This document shows positions 1 to 45,171 of a stretch of 45,171 bases of DNA, in pieces. Origin of the DNA: [Limnothrix rosea] IAM M-220 (GTDB taxonomy: Bacteria; Cyanobacteriota; Cyanobacteriia; Cyanobacteriales; MRBY01); the NCBI RefSeq assembly GCF_001904615.1, contig NZ_MRBY01000032.1:1-45171 (forward strand), in the 5' to 3' direction. The translations under genes were made by a program, and so were the position numbers. The first letter of the stretch is position 1. Each line of letters opens with the position of its first letter. The notes under the pieces were generated by a model. The model saw only the letters and a program-made list of their open reading frames with translations. It made no database searches and was not told the DNA's origin.

Positions 1-55
1 GCTCTCCCATTCACCGCGTCGTACTTCCGAGCATGCTTAAGCAAAACTCACGTTA
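1..55. repeat. Left copy of 55-bp terminal inverted sequence
   Basis: The first 55 bases recur as their reverse complement at 45106-45160 with a single mismatch (position 44 of the copy). Both copies lie at the window's extreme ends, which suggests a contig broken at a multicopy repeat, or the ends of a larger element. No transposase lies next to either copy. Confidence 0.8.
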
Positions 56-72
56 ACACAACTTTCCGTAAC

Positions 73-108
73 CCCTTCTGCTCTTCGAGCACCTTCCCCA
101 AGGAAGGA
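73..108 (+). repeat. Short dispersed repeat, left copy (direct)
   Basis: A 35-36 base segment running from CCCTTCTGCTC to CCAAGGAAG is found again in the same orientation at 45066-45100 with two or three differences. It contains a small GCTC/GAGC hairpin and a near-palindrome CCTT..AAGG. It sits only about 25 bases upstream of the PhnC-like start, so it probably separates that gene from its original promoter. Confidence 0.75.
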
Positions 109-132
109 TTTTGATGATATGAATTTTCTAGA

Positions 133-795
133 ATGAATCTTGTTTTTTCCGGTCAGAAAATTAGTTTAAATTTGGGTGATTCGACCGTATTGGACGATCT
201 GAATTTTGAGATTTCAGCGGGTGAAAAAGTCGGCTTAATTGGGTCTAGTGGTGCGGGAAAAAGTACATTATTGAGTTTGCTCAATGGTCAATGGCAACCG
301 ACAACGGGCGAACTAAAAATTTGGGATAAATCTTTCGCGAAACTCAAGGGAAAACGGCGGCGTAAAATTCAACGACAAATCGGCACTATTTATCAGCAAC
401 TGCATTTAGTCGATAGTTTAGCGGTGGTTCATAACGTCAATGCGGGAAACTTAGGACGATGGTCATTTCCCAAAGCTGCTTTTTCACTAATTTTTCCCCT
501 CGAACAAAAACTTGTGCAAAAAGCATTAGAGCAAGTCGGCATTCCAGAAAAGATGTTTGCGAAAACTAGTGAGCTGTCCGGCGGTCAAAAACAACGGGTA
601 GCCTTAGCAAGAGTCTTAATTCAAGATCCTGAAATTATTTTGGCGGATGAACCGATTTCTAGTCTTGATCCGCAACTGAGCCGCGACATGATGGATCTGC
701 TGGTAGAGTTGTGCGATCGCCGGGGAAAGACATTGGTTATTAGTTTGCATTCACTAGAGTTTGCGAAAAGTCACTGCGATCGCCTCATCGGTTAA
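133..795 (+). CDS. phnC: PhnC-like phosphonate/phosphate ABC transporter ATPase, C-terminally truncated
   Basis: This is the nucleotide-binding subunit of an ABC importer, closest in style to PhnC (phosphonate/phosphite uptake), acting on the cytoplasmic face of the membrane. Visible motifs are Walker A GSSGAGKST (residues 37-45), the Q-loop region TIYQQLHLVD, signature LSGGQKQR and Walker B IILADEPISSLDP. The product is 220 residues, whereas the family is usually about 250. Codon 221 is TAA, and the same frame then continues for 29 sensible PhnC-type C-terminal residues (KKGQILFDQPAATV...) to a TAG at 883-885. The gene is therefore cut by a nonsense codon, most simply TTA to TAA. No phnD or phnE partner follows; the next gene is an unrelated exporter. 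The ATPase core is intact, so partial function is possible, but gene decay is more likely. Confidence 0.8.
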   Translation: MNLVFSGQKISLNLGDSTVLDDLNFEISAGEKVGLIGSSGAGKSTLLSLLNGQWQPTTGELKIWDKSFAKLKGKRRRKIQRQIGTIYQQLHLVDSLAVVHNVNAGNLGRWSFPKAAFSLIFPLEQKLVQKALEQVGIPEKMFAKTSELSGGQKQRVALARVLIQDPEIILADEPISSLDPQLSRDMMDLLVELCDRRGKTLVISLHSLEFAKSHCDRLIG

Positions 796-885
796 AAAAA
801 AGGCCAAATACTCTTTGACCAGCCTGCTGCCACTGTCACCAATGCTCAACTAAATGACCTCTATAGTGATAGACCGATATACTAG
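796..885 (+). pseudogene. Severed C-terminal codons of the PhnC-like gene
   Basis: These bases are in the same frame as the preceding ATPase and encode a typical PhnC tail (GQILFDQPA, then LNDLYSD) ending at a TAG at 883-885. Replacing the TAA at 793-795 with a sense codon would give a normal-length product of 250 residues. The A-run after the stop could also be a sequencing weak spot, but a base insertion or deletion would not be needed, since the frame is unchanged. Confidence 0.75.
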
Positions 886-911
886 ATGTCTGGATTTCAT
901 GAAGAGCAATA

Positions 912-2717
912 ATGGCGATCGCATCAAAGGCACGACCGAAAGAGAATAACGACTGGCAACTAGCGGGAAAACTCATTCCCTACGCGAAACGCAATATTGT
1001 CACCCTCATCATTTCCGTCACATTACTGGTTCCCTTGGCGATCGCCGGAGCGGTGCAACCCCTCATCGTCGGGCAGGCCATTTCGTTACTGCGGGAAGAA
1101 AACGTTTGGTCTTTTTTACAGGATTTGTCCATTGAAGCAGCCCTAAATCGACTGATTGCCATTCTCTTTGCCACCATCCTCATTCGGTTAGCCTTTGCCT
1201 CGGTACAAGGATTTTTAGTGCAGAAAGTCGGCCAAGAAATCACCGCCGGAGTGCGCCAAGATCTTTTTGATCACGTCACGTCCCTTTCCTCACGGTTCTT
1301 TGACCGGATGCCTGTCGGTAAGCTAGTCACCCGTCTAACCAATGATGTGGAAGCCCTCGGCGATGTGTTTGCCAGTGGGGCGATCGGCATTCTCAGCGAC
1401 ATTATTTATTTATTGGTGATTATCGGCACAATTTTTGCGTTGCAGTGGCAGCTTGCCAGCCTGTTGATCTTAATGTTGGTTCCCGTCGCATTTTTGATTG
1501 TGTACTTTCAGGCGCAATATCGTAAAGCCAACTACCAAGCCCGCGAAGAGCTGTCTCAAATGAATGCCATGCTCCAAGAAAATGTTGCTGGGATTAATGT
1601 GGTGCAACTTTTCCGCCGTGAAAAATTAAATGCTGAGATGTTCCGCTCGGTGAATGACCGTTATCGTGATGCCGTCAATACCACCATTTTCCATGACTCG
1701 GCTGTCTCAGCCACTCTGGAATGGATCGCACTCGTGGCGATCGCCGGCGTGTTATGGCTAGGCGGCTGGTTTATTTACCAAGACACCCTGAGCTTTGGTG
1801 TTCTCGCAGCATTTATTCTCTATTCCCAAAGGCTTTTTAATCCATTACGTCAGTTTGCCGACAAATTCACCATGTTTCAGTCGGGCTTTACGGCGATCGA
1901 GCGCATTAACGAATTAATGTCCCAGCCCATTGAAATTAAAGACCGCGATCAAGATTCCCTAAACGCGGCAAACCTCGGAGAAAAGGCCTCTGGCGAAATT
2001 ATTTTTGATAACGTTTCCTTTGGCTACAAACCCGGCGAGTACGTCCTCAAAAACCTCAACTTTAAAATAAAATCTGGTGAAAAAATTGCCCTCGTTGGCC
2101 CCACTGGCGCAGGCAAAAGCTCCATTATCCGCCTACTCTGCCGTCTCTACGAACCTACCGAAGGGCGAATCTTAGTTGATGGCGTTGATATTCGCGACAT
2201 TCCCCAGCAGGAATTGCGGCGTCATGTGGGCGTTATTTTGCAGGAAAGCTTTTTATTTACAGGCGATGTTCAACGTAACATTACCCTAGGCGAAGATTAC
2301 CCCTTTGAAGAAGTCCAGCGAGCCGCCCAGGTTACCAATGTCGATGCCCTAATTGAAGAATTACCGAGGGGCTACAACACAGCACTGCGGGAGCGCGGCA
2401 CAAACCTTTCCGGTGGACAAAAACAACTTTTAGCCTTTGCGCGGGTTGCCATCCGTGATCCAAAAATTTTGGTATTAGACGAAGCGACCGCTAGCCTTGA
2501 TGTCGGTACAGAAGCTTTAATTCAATCCGCTCTAGAACAACTCCTCGAAGACCGTACCGCAATTATTATTGCCCACCGCCTCTCCACGATCCGAGATGTC
2601 GATAAAATTATTGTGCTCAAACAGGGCGAAATCATCGAAACAGGTAATCACGATGAACTGCTAGAACTAAATGGTTTGTACGCAGGCTTACATCGCCTCC
2701 ATATGCTGGGTGAATAA
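912..2717 (+). CDS. ABC exporter, fused permease and ATPase (MsbA/MdlB type)
   Basis: This is a half-transporter that would dimerise in the inner membrane and export a lipid, drug or peptide. The N-terminal about 330 residues form the six-helix type-1 exporter membrane domain; the C-terminal part is an ATPase with Walker A GPTGAGKSS, signature NLSGGQKQL and Walker B ILVLDEATASLD followed by the H-loop AHRLSTI. At 601 residues it has the usual length for the family. The start overlaps a HIP1 site (ATGGCGATCGC). It stands alone, since the upstream gene is an unrelated truncated importer subunit and the downstream operon is convergent. The substrate cannot be deduced. Confidence 0.93.
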   Translation: MAIASKARPKENNDWQLAGKLIPYAKRNIVTLIISVTLLVPLAIAGAVQPLIVGQAISLLREENVWSFLQDLSIEAALNRLIAILFATILIRLAFASVQGFLVQKVGQEITAGVRQDLFDHVTSLSSRFFDRMPVGKLVTRLTNDVEALGDVFASGAIGILSDIIYLLVIIGTIFALQWQLASLLILMLVPVAFLIVYFQAQYRKANYQAREELSQMNAMLQENVAGINVVQLFRREKLNAEMFRSVNDRYRDAVNTTIFHDSAVSATLEWIALVAIAGVLWLGGWFIYQDTLSFGVLAAFILYSQRLFNPLRQFADKFTMFQSGFTAIERINELMSQPIEIKDRDQDSLNAANLGEKASGEIIFDNVSFGYKPGEYVLKNLNFKIKSGEKIALVGPTGAGKSSIIRLLCRLYEPTEGRILVDGVDIRDIPQQELRRHVGVILQESFLFTGDVQRNITLGEDYPFEEVQRAAQVTNVDALIEELPRGYNTALRERGTNLSGGQKQLLAFARVAIRDPKILVLDEATASLDVGTEALIQSALEQLLEDRTAIIIAHRLSTIRDVDKIIVLKQGEIIETGNHDELLELNGLYAGLHRLHMLGE

Positions 2718-2807
2718 AGTCATTCTTCAGGATCTTTTATAAGCAACGATTGCAGGTTTAGTCGTTGTCGCAAGAGTCTTCTTATCTCTTATTCGAATTT
2801 TTTTCGT

Positions 2808-4325
2808 TTAGTTAGTGGATTGTAAAGTCTCAATGCCCCATAAAAATACTGACTCAAGCAATGTTTGTTGATTCACTTCCTCTGGATTTTTTAACGTCCA
2901 GCACAAAATTTCGAGACAACGATTAAACACTTGGGGTTTCGTCGCCGCTGCCGGATTATTGAGGGAAATGGCCTGGGCAAAGGTCTGAAGATTATCCACT
3001 GGTATATTTTTGTGCGTCACGTTATTGCGCAATATCCGAATATTATGAAGGGCGTTGATTCTTTCCTGTGAAGTATTGTTGGATGGCAGAACCTTTGTGA
3101 GAGCATCCACAAGCTCTGTGCTTTTGGGATTATATGTCCCCCTAGACCAATCCCAATCGCTGCGGACTTTGATTAAGCCTTTATCAATCCATTTTTCCTC
3201 ATCTGCCCGTTTAAATAAAAGCTGTTCGATCAACTGGGCAAATAAGAAAAAAGCCGCAGTAAAGTAACCAAGGTTTAGTTCAATATTCAAGAGAAAGGTG
3301 CTTTCCCATAATTTTTGGTAATCATCATTGCTAATGGCTTGGCGCTTTTTTTCCCACATATCCCGTTTAATAGTCCCTGTCATTCTTACCGTTGTTTCAT
3401 CAGCAAGCCATTGCCCTAGATATTTTTTTGTGAAAATTCGCGCTACCTCACGGTTGCGAGCGAGATTTAGATGCCCGGCCAACTCATACAAGGTCAGGAG
3501 TTTACTTTGGTGAGCCGTCAGCAAAGTCTGAGCCTCTGCAAAATTTCCCTGTTTCCATGACCGCTGAATACGATCTTTTTCTAAATGCCAAAAGTACTCA
3601 CTGACTGTGATAACGTCTATTCTCTCTGAGAACTTAGCGCGGCGATCGCCTTCCGGATAATTATCCTTTGGTTCTTCGGGGGTGACCTTAAAAACTTCAA
3701 ATTGTCGGACTAATGTACCCGAAAAAATATCTACAATATTGGCGATCGCCGGAGCACAGCCTTTAGTTTGGATAGCAACCTGAAGGTTTTGATGTGGCTG
3801 GGGACTATTTGTTTGTTCTAGCGCTAGGGGCAGGACAATTTCCTGTAATTCTTCATAGACTTTCTTCCTCTCCATGATGTTGAGTTCTGTATCAATGACA
3901 TCTACTTGCAGATCTGGAAAGTCTACTTGGATTTTCGATTCCATCAAGCGAGCGAGCCATAATGTATCCGCCGAACGATATTTCCACGGTACAGTTTCAG
4001 GCTGATTCGTCGCCCAGAGAATAACTGTTTTCAGCCCATCTGCGACCAAATCACGAATAATTTTTCCATCCATGAGCAGTTGAACTGCACTAAAATCTCC
4101 CCCCAGCTCTGTTTGACAATGCTGATAATAAGTTTCTCCTAGATGACGCACCCCCCAATTTATGCCGGGTTCGTGGCTACCCCGTTCGAGATTTAGCTCT
4201 GAATACAGTTCATCAATATGGGGAGGATGGAGGCGATCGCCATCAGCCCCAAAGCAACGAATAATGCTATCTTTGCACTTCCAGCCAATCTGACGAGTAC
4301 CCACAGTAATAATTAAAATATCCAT
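2808..4325 (-). CDS. CARF-HEPN type III CRISPR ancillary ribonuclease (Csx1/Csm6-like)
   Basis: This is the last gene of the Cmr operon, 24 bases after the RAMP fusion gene. The N-terminus (DILIITVGTRQIG) has the look of a CARF domain, a Rossmann-like sensor of cyclic oligoadenylates made by Cas10. The C-terminal region holds a HEPN motif Rx4H, with Arg433 and His438 in ILRNNVTHKN, the catalytic pair of Csm6/Csx1 RNases. At 505 residues there is room for a linker or winged-helix segment between them. Expected role: when the Cmr complex meets target RNA, Cas10 makes cyclic oligoadenylate, which dimeric CARF binds and activates non-specific RNA cleavage. I call the CARF-HEPN class with good confidence but cannot assign the exact subfamily. 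Confidence 0.82.
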   Translation of the reverse strand: MDILIITVGTRQIGWKCKDSIIRCFGADGDRLHPPHIDELYSELNLERGSHEPGINWGVRHLGETYYQHCQTELGGDFSAVQLLMDGKIIRDLVADGLKTVILWATNQPETVPWKYRSADTLWLARLMESKIQVDFPDLQVDVIDTELNIMERKKVYEELQEIVLPLALEQTNSPQPHQNLQVAIQTKGCAPAIANIVDIFSGTLVRQFEVFKVTPEEPKDNYPEGDRRAKFSERIDVITVSEYFWHLEKDRIQRSWKQGNFAEAQTLLTAHQSKLLTLYELAGHLNLARNREVARIFTKKYLGQWLADETTVRMTGTIKRDMWEKKRQAISNDDYQKLWESTFLLNIELNLGYFTAAFFLFAQLIEQLLFKRADEEKWIDKGLIKVRSDWDWSRGTYNPKSTELVDALTKVLPSNNTSQERINALHNIRILRNNVTHKNIPVDNLQTFAQAISLNNPAAATKPQVFNRCLEILCWTLKNPEEVNQQTLLESVFLWGIETLQSTN

Positions 4326-4349
4326 CGCTAATTAATTTCCATCAATAAT

Positions 4350-6053
4350 TTATTGACCAAATAAATGAATACGGCCTTCAGAGCGTTGTAAATCTCGTAA
4401 AAACCGAGACCGAACATGATTATTCTGAGTTTGTGCTCCCCCTAAAAACAGGCAGGCAATCTCTGTACAATCTGTGCCAATCTCATCATCAGGATGGCGG
4501 AAACCATAGCGACGAATAGAAACCCACGAACAATGCGCACTACCACGACCTGCATTACCACCTAAAGCAGGATTACGTTTATAGTTACGCGGCTGCCTCT
4601 CCAGATACACCAGATACATGGCATCACCACGGGTTTCTGTAGCTCTATCTTCTTGCCACTCTAATTCTTGAAAATCTACAGGTTCATCATCAGGACCCGG
4701 CAGCATATATATGGCACAAGTTGTAGGAGAGAAAACTTCCCCTTCAAGGTTGTCATTCACGCCGATTTGCAGGCGATCGCCCCATTTTTCCTGCACTTTA
4801 TCCAGCCAACTTTGATAAAGATTTTGCCAAGTTTGAGGTCTATGGGGAGGTAGTAAATAGTTAACAGTTCTCCATTGAGTAGAGTTTGGATCTCGACGAC
4901 GGTGAGTTAGTTTCAAAAAAGAACCACGAGCCGCAGTACGCCCATTATTCATCGTGAAAATATGCAATGGTCTGCGCCAGCCTCGCCCTACGCCGCCCAC
5001 ACTTGCTGCCACTCGAACAATGGGTAAAATAATCGGCAAAACATCTTTAGGAGCGTGAATTTCTAACTTGCCTGACCAACGGAAAAAACGAGGTTGATCA
5101 GAACTGCGATCGCCCCAAACATTACCGGGTTTCACTTTGATTGAGACACAACCTTTAATAGTCTCTGGCTCAATTGAACCAAACAACTCAGCCAATGTCC
5201 TTTGGGCATTCTGTTGGGACATTACCCCTAATAAAAACCGCAGTGTCCACGATCGTAACCAACCGCGCCAATGAGAAGGGCGTAACTCCTCTGTTCCTCT
5301 CTGAGTCGAAACACCATAACAACCCTGACTAAACAAATCAAAACTCAGAACTTTCTTGGCATAGTTGGGTAGAGATTTGGGCGTAACATCGTGTCGCTCT
5401 ACCACTCCATAACCCGAAGCAGTCCGACTACCAACCCCAGACAAAGTTAATGCCTGCTCAACCCAACCCCAAACTGTTACTACATCCTCCGGTGTTGCCC
5501 GATTAGGAATACCCCGAATCGCAACCTCAAACTGAATCGGTTCACCATCACCAAAGGTGTAATGGGAGAGAGGAGTACTTTGCCCTTGATGCAACACTTG
5601 AAAATTTTCTTGAGGGTTAACAATATCCAGCGTTAAGCGTGTGGGCTGTTGCGGCCAAGCATCTAAAAATTCGATTTTTCCAGCTTTGATTTCATCACCT
5701 GTTTGTTCGCCTAACAATGCCACCATCTGAGGATAAATATCAGGATGTTGCTTCGCCCATGAACGCACTAAACCCCGAATGGAAGAACCGGGAATATAAC
5801 CATTGAGCGGTAAAGTCGGTAAACGTTGGAGATTTTCCCCTACATTCCGCTTATCTTCTGGACGACCTTGACTGGACTTCCAACTTCCACAGGGTTCACC
5901 CGCTGACACGAGAGTTTCTACATCTGGGTGAGGAAAAGACCCGACCTTAGCCCGTCCATTCAGGGTAAAAAGACCTTTTTTTAATAGATCAGCCTGCCCC
6001 CGTTGCTGGTGTTGTTCTGCTAACAAATCTGCCAGCAAAGTTTGTGTATACAT
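4350..6053 (-). CDS. Fused Cmr6-Cmr1 RAMP protein of a type III-B effector complex
   Basis: The N-terminal half (to about residue 230) reads as Cmr6: the IPGSSIRGLVRS motif, then GKIEFLDAWP, the LTLDIVNP segment and a closing GVGSRTASGYG glycine loop. The C-terminal half reads as Cmr1: FDLFSQGCYGV, ELRPSHWRGWLRSWTLR, AELFGSIE and a final GGVGRGWRRPLH. Separate cmr1 and cmr6 genes are absent, so this fusion would supply both. In the complex, Cmr6 caps the backbone and Cmr1 grips the crRNA 3' end or target. The frame is open from 6110, but that would overlap cmr5; I prefer the Met at 6053 (MYTQTLLADLL), which leaves a 20-base gap and gives 567 residues. Confidence 0.83.
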   Translation of the reverse strand: MYTQTLLADLLAEQHQQRGQADLLKKGLFTLNGRAKVGSFPHPDVETLVSAGEPCGSWKSSQGRPEDKRNVGENLQRLPTLPLNGYIPGSSIRGLVRSWAKQHPDIYPQMVALLGEQTGDEIKAGKIEFLDAWPQQPTRLTLDIVNPQENFQVLHQGQSTPLSHYTFGDGEPIQFEVAIRGIPNRATPEDVVTVWGWVEQALTLSGVGSRTASGYGVVERHDVTPKSLPNYAKKVLSFDLFSQGCYGVSTQRGTEELRPSHWRGWLRSWTLRFLLGVMSQQNAQRTLAELFGSIEPETIKGCVSIKVKPGNVWGDRSSDQPRFFRWSGKLEIHAPKDVLPIILPIVRVAASVGGVGRGWRRPLHIFTMNNGRTAARGSFLKLTHRRRDPNSTQWRTVNYLLPPHRPQTWQNLYQSWLDKVQEKWGDRLQIGVNDNLEGEVFSPTTCAIYMLPGPDDEPVDFQELEWQEDRATETRGDAMYLVYLERQPRNYKRNPALGGNAGRGSAHCSWVSIRRYGFRHPDDEIGTDCTEIACLFLGGAQTQNNHVRSRFLRDLQRSEGRIHLFGQ

Positions 6054-6073
6054 AAAAAATCTCGTCTTGTTAA

Positions 6074-6457
6074 TTAATTGCTGGCACAAGCCCGCGCCCA
6101 AAAATTCCAATGCTTACTCATCACCATTGACTGCCGCCACTGTGCTAAATATTGTGCTGGCTGATTCCTCTGCAACTCGATGACATGAGCCATCAAGGCT
6201 GTTGCAGTTGTCCCTTGATTTAATTCAAGTTGCTGAACCAAAAGACTTTTCCAAGAGGGAACTGTACGCTCTCTTACCTGTCCACCTTGGGCATTTTGTT
6301 GATTGATATACCCTACTGCAGATAACAATCCAAACACCCGCAAATGTTGGGAAAGGCGCAAAATGGCGTTTAAATCCTCTTGGTTAATCGTGGCTTGGTG
6401 ACGATCAGTTAAATAGCCTTGAATATGGTCATAGGCTTTAAGACTCATTTCCGACAT
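6074..6457 (-). CDS. cmr5: Cmr5, small helical subunit of the Cmr complex
   Basis: A 127-residue, mainly helical protein located between cmr4 and the Cmr6-Cmr1 fusion. The segment LRVFGLLSAVGYINQQNA followed by a WKSLLVQQLEL helix is typical of Cmr5, which lines the groove of the complex beside Cmr4 and stabilises the bound target RNA without catalytic activity. The start at 6457 lies 42 bases after the cmr4 stop. Family sequences diverge strongly, so the assignment rests partly on length and position. Confidence 0.85.
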   Translation of the reverse strand: MSEMSLKAYDHIQGYLTDRHQATINQEDLNAILRLSQHLRVFGLLSAVGYINQQNAQGGQVRERTVPSWKSLLVQQLELNQGTTATALMAHVIELQRNQPAQYLAQWRQSMVMSKHWNFWARACASN

Positions 6458-6499
6458 TGTTTTATCTCCTTTAAAAAATCAAGTATTTAAGCATCACAA

Positions 6500-7363
6500 T
6501 TAGACAGGAGAGTTGGGTTGAGCAATCCACGACTGTAACCAACCACGACCAACATTCGCTTGACCACCCACTTGAATTAGTCCTTGCACAATGTCTAATA
6601 ACTGTTGGTGATGTTGTTTTGTTAAAGACTGATTTTGGAGGACGTTATAGCCCCAAGAAAAATAGAAAATTGTATCTCTTGGAATACAAATATCTGTCCA
6701 AAAAACCTCTGCGGAGCCTTCTCGATTAGCGCCATCATCGGAGTCTTGAATTTTATTGCGGATTTGCGTCCACAATGAATGCTCCATCAAGGTACAAAAA
6801 TCGCTATCTGACAGAACAATACGGTTGTCTTGCCACGTTTTCTGAACTGCCTTACCTAATCGATCTGGGAACTTAGTCGCTAGATTAGCAACTTTCTTTT
6901 GATCATCATTCATTGGAGAAACGTTGATCTGAGCATCCGCAACAATAAACCTGCCAGCTCTTGTCCCAACGGCATGAGCCGGAAAATCAGGATAGGTTTT
7001 TTGGGCGCAAATGGCGTGATCTCTGATCAAAGAATGACAACTCACCCATGTAAAAACATCTTGTTGCCCATTGAGGGACATGGTACGCATGGGAACCCAA
7101 AGAAGCCGCGCATCACCAAACCATACTTGATGGACTCCCATTTGATCACTACCACTGAGTTCTTTCCCAAACAAAATATCGGCGGCATTAGGGTCTGAGG
7201 CAGCCAGATCATTGCGAATACTACCCCGCAAAGATGAGCCGGGAATATAAGGGAAATCTGTATGCGCTTCCCGCACAATATCAAGAATGTTACCGAGATC
7301 GCCTTCACCACCACAATGGATTGGGGCGAGGCTGTAAAGATAACCAAGTCGAAAATCAGACAT
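6500..7363 (-). CDS. cmr4: Cmr4, backbone RAMP with target-RNA cleaving aspartate
   Basis: Cmr4 polymerises along the crRNA and cuts target RNA at 6-nt intervals. The N-terminus shows the RAMP features of Cmr4: GYLYSLAPIHCGGEGDLG, then NILDIVREAHTDFPYIPGSS and LRGSIR. Aligning by eye with the Pyrococcus enzyme as I remember it, its active-site Asp26 corresponds to Asp28 here and its His15 to His16, so target cleavage should be intact. The C-terminal glycine loop is QVGGQANVGRGWLQSW. At 287 residues it has normal length. It sits between cmr3 (122-base gap holding a degenerate repeat) and cmr5. Confidence 0.9.
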   Translation of the reverse strand: MSDFRLGYLYSLAPIHCGGEGDLGNILDIVREAHTDFPYIPGSSLRGSIRNDLAASDPNAADILFGKELSGSDQMGVHQVWFGDARLLWVPMRTMSLNGQQDVFTWVSCHSLIRDHAICAQKTYPDFPAHAVGTRAGRFIVADAQINVSPMNDDQKKVANLATKFPDRLGKAVQKTWQDNRIVLSDSDFCTLMEHSLWTQIRNKIQDSDDGANREGSAEVFWTDICIPRDTIFYFSWGYNVLQNQSLTKQHHQQLLDIVQGLIQVGGQANVGRGWLQSWIAQPNSPV

Positions 7364-7410
7364 TTTTATTGAAAGTAAAGTGAGTAGTCAATCTATTGGT
7401 GGCTCGGTGA

Positions 7411-7465
7411 TGAGCAGGGAGACAGGGATGTTAGGAGATAAGGAGTCAGGAGGTAAGGAGATAGA
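7411..7465. repeat. Degenerate 7-8 base tandem repeat between cmr4 and cmr3
   Basis: The strand shown contains several loosely repeated units such as AGGAGATA, AGGAGTC and AGGAGGTA over about 50 bases. It lies in the only long gap of the cmr operon (7364-7485). On the coding (minus) strand it is a C/T-rich tract. It resembles the short tandem repetitive sequences common in cyanobacterial intergenic DNA; a role in setting the cmr3 to cmr4 transcript ratio is speculative. Confidence 0.55.
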
Positions 7466-7485
7466 ATTTTTGATGGTGCTTTTTT

Positions 7486-9155
<1,670 letters not shown>

Positions 9156-9175
<20 letters not shown>

Positions 9176-12100
9176 GGTTTATCCCCCCTAGTTTGATATC
9201 TCGATTGCGCAGATTAAAAGCTGCTGCCTTGAGCCAGTTTTTGGCTTCTTGAGCGCGATCATTTTTATCCGTTGTAACCCATAGAGCTTTTAGGAAATCC
9301 TTCAAATCAGTCCTTACGCGAACTTTCTGCTGATCGCTTAGGTTACTGCGCCGTTCCGTAAAGGCATTAACCCAAGGCTCAATGGCTTCATAGACTGGAA
9401 TCGGATGTTGTTCTAATAGCGTAGCTGTCGTCTCAAAAGTCGAGGGTTCAATCTCTTCAATAGTGAGTAATTTTTGCCATGTTTTGAACGTATCAAATTT
9501 GCAAGTCGCTTTGAGGATGTTGCCGTTGCTATAAATCACTCGCAACTGCACCGCATCTTTCTGTTTTCTTCTCTCCTTATCTTCATATTCATGATCTTTA
9601 GCTCCTTCCTCGGCTTCCCAGAGATTTTCAAGGGCGATCGCCAACGGAACAGAATGGTGAGCAATTACTAAACCAAAACTAATGGTGGCATTTCCCCCCA
9701 TGGTGAATAGGGGACGTTCAAACCGATCAGACTGCCAATAATCACCTTTATTCTCAAATTCCCCTTGGTCATCCTCTGCACCACGAAAAGCTTGGCGAAT
9801 ATCCCAGAGCCATTTGTCCCATTCCCAGAGATTGGTGTAGGCAAGGACATCATCACCACCGCTATAAATCAACCGTCCGGCATAGCGTTCTTCAGTGAGA
9901 TAGGGCGCAAGTTGATTAGAGAAATCAAGTAAAGCACGGCTCAAAGCATTGTGGGTGGCGGGTCCCATCCGTTTTGTTTCGTCCCTAAATTTATCAAATG
10001 TCTCTTTTAAATCATCGGGAACATTTAGGGCTTTCGGAAAATATTCTTTGTAAGCTTCCATCTTGGTTCCCTTTAACCAGTCGCTCATCCCGTCCCCATC
10101 TCCGGCGGCTAAGACGTACCAACTGGCTGGATTATTGTTGGGATAGTGCTTATCAATGATTTTCTGTAGATTCTGGCGGCACTGACGTTTCAAGGCGCGA
10201 ATTTCACGCTTTAGTCGGCTAGTTTCTGAGTCATTTTTTTCTTGCTTTGCCTGTCGTAGCTGTTTTTTTAATTGCTTTAATTCATCTGTATCAAGGTCTT
10301 CTGCTAACCAACCAGCATTGAGCAAACGAGGATGATATTTTTGGGGTTGCTTATCTATGATTGGAATGCCCCATTTATTGCGCATTTCGCGGATGACTGC
10401 TTTTGTCCAAGGCAATTCCTCGTAAATCTTTTCACAGACCGTTTCAAAGTATTGGCGATCGCCACCCGTATTGAGATAGCCTGCCACCCCAGAGGTTAGG
10501 TCAGGATAAGAAGCTGCAATCTGCTCTTCATCTGACAAGCCTAAAATTTTAGGTAGAACTTTCTCTAAAGCCCGCTTAACAGTCTCTGTCGCATTAAGTT
10601 GCTCAATACCGTCAAATAAACCTGCATCATGCTCCCACAAATCTGAAGCATCTTTTTCGGTGAGCCAGTCGCGATGTTTGCCATTGCCTTGGGGGTGAAC
10701 CACGGAGCCTAAGCCGGAAATCGTCGATCTTGTGCCGAAGGCGGTGGGCAGTTTCCAGTTACGGGCGTTTTTAACGGTATTCAAGGCGAGGCGCGTTTGC
10801 CCAAAGATATTCGCCCACCATGATCCGGCATTTAAACTGCCTGCATAGCTGCGATTACGCTGTTCTGTAAATAAGGCGATCGCCTGCTCAAAAAATTCTC
10901 TTTCTGCGGGTTGAAACAAATCTGCATTAAATGCTTTGTTTTGCTGATCAATCCACTTCTCTAAGTCTGTCTTCTTTTCATCGGTCTGGGCTGGTATTCC
11001 CACACTCTTAAACTCACTCTTTTTATCCCCGATCGCCACGGCACTCCAATAGGTTTGCCACTGGGCATCGAGCCAACCTTGCCAACTGGGATCGGTTGCT
11101 TTTAGGTGCTTCTGCCAATAGCGATTGTCTTGGAGTTCTGCCAGTACTTCCTTGGCAATTTCCCGCCACGCATCAAAGAGATGATTCTTCGCCGATTGCA
11201 TTGCTGCCGCTACTTTTTCTTCTGGCAACACCAGCATAATCACATTGGGAAACCCTGCGGTGAGGAGTTGCCGATCTGTCGGAGCAGAAATCCACGGGGC
11301 AAAATCAGGATATTTATCCCGTAGCCAATGGTCGATCAGGGGTTGGCCGTAAAGGCTGGGATAAAGAAAACAATCTGCGCCGTATTTATGGGCAAGTCGC
11401 CAGCAGACCTTGGCAGAAAGGTAATGCAGAATCCATGACCCTGCCCAAAAGTCCTTCATTTTGCGGCTGGCTTTAATGAGTTCCTGTACTGGGCTAAAGG
11501 TGAATACTGCCAAGTGGGGATGGGATTTGGGGATATTTCTAGCGCCTTTTGGGATGTCTTCAGGCTCGGTGTCATATCCGGCTAAGGCTCCGGCGATCGC
11601 CGCCGTCATACTGGCATGGCTCCAAATTGAGCCATCGGGTAAACGGGTTTCCGCTGGCATGAGTAAGCTTTCTGCGCCAAATTGATCGGCAACGGCTTGG
11701 GGTAAACAGCGCCATAACCACCAGAAACAGACTTGGGCAGCATCGGGATCGTCGCAGATCTCTGCGGGCATTTGATCGATAAAATCGGCTTCGGCTTGGT
11801 TTAAATAAGCATGGCGATCGCCCTGACCGAGAATTTCATCATGATGTTGCATTCGTAGCGGCAGCTTCTCCCCAGACAATAGGTGCGATAACTCCAACCC
11901 CTCTATGCCATAGTCCACAGAAGAACCGATGTAGTGAATAATGCCGCGATCACTCGCCGACGCAATCAGATCACTCAAACCCACATGGTCTAACCATGTC
12001 CCATTGAGGTCGGACGCTTTTTTCTGTTCACTGGATTTAGGCGATGCCCAACCCTCCATACAGGCAAGTTTTGTCCAAGGACCCTCTTCACCGCGACCAG

Positions 12101-12236
12101 AATTTTTATGCAGTGCTTTCAGGGCAGGGTCATGTAACAATCCCCAAATTTTTGCTTGCCAATATGCTTTCCCTGCCACAGTCCTTCTTACCCAATTTCG
12201 TGATGTGTCTCTGACATCATAGGAGTGCCAGCCCAT
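9156..12236 (-). CDS. cas10: Cas10/Cmr2, signalling and nuclease subunit of type III-B complex
   Basis: This is the first gene of the effector operon. Cas10 makes cyclic oligoadenylate from ATP when target RNA is bound. The GGDD palm motif is intact (SGGDDVLAY, residues 793-796), and an earlier palm-like segment AAGDGDGMSDWLKG lies near residue 705. An N-terminal HD motif is present (GLLHDPALK, His35-Asp36), followed by DGSIWSHASMTAAIAG, so single-stranded DNase activity is plausible. Residues about 645-695 form a highly charged, probably coiled-coil segment (LKQLKKQLRQAKQEKN...). I see no CxxC pair, so the zinc finger common in Cas10 appears to be lost. At 1026 residues it is at the long end for Cmr2. 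Its last 20 bases overlap the uma2 start. Confidence 0.93.
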
Positions 12237-12487
12237 AAATATCTTCTAAAAGACAATATTTAAAAAAAATTCTTTATTATTCTTAAATCTTATGGATCGT
12301 CTAAACTTTTGGGCTGGCTGAAAGGTTGAGAAAATAGCCTAAATCAGCTCTTGCTGCAAGGACAAAACCTTAAAGATATGACTTTTATGAATGACTGAAG
12401 ATTGATTTTGAAAATAGAGTCTTTTACTTGATTTATCCAAAAAACTTGGGTAAGGCGGGACGGCGATCGCCTGCTATATTGACCACT
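12237..12487. promoter_or_regulatory. Divergent intergenic region between cas10 and rpn genes
   Basis: This 251-base, A/T-rich gap must hold the promoter of the cmr operon (minus) and of the Rpn-like gene (plus). The cas10 start is preceded on its strand by TAGAAGAT, a weak ribosome-binding site about 8 bases upstream. I see no convincing paired -35/-10 boxes on either strand. A HIP1 site lies at about 12461-12472. Confidence 0.5.
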
Positions 12488-13501
12488 ATGATGCAACCCT
12501 CCATCGATCACGACCTGCTATTTAAGGAACTGCTCACCACATTCCTGTGGGAATTTCTGGAACTTTTTGCACCGGAGGTTGCCCAAGCAGCAGAGCAAGA
12601 CACCTTAGAATTTCTCACCCAAGAGGTTTTTAACGACCTAGAGGGTGAAAAACGACGTAATGTCGATATCCTTGCCAAGCTGCGGTTTCGGGGTCAAGAT
12701 ACCTGTTTTTTGATCCATGTCGAAAATCAAGCCACTGCCCAACGGGACTTTGCGGAGCGGATGTTTCTCTATTTTGCGCGACTCTACGAAAAATATCGTT
12801 TCCCGATTTACCCCATTGGGTTGTTTTCTTACGATCGCCCCCGCCGTCCAGAGCCAGAGATTTTTACAGTTGGGTTTGAGTTTAAGGAAGTTTTGCGCTT
12901 TACTTTCCAGACAATCCAACTCAAGCGTTTAAACTGGCGGGATTTTTTACGACAGGACAACCCTGCCGCCGCTGCTCTCATGGCGAAAATGAACTTTACA
13001 CCGGAGGAACGCCCAAGGGTGAAGTTAGAATGTTTACGGATGATCACGACGCTAAATTTAGACCCAGCAAGGACTCATCTGTTATCAAGTTTTGTGGACA
13101 CTTATCTGAGGTTGAATATGGCTGAACAACAGATATTCGAGCAGGAACTCCGAAAAATCCAACCCCAAGAGGCGGAACGAGTTTTGCGCCTCACGACTTC
13201 TTGGATGGAGGAGGGTCTAGCAAAGGGTTTACAACAAGGTCGACAGGAAGGTCTTGAGCAAGGTCTTGAGCAAGGTCTCGAACAAGGTCTTGGACGAGGT
13301 CGGCAGGAAGAGGCTTGTAAGTTAGTTTTGCGGTTTATCGATCGCCGTTTTCCTGATGCCCTCCCAGAGTTTGAGCCACAGGTACGGGAGTTATCTCTAG
13401 AGCAGTTAGAAATTCTCGGCGATCGCCTATTTGCGCTGGAGTCTAGCACTGACTTAGCAGCTTGTTTTCAAGACCTTCCACCAAATCAATTAGAGGAGTA
13501 G
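12488..13501 (+). CDS. Rpn family/DUF4351 protein (PD-(D/E)XK recombination-promoting nuclease-like)
   Basis: The N-terminal half resembles the transposase-derived PD-(D/E)XK domain of Rpn/YhgA-type proteins: DHDLLFKELLTTFLWEFLELF, then RNVDILAKLRF with a metal-binding Asp and CFLIHVENQATAQRDF with a Glu and Gln. A Gln/Glu/Gly-rich hinge of 12-base tandem repeats (GLEQGLEQGLEQ) leads to a C-terminal DUF4351 domain (LRFIDRRFP, LSLEQLEILGDRLFALESS). These proteins are frequent and often multicopy in cyanobacteria. The frame is open from a TTG at 12428, but I choose the first ATG of the ATGATG pair at 12488, giving 337 residues. The gene lies between the effector operon and the array but points the other way, so a link to CRISPR is unproven. 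Confidence 0.85.
   Translation: MMQPSIDHDLLFKELLTTFLWEFLELFAPEVAQAAEQDTLEFLTQEVFNDLEGEKRRNVDILAKLRFRGQDTCFLIHVENQATAQRDFAERMFLYFARLYEKYRFPIYPIGLFSYDRPRRPEPEIFTVGFEFKEVLRFTFQTIQLKRLNWRDFLRQDNPAAAALMAKMNFTPEERPRVKLECLRMITTLNLDPARTHLLSSFVDTYLRLNMAEQQIFEQELRKIQPQEAERVLRLTTSWMEEGLAKGLQQGRQEGLEQGLEQGLEQGLGRGRQEEACKLVLRFIDRRFPDALPEFEPQVRELSLEQLEILGDRLFALESSTDLAACFQDLPPNQLEE
13230..13310 (+). repeat. 12-base coding tandem repeat in the rpn gene
   Basis: The sequence CAAGGTCTTGAG and close variants repeat about four to five times in frame and encode GLEQ units in the hinge between the nuclease-like and DUF4351 domains. Such repeats are prone to slippage, so hinge length may vary between strains. Confidence 0.75.
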
Positions 13502-13591
13502 GACATCGCATATCGCCTTTTTCTCCTAGAATCTAGCACTGACTTAGAGGCTTGTTTTCAAGACTTGACGCACGATCGCCGTCCAGACTAA
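13502..13591 (+). pseudogene. In-frame duplicated 3' end of the Rpn/DUF4351 gene
   Basis: Directly after the TAG at 13499-13501, the same reading frame continues with AYRLFLLESSTDLEACFQDL, an evident copy of the gene's own C-terminus GDRLFALESSTDLAACFQDL, and ends in TAA at 13589-13591. The 3' end of the gene (or of a relative) has been tandemly duplicated and diverged. Readthrough of the TAG would add 29 residues. Confidence 0.8.
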
Positions 13592-13594
13592 TAC

Positions 13595-13640
13595 GTGCCC
13601 TTTCTCCCTTGGGGGAGATGCCGAAGGCAGAGGGAGTTAC
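13595..13640. repeat. Probable dispersed intergenic repeat remnant
   Basis: The stretch from GTGCCCTTTCTCCC through GGGGGAGATGCCGAAGGC to AGAGGGAG has an internal near-palindrome (CTCCCTTGGGGGAG). It resembles a short repeat I recognise as common in cyanobacterial intergenic DNA. No second copy was found in this window. Confidence 0.45.
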
Positions 13641-13670
13641 AGGGAGTCGCGCCACCCACAAATGACTATA

Positions 13671-13712
13671 AAAATGATCGCCTTTTGATGGAATTCGGAG
13701 GGCGATCATTTT
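13671..13712. terminator. Bidirectional hairpin terminator at the leader-distal end of the array
   Basis: A perfect 12-bp inverted repeat (AAAATGATCGCC at 13671-13682 and GGCGATCATTTT at 13701-13712) surrounds an 18-base loop. The outer A/T pairs give a T-run on either strand. It lies just beyond the last repeat in the direction of array transcription and also downstream of the Rpn gene, so it can end both transcripts. Confidence 0.75.
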
Positions 13713-13734
13713 GTATTGAGTATTGCATTGATAA

Positions 13735-13770
13735 GTATTCAATCTATTAACTTCTCAGGTGAAGAGAAGC
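13735..13770 (-). repeat. Degenerate terminal (oldest) CRISPR repeat
   Basis: This leftmost unit begins GTATTC where the other repeats begin GTTTCC; the remaining bases are identical. On the crRNA strand the change falls at the repeat's 3' end. Decay of the last repeat marks the leader-distal end and agrees with leftward transcription. Confidence 0.93.
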
Positions 13771-16128
13771 TTATTAGATCAGTCAACAAAATATACTATC
13801 TAATCTTCGTTTCCAATCTATTAACTTCTCAGGTGAAGAGAAGCCCCACTGCGTAATCTCCCCAGAAGGCGACGATTTTTGTTTCCAATCTATTAACTTC
13901 TCAGGTGAAGAGAAGCTACGTGCACGTTTGGCAGAGTTCCATCTACTTTGGGTTTCCAATCTATTAACTTCTCAGGTGAAGAGAAGCACTAGACATGGAC
14001 AGCGTTCGGATGTTGATTGAGAAATGTTTCCAATCTATTAACTTCTCAGGTGAAGAGAAGCACGGGGGCATTAGCCCAACCGATATCAGTAGATGCGTTT
14101 CCAATCTATTAACTTCTCAGGTGAAGAGAAGCTGCTTGTGGGGAGGGAAGCCGAACGTGTCTGAATTGCTAAGTTTCCAATCTATTAACTTCTCAGGTGA
14201 AGAGAAGCCGAAATTGGGGGGACTGAAAATCCCTCAAATTAAAGAGTTTCCAATCTATTAACTTCTCAGGTGAAGAGAAGCTATGCTAAAGGGCGTGACC
14301 AAGCCGCTCTTATTGATGTTTCCAATCTATTAACTTCTCAGGTGAAGAGAAGCACCAATGATGATTCTCTGGGTATTGTTCTAGTATACGGTTTCCAATC
14401 TATTAACTTCTCAGGTGAAGAGAAGCTCGAATCATCCAACCACACATAGATGATTTTTAAACAATGTTTCCAATCTATTAACTTCTCAGGTGAAGAGAAG
14501 CCTTGGGAGTTTGTCAACTTAGCTGTCCGGAACAAATTAGTTTCCAATCTATTAACTTCTCAGGTGAAGAGAAGCAGCTAAAGCTTCCAATCCAGACGCA
14601 GTTAACCTAGCTAAGTTTCCAATCTATTAACTTCTCAGGTGAAGAGAAGCTGTTACTCCTAAGTCTCTTAAGAACTTGGTATACCAGTTTCCAATCTATT
14701 AACTTCTCAGGTGAAGAGAAGCGCCGTCGAGTTTCATGGTCTCATGCAAACCTATGCGTTTCCAATCTATTAACTTCTCAGGTGAAGAGAAGCTCTTGCT
14801 GCACAAGCCGGTGCCAATTCTAAAGTTAAGTTTCCAATCTATTAACTTCTCAGGTGAAGAGAAGCAAACATTGTAACTTCAAAGTAGGGGCTAACTCTGT
14901 ATACTGTTTCCAATCTATTAACTTCTCAGGTGAAGAGAAGCTTTATGGAAAGCCAGCTCATCTACTTCTACATGCAATGTTTCCAATCTATTAACTTCTC
15001 AGGTGAAGAGAAGCTGCGTAGAGGCTGGCTGCGAACCCTATCAAACCCAAATCGTTTCCAATCTATTAACTTCTCAGGTGAAGAGAAGCCTTTCGGGGGG
15101 CTCGTCTTGCGGCTCGGTTTGGGCGTTTCCAATCTATTAACTTCTCAGGTGAAGAGAAGCTTTAACGAAGGAAGCCACAACTTCGACATAAACCACGTTT
15201 CCAATCTATTAACTTCTCAGGTGAAGAGAAGCTATAAGAATACTTACGAAGAGTTGTCGCCTGACTTGTTTCCAATCTATTAACTTCTCAGGTGAAGAGA
15301 AGCATTTCGGCTTCTGAAGCCTCTTTTAACTGGACAACCCCATGCGGGGTTTCCAATCTATTAACTTCTCAGGTGAAGAGAAGCAATGCCCTGAATCATT
15401 TGTACAAAAAGGGGGTATCTATGCTGTTGGTTTCCAATCTATTAACTTCTCAGGTGAAGAGAAGCAACTATATCCTCATCGAAGATGGGATATTAAAGTA
15501 TCAGTTTCCAATCTATTAACTTCTCAGGTGAAGAGAAGCACGGAAATTATCGAGATTGGAGAGTCTCCTCGAAAGTTTCCAATCTATTAACTTCTCAGGT
15601 GAAGAGAAGCTCATTGGATATGAGGGAGGTGGCGCTTTGGGTGGAGTTTCCAATCTATTAACTTCTCAGGTGAAGAGAAGCTCTTCCTGCAATCGAGGTT
15701 AACGCTGAGATTCTTGCTGATGTTTCCAATCTATTAACTTCTCAGGTGAAGAGAAGCTTCCTTTCTGGGACTTCTTTGAACCCACACATGAGCCCTCTCA
15801 GTTTCCAATCTATTAACTTCTCAGGTGAAGAGAAGCTCTATGGCAGACATTAGCTTACTTTAAGTATACAGAGTGTTTCCAATCTATTAACTTCTCAGGT
15901 GAAGAGAAGCTTGGATGCGCTTTGCATCTTGAACAACATGTAATAAGTTTCCAATCTATTAACTTCTCAGGTGAAGAGAAGCCTGTGTTTAATCAAAGCA
16001 CTGGTCACTACGAAGACAGTTTCCAATCTATTAACTTCTCAGGTGAAGAGAAGCAGGGGACTTCCCCACTTATCGAGAGCTACCCTAGGCGAGTTTCCAA
16101 TCTATTAACTTCTCAGGTGAAGAGAAGC
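13735..16128 (-). CRISPR. CRISPR array, 33 repeats and 32 spacers, transcribed leftward
   Basis: Thirty-three 36-base repeats start at 13735, 13809, 13881, 13952 and so on to 16093, separating 32 spacers of 35-45 bases. All the repeats I read are identical except the first. On the crRNA strand (minus) each begins GCTTCTCTTCACC and ends ATTGGAAAC, the usual 3' end of cyanobacterial repeats. The repeat folds into a perfect 6-bp stem (CTTCTC/GAGAAG, loop TTCACCT) followed by an unpaired A/U-rich tail. The degenerate repeat at the left end, together with the leader promoter at the right, fixes the orientation. Three spacers are unusually long (43, 45 and 45 bases, around 15304-15429 and 15758-15800). 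The small ORFs seen inside are artefacts of the repeats. Confidence 0.99.
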
Positions 16129-16305
16129 CCTAGTCTGTCAAACCTTTTGCCGGAGCGAACTCCAGAAGCAGTTTGCGACCGATAGCCAAATCATAACGAA
16201 AACTCTCCAAACAAGTCAACAAAAACCCCCTGAAAGCGTTACAGCACTTAACATCGAGCGTTCAAATAAAAGAATAGCCATTTCAGCCATTATGGCGATC
16301 AATCG
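16129..16305 (-). promoter_or_regulatory. CRISPR leader
   Basis: These 177 bases separate the end of cas2 from the first, newest repeat and are non-coding in the array's direction. They contain a strong promoter (16190-16219) and would produce about 55 bases of leader RNA before the first repeat. New spacers should enter at the 16128/16129 junction. Confidence 0.85.
16190..16219 (-). promoter_or_regulatory. Sigma-70-type promoter of the CRISPR array
   Basis: Read on the minus strand: a -35 box TTGACT (16219-16214), an 18-base spacer and a -10 box TATGAT (16195-16190). Transcription would start near 16183. Both hexamers differ from consensus at a single base. Confidence 0.75.
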
Positions 16306-16584
16306 CTAAACAATCGTTGAAGAAGGCGGCATGAGCAACGGCGGTTCGCCCCAAATTTCCACCTGCCCCAAAGTATGACCCGAAATCGGATAAAACCGTA
16401 AACTATCCTGTTCTTCCTCCCGATAATATCGCCGCAAACGTTGTTTTAGTTCCCCATATTTTTTTACTGACAAACGACATTCAAACACAGAAAATTGCAC
16501 CCGACACCCATAACCTTCTAACAAATCAGCAATCTTTTTACGACGCTTATTATCAGAAATATCATAGGCAACAAGATAAAACAT
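16306..16584 (-). CDS. cas2: Cas2, structural partner of the Cas1 integrase
   Basis: Cas2 dimers bridge two Cas1 dimers in the spacer-integration complex. The 92-residue product begins MFYLVAYDISDNKRRKK with the conserved first-strand Asp8, followed by LLEGYGCRVQFSVFECRLS, and fits Cas2 in length and pattern. It follows cas1 after 36 bases that include three copies of a heptamer, and its stop codon directly borders the CRISPR leader. Confidence 0.96.
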   Translation of the reverse strand: MFYLVAYDISDNKRRKKIADLLEGYGCRVQFSVFECRLSVKKYGELKQRLRRYYREEEQDSLRFYPISGHTLGQVEIWGEPPLLMPPSSTIV

Positions 16585-16590
16585 TTGAGC

Positions 16591-16613
16591 AGGTATCAGG
16601 TATCAGGTATCAG
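16591..16613. repeat. Three tandem copies of AGGTATC between cas1 and cas2
   Basis: The heptamer AGGTATC occurs three times in a row in the 36-base cas1-cas2 gap. It is a classic short tandemly repeated element of cyanobacterial genomes. Its place just upstream of the cas2 start may affect cas2 translation. Confidence 0.85.
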
Positions 16614-16620
16614 AAGAAAA

Positions 16621-17607
16621 TTAACGGATTTGATAGGGAGCATAACCATTAACTGGTTGATAAATAAAATTTTGATAAGCTCGTACCTGTGTCGTTAACA
16701 AATGCCAACGCATCTCCCTTTCATCTCCAACATTAATCACCTCCTCCATTTGCCGAACAAATGCAGACAAATAAATTTTGCGCCCAGCACTATTTAAAAA
16801 ACAGCCCCCATCTCGATACACAAAATCCTCACTAGAAATCACCTTTTTATTAATCAAATACAACACCAGACCATCCACCAAGGGAGCACGAAACTCCTCG
16901 ATCAAATCAGAAACTAACGCCGCATGACGTTCCGACCCCTGATGTAAACAGGCTTGATAAGGATCAAGCCCCCGAATTTCGACCAACGCCAACAAATGAT
17001 TCCAGAGCACCTGATAACCAAAACTGAGGAGCGCATTGACCGGATTGAGAGGAGGGCGACGGGAACGACTCACAAAACAAAAATCGCTATTGCGCAGACA
17101 TTCCCCAAAGGCCGAAAAATAACTCGCTGCTGCTGCTCCTTCTAACCCCATTAACCTCTCCGTTGTTTCTGCTGCTAGTATTTGCGATCGCAGATGCTGG
17201 AGCGTTGAAATCGATAAAGTCAAAATCGCCGTCGGATATTTCCGGTTCTGTCGTAACAACAGCACCCGACAATTGTGAACCTTCGCCGCCACGAGCGAAC
17301 GAGCCACTGAGAGCTTTTCTGTTACCGAAAGCCCCTGCTGATACCGCGCCAACTGACGATAACCCCGTTCCACCGCCATCACCCGCCCGTAGCAATACCC
17401 CAACCGCGAAAGAAAAACGATAGGAATATCCCGCCACAGACAAGCCCGCATTGCTTGGATCGACACTTGGGATTGCCCAAAAATCAGCACCTGCTCTAAA
17501 AGTGGTAACTGTACCTGAGCGAGACAAGTTTCCCGCTGCCATACTTCCAGAAACTCGTGTTTGAGGCGGACATAACAGCCCTGCTCAGATACGTAGAGGG
17601 TTTTCAT
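16621..17607 (-). CDS. cas1: Cas1 spacer integrase
   Basis: Cas1 is the metal-dependent integrase that inserts new spacers at the leader. The 328-residue product has the expected catalytic set: Glu156 in GLEGAAAASYF, His222 in CLHQGSERH and the acidic DLIEEFR region (Asp234/Glu237). The beta-rich N-terminal domain (LYVSEQGCYVRLKHEFLEV) is also recognisable. Its ATG overlaps the stop of the upstream membrane-protein gene by four bases (ATGA at 17604-17607), so the two are translationally coupled. No cas6 or reverse transcriptase is fused or adjacent. Confidence 0.97.
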   Translation of the reverse strand: MKTLYVSEQGCYVRLKHEFLEVWQRETCLAQVQLPLLEQVLIFGQSQVSIQAMRACLWRDIPIVFLSRLGYCYGRVMAVERGYRQLARYQQGLSVTEKLSVARSLVAAKVHNCRVLLLRQNRKYPTAILTLSISTLQHLRSQILAAETTERLMGLEGAAAASYFSAFGECLRNSDFCFVSRSRRPPLNPVNALLSFGYQVLWNHLLALVEIRGLDPYQACLHQGSERHAALVSDLIEEFRAPLVDGLVLYLINKKVISSEDFVYRDGGCFLNSAGRKIYLSAFVRQMEEVINVGDEREMRWHLLTTQVRAYQNFIYQPVNGYAPYQIR

Positions 17608-17984
17608 CGCTCCGAACGACGGGGCGGGTCAAGATCGGAATGGGGGTCTGGTGGATAGAGATCGCCGCGTCGCCGCGCTGCCGACATCTGAACTGGATTT
17701 CCCCCTTTTAGCAACCAGATCGTAATGCCGTCCATTACGCCACAAACTACAAAGGTTGACCCCATCACTAATAAGGTATTCATGATCACTGCCGCTAAAC
17801 CTAACGGGGCAATCAAGAGAATCACTAAGGTAATTCCTCCGTTGGCGATCGCCGCCGCACTATTGCGTACAAAAATGCCGCGTTTTGCTAAATACATCGC
17901 TGTATTCCCCATCAATAGTTTTTCGAGAAAGATAGTTTTAGAGAAAATTCGAGAAAAAAAATTGTTGCCCAAGTCTCCACACAT
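17604..17984 (-). CDS. Small two-helix membrane protein coupled to cas1 (possibly Csx18)
   Basis: A 126-residue product with two hydrophobic segments (SAAAIANGGITLVILLIAPL and AAVIMNTLLVMGSTFVVCGV) and a proline/arginine-rich, charged tail. It overlaps cas1 by four bases at its end, and its start overlaps the preceding small gene as TGATG. I recall that proteins of this kind beside cyanobacterial cas1 are annotated Csx18, a family without known function; I offer that name at moderate confidence only. An internal start at 17912 (MGNTAMYLAKRG) would give a cleaner protein of 102 residues. A role at the membrane in adaptation or in a suicidal response is conceivable but not shown. Confidence 0.7.
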   Translation of the reverse strand: MCGDLGNNFFSRIFSKTIFLEKLLMGNTAMYLAKRGIFVRNSAAAIANGGITLVILLIAPLGLAAVIMNTLLVMGSTFVVCGVMDGITIWLLKGGNPVQMSAARRRGDLYPPDPHSDLDPPRRSER

Positions 17985-18193
17985 CAGACATCTGAACGCA
18001 GGAACAAACCTGCAAGACCGAGGGAAAAGGCTCCCACAAAACGGCTAATCATCTTCGCCGCTGGATCGGGATAACAACGTTGATAATCACAGATTTGTTC
18101 GCCGCTGTTATAGATTTTGACAGCGAGGGAGATTCCTCCTACTGCAACAAAGGTCGCCATAAAAAACCTGAGACAACCGAGATTTTGATTCAT
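17984..18193 (-). CDS. Small membrane protein, first gene of the cas1-cas2 operon
   Basis: A 69-residue product with a hydrophobic N-terminal helix (FFMATFVAVGGISLAVKIY), a short loop with two Cys (EQICDYQRCYPD) and a second hydrophobic helix (VGAFSLGLAGLFLR). The cysteine-bearing loop between two helices could lie outside the cytoplasm and form a disulfide. Its stop overlaps the next start as TGATG, and the chain continues into cas1 and cas2. I do not recognise the family. Confidence 0.65.
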   Translation of the reverse strand: MNQNLGCLRFFMATFVAVGGISLAVKIYNSGEQICDYQRCYPDPAAKMISRFVGAFSLGLAGLFLRSDV

Positions 18194-18367
18194 CTCCCAA
18201 CACCTTTCGTTAGAACTACGTCCCTATTCAAACAAGACCTCCACCCAAAAGTCTCGTAAAACCCAATCTCAATCAAAAACGGCAAACCTAGGTCAGATAA
18301 GCATTGATCGCGATGTCAAAATAGCGGCTTTTTATGGACAATGAACTAACTTGCTGCTGCACAAGCC
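18194..18367. promoter_or_regulatory. Divergent promoter region, cas1 operon versus WYL regulator
   Basis: These 174 bases lie between the start of the cas1 operon (minus) and the WYL gene (plus) and must hold both promoters. A divergent WYL regulator commonly controls its own promoter and the opposite one, so an operator is expected here. No clear inverted-repeat operator was visible. Confidence 0.55.
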
Positions 18368-19555
18368 ATGCCCAAAGTTTCCCAGTCACATTCCTACTCC
18401 GATCAAAAAAGCTTGGAACGCCTATTGATCTTGATCGCCGTGATGGTGCGTTATCCCGGTGTCGGTTGTCCAGACCCCGACAGTTGGGGCGAAAAGATAG
18501 AACATCACAATGCCCTTGCTGAAGTCCGCGAAAAATGGCAGGAGATTGCCGCCCAGCTAGGGATTAACTTTAAACCCAACTATCCGGCGATCGCCACACT
18601 CCGCAAAGACTTAAGCTTTCTGCGTCAATATGGCATCCTCGAACACCGTATGTATCGCTGGGGTTACTATCTCGGCACAGGAGTTTTTACCGTAGAAGAT
18701 CTCCAACTAGCCCTAAATAGTATGGGGGCGATCGCCCACGACCAAGGCGACTTTCGGTATCGCCAAACCCTAAACAAAATCCAAAAATACCTGCGGGGAT
18801 TTGACTTTGGGCAGACCGACCCAGACTACCCCATCCGCCAAAACCTCAACCGTCCCGTTAACTGGACAGACCCAGAAATCATGATGGAACAAGGCGAATA
18901 TCGCAAGACCTTATTTCATCACCTCAAAACAGTCGAACAAGCCATTTGGCAAGGACAGGCGATCGAAATCAGCCGCCATAGTTCCCCCTACAATGGCAAA
19001 CATTTAGGCACTCATATTGTGATTCCTCTCCAACTCATTTTCTATAACGTCGCTTGGTATCTCCTCTACGAAGACTGTAAAAATCACTGCTTTGTGATTG
19101 GTCGTATGAATCGGTTTACAGACTACTGTGAAATTATTACCCAACAAGGTCGAGGACTCGCCGCCCAGCGGGAAAATCTCAACCAAGCCCAAAGACTTTT
19201 AAACAATGGCTGGGGCTTAAACCTCGGCAACGAACAAGAACAAATCCAAGAACGACTCGGTAAACTACCCTTTACAGACATCAAAGTTCGCTTCTTTCAC
19301 CCTGCTAGTCGTATGATCCTCGAAGCAGAACAACGCCACCCCAGCCAACAGCTTCGTCGAGGCAAAAAAAATCCAGACACGGGGCAACCCAAATTTGTGG
19401 ATTATAGAGTGATCTTACCCCCCCGCTCGATCCCCGAATTTATGACATGGGTGATGAAATATGGTGGTAACGTCAAGGTGCTTTCTCCCCCAGATTTAGT
19501 CGACACTCACCGTCAAGCAGCGCAGAAATTGGCACAGCGCTATGACCTGCTCTAA
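18368..19555 (+). CDS. WYL-domain transcriptional regulator, probable CRISPR regulator
   Basis: A 395-residue protein. The N-terminal 80 residues look like a helix-turn-helix region (ATLRKDLSFLRQYGIL near residue 75). The middle matches the WYL domain, with QAIEISRHSS, VPIHL-type strand IVIPLQLIFYNVAWYLLYEDC and the following FVIGRMNRF. The C-terminal part (RVILPPRSIPEFMTWVMKYGG) is the WCX-type extension. WYL domains sense ligands, possibly nucleotides, and often regulate defence genes; WYL proteins have been linked to CRISPR control in Synechocystis 6803. The divergent position opposite the cas1 operon supports that role here, though the target is inferred. Confidence 0.85.
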   Translation: MPKVSQSHSYSDQKSLERLLILIAVMVRYPGVGCPDPDSWGEKIEHHNALAEVREKWQEIAAQLGINFKPNYPAIATLRKDLSFLRQYGILEHRMYRWGYYLGTGVFTVEDLQLALNSMGAIAHDQGDFRYRQTLNKIQKYLRGFDFGQTDPDYPIRQNLNRPVNWTDPEIMMEQGEYRKTLFHHLKTVEQAIWQGQAIEISRHSSPYNGKHLGTHIVIPLQLIFYNVAWYLLYEDCKNHCFVIGRMNRFTDYCEIITQQGRGLAAQRENLNQAQRLLNNGWGLNLGNEQEQIQERLGKLPFTDIKVRFFHPASRMILEAEQRHPSQQLRRGKKNPDTGQPKFVDYRVILPPRSIPEFMTWVMKYGGNVKVLSPPDLVDTHRQAAQKLAQRYDLL

Positions 19556-19603
19556 CTTGTTTGCAAACATTATGGAAACTGTGGTCTATTTCCTTGTTTC
19601 AGA

Positions 19604-19617
19604 GGGGCGATCGCCCC
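19604..19617. other. Extended HIP1 palindrome in a convergent gap
   Basis: GGGGCGATCGCCCC is a perfect 14-base palindrome in the 62 bases between the convergent WYL and collagen-like genes. It may contribute to transcript ends, but it is also simply an extended HIP1 site. Confidence 0.5.
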
Positions 19618-21039
19618 CTAGGGCAAAATCCCAGTCCAAGTAATCGTTTGAGTCGTACTATTGTCAGCGAAAGAGCGAGTCGCAATCACTTCAATTTCTA
19701 CGCCTGTGCCACTTTGGAGATATTTAAAATTCATCGGCAAGTCACCAAGGTGCAATAAAAATTCTTCGCCATTTTGCTCGAAGTAAGCAGGAGTTAAATC
19801 TGCTTCGTAGCGACTCGTATAGGTATAGCCTTCGCGAAATTCTGGCTCAGCATCACGGGTGCGGTAGACAACTCTGAAATCGGTATCGATCCAGTCAGCA
19901 TATTCTCCCAGATCAACCAATGTCATTTTTAGATCTCGTCCTTCTCCACTCACACTTTGGCGGATGAGCTGGGTTGCGTCTGCTTTGGCGATCGCCCTGT
20001 TGACGACGATTTCATAACCTTCCCCCTGACGTCTGAGATCATAATCGAGCCAGAGATCGCCCGTTTGCTCTACCGAAATGTTGCGGCGATCGCCTAAACG
20101 AAGATTAAATTGAGCACTACTAAAATCCTGTATTGGTGGAGTCGCTTGCCAAACTAACGAGACAGGCACTTCCGCAAACTCAACATATTCCGTGAAATTG
20201 TTCGGAGCCTTGGAACCACTCGCCAATTTACTGAGGAGACCAGACTGGGAACGCCAAATATTTTTCGAGAGCATCACCCCACTACTATGCAATTCAGCAA
20301 CCGTCGCACTTTTAAAAGGGGAATCGCTCGGAATGGCAGTGTAATTTTGAACGAGGGTAACTTTCCCAAATACACCATCCTGGGCAATTAAACCCTCTCT
20401 GCCATCCCTTCCATCACGACCGTCGCGGCAATAGTAGGTACGCGTTTTACATTTCTCTTCGCGGTAAGTGGTTCCATCGGAGCGCTTCTTTTCTTCCCAC
20501 TCACAGGTTCTGACACGCCAAGAGTTGTCATAGCAGTCGCAACCATCACCGCCGTAGCCGCCCCGACCCGCTGCCCCGGCCTGGCCACCGCTCACATCTA
20601 CAAAAACATTGCGTAAATCTTGGGGCTGTTGATAAAAAATCGTGACATTACCGCCATTGCCACCGCGTCCACCATTGCCGCCAGCACCACCATTACCGCC
20701 ATCTGCACCGTAAATATTGTATTCTGGCCGACTCCAATACACTGGACAACGGGCAGCCTCACCATGGTCGCCATCGTCACCATCCCGCCCATCGCTGCCG
20801 GATAGATCAAAACTGAGGGAGGCACCTTCGGCATAAATTATTTGGTCAACGCCATCTATACCGTTGCGGCCATCTCGCCCAGAACGGCCATCTCGACCAT
20901 CAGACCCCCATGTGGTGTAGGAAGAAAACCAAGGTGCTGCTTCAAGGACGCTACCGAGGCGATCGCCCCACAGGATAGGGACGGCAAGGCTACCAAAAAC
21001 AAACAGACTACCAAGGGTAAAATATCGAAACTTTTTCAT
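19618..21039 (-). CDS. Secreted collagen-like (Gly-X-Y) protein
   Basis: A 473-residue protein with an N-terminal signal-type helix (FRYFTLGSLFVFGSLAVPIL). It then carries several separated Gly-X-Y runs: GSDGRDGRSGRDGRNG, GSDGRDGDDGDHG, GADGGNGGAGGNGGRGG and a later CRDGRDGRDGREG. Cysteine-containing spacers (GDGCDCYDNSWRVRTCEWEE) could link chains. The C-terminal 200 residues are a non-repetitive beta-rich domain. Short interrupted collagen stretches suggest a trimeric or extended surface or matrix protein. It begins 24 bases after the subtilase-like gene and is surely cotranscribed; it could be that enzyme's partner, substrate or anchor. The cell location follows from the signal sequence only. 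Confidence 0.8.
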   Translation of the reverse strand: MKKFRYFTLGSLFVFGSLAVPILWGDRLGSVLEAAPWFSSYTTWGSDGRDGRSGRDGRNGIDGVDQIIYAEGASLSFDLSGSDGRDGDDGDHGEAARCPVYWSRPEYNIYGADGGNGGAGGNGGRGGNGGNVTIFYQQPQDLRNVFVDVSGGQAGAAGRGGYGGDGCDCYDNSWRVRTCEWEEKKRSDGTTYREEKCKTRTYYCRDGRDGRDGREGLIAQDGVFGKVTLVQNYTAIPSDSPFKSATVAELHSSGVMLSKNIWRSQSGLLSKLASGSKAPNNFTEYVEFAEVPVSLVWQATPPIQDFSSAQFNLRLGDRRNISVEQTGDLWLDYDLRRQGEGYEIVVNRAIAKADATQLIRQSVSGEGRDLKMTLVDLGEYADWIDTDFRVVYRTRDAEPEFREGYTYTSRYEADLTPAYFEQNGEEFLLHLGDLPMNFKYLQSGTGVEIEVIATRSFADNSTTQTITWTGILP

Positions 21040-21063
21040 TGATTTTTCTGACGTCGGCTATGG

Positions 21064-22716
21064 TTACTGACGTGGGAACTGACTAGGAGTTTCTGCCGTC
21101 GCATTGTAATTTTCGCCAGCGCTCCACCAAGCAATCCCATAATTTTGTTGTCTTTCATTGGCACGATCTGCAAACATCACCCGCAATTTGTATTGACCCG
21201 TCGTTGGCACCGGGCAAAAGAGATGTTCAACACTATCGACGCGACTGTCAGAGTGACAGATGGCATCCTTGAGATTGTCGCTAGTGGCAGGCAAGAGGTA
21301 AAGATTGAGATTATTTAAACCCAAGTCTTGGAAGGTTTCGTTGACATCAAAGCGATTATTGTCGTTTAAATCATTGAGCTCAACGCGTCGATCCCACGCA
21401 GTTGTCGCCGCCACAAAAGATGATGCGGGTAACGGTGTTTGGATCAGGTAATCGTGATAACTTTGGTGGTCAATTTCGTCATAGTTCCAGCCGATACTGG
21501 CAACGGGGGCTGTTGGTGACCATTGACCTCCTGCCAACTGTCGGTAGGCGCGCAGGGCGTTGAGCTGACCTGTGCCCATTTGCATATTGAGGGGGATTTC
21601 AGGGTTGGTGGCGGCATCGGAATCCAGCCAAGTGCGATTATCTTTGGTAAAGATTGTCCGTGCCATTCCTAGCCTTTTGCCGTCACCTTGATCTTCTAGT
21701 TTTTCGGCGGCGTTGAGTAAAACGGCTTTCATCACTTCATGGCGGCGCGAGTCTAAACTCCAGTTTGTTGCTTGGGCTTTAATTTGACGATCGCCGTATT
21801 CCTGAAGGAGAGCGACTGTTGCGGTAATGTGGGGCGCTGCAAAGCTTGTGCCACTGACCCGTTTAATTTTATTAAAAGTGGTGATCAGATTTAAACGACT
21901 ACCCGGTGCGGCCAGACTAATGGCGCGGCGATCGCCATCATTAATTTCAGCTCGAATGAGAGAACTGCCAATGCCCTCTGGTATGTCGCTGAGATTGGCA
22001 AAGTCGATTTTATTAAACTCTTGCCCTTGAAATTGCGTCGTGTAGGCCGTTGTGATGCCGTTAAAATGATCCGTTGGAATGGGAATACCACCACTGCCTT
22101 GGTTCCCCGCCACCACATGCAGCACATCGTAAACCCGCGCTGTCCAGTCAAGACATTGGGTAAACAAAGAATTACCATCTAAAACTGGATTCGGGCGATC
22201 GTCCCGGTCTAAAGATTCCCCGAAACTGAAATTTATGGCTCGAACATCTCCGCTATTTTGCCGAGCAATATGCTGGGTCGCCAAACATTCTTCCGGTTGC
22301 CCCGCATCATTAAGAGAACCCACCGCAGAAACAAAGAGCCGCGCCGCTGGCGCCACTCCCAGTTGCCGTTTATCATTACTCACCATCACACTGGCAACCA
22401 TGGCTGCATGGTCATCAACATTTTCGTCAGAAATTGCCTTGCCATCGACATAAAACAGTTCCGACAAATTTAGCTGGGGTTGCCAAGCAGCACGCTTATC
22501 AAAGCCAAATTTGCCGGGGCGACCAATTTCTACCTGTCCAATGGCAATTTTGCGACCGAGCAAATCATAGGGTTCTGCATGGAGGGTTAGGGCCTGGATT
22601 CCTGAATCGCTAATGGAGGGGTACAAAGGGTTGGCGATCGCCGTTGCATTACCTAAAAAGACCGTCGGCACAGCCATGAATTTTACAAATAAGCTACTGC
22701 GTCCAAATCTCTGCAT
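21064..22716 (-). CDS. Secreted subtilisin-like (S8) peptidase with altered catalytic triad
   Basis: A 550-residue protein with a signal peptide (VKFMAVPTVFLGNATAIAN). The S8 fold is visible: the Ser motif VSGTSFAAPHI (Ser291), the oxyanion-hole region VVAGNQGSGG, and a His in VDDHAAMVASVM (His103). Where the catalytic Asp normally sits (IxVxDxG) the sequence is IGQVEIGRPG, so Glu63 replaces Asp, and the usual HGTH is reduced to DDHA. It may be a weakly active or specialised subtilase, or a pseudoenzyme. A C-terminal pre-peptidase-like beta domain follows (residues about 400-550). It forms an operon with the collagen-like gene downstream. Confidence 0.85.
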   Translation of the reverse strand: MQRFGRSSLFVKFMAVPTVFLGNATAIANPLYPSISDSGIQALTLHAEPYDLLGRKIAIGQVEIGRPGKFGFDKRAAWQPQLNLSELFYVDGKAISDENVDDHAAMVASVMVSNDKRQLGVAPAARLFVSAVGSLNDAGQPEECLATQHIARQNSGDVRAINFSFGESLDRDDRPNPVLDGNSLFTQCLDWTARVYDVLHVVAGNQGSGGIPIPTDHFNGITTAYTTQFQGQEFNKIDFANLSDIPEGIGSSLIRAEINDGDRRAISLAAPGSRLNLITTFNKIKRVSGTSFAAPHITATVALLQEYGDRQIKAQATNWSLDSRRHEVMKAVLLNAAEKLEDQGDGKRLGMARTIFTKDNRTWLDSDAATNPEIPLNMQMGTGQLNALRAYRQLAGGQWSPTAPVASIGWNYDEIDHQSYHDYLIQTPLPASSFVAATTAWDRRVELNDLNDNNRFDVNETFQDLGLNNLNLYLLPATSDNLKDAICHSDSRVDSVEHLFCPVPTTGQYKLRVMFADRANERQQNYGIAWWSAGENYNATAETPSQFPRQ

Positions 22717-22833
22717 GAGCTTTACTTATTACCCCAGAACCGAATACTAAACAATGTGAATCGTGACGGACGAGAAGTCACCCTCTAGCTAAACTTAACG
22801 TAAATCAAAGAAAATCAGACTGAGAATATATAT

Positions 22834-24420
22834 ATGGATACCGCCGCACTCTGGCAACGTTACCAAGATTGGCTCTACTACCATCCCGAACTAGAACTTT
22901 ACGTCGATATTAGTCGGATGGGTTTTGATGATGCGTTTGTGCAGCGTTTAGCGCCGAAATTTGAGAAGGCATTTGAAGATATAAAAGCAATTGAAGCAGG
23001 GGCGATCGCCAACCCCGACGAAGGGCGAATGGTGGGACATTACTGGCTCCGCAATCCCGACCTTGCCCCAAACGAAGAACTGAAGACAGATATTACAAGC
23101 ACCCTCGACAAAATCAAAAAATTCGTAAAATCAGTCCACAGCGGCGAAATTACCGCTCCCGGTGGTGGCAAGTTTACCGATATTTTGTCCGTGGGTATCG
23201 GTGGCTCCGCCCTAGGCCCCCAATTTGTTGCAGAAGCTCTTGCTGAGAACGACGCACCGTTAAATATCAGTTTTATTGACAATACTGATCCGGCAGGGAT
23301 TGATCGCACCCTAGACAAACTCAAAGATCGTCTGAATACGACTCTAGTTCTTGTCATTTCCAAATCCGGCGGTACACCTGAAACCCGCAATGGCATGGTG
23401 GAGGTCAAAAATTTCTACAAGAAACACAAAATTGATTTCTCCTCCCACGCGATCGCCATTACAGGGATTAACTCCAAACTAGAAAATGTGGCAAAATCCG
23501 AACATTGGCTCAACACCTTCCCCATGTACGACTGGATTGGTGGACGCACCTCCGAACTCTCTGCGGTGGGTTTAGTCGCAGCTTGTCTACAGGGCATTAA
23601 TATTGATGCCATGCTCGCAGGCGCAAAGATCATGGATGATGCCACACGCGTTCCTGAACTGAAGCAAAATCCAGCCGCCCTCCTCGCGTTGTCCTGGTAC
23701 TACTCCGGCAATGGTAAAGGCGAAAAAGATATGGTGATCCTGCCCTACAAAGACAGCCTATTACTATTCAGCCGCTATCTCCAGCAACTCGTCATGGAAT
23801 CCATCGGTAAAGAAGAAGACCTCAACGGCAACAAGGTTTATCAAGGAATTGCAGTCTACGGTAATAAAGGTTCCACTGACCAACATGCCTACGTCCAACA
23901 GTTGCGAGAAGGTGTACCAAATTTCTTCGCGACTTTCATCGAAGTACTCGGCGATCGCCAAGGAGAGTCCATCACTATCGAAAATGGCGCAACAGCAGGA
24001 GACTTTTTATCAGGATTTTTGCTCGGCACAAGAGAAGCCCTCTACAGCAACGGGCGTGACTCCATTACTGTCACCATTCAGGACGTTAATGCCCGCACTG
24101 TCGGCGCGATGATTGCGTTATACGAACGAGCCGTCACCATCTATGCGTCCCTCATCAATATCAATGCCTATCACCAACCCGGCGTAGAAGCAGGGAAAAA
24201 AGCAGCAGCTTCCGTCCTTGAGTTACAAAAAAAAGTTGTTGATGCAGTAACAACAAGCGAATCAGCTTTAACCCTCGACAATTTAGCGAGCAAAATCGGC
24301 GAGTCAGAGCAGATCGAAACAATTTACAAAATTGTGCGTCACCTTGATGCCAACGGTCGTTCCATCAAACTCGAAGGCAACCCAGCTAAACCTGCCGACC
24401 TAAAAATTAGTCGCATCTAA
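22834..24420 (+). CDS. pgi: Glucose-6-phosphate isomerase
   Basis: This enzyme interconverts glucose 6-phosphate and fructose 6-phosphate in glycolysis, gluconeogenesis and the oxidative pentose phosphate cycle in the cytosol. Recognisable segments include [32 protein letters not shown], the signature [14 protein letters not shown] and [15 protein letters not shown]. The 528 residues match the cyanobacterial form. It is monocistronic, between the divergent subtilase operon and a palindromic intergenic element that may act as its terminator. Confidence 0.97.
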
Positions 24421-24434
24421 TTTTAATTTGTCCA

Positions 24435-24515
24435 TGTAGGGTGTGTTAGCGAAGCGTAACGCACAACATAATAGAAACAAAAAAAGCGCATTACATTGCA
24501 TTAACGCACCCTACA
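24435..24515. repeat. Palindromic MITE-like element, copy 1
   Basis: About 81 bases beginning TGTAGGGTGTGTTAGCG and ending with the inverted counterpart CGCACCCTACA. The ends are imperfect 30-base inverted repeats, so a transcript would fold into one long hairpin. Two further copies lie in the opposite orientation at 33151-33240 and 33335-33424. It lies directly after pgi and could end transcription from both sides. Confidence 0.85.
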
Positions 24516-24555
24516 AATATTGATAATTACTGACTACGAGCAGCAGAAAAGTAAA

Positions 24556-25764
24556 CTACATTTCATTAGTGCACTTTTGAGGATTATCGCCATAGTAAAC
24601 TAGCAATTCAAACTCAGAATTCGGTAAATTTAATATGGGACTATAAAGATTTATCAAAGTATCGCACGCGTTTTCTTCCGCTCTACTTAAAATACCACCA
24701 TCAAGAGCTTTGTTCCTCATATACATTTTAAAGTCAGATAAACCTGTACTTATATCTTCTGAATCTATCCCAGTAAATAATGCAAAGAATCCATTTTTTT
24801 CTAAAATAGACTCATAATCTACATCAGCAGATAATATTGTTGCATCAGGTAACTTAACATGGATTTCTTTCTCTTCAAGTTTGAATTCAACCAAGTCTAC
24901 ATTTGTCAAGTCAAACCCAGCTTTAACAGTTGCAAGCCCTTCTATCACAAGCTCATGCTTTGATGTCAACGCTCCGAAGAGCACATCTTTTTTTACTGGT
25001 TTGGATATTTTTCCCTCCAATGTCTCTTGAGCCGTAGCTAACTCTAAAATTGTTGATCGAGTCCGTGACTCTATACGACTTTCGTAAGTTGTAAGATCTG
25101 ATTCTAGACCTCGATTTTTCATATTTTCAGCTAATGGTTTTACTACGTATTTAATCAAAGACGGGCATGCATTATTCAAAAGAGCTGTGTATCTTTTGTC
25201 TACCTTAACAATAGTGAATAACATACCCGTAGCCAGACAAAAATTACCTATCAAAACAGCTTGAAAATCCTCAGCGGCATAATATGAGTTTAAATTGAGA
25301 AAACTAGAAGAGGACATTATCCGTTCTTGACTTGACAAAGATAAGGATTCAAAGTGTTTATTAGCAAAGTCTTCGCTGTATTCCGCGTGATATTTTTCGG
25401 ATATAGCTTGCATTTCTTTTTCTGAAAGCTCATAATATTCGCCGACAGCTCTGAGTAGATCCTCATAAACAATATCAATAGCACTTTGAAAAGATGACGA
25501 TGGGCTATTCATACCCGAAACATCCAAATTAGCCACCAAATCTTCTACTGAAAAGCTCGGCTCAAAATCTATTTCACCTGTTGGTTGAATTACTCTTTCT
25601 GATAGATCTCGACTAAAACCTGCTTGAAATCCTCTGTGATAAAAACCATAAGCGACAATAAAAGTACTCGCACTCCAAAGAGATAGTCCGCCTAAGGCTA
25701 AAAAAATTCTTTTTTTTGTGTAAAAAGATCTATCAAATACTCCACGACCTAATTTCATAAACAT
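24556..25764 (-). CDS. Membrane-anchored protein of unknown function
   Basis: A 402-residue protein that I do not recognise. An N-terminal transmembrane helix (IFLALGGLSLWSASTFIVAYGF, residues about 19-40) suggests a single-pass anchor with a large soluble part; a second hydrophobic stretch lies near residue 175 (AVLIGNFCLATGMLFTIV). The rest is acidic and mixed helical. The gene and the following 325 bases are A/T-rich and lack HIP1 sites, unlike all neighbours, which suggests recent horizontal acquisition. The start could also be the Met two codons in (25758). Confidence 0.7.
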   Translation of the reverse strand: MFMKLGRGVFDRSFYTKKRIFLALGGLSLWSASTFIVAYGFYHRGFQAGFSRDLSERVIQPTGEIDFEPSFSVEDLVANLDVSGMNSPSSSFQSAIDIVYEDLLRAVGEYYELSEKEMQAISEKYHAEYSEDFANKHFESLSLSSQERIMSSSSFLNLNSYYAAEDFQAVLIGNFCLATGMLFTIVKVDKRYTALLNNACPSLIKYVVKPLAENMKNRGLESDLTTYESRIESRTRSTILELATAQETLEGKISKPVKKDVLFGALTSKHELVIEGLATVKAGFDLTNVDLVEFKLEEKEIHVKLPDATILSADVDYESILEKNGFFALFTGIDSEDISTGLSDFKMYMRNKALDGGILSRAEENACDTLINLYSPILNLPNSEFELLVYYGDNPQKCTNEM

Positions 25765-26089
25765 TTATTGATTTGAAGACGCAAAAATATCTTTAATTTT
25801 ATTTGCAGTCTCAATGGCCAAAAAAGTGTGTTAACAAAACATTATGTTCTGTCGACACATTTTAAAGGGGCGTTATCAAGTTTTTACTGGCTCTTCTATT
25901 GAAGACATACTGGCAAGATGTTTTTCAAGTTCAGTCAATGATCAGTATCAACTTTGGTGTGCTTAGGGTAGAGCCAAAAATGTAGTGATAACAAAACCAT
26001 TGGAAGAACCGTATTATTCTCCTGATGATAAAAAGCAGAGAAAATTCATTGAATAATCCCTGCTAATACGTGTGTTTGAAGTTTGATAT
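25765..26089. other. A/T-rich gap with a possible 40-codon reading frame
   Basis: This gap lies between the unknown membrane protein and the chlI end. On the plus strand an ATG at 25844 opens a 40-codon frame ending at 25966 (FCRHILKGRYQVFTGSS...). It has no clear ribosome-binding site and no family I know, so I do not call it a gene. Otherwise I see nothing defined; base composition matches the adjacent A/T-rich gene. Confidence 0.4.
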
Positions 26090-27169
26090 CTATTCGTCTT
26101 CTTCGAGACCAAAAACGCGAGCCACAATCTTTTGAACTTTATAGCCCGAATCGATGGATTCAAGGGGATCTTTACGGAGACGGTGACGGAGACAGAGGGT
26201 CACTACGCGACGAATATCATCAACGGTTACTTCTGTACGGCCTTCATAGGCAGCTAATGCTTTAGCAGCACGGTTTGTCACAATGTCACCTCGCAAGCCA
26301 TCGACATCTGCTTCTGAACAGACCTCAGAGATTTTTACCTTCAGTTCACGGTCAATGTTGACTTGAGGTAGTAGTTGCTGAGCTTGAACCAAACGTTCTT
26401 GTTCTGCTTTTTGCTCCGCGTCGTATTGGTTTAAAAATTCATTGGGACTTTGATCAAATTCAGAACGACGTTCTACGATTTGGACGCGCTGCTCAGGGTT
26501 GCGCTCGGTACGGATTTCAGCATGCATCCCAAAACGGTCAAGGAGCTGGGGACGCAGTTCGCCTTCCTCTGGGTTACCGGAACCCACTAAGACAAAATTT
26601 GCTGGGTGACGGATGGAAATACCTTCCCGCTCTACGGTATTCCAGCCGCCTGCTGCGGAGTCGAGGAGAACATCGACGAGGTGATCGTCAAGGAGGTTTA
26701 CCTCGTCAACGTACAATACGCCACGGTTTGCTTTGGCGAGGAGTCCGGGTTCGAAGGCTTTTATTCCATCTGATAAGGCTTTTTCAATGTCGATAGTGCC
26801 GCAGACGCGATCTTCTGTTGCGCCGAGGGGAAGGTCAACCATTGGCACCTTCATTTTTGCGACTTCGATAGGTTCGTTATTTTCGATTTTTTGGCGAACT
26901 TCGTCTCCCATTAACTCAGGGTTGTGGGGATCGCTGTTAAAGGGGTCATTGGCAACAACGTCAATTTCAGGAAGAAGATCGGCTAGGGCACGAATGGTGG
27001 TGGATTTACCGGTACCGCGATCGCCCATGATCATGACACCGCCAATTTTTGGGTCAATAATATTTAGTTTGAGCGCTAATTTCATCTCATCTTGACCGAT
27101 TACGGCAGTAAACGGAAAGACAACACGGCGCTTCATTTTTTGTTTTGTCGGAGCTTCTGCCACTGTCAT
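26090..27169 (-). CDS. chlI: Magnesium chelatase ATPase subunit ChlI
   Basis: ChlI is the AAA+ motor of magnesium chelatase, which inserts Mg2+ into protoporphyrin IX at the first committed step of chlorophyll synthesis. Walker A is GDRGTGKS (residues 49-56), Walker B is GVLYVDEVNLLDD, and the ChlI-typical DRVCGTIDIEKAL and GSGNPEEGELRPQLLDRFG segments are present. The Cys in RVCGT is the conserved residue linked to redox control in chloroplast ChlI. At 359 residues the length is normal. It begins 37 bases after the DUF429 gene, so it may be expressed from the pentapeptide-DUF429 operon as well as its own promoter. Confidence 0.97.
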   Translation of the reverse strand: MTVAEAPTKQKMKRRVVFPFTAVIGQDEMKLALKLNIIDPKIGGVMIMGDRGTGKSTTIRALADLLPEIDVVANDPFNSDPHNPELMGDEVRQKIENNEPIEVAKMKVPMVDLPLGATEDRVCGTIDIEKALSDGIKAFEPGLLAKANRGVLYVDEVNLLDDHLVDVLLDSAAGGWNTVEREGISIRHPANFVLVGSGNPEEGELRPQLLDRFGMHAEIRTERNPEQRVQIVERRSEFDQSPNEFLNQYDAEQKAEQERLVQAQQLLPQVNIDRELKVKISEVCSEADVDGLRGDIVTNRAAKALAAYEGRTEVTVDDIRRVVTLCLRHRLRKDPLESIDSGYKVQKIVARVFGLEEDE

Positions 27170-27206
27170 ATCAATAGGGATTTATTTAGAAAAAATTTTT
27201 ATAAAT

Positions 27207-27974
27207 TCACAATGATTGCTGGTCATTAATCCTAACAGGTGCGGGCACGATAATGTAACCAGAAGCGCGATCGCCGAGGGTCTGATTTTTTTCGCTCCCC
27301 CAATACCACCAATAGGCTCCGACATAGGCACAGATTAGAGCGTCAATACGGTCTTCAATTTCTTTTAAAATACTGCCCTTCACCGTTGCCACTGGGGCAA
27401 TGAGAGTGTGCCACTGTTGGTTAATCTCTAGGCTCGGCTCTAGGCTCGGCAAAATAGTTTCAACATAGCCCATTAAGCGCTGTAATTCTCGGCGGCGATC
27501 GCCCAACCTGCCCTTTTTGTATTTAATGATTCTGTCCAAGGTAAACAGCTGCACCATCGCCGGATGGGGAAAAACTTCAATTTGATAGCGGCCAATTTTT
27601 CGTGCCGTCATTGCTGGTGCATGGTCAAATCCCCGCGCTTCGAGATCAAAGCCTAATTTGGTGGTCCGTGGCGCAAACGGCCGATTGAGATTCGCGGGAT
27701 AGCAGCCGGCATGGTACTTCCCAAAATATTTATGGGTCAGGCGATCCGGTAATCTTGTGCCCGTCTCATTAGGGATAATGGTGGGGGCATCCACTGCCAC
27801 TAAGCCCGCCTCAGGATGCGGCAAAACATGATCCACCCAAGCGACAATTTCATCGGGATTGAGCATGAGATCAAAAGCGGCGATCGCCAAACTATGGTTT
27901 TTTACAGAAAACTCCAACAGACACAAACCACTAGCGCCGGAAGTCCAGCCAAAATCAATACCGACGAACTTCAC
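27207..27974 (-). CDS. DUF429 family protein (RNase H-like fold predicted)
   Basis: A 255-residue protein starting MKFVGIDFGWTSGASG, an actin/RNase H-like opening strand, followed by LVAVDAPTIIPNETGTR, typical of DUF429. IEVFPHPAMVQLF and RIDALICAYVGAYWWYWG also match the family. DUF429 proteins are predicted nucleases with no established role. The start overlaps the end of the pentapeptide-repeat gene by four bases (27971-27974), so the two are coupled. Confidence 0.85.
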   Translation of the reverse strand: MKFVGIDFGWTSGASGLCLLEFSVKNHSLAIAAFDLMLNPDEIVAWVDHVLPHPEAGLVAVDAPTIIPNETGTRLPDRLTHKYFGKYHAGCYPANLNRPFAPRTTKLGFDLEARGFDHAPAMTARKIGRYQIEVFPHPAMVQLFTLDRIIKYKKGRLGDRRRELQRLMGYVETILPSLEPSLEINQQWHTLIAPVATVKGSILKEIEDRIDALICAYVGAYWWYWGSEKNQTLGDRASGYIIVPAPVRINDQQSL

Positions 27975-28825
27975 GTTGCCTGAACCATATCTACACCGCG
28001 GGGAAAAATCGTACCGTCAAGGATAGCATTACGGAAATTCACCTTATCCATCGTCGCATCCATCAACATTGTGCGTGTCAAATTTGCACCAGTGAAGTTG
28101 GACCAATAAAGTTTTGCCCGAAACAACTTTGCCTCCGTTAAGTCCGCTCCCCGTAAAGTTGTCCAAGCCAGCTGTGCTTCCCGTAAATTTGTACCGCGCA
28201 ATTTGGCATTCGTTAAATTCGCACTATTAAGCTTACTTTTACTAAAATCCGCATCATTCATGGTCGAACCTGTGGCGTTAATCCCATGCAAGGTTGCATT
28301 CGCTAAATTTGCACCCTGGAGATTTGCGCCGATTAAGATAGCACTGGTGAGATTTGCGCCCTGTAAATTTGCGCCCTCAAGATTCGCTTGGGTTAAATTC
28401 GCTCGACCAATAAACGCATCCACAAGGGTCGCCTTACTGAGATTGGCCTCCCGCATAATTGCTTCATTCAGAATGCAGTAGGACAAATCAGCAGATGCTA
28501 ACTTCGCCCGCGTCAAATTAGCCGCACGCATACCGCTATAGGCCAGTTTTGCGGCAGTGAGATTGGCCTCGGTTAAGTTACTAGAAATTAAATTTGCTTG
28601 GCTGAAATCACCCTGCAGACTGGAGTAGCTTAGATCTGCTTCGCGGAGATTCGCTTGGTTCAGGGTAGCGCCGGTGAAAATGACGCGCGTTAGACTACTT
28701 TCGCGGAGATTGATGCCATTTAAATGGGCTCCACCTAAAAAGGCTCCTTCGAGATCCACTTCACGAAAATCCCTTTCTCCCGCTGCATAGCGTTCGAGTA
28801 GTTCCCCTGCGTCCATTTGTTTCAA
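27971..28825 (-). CDS. Pentapeptide-repeat protein
   Basis: A 284-residue protein made almost entirely of A(N/D)LXX repeats from about residue 25 to 270 (for example ANLTQANLEGANLQGANL). Such repeats fold into a right-handed quadrilateral beta-helix; the shape can mimic DNA or mediate protein contacts. The N-terminus (AGELLERYAAGERDFREVDLEGA) is a common cap. No signal peptide is seen, so it is probably cytosolic. It starts the operon that continues with DUF429 and perhaps chlI. Confidence 0.93.
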   Translation of the reverse strand: MKQMDAGELLERYAAGERDFREVDLEGAFLGGAHLNGINLRESSLTRVIFTGATLNQANLREADLSYSSLQGDFSQANLISSNLTEANLTAAKLAYSGMRAANLTRAKLASADLSYCILNEAIMREANLSKATLVDAFIGRANLTQANLEGANLQGANLTSAILIGANLQGANLANATLHGINATGSTMNDADFSKSKLNSANLTNAKLRGTNLREAQLAWTTLRGADLTEAKLFRAKLYWSNFTGANLTRTMLMDATMDKVNFRNAILDGTIFPRGVDMVQAT

Positions 28826-29126
28826 CGTTGCTTTCCTCCCTATGAGATCTGTCAGTCTTGATTAGTAGATGATTGATTTTCACCTTTTAATCATAAACGC
28901 CTCTCACCGTCTAGGGGCGATCGCCACAAACTTTCGTCATTTGCCTTAGTCATCAAAGGTAAACTTCAACGAACTATATACACGAGGATGCCACAGTATA
29001 TTGCAGAAGACTTGCCGACCATCAGAACCTTCGTCCCGGAGACAATGAGCCAGCCTGTTGCCGAAAACCGTCAACATTACCCAGCAAACCTTTCAGATCG
29101 ATTTTCATGTGTTTTTTAAATCCAGA
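28826..29126. other. Intergenic region with weak coding remnants
   Basis: The plus strand has a 44-codon frame from 28988 (MPQYIAEDLPTIRTF...) with no good ribosome-binding site. On the minus strand an ATG at 29108, just 19 bases after the small lipoprotein gene, opens a 28-codon frame (MKIDLKGLLGNVDGFRQQ...). Either could be a remnant; neither is convincing as a gene. A HIP1 site lies near 28917. Confidence 0.35.
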
Positions 29127-29288
29127 CTAAGGCACATCAATAATCTTGTCGCCACAGACCATTTTTATTTCGGCTTCAGGTGCTTCGATATCAATCAAGG
29201 TGCAAAAGGTGCAGGTTTCTAACTTCGGTTTTTTGCCACAGGCCATTAAAAACGCTAGGCTCAGCAACAAACTATCAAAAAAAATCAC
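29127..29288 (-). CDS. Small lipoprotein candidate with a CxxC motif
   Basis: A 53-residue product from a GTG start at 29288. It has a short hydrophobic N-terminus ending in a lipobox (SLLLSLAFLMACGKK, cysteine 17), which would be lipid-modified and anchor the protein at a membrane surface. The mature part is KPKLETCTFCTLIDIEAPEAE and then IKMVCGDKIIDVP, with a CxxC pair and a further Cys, suggesting metal or redox chemistry. There is no strong ribosome-binding site, and an ATG three bases upstream is out of frame. The lipobox and the fitting tail support a real gene, but it is below usual gene-finder length. Confidence 0.55.
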   Translation of the reverse strand: MIFFDSLLLSLAFLMACGKKPKLETCTFCTLIDIEAPEAEIKMVCGDKIIDVP

Positions 29289-29461
29289 CCATCACTTCAA
29301 GAACTACAGCAATAATTTTGCCTTGAGTGTATGGGTGAAAATTAAGAACCAATGCCATTGTTTTGAAACTGCAATGTTCCTTAAAAGCATCTTGTCTCTG
29401 TTTTTGTTGATGGTAAGTCTAGTTCGATTTAAGTGGATTTCTCCCAGCAAACATTCCTTGA

Positions 29462-29827
29462 TTAGGGAGTATCACTTTCAATATTGCTCTCGTCAGTTAC
29501 CTCTAGGCTGTTGGCTTCTGGGGAGGCATTGTTGGCTCTTTGTTGTAAAAAGTACTGTAGTAAAGACTGGCGATAGTTTGCGGCGGCGTTGTCGATATTT
29601 TCGCCGGATTCTGCTTTGAATTGCTCTGGATCTCGGCCATTATTTAAGCGAGAGTTATGGATGAGATCAAAGGGATTAAAGTTGTCGTTGCCGCCGTAGA
29701 TGCTTGAGCTTTCGCTTTCTTGGTAAATATCTTCATTGTTACTTTGGGCAAGGCTCGGTGCGGTCAAGGCACTGGCGATCGCCAAGCCTAAAACGACAGT
29801 CAGAGAAATTTTGGGAAATCTAGTCAT
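29462..29827 (-). CDS. Small secreted protein of unknown function
   Basis: I choose the Met at 29827 (MTRFPKISLTVVLGLAIASA) rather than 29863 because it begins a clean signal peptide with a cleavage site at SLAQS. The mature part is about 90 residues, acidic, Asn/Ser-rich and low in hydrophobicity (IYGGNDNFNPFDLIHN, then YRQSLLQYFLQQRANNA). The product is 121 residues. It resembles short periplasmic proteins conserved in cyanobacteria, but I cannot name a family. Confidence 0.7.
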   Translation of the reverse strand: MTRFPKISLTVVLGLAIASALTAPSLAQSNNEDIYQESESSSIYGGNDNFNPFDLIHNSRLNNGRDPEQFKAESGENIDNAAANYRQSLLQYFLQQRANNASPEANSLEVTDESNIESDTP

Positions 29828-30077
29828 GGGTATTTTAGGAAGTGCTTTTCTAAAACTTTGCAACTTTATCCTTCATCTTTGATGACTATTGTGCCTTAAA
29901 AAAGTTTCTAGCTGGGTAATCTTCTGTTTTGCAATCCGCAAAATCCTAGCCCAACCCATTCCATGAGGCTAGGGGATGGGGTGGGAAAATAACATCAACC
30001 AATAAAAAACGTCTCTAGACTGAGACGCCGACAGATAGATTTAGGAGAATGTTGTTCGTCGTATATGGTGGCTATAT

Positions 30078-30272
30078 TTACGAAGCGGGACGAATTTCGT
30101 CACCGAAAAACCAAGCTGTAGTTGTGTCGTCGAAGCTCACAAAAGCACCGATACCACTACCGTCTGTGACGCGAAATTCTTTGATCGTACCGACTTTACC
30201 GAGTTTATCCGCGATTTCTTTTTCAACGCGATCTCGTAAGCGATATATTTGCACTTTTTGCCCGATTTCCAT
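30078..30272 (-). CDS. DUF2862 family small protein
   Basis: A 64-residue basic/acidic mixed protein beginning MEIGQKVQIYRLRDRVEKEI and ending FVSFDDTTTAWFFGDEIRPAS. The IGQKV opening and the W-F-F-xDE ending fit DUF2862, a cyanobacteria-specific family with a small beta-barrel-like predicted fold and no known function. The start is the only sensible one. Confidence 0.85.
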   Translation of the reverse strand: MEIGQKVQIYRLRDRVEKEIADKLGKVGTIKEFRVTDGSGIGAFVSFDDTTTAWFFGDEIRPAS

Positions 30273-30334
30273 GCCGTTTATGTGTGTTCTACTTATAAAG
30301 GTTTAAATCATTCCTCAGTTTATCGGAAACTGGT

Positions 30335-31633
30335 CTAAAAAATGAATTTTAACTGGATTTCCCAAGGGCTATTGGGGTGCGGGGCAATGTAAATCTGGGC
30401 AATAAATTCCCTTAGGTAGAAGCGTCGCTCGGCTTCGGAGAGGTCATACCAAAATTGTTCGAGGGTTAGGGTCTGGGCGATCGCCCGGAGGTTGGCGGGG
30501 GGCAGTTGGTTGCGTTGGTTTTGCAGCTGGGCAATGTCATTTTGGAGGGTATAACGGCGTAATGCGGCGGTCTCGATATCGAGGATGTCCTGCTCGATTA
30601 AATTGGGCAATGTGGCAATGAGCGCTGTTTTTTGTTGGATACGCTGCTGAATCTGGCTTTGAATAGCGGCGAGGGGAGGCGCATTTTGTTGGTCGGCAAG
30701 CTTGGGGAATTCTTGGCAAATGTTCTGTACTGTTCTTCGAAAAACGTCTTCGTAGGCGATCGCCGGACATTTATCGTCTTGGGGACAGTTGGGCGATCGT
30801 AGATAAAGATATTCTTGGGCTTTTCGGCGCTGGGTAACGCGGGAAATCGTTAAAGTTTTTTGGCAGGTTTGGCACTGCACTAAACCAGCAAGACAACGGG
30901 GCGCACTAGCGCTACGGGGCGACAGACGACGGTTGCGACGTAGTAGTCGGTCTATTTGTGCCGCTTCATTATCACTCAGGATGGCGGCGTGGGTTTGGGG
31001 GATGGTTGTGCCGTCTTTGTAGTGCAGATTGCCGCGATAGGCCGGATTTGTCAGCCATTTACGCCCAGTTGATACCGCAATTTTTTTGCCAAAGCGACGT
31101 TCGATGTAACGCACTGAGCCGCGCAGAGAACCGTATAGCAGAAAATGCTCACAAAAAGCCTGCACAATGGGAGCCGTACTCCGGTCAATGAGATAGCGGT
31201 CTTGTCCCCGTTTATAACCGTAGGGGGCGCGCCCTGGTGGCGGTAAGCAATTGCGACGATTTTTGGCGTGACCCTGTTGAATTTTTCGACTTTTTTGGCG
31301 ATCGCCGATCCCTTGCAAAAGTTGGCTGAGTTGTTGAGGATTATCCCGGTGTGTCGAATGGTAATCCTGCTCAGTGGTAATAATCGTGACTCCAGCCTGT
31401 TCTATCCGTTGGAGGCGATCGCCAATTTCTGTCAGACTATCCCCCAACTCATCCAATTTTCTAAGCAATAAATAATAACCAGAACAGGTCGACGATAAAG
31501 TCCCTAAAAAACGTTTTAGCTCACAGCGCTGGGCAATATCCGCATAAACTTCATCGACTTCTACCCCCCAAATCGCCGCATCCACAAAGTCATCTAAAAG
31601 GGGGTCAGTGTAGGTATAAGCAAAAATCGCCAT
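30335..31633 (-). CDS. Serine recombinase family protein with a lost active site
   Basis: A 432-residue protein with the layout of a large serine recombinase (XisF-like): resolvase-like N-terminus, a 'recombinase' domain (PPPGRAPYGYKR, WLTNPAYRGNLHY), a zinc-ribbon (CQTCQKTLT ... CPQDDKC) and a coiled-coil tail. The catalytic residues are missing. The YxRVS motif reads YTYTD (residues 6-10), and the LDRLGRS motif reads LDELGDS (residues 60-66), so the nucleophilic Ser and two essential Arg are replaced. It probably binds DNA without recombining it. No attachment sites or element are evident next to it. It may be a domesticated, conserved protein rather than a recent pseudogene, as the frame is intact. 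Confidence 0.82.
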   Translation of the reverse strand: MAIFAYTYTDPLLDDFVDAAIWGVEVDEVYADIAQRCELKRFLGTLSSTCSGYYLLLRKLDELGDSLTEIGDRLQRIEQAGVTIITTEQDYHSTHRDNPQQLSQLLQGIGDRQKSRKIQQGHAKNRRNCLPPPGRAPYGYKRGQDRYLIDRSTAPIVQAFCEHFLLYGSLRGSVRYIERRFGKKIAVSTGRKWLTNPAYRGNLHYKDGTTIPQTHAAILSDNEAAQIDRLLRRNRRLSPRSASAPRCLAGLVQCQTCQKTLTISRVTQRRKAQEYLYLRSPNCPQDDKCPAIAYEDVFRRTVQNICQEFPKLADQQNAPPLAAIQSQIQQRIQQKTALIATLPNLIEQDILDIETAALRRYTLQNDIAQLQNQRNQLPPANLRAIAQTLTLEQFWYDLSEAERRFYLREFIAQIYIAPHPNSPWEIQLKFIF

Positions 31634-31658
31634 ATAAAAAGTTGTCTAGAAAGCACCC

Positions 31659-32168
31659 TTAGCTTTCTTCAGAATTTGCCGAATGACTACTATTACGAAT
31701 TAAAGCTTCCGGACTAAGATTATCCACAAATTCCCGAAAAGCTTGGCGTTCTTCTTCGTCAGCATCACGGTCAACGGGAATCGACGCTTCAGAGATCACC
31801 TCCTCTAAAACCCAAATCGGACTATTCATACGCAACGCGAGGGCGATCGCATCACTAGGACGACAGTCTATTTCTTTCGTTATTTCCCCCTGTTTCGTAC
31901 AGAGCACCGCATAAAACGTATTGTCTTCTAGGGCGTGAATAATCACTTTTTCAACAATTAAATCCCACGTCTCTATCAAATTTGCTAACAAATCATGGGT
32001 CAGCGGCCGGGGTGGCGTTTTATTATCAATGACATTCATGATGGAACGCGCTTGATCTTGACCAATATAAATGGGCAAAGCACGACGCTCGGTTGCATCT
32101 TTTAAAAGAACAATCGGACTGCGCGTAATAGCATCAAGGGCGATGCCTGCAACATTCATTTCAATCAT
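31659..32168 (-). CDS. Bifunctional nuclease family (DUF151/BFN) protein
   Basis: A 169-residue protein with a clear DUF151 domain: MIEMNVAGIALDAITRSPIV, RALPIYIGQDQARSI and EIDCRPSDAIALALR. Plant homologues were described as bifunctional DNase/RNase enzymes; bacterial roles are uncertain. The acidic tail (DRDADEEERQAFREFVDNL) is common in cyanobacterial members. The gene precedes the recombinase-like gene by 25 bases, so cotranscription is likely. Confidence 0.92.
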   Translation of the reverse strand: MIEMNVAGIALDAITRSPIVLLKDATERRALPIYIGQDQARSIMNVIDNKTPPRPLTHDLLANLIETWDLIVEKVIIHALEDNTFYAVLCTKQGEITKEIDCRPSDAIALALRMNSPIWVLEEVISEASIPVDRDADEEERQAFREFVDNLSPEALIRNSSHSANSEES

Positions 32169-32577
32169 GGCTCTGACCTAGAAAATTATTTGTTTGGCAG
32201 CGGATCAAGGTAGACGAATATCTATTTTTGAGAGACCTTCAAGGCAGCTAAGTCCAAACATATAATGGCTTAGCGGCACTAAAATTGCGTCTTCTAACAG
32301 TATCCTACAAGTCAGGGAAATCGCTTGCCCACTTGCTGCTATTTTCGGTAAAGATTTGCTGTTTTTGTGAATAATTTTGCAATCTAGCTGCAATAAAACT
32401 TGCCAAAAATATCTGTCTCTGAACCAATCACTCCACCACAGTGCAAGCCTTCAGTAAACAGGCTTCATCATTCTTTCAAACCTTGATGTTCAAGCCAAAA
32501 TCCTAAGTCAGTCCTTGAATCGATGTCAGTGGCGATCGCCCCCCGTGATGTCAAAGAGAGAAGCGAAACAGAGAACC
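32169..32577. other. Intergenic region without a recognised gene
   Basis: These 409 bases lie between the DUF151 and SRPBCC genes, both on the minus strand. They should contain the DUF151 promoter. A 62-codon frame on the minus strand (32205-32393) lacks any family resemblance and I do not call it. One HIP1 site lies at about 32533. No RNA gene was recognised. Confidence 0.5.
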
Positions 32578-33039
32578 CTATCGAGTCATAGTTTCCGAAG
32601 CAGCCTTCGCTTGCTCGAGGTATATTCTAAACCGCTCTAAATCCGCTTGAATAGTCGATTCAACAACTTTTCCGAGGAACAAATTATCCATAACTTGCCC
32701 AAGAATTCCCGGAATATCATAAGCAATACTGAGGCGAACAATACTACTGCCCTTGCGGTCATAAAAACGTACCGCACCACGATTTGGCAAACCATCAATG
32801 GACTCCCATTGAATGATTTGGTTTGGTATAACTTTCAGCGTTTTCGAGAGCCATTTAAACTCAAAAGAGCCACTCGCCAACTTCCAACGCGAAAGCTCTG
32901 GATCATCCTCAAGGATTTCGACAGATTCGATCCACTTCATCCATTTTGGCATTTGCTCAAGGTCAGACCAAAGACCCCAAACCATCTCAATGGGTGCGTC
33001 AACTTCAATCTGTACACTGTGTTCGAGCCAATTAGACAT
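32578..33039 (-). CDS. SRPBCC (START-like) family protein, polyketide cyclase/dehydrase type
   Basis: A 153-residue protein with the START-like opening LEHSVQIEVDAPIEMVWGLWSDLEQMPKWMKW, then SGSFEFKWLSKTL and a C-terminal long helix (KVVESTIQADLERFRIYLEQ). The fold has a deep cavity for a hydrophobic ligand. Cyanobacterial members of this type are mostly uncharacterised; ligand and role are unknown. It lacks a signal peptide, so it is probably cytosolic. Confidence 0.87.
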   Translation of the reverse strand: MSNWLEHSVQIEVDAPIEMVWGLWSDLEQMPKWMKWIESVEILEDDPELSRWKLASGSFEFKWLSKTLKVIPNQIIQWESIDGLPNRGAVRFYDRKGSSIVRLSIAYDIPGILGQVMDNLFLGKVVESTIQADLERFRIYLEQAKAASETMTR

Positions 33040-33150
33040 AAAACTTTATATTTGAAATCGCTCCACTACTCTAACAGAATTGCTTCATCACTTGGGTTCT
33101 GTAACCTAGACAAAAAAAGAGGGCGATGATCGCCGCCCCACTCTTCTATT

Positions 33151-33240
33151 TGTAGGGTGCGTTAATGGAATGTAACGCACCATATTTATTTAGAAGAAAC
33201 TATTACTTGTTGATGCGTTACGCTTCGCTAACACATCCTT
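33151..33240. repeat. Palindromic MITE-like element, copy 2
   Basis: About 90 bases beginning TGTAGGGTGCGTTAATGG and ending GCTTCGCTAACACATCC, the reverse complement of the start of copy 1. It lies in the opposite orientation to copy 1 and nearly matches copy 3. Confidence 0.88.
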
Positions 33241-33244
33241 GTTT

Positions 33245-33298
33245 TAATTATCCAGCTTCAGCACCGCCATAAACGCTTCTTGAGGCATATCAACCGTT
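33245..33298 (-). pseudogene. Orphan copy of the lepA C-terminal codons
   Basis: Read on the minus strand these bases encode [17 protein letters not shown] and a stop, against [17 protein letters not shown] at the real lepA end. Of nine base differences, eight are silent and one is Met for Val. That pattern implies the copy evolved as a functional lepA end before landing here. Confidence 0.88.
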
Positions 33299-33334
33299 AG
33301 AAAAAAGAGGCGATCGCCGCCCCGCTCTTCTATT

Positions 33335-33424
33335 TGTAGGGTGCGTTAATGGAATGTAACGCACCATATTTATTGGGAAGAAACTATTACTTGTTGATGC
33401 GTTACGCTTCGCTAACACATCCTT
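33335..33424. repeat. Palindromic MITE-like element, copy 3
   Basis: Nearly identical to copy 2, differing mainly at TATTGGGAAG versus TATTTAGAAG. It lies directly downstream of the true lepA stop and could serve as its terminator. Confidence 0.88.
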
Positions 33425-33427
33425 GTT

Positions 33428-35236
33428 TTAATTATCCAGCTTTAGGACTGCCATGAATGCCTCTTGGGGCACATCCACCGTACCGATCGCCTTCATGCGC
33501 TTCTTACCTTTCGCTTGCTTTTGGAGAAGCTTTTTCTTTCGAGAAATATCCCCGCCATAACACTTTGCAAGGACATCCTTACGCAAAGCCGGAATATGTT
33601 CACTCGCAATAATCTTTGAACCAATCGCCGCCTGAATCGGAATCTTAAACTGGTGGCGGGGAATGAGTTCCTTAAGCTTTTCAGCCATTGCCCGACCGAC
33701 ATAATAGGCTTTATCACGGTGTACGATCATCGCCAACGAATCCACCGGATCTTTATTCACCATCAGATCAAGACGCACCAGCTCACCCTTACGGTAGCCA
33801 ATCAGTTGATATTCCATGCTCGCGTAGCCACGAGTTCTGGATTTAAGCTGATCAAAGAAATCCGTCACCACCTCCGCCAAAGGCAACTCATAAATGATAT
33901 TGGTGCGGCTCTCCGTAAAATACTTCATGTCCTTAAACACACCACGGCGGGTCTGACAAAGATCCATAATCGTACCGACAAACTCTTCCGGCGTAATCAC
34001 ATCGACTTTGATGTAAGGCTCCTCGATTTTTTCGCGCTTTTGGGGATCCGGCAGCTGACTCGGATTATCAATTTCCACCACCTGTCCATCCGTTGTCGTC
34101 ACCCGATAAATTACCGACGGTGCCGTCGTAATCAGATCGAGATTGTATTCCCGCTCCAAGCGCTCTTGGACAATTTCGAGGTGAAGCAAGCCAAGGAAAC
34201 CACACCGGAAGCCAAAACCCATGGCACTAGACGTTTCCGGCTCAAAAGACAATGCCGCGTCATTAAGTTTCAGCTTATCGAGGGCATCACGGAGATCAGG
34301 ATATTGGTCAGCATCGGTGGGAAAAAGACCACAGAAAACCATCGGTTTTGCTTCGGTGTAACCCGGCAAAGGCTCCTCTGCCTTTTCTGCCGCCGAGGTG
34401 ATTGTGTCACCCACCCGGGCATCTTCAACGGATTTAATCGAAGCGGCAAAATAGCCCACTTCTCCGGCATGGAGGCTATCCACATGGACTTCGTTAGGAG
34501 CTAAAACACCCAGCTCATCAATTTCATATTCTTTTTTTGACGCCATCAAAAGGACTTTATCACCCTTTTTGATTTCGCCGTCCATTACCCGAAAATAGAC
34601 GATCACACCGCGATAGGGATCATAGTAACTATCAAAAATCAACGCCCTTAGGGGTTGGTCAATGGTATCGGCTGGTGGCGGAACATCCCGTACAACCGAT
34701 TCGAGGATTTCCTCAATGCCAATGCCGGCTTTTGCCGACGCTTTAATAATATCTGTGCAGTCAAGGCCGACAACTTCTTCAATTTCTTCAGAAACCCGAT
34801 CTGGTTCTGCGCCGGGTAAATCAATTTTGTTGAGGACGGGGATAATTTCGAGGTCATTGTCGAGGGCAAGGTAAACATTTGCCAAGGTCTGGGCTTCTAC
34901 CCCTTGGGACGCGTCAACAACTAGTAATGCTCCTTCACAGGCTGCTAGTGAGCGCGACACTTCGTAGGAGAAATCGACGTGTCCGGGAGTATCAATGAGG
35001 TTGAGGATATATTCGTTGCCATCTTTTGCGGTGTAGCGCATGCGGGCAGCTTGGAGCTTGATGGTAATACCTCGTTCCCGTTCGAGTTCCATATTGTCTA
35101 GAAACTGCTCCTTCATATCCCGCTGGGAAACCGTGCTTGTGTCCTGCAACATCCGGTCAGCAAGGGTCGATTTGCCGTGGTCAATGTGGGCAATAATTGA
35201 AAAGTTTCGGATACGAGAGACAGCAACGTCGGTCAT
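33428..35236 (-). CDS. lepA: Elongation factor 4 (LepA), ribosome back-translocase
   Basis: LepA is a translational GTPase that acts on stalled or mis-translocated ribosomes and in ribosome assembly. The G motifs are visible: [13 protein letters not shown], the switch I segment [18 protein letters not shown] and NKIDLPGA. The C-terminal domain specific to LepA ends [21 protein letters not shown] followed by the conserved [11 protein letters not shown]. At 602 residues the length is normal. Downstream lies an extra copy of its last codons. Confidence 0.98.
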
Positions 35237-35590
35237 AAAAATCCCATTAATTTCGAGAAACTACATTTATTTTAATATTCTTCTATCCCTTCAGGGGAGA
35301 AAGATGGGGCGATCGCCCACAGGTCAGTAATTATTCAGTATGAACAATTCAGCTGGTCTTGCACACCATATCAGTTGAGCCGAGGAACCTAACACCAAAA
35401 AAATATTTACCTGTTCTTAAAGTACACAGTGCTATATGGCTGATAGGATACGGATGCTGAAAATTTAAGCGTGTCACAGTGTAGACTGTCAGCAGCGCCA
35501 CACAAATTTACTTACTGGATCTTCAGCCGTCACCGGATCACCCCCCCAAACCTCACCTTTGCTTTAGATTTACGACCTCAATCTATCCTA
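35237..35590. promoter_or_regulatory. Divergent promoter region, lepA versus pstB
   Basis: These 354 bases must hold both promoters. I looked for tandem CTTAACCT-type Pho boxes expected ahead of a phosphate gene and saw only isolated near matches (CTTAAAGT near 35418), which are not convincing. A HIP1 site lies near 35310. A GTG-started extension of pstB would cover 35471-35590, but its translation looks non-coding. Confidence 0.5.
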
Positions 35591-36394
35591 ATGACTAATA
35601 CACATCAGCTCCACCAGACAGATCATATTCTTCAGACGAAGAATGTAAGTGTCTACTATGGTAATTTTCTGGCGATTAAAGGGGTCTATCTAGACATACC
35701 TAGAAATCAAGTTACAGCCTTCATTGGGCCTTCCGGTTGCGGTAAGAGTACCCTGCTGCGCTGCTATAACCGCCTGAATGATCTAATTTCTTCATTCAAA
35801 CTAGAAGGCGACATTTCCTATCATGGCAGCAGTCTATACTCTTCTGAGGTAGATCCCGTCGAAGTGCGCCGCAGGATTGGTATGGTATTCCAGAAACCTA
35901 ATCCTTTCCCAAAATCGATCTATGACAATATTGCCTACGGTGCCAGAATCAATGGCTATAAAGGTGATATGGATGAGCTTGTGGAACAGTCTTTACGTCA
36001 AGCAGCACTATGGGATGAAGTAAAAGATAAGCTGCGTCAAAGTGGTTTAGCCTTATCCGGTGGTCAGCAACAGCGCCTATGTATCGCCCGGACGATCGCC
36101 ATTCAACCGGAAGTTGTGTTGATGGATGAGCCTTGCTCTGCCCTTGATCCGATTTCAACCCTAAAAATTGAAGAGCTAATTCACCAGCTAAAGGAGAAAT
36201 ACACTATCGTCATTGTGACGCACAATATGCAACAGGCATCCCGTGTTGCTGATATGACGGCTTTCTTCAATGTTAAAACGAATGAAGATGGCACTCGCCA
36301 AGGTTATCTCGGTGAATGCGATCGCACTGAGGTGATTTTCCAAAATCCCCGTGAGCAAGCCACGCAAGAGTATGTTAGTGGTCGTTTTGGATAA
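35591..36394 (+). CDS. pstB: Phosphate ABC transporter ATPase PstB
   Basis: PstB powers high-affinity phosphate uptake with PstS, PstC and PstA. Walker A is GPSGCGKST (residues 46-54), signature [13 protein letters not shown] and Walker [28 protein letters not shown] is typical of PstB. I choose the ATG at 35591 ([13 protein letters not shown]), giving 267 residues; an upstream GTG at 35471 adds 40 residues unlike the family. No pst partner genes are adjacent, so this is an orphan copy that would have to work with subunits coded elsewhere. Confidence 0.93.
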
Positions 36395-36703
36395 AAATAA
36401 CGACTCGCCAAAAGCTATTTAGCTGATTAAATCCGCAATGTATCTTTAAATAGTGCCCTGTGGATTTTTTTGTATTCAAATTATAAAGGTAAGTTATGGG
36501 GAAATGATGGCGATCGCCCTTTATCCGGCGCGATATCACGAGTAGAAGTCTAAAAATCCGGTAAGATGAAAATTAGTATCATCTGAAAATCCTTGGATTA
36601 GATAACAGGGTGCAATTTAAACCAGTTTTATCACTGGTTAGTCCAACTGAATTTTTTAGATTAAAGACAACATTTTCATTCGTTCTCGTATATTTATTGA
36701 CCC
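36395..36703. other. Intergenic region upstream of the FHA gene
   Basis: These 309 bases separate pstB and the FHA-protein gene, both on the plus strand. They contain one HIP1 site near 36510 and should hold the FHA gene promoter. A weak inverted pair AGCTATTTAGCT follows the pstB stop. I see nothing else defined. Confidence 0.5.
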
Positions 36704-37201
36704 ATGGCCGTAAACGCCGCATCACGGAAACAAAACCACTACCTGGTTGTCCATGATGATCAAGGTGAGCGGGAGTTTACATTAACAGAATCGAAATATA
36801 CATTGGGACGAAAAAGCGACTGTACTATTGTTTTAGATTCTCACTTTGTATCTCGCTTGCACGCTACACTTCTACGCTGTCTCCGCAATAATGGCCAATC
36901 CTATTACCGTTTACTCGACGGCGATGGCTATCAGCAAACTAGCGCCAATGGCATTATTGTTAATGGCAAAAAAGTTAATGCCCACGAACTCAAGCACGAC
37001 GACAAAATTATTTTTGGCCCCCAAGTGTTTGCCGTCTACAAGTTTCGCCAAGTCGCTGATATGCCGACCCAAAGGAAGGTTATGAAGGAAGATGACCCTT
37101 TTGATGTCACTCTAATTGACCCGGCGATGATTATTGAAGATGACGATGATGATGATTCTCCCCAAGATGATATTACAACGCAGCTAATCGATAATTCGTA
37201 G
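36704..37201 (+). CDS. FHA-domain protein
   Basis: A 165-residue protein with an FHA phosphothreonine-binding domain from about residue 18 to 110: YTLGRKSDCTIVLDSHFVSRLHATL with the Arg and Ser/His of the binding loops, then SANGIIVNGKKV. The C-terminal tail is strongly acidic (IIEDDDDDDSPQDD). FHA domains read Ser/Thr kinase signals. It is convergent with the FHA-fused penicillin-binding protein and shares a terminator region with it, but is not in the same operon. Confidence 0.9.
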   Translation: MAVNAASRKQNHYLVVHDDQGEREFTLTESKYTLGRKSDCTIVLDSHFVSRLHATLLRCLRNNGQSYYRLLDGDGYQQTSANGIIVNGKKVNAHELKHDDKIIFGPQVFAVYKFRQVADMPTQRKVMKEDDPFDVTLIDPAMIIEDDDDDDSPQDDITTQLIDNS

Positions 37202-37232
37202 TTTGAAAGTGAGGATTTTGACAAGAGAGTAG

Positions 37233-37279
37233 AAGCAACCGACCGTATGGTGGTACGGTCTGGCCTGCTCTTTTTATTG
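37233..37279. terminator. Hairpin terminator between convergent FHA genes
   Basis: A perfect 7-bp stem (GACCGTA at 37241-37247 and TACGGTC at 37254-37260) with a 6-base loop is flanked by a further AGCA/TGCT pairing (37233 and 37266) and followed on the plus strand by CTCTTTTTATTG. It would end the FHA transcript. Confidence 0.7.
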
Positions 37280-37294
37280 TTTTAAAAGGATGTT

Positions 37295-39529
37295 TTAAAA
37301 GGATGCGTTTGTATAAGCTCCCCACAGCTTTGCCGCGTAGTAGCTACCACCTCTTGTGGGAGAGTTGTCGTCGTTGCCTAACCAGACAGCGCTCACTAAT
37401 TTTTGGGAAGGGACATAGCCGACAAACCACATATCAACGTTGCGGTTGGTTGTCCCTGTTTTTCCTGCTTCATCAAGACCTAGGCGAGCGACTTTGCCTG
37501 TCCCGCTTTGAATGACACCTTGCATCATCTGGGTCATGGTTTGGGCAGTGCTACGGGAAATCACTTGTTCACGGCGAAAATCTGAGCGCTTACTAAAGTC
37601 GTAGAGCAGATAGCAACTGTCGATGGTATTGCCAGTACAGTCACTGCTGTCATAGATACGCCGAATAGCGTGGGGTTTTTGCCATGTGCCGCCGTTGGCG
37701 AAGGTGGCGTAGGCTCCGGCCATTTCTAGTACGGTGACTTCGCTTTCTCCCAAAATCAAACCGGGTGATGGGTTTAGCTCTGATTCGATGCCGAGCTGCT
37801 GGGCAAAATTAATGACATTGTTTAAGCCGACATCTTGGGCAATGCGGAGGGCGATCGCATTTTCAGATTGGGCTAAGCCTCGAAACATATCAGTGCTGCC
37901 AGTACTGGTGCGTTCACAGCCACGAAATTGTTGTCCCTGCCAAGTTAGGGGAGCACAGGAAAAGTTTGTGTAGGGGGAAGTGCCGCTGGCGATCGCCGCC
38001 CCGTAGCCAAAAACTTTGAAAGTAGAACCAGGTTGGCGTTTTGCTTGAACAGCACGATTAAACTGACTTTCGGCATAATCTTTCCCGCCGACCATGGCCA
38101 GAATTTCGCCTGTTTCACTGTCTAATGTGGCGATCGCCCCTTGGGAATAGCCGACCTGTGCACCATCAGTCTCAATGGACGTTTCGAGAGCCTTTGCCGC
38201 AGTTTGCTGCATTTTGAGATTTAAGCCCGTTTCGATGTAGAGATTACCCATTTTGAGGGCATCTTCACCAAGTAATTCCTCTAATTCTTGCTGAACATAA
38301 TTATAAAAATAGGGCGCAGCATTATTGGACAGGGCGCGGCGAGCATCTTCACTGAGGCGGTCTTCAATGGGGGTTAGCTTCGCTTGACGTTGCTCTTGAT
38401 CCGTGATTTTGCCGAGTTTATGCATCCGGTCGATCACAAGATTACGCTGCTCGCGGGATTTGTCGGGATTCACAATGGGGTTAAAGGCATTGGGAGCCGG
38501 CAGCATCGCCACAAGGGTCGCCGACTCTACCAAATCAAGATCCCGTGCTGATTTATCAAAGTAAAACTGTGCTGCATCTTCAAATCCGGACTGTCCGACA
38601 CCTAGGTAAACTTTGTTGAGATAGAGCAATAAAATTTCATTTTTGCTGAAAAAGGTTTCCATCTTAAGGGCGACGATCATTTCCCGGAGTTTACGACTCG
38701 CGGTCTTCTCTGTACCGACTGCCGGAAATAAACTCCGTGCCACCTGCTGGGTGATCGTACTAGCCCCTTGGGTAACATCCCCTTGACTGACAGCAACTTT
38801 TACGGCACGGGCAATACCAATTGGATCGATGCCTGTATGCCAATAAAAACGGGCATCTTCGGAGGCGAGAACACCATTACGAAGATAGGGTGAAAATTCT
38901 TTCAGGCGTGGAATTTCCCGATGACTGTCGGTAGTGACGGGGTTAATGGCGGTTTCACCATCGTCGGCAAAAATTACAATGGGACCGGTTACACCAGCAG
39001 GAAGGGGATTAAGGGGGAATTTCGACCATTGCCACGCCAACAGAAGACAAATAAAACCAATAAATCCACCTGTACCCACCAGCCCATAGCGAATAAATTG
39101 TACCCACGTGGGGGGAGTGTAGCGATAGGTGAGTTTAACGGCTTGGGCGAGTTCGGGGGGAGCCAGATAAATTTCGTCGCCGTTACGGAGGGGGTAACTG
39201 CGAGTTTTGCGTTTGTTGATGTAAAGGCCGTTGGAGGATTTTTCGTCGCGGATAATGTAGTGGCGCGGGTTGGTGGGGTCTTTACTTAGGGAAAAATGTT
39301 TGGCGCTGACGGTTTCGTTTTTGATGGGAATATCGTTACTGCGGCTTCGTCCACCGGTGTGGCGATCGCCAACGAGGGGATAGGGTTGGGCTTGACCTTC
39401 AATATGAATTTCTGGGACGCGGGCATCGGGTTTTAGGGTTTGCTGCCCAAAGCTCACCATTGTGTTGATGGCTTGGGTCACCATTTGTCCAATCTGGGTT
39501 TTGGGGGGCTGTTGATTGGGCTGGGTCAT
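37295..39529 (-). CDS. Class A penicillin-binding protein with an N-terminal FHA domain
   Basis: A 744-residue bifunctional peptidoglycan synthase. Residues about 45-130 form an FHA domain (GGRSRSNDIPIKNETVSAKH, SSNGLYINKRKTRS) in the cytoplasm. A transmembrane helix follows (YGLVGTGGFIGFICLLLAW), then a GT51 transglycosylase (ASEDARFYWHTGIDPIG, QGASTITQQVARSLF) and a transpeptidase with SxxK in QPGSTFKVFGY, SxN in AQSENAIAL and KTGTT. The FHA fusion implies control of cell-wall synthesis by Ser/Thr phosphorylation. Such FHA-PBP fusions occur in cyanobacteria. All catalytic motifs are intact. Confidence 0.95.
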   Translation of the reverse strand: MTQPNQQPPKTQIGQMVTQAINTMVSFGQQTLKPDARVPEIHIEGQAQPYPLVGDRHTGGRSRSNDIPIKNETVSAKHFSLSKDPTNPRHYIIRDEKSSNGLYINKRKTRSYPLRNGDEIYLAPPELAQAVKLTYRYTPPTWVQFIRYGLVGTGGFIGFICLLLAWQWSKFPLNPLPAGVTGPIVIFADDGETAINPVTTDSHREIPRLKEFSPYLRNGVLASEDARFYWHTGIDPIGIARAVKVAVSQGDVTQGASTITQQVARSLFPAVGTEKTASRKLREMIVALKMETFFSKNEILLLYLNKVYLGVGQSGFEDAAQFYFDKSARDLDLVESATLVAMLPAPNAFNPIVNPDKSREQRNLVIDRMHKLGKITDQEQRQAKLTPIEDRLSEDARRALSNNAAPYFYNYVQQELEELLGEDALKMGNLYIETGLNLKMQQTAAKALETSIETDGAQVGYSQGAIATLDSETGEILAMVGGKDYAESQFNRAVQAKRQPGSTFKVFGYGAAIASGTSPYTNFSCAPLTWQGQQFRGCERTSTGSTDMFRGLAQSENAIALRIAQDVGLNNVINFAQQLGIESELNPSPGLILGESEVTVLEMAGAYATFANGGTWQKPHAIRRIYDSSDCTGNTIDSCYLLYDFSKRSDFRREQVISRSTAQTMTQMMQGVIQSGTGKVARLGLDEAGKTGTTNRNVDMWFVGYVPSQKLVSAVWLGNDDNSPTRGGSYYAAKLWGAYTNASF

Positions 39530-39717
39530 CGATTACACCACCGGACGGCAAACACCATAAACATACAGGATCTAGAATAGTCAATTTTTCGAGAGTTTAA
39601 GGGTTCATTACGGATTTTGCACAGGACAGGTTTACCGAAAATTATCAAACTAACCCTTTAAAATCTTGTAACCTTAGAAAAATTTGCGAAAAAGTTTATA
39701 GGTTCTCCAGTCGCGCC

Positions 39718-42135
39718 ATGAAAATGTTCAAGCCATTCTCTGTTGTCTTTCCCCTCGCCGCACTCTCCGTTTTAACGGTCAGTAGTTTAGGGGCGATCGC
39801 CGAACCTACCTCTCCAGAAATTGCCCAAGCGGAAACCGCAACAAGTTTATTTGTCAAACCAAAATATGGCGTTAATTTCACGACAGGCCCCGGCTCAGGC
39901 TACGAAAGCTCCTATGGGTCTTTTTATGGCTGGTTCCCCTTTGCCCAAAACGGCACAAGCCAACTATTTTTTACGGAAGCCAAAGCAATTGTAGATACCG
40001 ATAGTGGCAACTGGGGCGGTAATTTTGCGCTGGGTTATCGAAATTTTGCGGGTCAAAATATTTTCGGCGGCTACCTTGGCTACGATATACGCGGTTTAGA
40101 GGACTGGACATCCCACCAAATTGGTCTTGGTTTAGAGGCGCTTAACCCAGCTTGGGAAGCGAGGTTAAATGGTTATCTCCCCGTCGGCGATCGCCGTGAA
40201 ACCATTTCTAACTCCACAACTACGACGGGCGGCACGGGCGTTATCACCGACACACAGTTTATTGAGAGCAGTACTGCGGGTGTTTCCAATTTGCAACTGA
40301 TTTCGGAAACCATTACTCGCAAAGAAAAAGTGGCAGAGGAATCGTTAGCTGGCTTTGATATCGAAGGGGGCATGACCCTCACCCGTTGGAACAATGGTTT
40401 TCTGAAAGGATTTCTTGGCGGCTACCTTTACGACGGCGATAACACGGATACATTTGTTGGTTTTCGGGGCAGGCTTCTAGCTCAGGTGAATAAAAATCTT
40501 GACCTTGGCGTGGGCTTAGAAACAGACGGAGAATTTGGCACAAATGTAATTTTTAGTATCGGCGCAAAGTTTGGCGGCGCATCAAAGGACTCAGCGGAAC
40601 CGGATAAAGCGGAATTATTAGCCAGCTCTCTCCAACGGCAGTCCAATATCGCCATCAAACGCTTCACCGAAATTTCGGAAGCAAGATCCAGTGAAACGGC
40701 GATCGCCCTGAATCCAGACAATGGTGATCAACCTTGGGAATTTTTATTGGTTGATTTAGCAGGTTCAAATAATGCCGATCAGCTTAAAACAATTGTCGAA
40801 GGTGCAGCAGCCAACCAAGTTGTTTATGCCGAAAATAGTGGCGTAAACCAAAACGGTTTTACGATTCCTGCCGCAGTCAAAGTTTTATCGAAGGCTCCAG
40901 CGCAAACCTTACCCGTAACTAGTGATTTCTTTACAGGCAATGTGAATTTACCTAGGTCTGGTGCTGGCGATCGCCCCGAACTTATTGGCAATGTAATATT
41001 TAGCGATGGCGGCGGCGAACTCAATGGCTTTGCCTTTAACAACGGCAGCAGTCTCTTCATTGAAAATATTAACGGCGCATTCACCATTGCCAACAATGTT
41101 GTTAATAACAGCGATGGCGATGCGATTACAGCAAATCTCGACGGCAACTTTACAACAACGATCAACATTCTCAACAATCAAATCGATAGCCCCAGCACGA
41201 CCACCGGACTTCAATCCGCCGATGCCATTGACGTAGAAGCAACAGGCAACGCCACCGTAAATTTGCTGGTAGACGGCAACACCATTACCAATGCTCAAAA
41301 TTCTGGCATTGAACTCGAAACAAACCCAGATTTAATGTCGCCAAACAGCGTTCTCAACAGCGTTATTACTAACAACACAATCAATAACTCTGGTGGTGAT
41401 GGTATTCTCTTTTTGCACAATAGCGATGTCGCAATGACCATGACCGTTGATAACAACGTGATTGATACGGCGGGAACGGCTGGCAATGGCATTACTCAAA
41501 CTCCGGGCCCTCCAGCGATTGATATTGGTACAGGGGGTTTTGGAGTTGGTGTGATTACCCTCGGTGATGGTGATTTAGATTTAGCGATTACGAATAATCA
41601 AATCAGTAATACCCAAGACGCAAAAATTGGCATTGCGGCAAACCCTGCTTTCCTTTACCTAGACTCCACAACGACAGGGACTTTTTTGGGAGGTGCGGGT
41701 AATACACTGTTGGGTGCTGGTGATAATCCAGCCATCACAGTCTTTGTGCAAGGGGTGAATGCGGGAACTTCTCGCATTGATGCTGATATTTCTGGTAACA
41801 GTCTGACGTTAGGTGGCGCGGGTATTGGCGATCTTTCTGCGCTGACTGGAATAAATATGGTTGGCTACACATTATCGGATTACAACAATGGCAGCTTTAC
41901 GGCGATCGCCGGCAATAACGGCACGGTTTGTTTAAACCTTGAAAACAATACAGCTAATGCAGTCGGTGGTTCTGCCTATCAATTTGTCAGAAACAATAGT
42001 CCTCAATTTACTGGCGTGGGATTCCCTCCTTTCGCCGCCGCCGGAAATCCTCAACTGATTATTGGAACGAATACTGGCAATACGGGTTCGCAGGTTGCAA
42101 CTAATTTACCGACTACTGCTGGAACTTGTAATTAG
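39718..42135 (+). CDS. Inverse-autotransporter-like outer membrane protein with beta-helix passenger
   Basis: An 805-residue secreted protein with a signal peptide (SVVFPLAALSVLTVSSLGAIA). Residues about 45-310 are rich in alternating aromatic/Gly strands (LFFTEAKAIVD, FALGYRNFAG, FGGYLGYDIRG) like the beta-barrel of inverse autotransporters (intimin type). From about residue 420 the protein has Asn-rich degenerate repeats (FTIANNVVNNSDGD, INILNNQID, LLVDGNTITNAQNSG) typical of a right-handed parallel beta-helix. Barrel first and passenger second is the type Ve order. It likely displays an adhesin or enzyme on the cell surface. I cannot identify a catalytic site. The gene is monocistronic. 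Confidence 0.8.
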   Translation: MKMFKPFSVVFPLAALSVLTVSSLGAIAEPTSPEIAQAETATSLFVKPKYGVNFTTGPGSGYESSYGSFYGWFPFAQNGTSQLFFTEAKAIVDTDSGNWGGNFALGYRNFAGQNIFGGYLGYDIRGLEDWTSHQIGLGLEALNPAWEARLNGYLPVGDRRETISNSTTTTGGTGVITDTQFIESSTAGVSNLQLISETITRKEKVAEESLAGFDIEGGMTLTRWNNGFLKGFLGGYLYDGDNTDTFVGFRGRLLAQVNKNLDLGVGLETDGEFGTNVIFSIGAKFGGASKDSAEPDKAELLASSLQRQSNIAIKRFTEISEARSSETAIALNPDNGDQPWEFLLVDLAGSNNADQLKTIVEGAAANQVVYAENSGVNQNGFTIPAAVKVLSKAPAQTLPVTSDFFTGNVNLPRSGAGDRPELIGNVIFSDGGGELNGFAFNNGSSLFIENINGAFTIANNVVNNSDGDAITANLDGNFTTTINILNNQIDSPSTTTGLQSADAIDVEATGNATVNLLVDGNTITNAQNSGIELETNPDLMSPNSVLNSVITNNTINNSGGDGILFLHNSDVAMTMTVDNNVIDTAGTAGNGITQTPGPPAIDIGTGGFGVGVITLGDGDLDLAITNNQISNTQDAKIGIAANPAFLYLDSTTTGTFLGGAGNTLLGAGDNPAITVFVQGVNAGTSRIDADISGNSLTLGGAGIGDLSALTGINMVGYTLSDYNNGSFTAIAGNNGTVCLNLENNTANAVGGSAYQFVRNNSPQFTGVGFPPFAAAGNPQLIIGTNTGNTGSQVATNLPTTAGTCN

Positions 42136-42592
42136 AACTTCAGCGTAATTTTGTAGCGATCGCCTTTTATTTTTCTGTTTGTGAGCAATTAGGCGATCGC
42201 CACCAATCACACCGTAACAACTGCCTCACACCGGAGTAATTAACAATATTGGCTGAGAGCGACATCATTATTGAAAAAAAAATCTGGTAGGCAATAGCCA
42301 ACCGAAGGACAAGGGAACATTGAAGTCCCCATACTCAGTCCTGATAAAAATGCCACAATTAGATTTCCGGAAAAGCTGATGCTAGGGTATTTTTTTTACG
42401 GTATGCGACCCTGATATCGAGTTATCGAGGTTTGTGGAGAAGGCAAGGGCGATCGCCACAGGCAACGTAGCCATGTAATATTTGAGCTAGCTGACCTGAT
42501 GTCAGTCAATAGCGAACAGTACAATATTGATTGTTTGTATTTTAAACATCCATCCTTAAACCAATTGTTTTAAAAGAAAGCGTATTTTTTGT
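42136..42592. other. Long intergenic region with predicted hairpins
   Basis: These 457 bases have two HIP1 sites near the start (about 42158 and 42192) and one near 42449, and no plausible ORF. Between 42286 and 42413 several inverted pairs occur in a row: GGTAGGC/GCCAACC, AGGAC/GTCCT enclosing GGGA/TCCC, and AGGGT/ACCCT around a T-run. It might be a 5' leader or a small RNA, but I recognise no known RNA family. Confidence 0.45.
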
Positions 42593-43378
42593 ATGGCTAA
42601 ATCTCCATCTCCTCGCAGAAAAAAAGACTGGTCACCTTGGTTGGATAGTCTGGCATTATTGCTCTGGGGCAGTTTATTGCTCAAATACGCGATTACGGGA
42701 CAGTTGGCTCTTTTGATCCACCCGAATTATTTTGGCTTGTGTGCGGCAGCTGGTGTTTTGTTGGTTGTCCTCGGTCTGGGTAAGATCTGGCAAACGGTTA
42801 ATCCTAGCCTGAATGCTGGGGAGTCGGTGCAACATATTCCGCTACTTCCGCAAAATTTTGGGAGTAGTTTGATGATTATTGTGGCGATCGCCGGATTTAT
42901 TATTCCCCCGTCAGTTTTAGCGAGTGAAACAGCGATTCAGCGGGGTCTAACGGAAGAATTGCCCTTAACGCGCAGTCAACCGGAAAGTTTTCGCACAGGT
43001 ACAAATCCAGAAGAACGCACATTATTAGATTGGATCAGAACGCTCAATGCTTATCCTGAGCCGGATGCCTACACTGGTGACCCGGTGAAAGTGAGTGGTT
43101 TTGTCACGTCTCTACCCCAGCTCCCTGAAAATTATGTGATGGTGTCGCGGTTCGTGCTAACTTGCTGTGCGGTGGATGCCTATCCTGTTGGTTTGCCGGT
43201 GAAATTTGAGGGGAAGCCAGAATTTGAGGACGACCAGTGGATCGAGGTGGAAGGGGAAATGATCACTGAGGATTTTGATTTTGGTGATGAAGAAGCGGGT
43301 ATTCCCCAGCGGCAACTCGTGATTGTGGCGAGTACGGCGAAAGAAATTCCGACTCCTCGAAATCCCTACGACTACTAA
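42593..43378 (+). CDS. TIGR03943/DUF1980 family membrane protein
   Basis: A 261-residue protein with an N-terminal hydrophobic part (SLALLLWGSLLLKYAITGQLALL, YFGLCAAAGVLLVVLGLG and LMIIVAIAGFIIPP) and a C-terminal soluble domain including VSGFVTSLPQLPENYVMVSR, LTCCAVDAYPVG and the QWIEVEGEM strand. This matches the TIGR03943 (YcgQ-type) family, often paired with a DUF318 permease thought to move metals. No permease is adjacent here. It ends exactly where the next gene begins (TAA directly before ATG), so the two are cotranscribed. Confidence 0.85.
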   Translation: MAKSPSPRRKKDWSPWLDSLALLLWGSLLLKYAITGQLALLIHPNYFGLCAAAGVLLVVLGLGKIWQTVNPSLNAGESVQHIPLLPQNFGSSLMIIVAIAGFIIPPSVLASETAIQRGLTEELPLTRSQPESFRTGTNPEERTLLDWIRTLNAYPEPDAYTGDPVKVSGFVTSLPQLPENYVMVSRFVLTCCAVDAYPVGLPVKFEGKPEFEDDQWIEVEGEMITEDFDFGDEEAGIPQRQLVIVASTAKEIPTPRNPYDY

Positions 43379-44977
43379 ATGTTTGCGCGACGGCAAAAAT
43401 GGGGCGATCGCCTCGTTATTTTTTTGGCTATTGCCCTAGGCTTTACTGGCTTAGTTGCTAGTTTTCTTGTTCGATTTCGCATAACAGATCCCCGGCCACA
43501 AGCTTTACCCCAAGACGAATTTATTCAGGTTTATTTCAATCACCTCGAAGCGAAAGGGGTTGATTATATCGAGCCATATCGGGAGATTGAGCGGGCGGGG
43601 GATAATCTCGAAGGGATTTTAATCAGGGAAATTGAGGCGGCCACCCAAAGTATTGATATCGCGATTCAGGAACTAAATTTACCAAAAGTGGCGGCGGCGA
43701 TCGCCACCCAACAGACTAATGGCATTAATGTGCGGGTGATGGTCGAGAATCATTACCGTCGTCCGTGGATTGAGATTGACCAAACAGAATTATTTGAATT
43801 TGAAGATCGCGAACAAGGCAAATATCAGGAATTTGTGGCGCTAGCGGATGAAGACCAAGATGGTTTTCTGAGCGATGCTGAAAAGGAAAAACACGGGGCG
43901 ATCGCCATCCTCGAAAATGCAGATGTCCCAATCCTCGACGATACAGCAGATGGGTCAAAGGGTAGCGGTCTAATGCACCACAAATTTATGGTGGTCGATG
44001 GTCGCAAAGTAGTAACAGGTTCAGCGAACTGGACACTCAGCGGCATTCACGGCGATTTTGCTAACCCTGAAACTAGGGGCAATATTAATCATTTAGTTGT
44101 AATCGAAGATTCGGCGATCGCCGCCGCCTTTACCGAAGAATTTGAAGAAATGTGGACAGGCCGAAAATTTGGAGTCCAGAAATTGCAAGAGCCACCCAAA
44201 ACTTTTAGCGTTGGCAACAGTCAAGTCACCTTACAATTTTCGCCATTTTCCAGCTCGCAACCCTGGGAAAGCACCACCAACGGCTTTATCGGACAAACAC
44301 TATCCCAAGCCAACCAATCTATCAAACTTGCCCTATTCGTTTTTTCAGAGCAAAAAATTGCCAACATGCTCGAAACAGAATCAAGTCAAGGCACAAAAAT
44401 TCAAACCCTGATCGACCCCAGCTTTGCCTTCCGGGACTATAGCGATGGCTTAGATATGCTCGGCGTAAACCTCAAAGAAAAATGCGATCCCTTTAATCGA
44501 CCATGGCAAACTCCCATTACCTCCGTCGGCACACCCAAACTTGCCCATGGCGATAAGCTGCACCACAAATTTGCGGTCATTGATAATCGCACCGTAATCA
44601 CGGGTTCCCACAACTGGTCAGCCTCCGCGAACAATCAAAACGACGAGTCCCTATTAGTGATCCAAAACCCAATAATTGCAGCACATTTTGAGCGGGAATT
44701 TGAGCGTCTATACACCGATGCTTTTCTAGGTGTACCGCCTTTTATTGCCGAGAGACAAAAACCTACACCCGCAAACTGTGTGGCCGCCTCCCCTGATGGC
44801 ATCGTCAATCTCAATACAGCCAGCACCATCGAACTGGAAACTTTACCGGGTATTGGTGAGAGTTTAGCCCAAAGAATCATTGAAGGTCGACCCTACAAAA
44901 ATCTCGAAGATCTCGATCGAGTATCAGGCATTGGCGAAAAGAAAATCAAAAATCTCGAAAACAAAGTCACTTGGTAA
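43379..44977 (+). CDS. Phospholipase D-like protein with EF-hand insert and ComEA-type HhH tail
   Basis: A 532-residue protein with an N-terminal transmembrane or signal helix (VIFLAIALGFTGLVASFLV). It has two HKD motifs, HHKFMVVDGRKVVTGSANW and LHHKFAVIDNRTVITGSHNW, forming the PLD active site, so it could cut phospholipids or DNA. Residues 157-168 match a perfect EF-hand calcium loop (DEDQDGFLSDAE), inserted in the first PLD half. The C-terminus is a ComEA-like helix-hairpin-helix pair (VNLNTASTIELETLPGIGES, then DRVSGIGEKKIKNL), which binds DNA. Together the parts suggest an extracytoplasmic, calcium-controlled nuclease. It is the second gene of a two-gene unit. Confidence 0.9.
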   Translation: MFARRQKWGDRLVIFLAIALGFTGLVASFLVRFRITDPRPQALPQDEFIQVYFNHLEAKGVDYIEPYREIERAGDNLEGILIREIEAATQSIDIAIQELNLPKVAAAIATQQTNGINVRVMVENHYRRPWIEIDQTELFEFEDREQGKYQEFVALADEDQDGFLSDAEKEKHGAIAILENADVPILDDTADGSKGSGLMHHKFMVVDGRKVVTGSANWTLSGIHGDFANPETRGNINHLVVIEDSAIAAAFTEEFEEMWTGRKFGVQKLQEPPKTFSVGNSQVTLQFSPFSSSQPWESTTNGFIGQTLSQANQSIKLALFVFSEQKIANMLETESSQGTKIQTLIDPSFAFRDYSDGLDMLGVNLKEKCDPFNRPWQTPITSVGTPKLAHGDKLHHKFAVIDNRTVITGSHNWSASANNQNDESLLVIQNPIIAAHFEREFERLYTDAFLGVPPFIAERQKPTPANCVAASPDGIVNLNTASTIELETLPGIGESLAQRIIEGRPYKNLEDLDRVSGIGEKKIKNLENKVTW

Positions 44978-45065
44978 ATTAGTGATAATAAATTGATATT
45001 TCCCCTCTTGGAAGAAGGTAGAGATGGGCTCTCGATAGATTACATATTACATAACCCATGAAAAA

Positions 45066-45100
45066 CCCTTCTGCTCTCCGAGCACCTTCCCCAAGGAAGA
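45066..45100 (+). repeat. Short dispersed repeat, right copy (direct)
   Basis: Matches 73-108 in the same orientation with two or three differences, including CTCTCCGAGC for CTCTTCGAGC. It sits between the PLD-like gene and the inverted terminal copy. Confidence 0.75.
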
Positions 45101-45105
45101 ATAAA

Positions 45106-45160
45106 TAACGTGAGTTGTGCTTAAGCATGCTCGGAAGTACGACGCGGTGAATGGGAGAGC
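45106..45160. repeat. Right copy of 55-bp terminal inverted sequence
   Basis: Reverse complement of bases 1-55 with one mismatch. Eleven further bases follow to the end of the window, so the repeat extends beyond what is visible at the left end. Confidence 0.8.
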
Positions 45161-45171
45161 GAGAGATCGGG

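Follow-up and report, generated by a model that had tools for sequence, protein, structure and literature searches.

A tandem repeat of the lepA 3′ end and a REP-like palindromic dimer in [Limnothrix rosea] IAM M-220 pairs two coding tails that differ almost only at silent sites

GTAG-tagged REPs, in which GTAG marks one end of a palindrome, occur in many prokaryotes including cyanobacteria, and their dimers consist of oppositely oriented palindromes, most of them 20-100 bp apart (PMC3733652). In that study, large clusters are said mostly to contain singletons or dimers tandemly repeated with flanking DNA, and this tandem reiteration is presented as a frequent, non-required feature of the dimers. 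The repetition of REP dimers together with flanking DNA is therefore already known, and so is mosaic transformation: transfer lengths in B. subtilis transformants ranged from under 100 bp upward, and Picosynechococcus PCC 7002 given DNA of PCC 11901 yielded mosaic outcomes as well (PMC13344027). In Streptococcus pneumoniae, natural transformation was reported to produce tandem duplications through partial pairing of a donor fragment with a repeat (PMC3784515). Homology-facilitated illegitimate recombination, in which one end is joined by homology and the other illegitimately, is likewise described (PMC3240628). Within a limited open-licence literature, covered by titles and the beginnings of abstracts, no prior description of a gene-end tandem with silent allelic differences was recognised.

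The locus described here lies in a 45,171-nt stretch of DNA that was analysed as a whole (the window). The functional lepA gene, encoding elongation factor 4 (602 amino acids), was identified as an open reading frame at 33428..35236 on the minus strand with Pfam matches to GTP_EFTU, EFG_C and LepA_C, and its product was 97% identical in amino acid sequence to that of the sister genome G001. At the 3′ end of this gene, a 184-nt unit was present twice in tandem; it joins the final 54 bp of lepA to a palindromic element with two hairpins and to a terminator. A repeat search placed the two 170-nt copies at 33128-33297 and 33312-33481, with a spacing of 184 nt and an identity of 93%. Read along the minus strand, the functional lepA tail with its stop codon (18 codons including the stop; 33428..33481) was followed by the proximal two-hairpin element with a terminator-like GC hairpin and T run (33302..33427; repeat and hairpin searches, folding), by the sequence TCTA as the putative junction between the proximal unit and the next tail (33298..33301; by eye), and by an orphan lepA tail, again of 18 codons including the stop (33244..33297). 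Then came the distal two-hairpin element, whose terminator carries a small insertion (33118..33243; repeat and hairpin searches), and an SRPBCC/polyketide-cyclase-like gene (32578..33039; Pfam), which is also the neighbour of lepA in G001. Both tails were defined by repeat search, alignment and codon comparison. The indel that distinguishes the two terminators lies beyond the 116 aligned noncoding bases considered below, and the join itself showed 0-1 nt of common sequence at most when inspected by eye. At the gathering threshold, Rfam gave no match in the whole window and hence none in the repeat unit. In two other cyanobacteria, at about 4000-4608 of loci L134 and L165, the SRPBCC gene start was seen again 482 or 464 bp downstream, perhaps because of tandem paralogues. 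The window also contained a CRISPR-like array from 13718 to about 16065, with 33 repeat copies counted, ending in CAATCTATTAACTTCTCAGGTGAAGAGAAGC, at a spacing of ~71-81 bp. A serine-recombinase-like protein was encoded at 30335-31633 on the minus strand (Pfam Recombinase, 29 bits; Resolvase N-terminal domain below the cut-off), and tblastn found no match to it in the 20 kb of G001 that surround lepA.

Nine of the 18 codons, stop included, differed between the lepA tails, eight of them silently and one by a V to M change (orphan versus functional), which confirmed the count of nine differing bases, eight of them silent, that a sequence-only reading of this DNA had given for the orphan. The last five codons, including the stop, were identical in the two tails, and both share a final Asn codon at a position where all five genus relatives have Gln. 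In the noncoding portion of the repeat, on the other hand, just 3 of 116 ungapped aligned positions differed, in line with the earlier estimate that the flanking element is about 97 percent identical between the units. Silent sites thus carried 8 differences per 12.2 sites versus 3 per 116 noncoding positions (Fisher 5e-8), a divergence ~25 times that of the DNA fused to the tails. If all changes had fallen on a dead copy, at least eight silent changes out of nine would be expected with a probability of 3.5e-5 to 2.8e-4 and, if both copies had mutated equally with the live copy keeping silent changes only, with a probability of 0.0016 to 0.008 (transition weights 1 to 4 for both ranges), values that apply to a case chosen for its silent changes. 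After a single duplication followed by mutation, all parts of the unit would be of equal age and silent sites would be expected to change no faster than noncoding ones, so that at least one lepA coding end appears to have a history unlike that of the DNA fused to it, unless the element halves were homogenised later. Probably, then, a related strain supplied the DNA that makes up, or has overwritten, one of the lepA tails, and decay in place is the less likely account.

When the genome of the organism itself was searched with the element, a second case was found via element similarity alone. Here, a 182-nt unit standing twice in tandem consisted of an element of this kind, a leader and the initial 19 codons of a gene for a glycosyltransferase (L002 1488-1851, corresponding to about 76,660-77,023 of contig C10 in this genome, G000). 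All four coding differences in this unit were silent, and 3 of 129 noncoding positions differed, giving 4 silent changes per 13.3 sites versus 3 per 129 noncoding positions (Fisher 0.0013). The corresponding probabilities were 0.003 to 0.0065 for a dead copy and 0.02 to 0.04 for two mutating copies. For both loci jointly, with 12 of 13 coding differences silent, they amounted to 1.4e-7 to 2.6e-6 and to 4.5e-5 to 4.3e-4, respectively. Because the glycosyltransferase locus had not been picked for silent changes, we regard it as a fair, though small, replication. Its join showed, by eye, the 4-nt common sequence CATT.

A third unit combining the element with a gene end was not recognised in 1,053,197 bases, comprising the window, 608,026 bases of G000 and 400,000 bases of G001. 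In a further survey of 80 other cyanobacterial loci (623,277 bases) at a higher score threshold, 8 of the 80 gave a match, as a bulk count. Six local repeats picked by hand displayed silent to nonsilent differences of 2:5 (L247), 2:6 (L245), 1:1 (L263), 0:0 (L255), 8:5 (L253) and 11:1 (L252), with both copies of L252 lying within long open genes. The 8 silent and 5 nonsilent codons of L253 (5107-5284, in G001) belong to a partial copy of a neighbouring gene ~673 bp away, and no ORF of at least 80 codons covers this copy. A 184-codon ORF in contig C10 of G000 (L238 12747-13301) contains an internal in-frame 240-bp tandem, 96% identical, with 3 silent and 5 nonsilent differences. The mixed silent shares indicate that silent-only orphans are unusual within this small picked set, which is no clean control.

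The hairpins of the palindromic element lie at 33153-33180 (+) and 33213-33240 (-) in the distal dimer and at 33337-33364 (+) and 33397-33424 (-) in the proximal dimer, in opposite orientation and 32 bp apart in each case, and DNA folding of the proximal copy predicted two hairpins (z -2.4). When up to 3 mismatches were allowed, 36 hairpins in the genome matched a TAGGGTG-type pattern, versus 0 for the reversed control. Each lepA dimer bears this tag on one hairpin, the other reading AAGGATG (2 mismatches). Such a tag, the paired opposite hairpins and the tandem arrangement with flanking DNA resemble the GTAG REP dimers as described in PMC3733652. The element thus fits a GTAG-tagged REP dimer, as a class only, without a family number and not as a mobile REPtron, and since such dimers are tandemly repeated with flanking DNA, the duplication belongs to a known sort. 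Unlike the dimers in that account, however, the flank here is a gene end, with silent changes far above the divergence of the element. Moreover, no Y1 transposase was found in the genome, and just one of the two hairpins in the lepA copies is tagged. The RAYT (Y1, tyrosine) transposase family PF01797 gave 0 matches in G000 and matches in 5 of 14 control genomes, and transposition by a resident RAYT was accordingly rejected. An att-type site-specific integration at the lepA end carrying a replacement tail was set aside as well, because the entire unit including the element is doubled and no identical crossover core was visible by eye at the upstream repeat edge. Unit-size tandems were present at 2 of 19 element loci in the genome, while the locus on contig C24 showed a 39-nt match at a spacing of 149 nt. 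Across the order, 4 of 148 genomes, this one included, had tandem elements according to one exact spacing pattern. The loci elsewhere were L267 and L271 (in one genome), L268 and L269, and inspection by eye showed no clear duplication of a gene end at any of them. At L268, the cluster extends over the beginning of a doubtful ORF of 208 codons. At L267 (1326-1533 of G136:C3, a distant genome of the order), the palindromic elements form an intergenic tandem whose unit measures 197 nt.

The lepA duplication was absent from the genus relatives G001 to G005, each of which had one lepA-tail match, and a duplication common to the relatives was thereby rejected. In G001 the gene order is unchanged, but there is no element between the lepA stop and the terminator and no duplication; its downstream SRPBCC gene was 88% identical. 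Over its first 39 nt, the orphan agreed with its own lepA at 30/39 positions, compared with 33/39 for every one of the five relatives in the genus. Accordingly, neither a duplication with the same differences in the relatives nor a closest kinship of the orphan with this strain's own lepA, both of which the sequence-only reading had named as grounds for abandoning its proposal, was found. An order-wide lepA search covered 388 genomes, 373 of them with a match, and 30 loci were taken on. Among the 29 other lepA ends, 14 resembled the orphan more than its own lepA does, the best being L116 (34/39), from outside the genus, and the functional 39-nt tail was best matched by L098 and L106 (35/39). 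No close donor match was present over 39 nt among these 29 ends of the genus and order, and no conspecific genome was found within the collections searched. A scan for lepA synteny via the SRPBCC protein covered the best 80 of 123 relatives, from which records of the own or a near-own genome had possibly been left out, and recognised no lepA end near SRPBCC with a regular expression, a pattern that could miss variants. The orphan groups with none of the five genus relatives, because 6/13 codons differ from every one of them.

Which of the two tails is the resident one was judged mainly from G001. Where G001 matched one of the two states, it had that of the orphan in 5/5 informative silent codons. 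The functional tail differed from G001 in 12/14 comparable codons and the orphan in 6/13, compared with a baseline for the gene of 117/277 and 74/193 codons in two longer lepA stretches. As a point against the orphan as the resident tail, the proximal and not the distal terminator resembles, by eye, that of G001. The remaining relatives had the orphan state in 3/7 (G002), 3/5 (G003), 4/8 (G004) and 4/6 (G005) informative codons. Their distances to the functional tail (5, 7, 6 and 8 of 14 codons for G002, G003, G004 and G005) were ordinary, so that the deviation could lie with G001 instead. Thus, where the sequence-only reading proposed to see which tail groups with the host tree, G001 sided with the orphan and G002 to G005 favoured neither. 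Codons 300-350 of lepA differed from G001 to an extent (31/48) similar to that of the last 52 codons (32/49), and no orphan is present there. A best-interval scan of the lepA divergence from G001 was not significant (p 0.29), and a change-point analysis gave a weak signal (0.027). At the glycosyltransferase locus, the polarity was mixed by eye, the orphan being derived at 2 codons and the functional copy at 1, with the fourth unpolarised. The functional glycosyltransferase head was unusually close to G001 (2/18 codons differing vs 138/344 gene-wide), which is the opposite of lepA and therefore lends no support to the lepA polarity. Together, the 5/5 silent codons shared with G001, the distance of the functional tail from G001 and the greater similarity of the orphan to relatives than to its own lepA point to an overwritten functional end and a resident orphan. 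Of the earlier proposal that the extra end came by recombination from another lepA allele, the presence of two alleles was supported by the silent excess, the second locus and the relatives. The direction of recombination may have been the reverse, judging from the codon states in G001, with the functional end as the newer allele and the orphan as the resident.

The reading we prefer, tentatively and at a little under an even chance, is that a REP-like dimer was inserted, the tail block was duplicated and a related strain's allele replaced the end of lepA, leaving the orphan as a fossil of the resident end. According to this proposal, a REP-like palindromic dimer would have entered between the lepA stop and the terminator in this lineage. 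An illegitimate event, such as template slippage or one-sided homologous integration, would then have duplicated the final 54 bp of lepA together with the dimer and the terminator, head to tail, so that lepA kept a complete end of its own while an additional, orphan end came to lie downstream. Either in that event or on a separate occasion, homologous recombination would have swapped the coding end on lepA for the allele of a related strain or species, with a replacement tract that ended short of the five final codons shared by the two tails. One-sided homologous integration could produce both the tandem and its allelic divergence in one event, while the alternative would be a duplication and then a short-tract replacement, in two events. 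Natural transformation would be the simplest route for the swap. A ComEC homologue (PF03772) is present, which is weak evidence because PF03772 also matches 10/14 controls including E. coli. The donor tracts from under 100 bp and the discontinuous patches described in PMC13344027 are like the proposed short-tract swap; mosaic transformation as presented there is allelic replacement, however, and a duplication is seen only here. The pneumococcal duplications, according to PMC3784515, involve repeats and are about 100 to 900 kb long, in contrast to the 182 and 184 nt observed here with joins almost without homology. Homology-facilitated illegitimate recombination (PMC3240628) is a candidate process at lepA.

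Conversely, as the sequence-only reading had proposed, the orphan itself could be the import, a related lepA end and element having been joined downstream through a homologous crossover on one side and an illegitimate one on the other (homology-facilitated illegitimate recombination) while the resident tail stayed on lepA. This possibility would produce the same silent excess, and it is consistent with the joins seen by eye at both loci, which have little or no common sequence, with the 2/3 polarisable derived states that the glycosyltransferase orphan carries by eye, and with the relatives besides G001, which do not favour the orphan. Nevertheless, the 5/5 orphan states in G001 and the unusual distance of the functional tail from that genome (12/14 versus 6/13) argue against it, and we consider an imported orphan unlikely, if with an appreciable chance. 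A plain tandem duplication followed by mutation, with the silent excess due to selection on the functional copy and luck, and the elements kept alike by later gene conversion or chance, would agree with the REP dimers in tandem with flanking DNA that have been described (PMC3733652) and with a total of just 13 coding differences. Still, 12/13 of these were silent (p 4.5e-5 to 4.3e-4 with both copies mutating), the noncoding part of the repeat units had changed by just 2 to 3%, and the six picked repeats and L238 (3:5), no clean control, were mixed in their silent share, all of which makes plain duplication improbable.

The two alleles could also owe their proximity to an assembly artefact, the genome being a 92-contig draft in which a bad join of strain variants would put two alleles side by side by stitching their ends into a false tandem. 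However, lepA and the glycosyltransferase gene each gave a single long match in the assembly, the stated contamination is 0.03, the noncoding parts are nearly identical, and by eye the sequence common to both sides of a join is 0 to about 4 nt, an overlap on which assemblers normally make no joins; an artefact is thus improbable too, if anything slightly the more so. Coding selection on the orphan was also considered, since the V to M change creates an ATG from which the frame stays open as far as a TAA, giving a micro-ORF of 14 codons. We give this explanation almost no credence, as no ribosome-binding site was evident by eye, the micro-ORF is absent from the five relatives and the glycosyltransferase case would be left unexplained.

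As a speculative extension, to which we assign a low probability, REP dimers could serve as splice-in sites for incoming alleles beside the resident copy, and orphan gene ends would record transformation or replaced alleles across bacteria. If the preferred reading is wrong, the lepA case is another REP-associated tandem duplication. If it is right, the orphan gene end keeps a second allele within the chromosome and would be an internal witness of core-gene recombination that needs no population sample, and short-tract replacements would become countable from single genomes via gene ends beside REP dimers.
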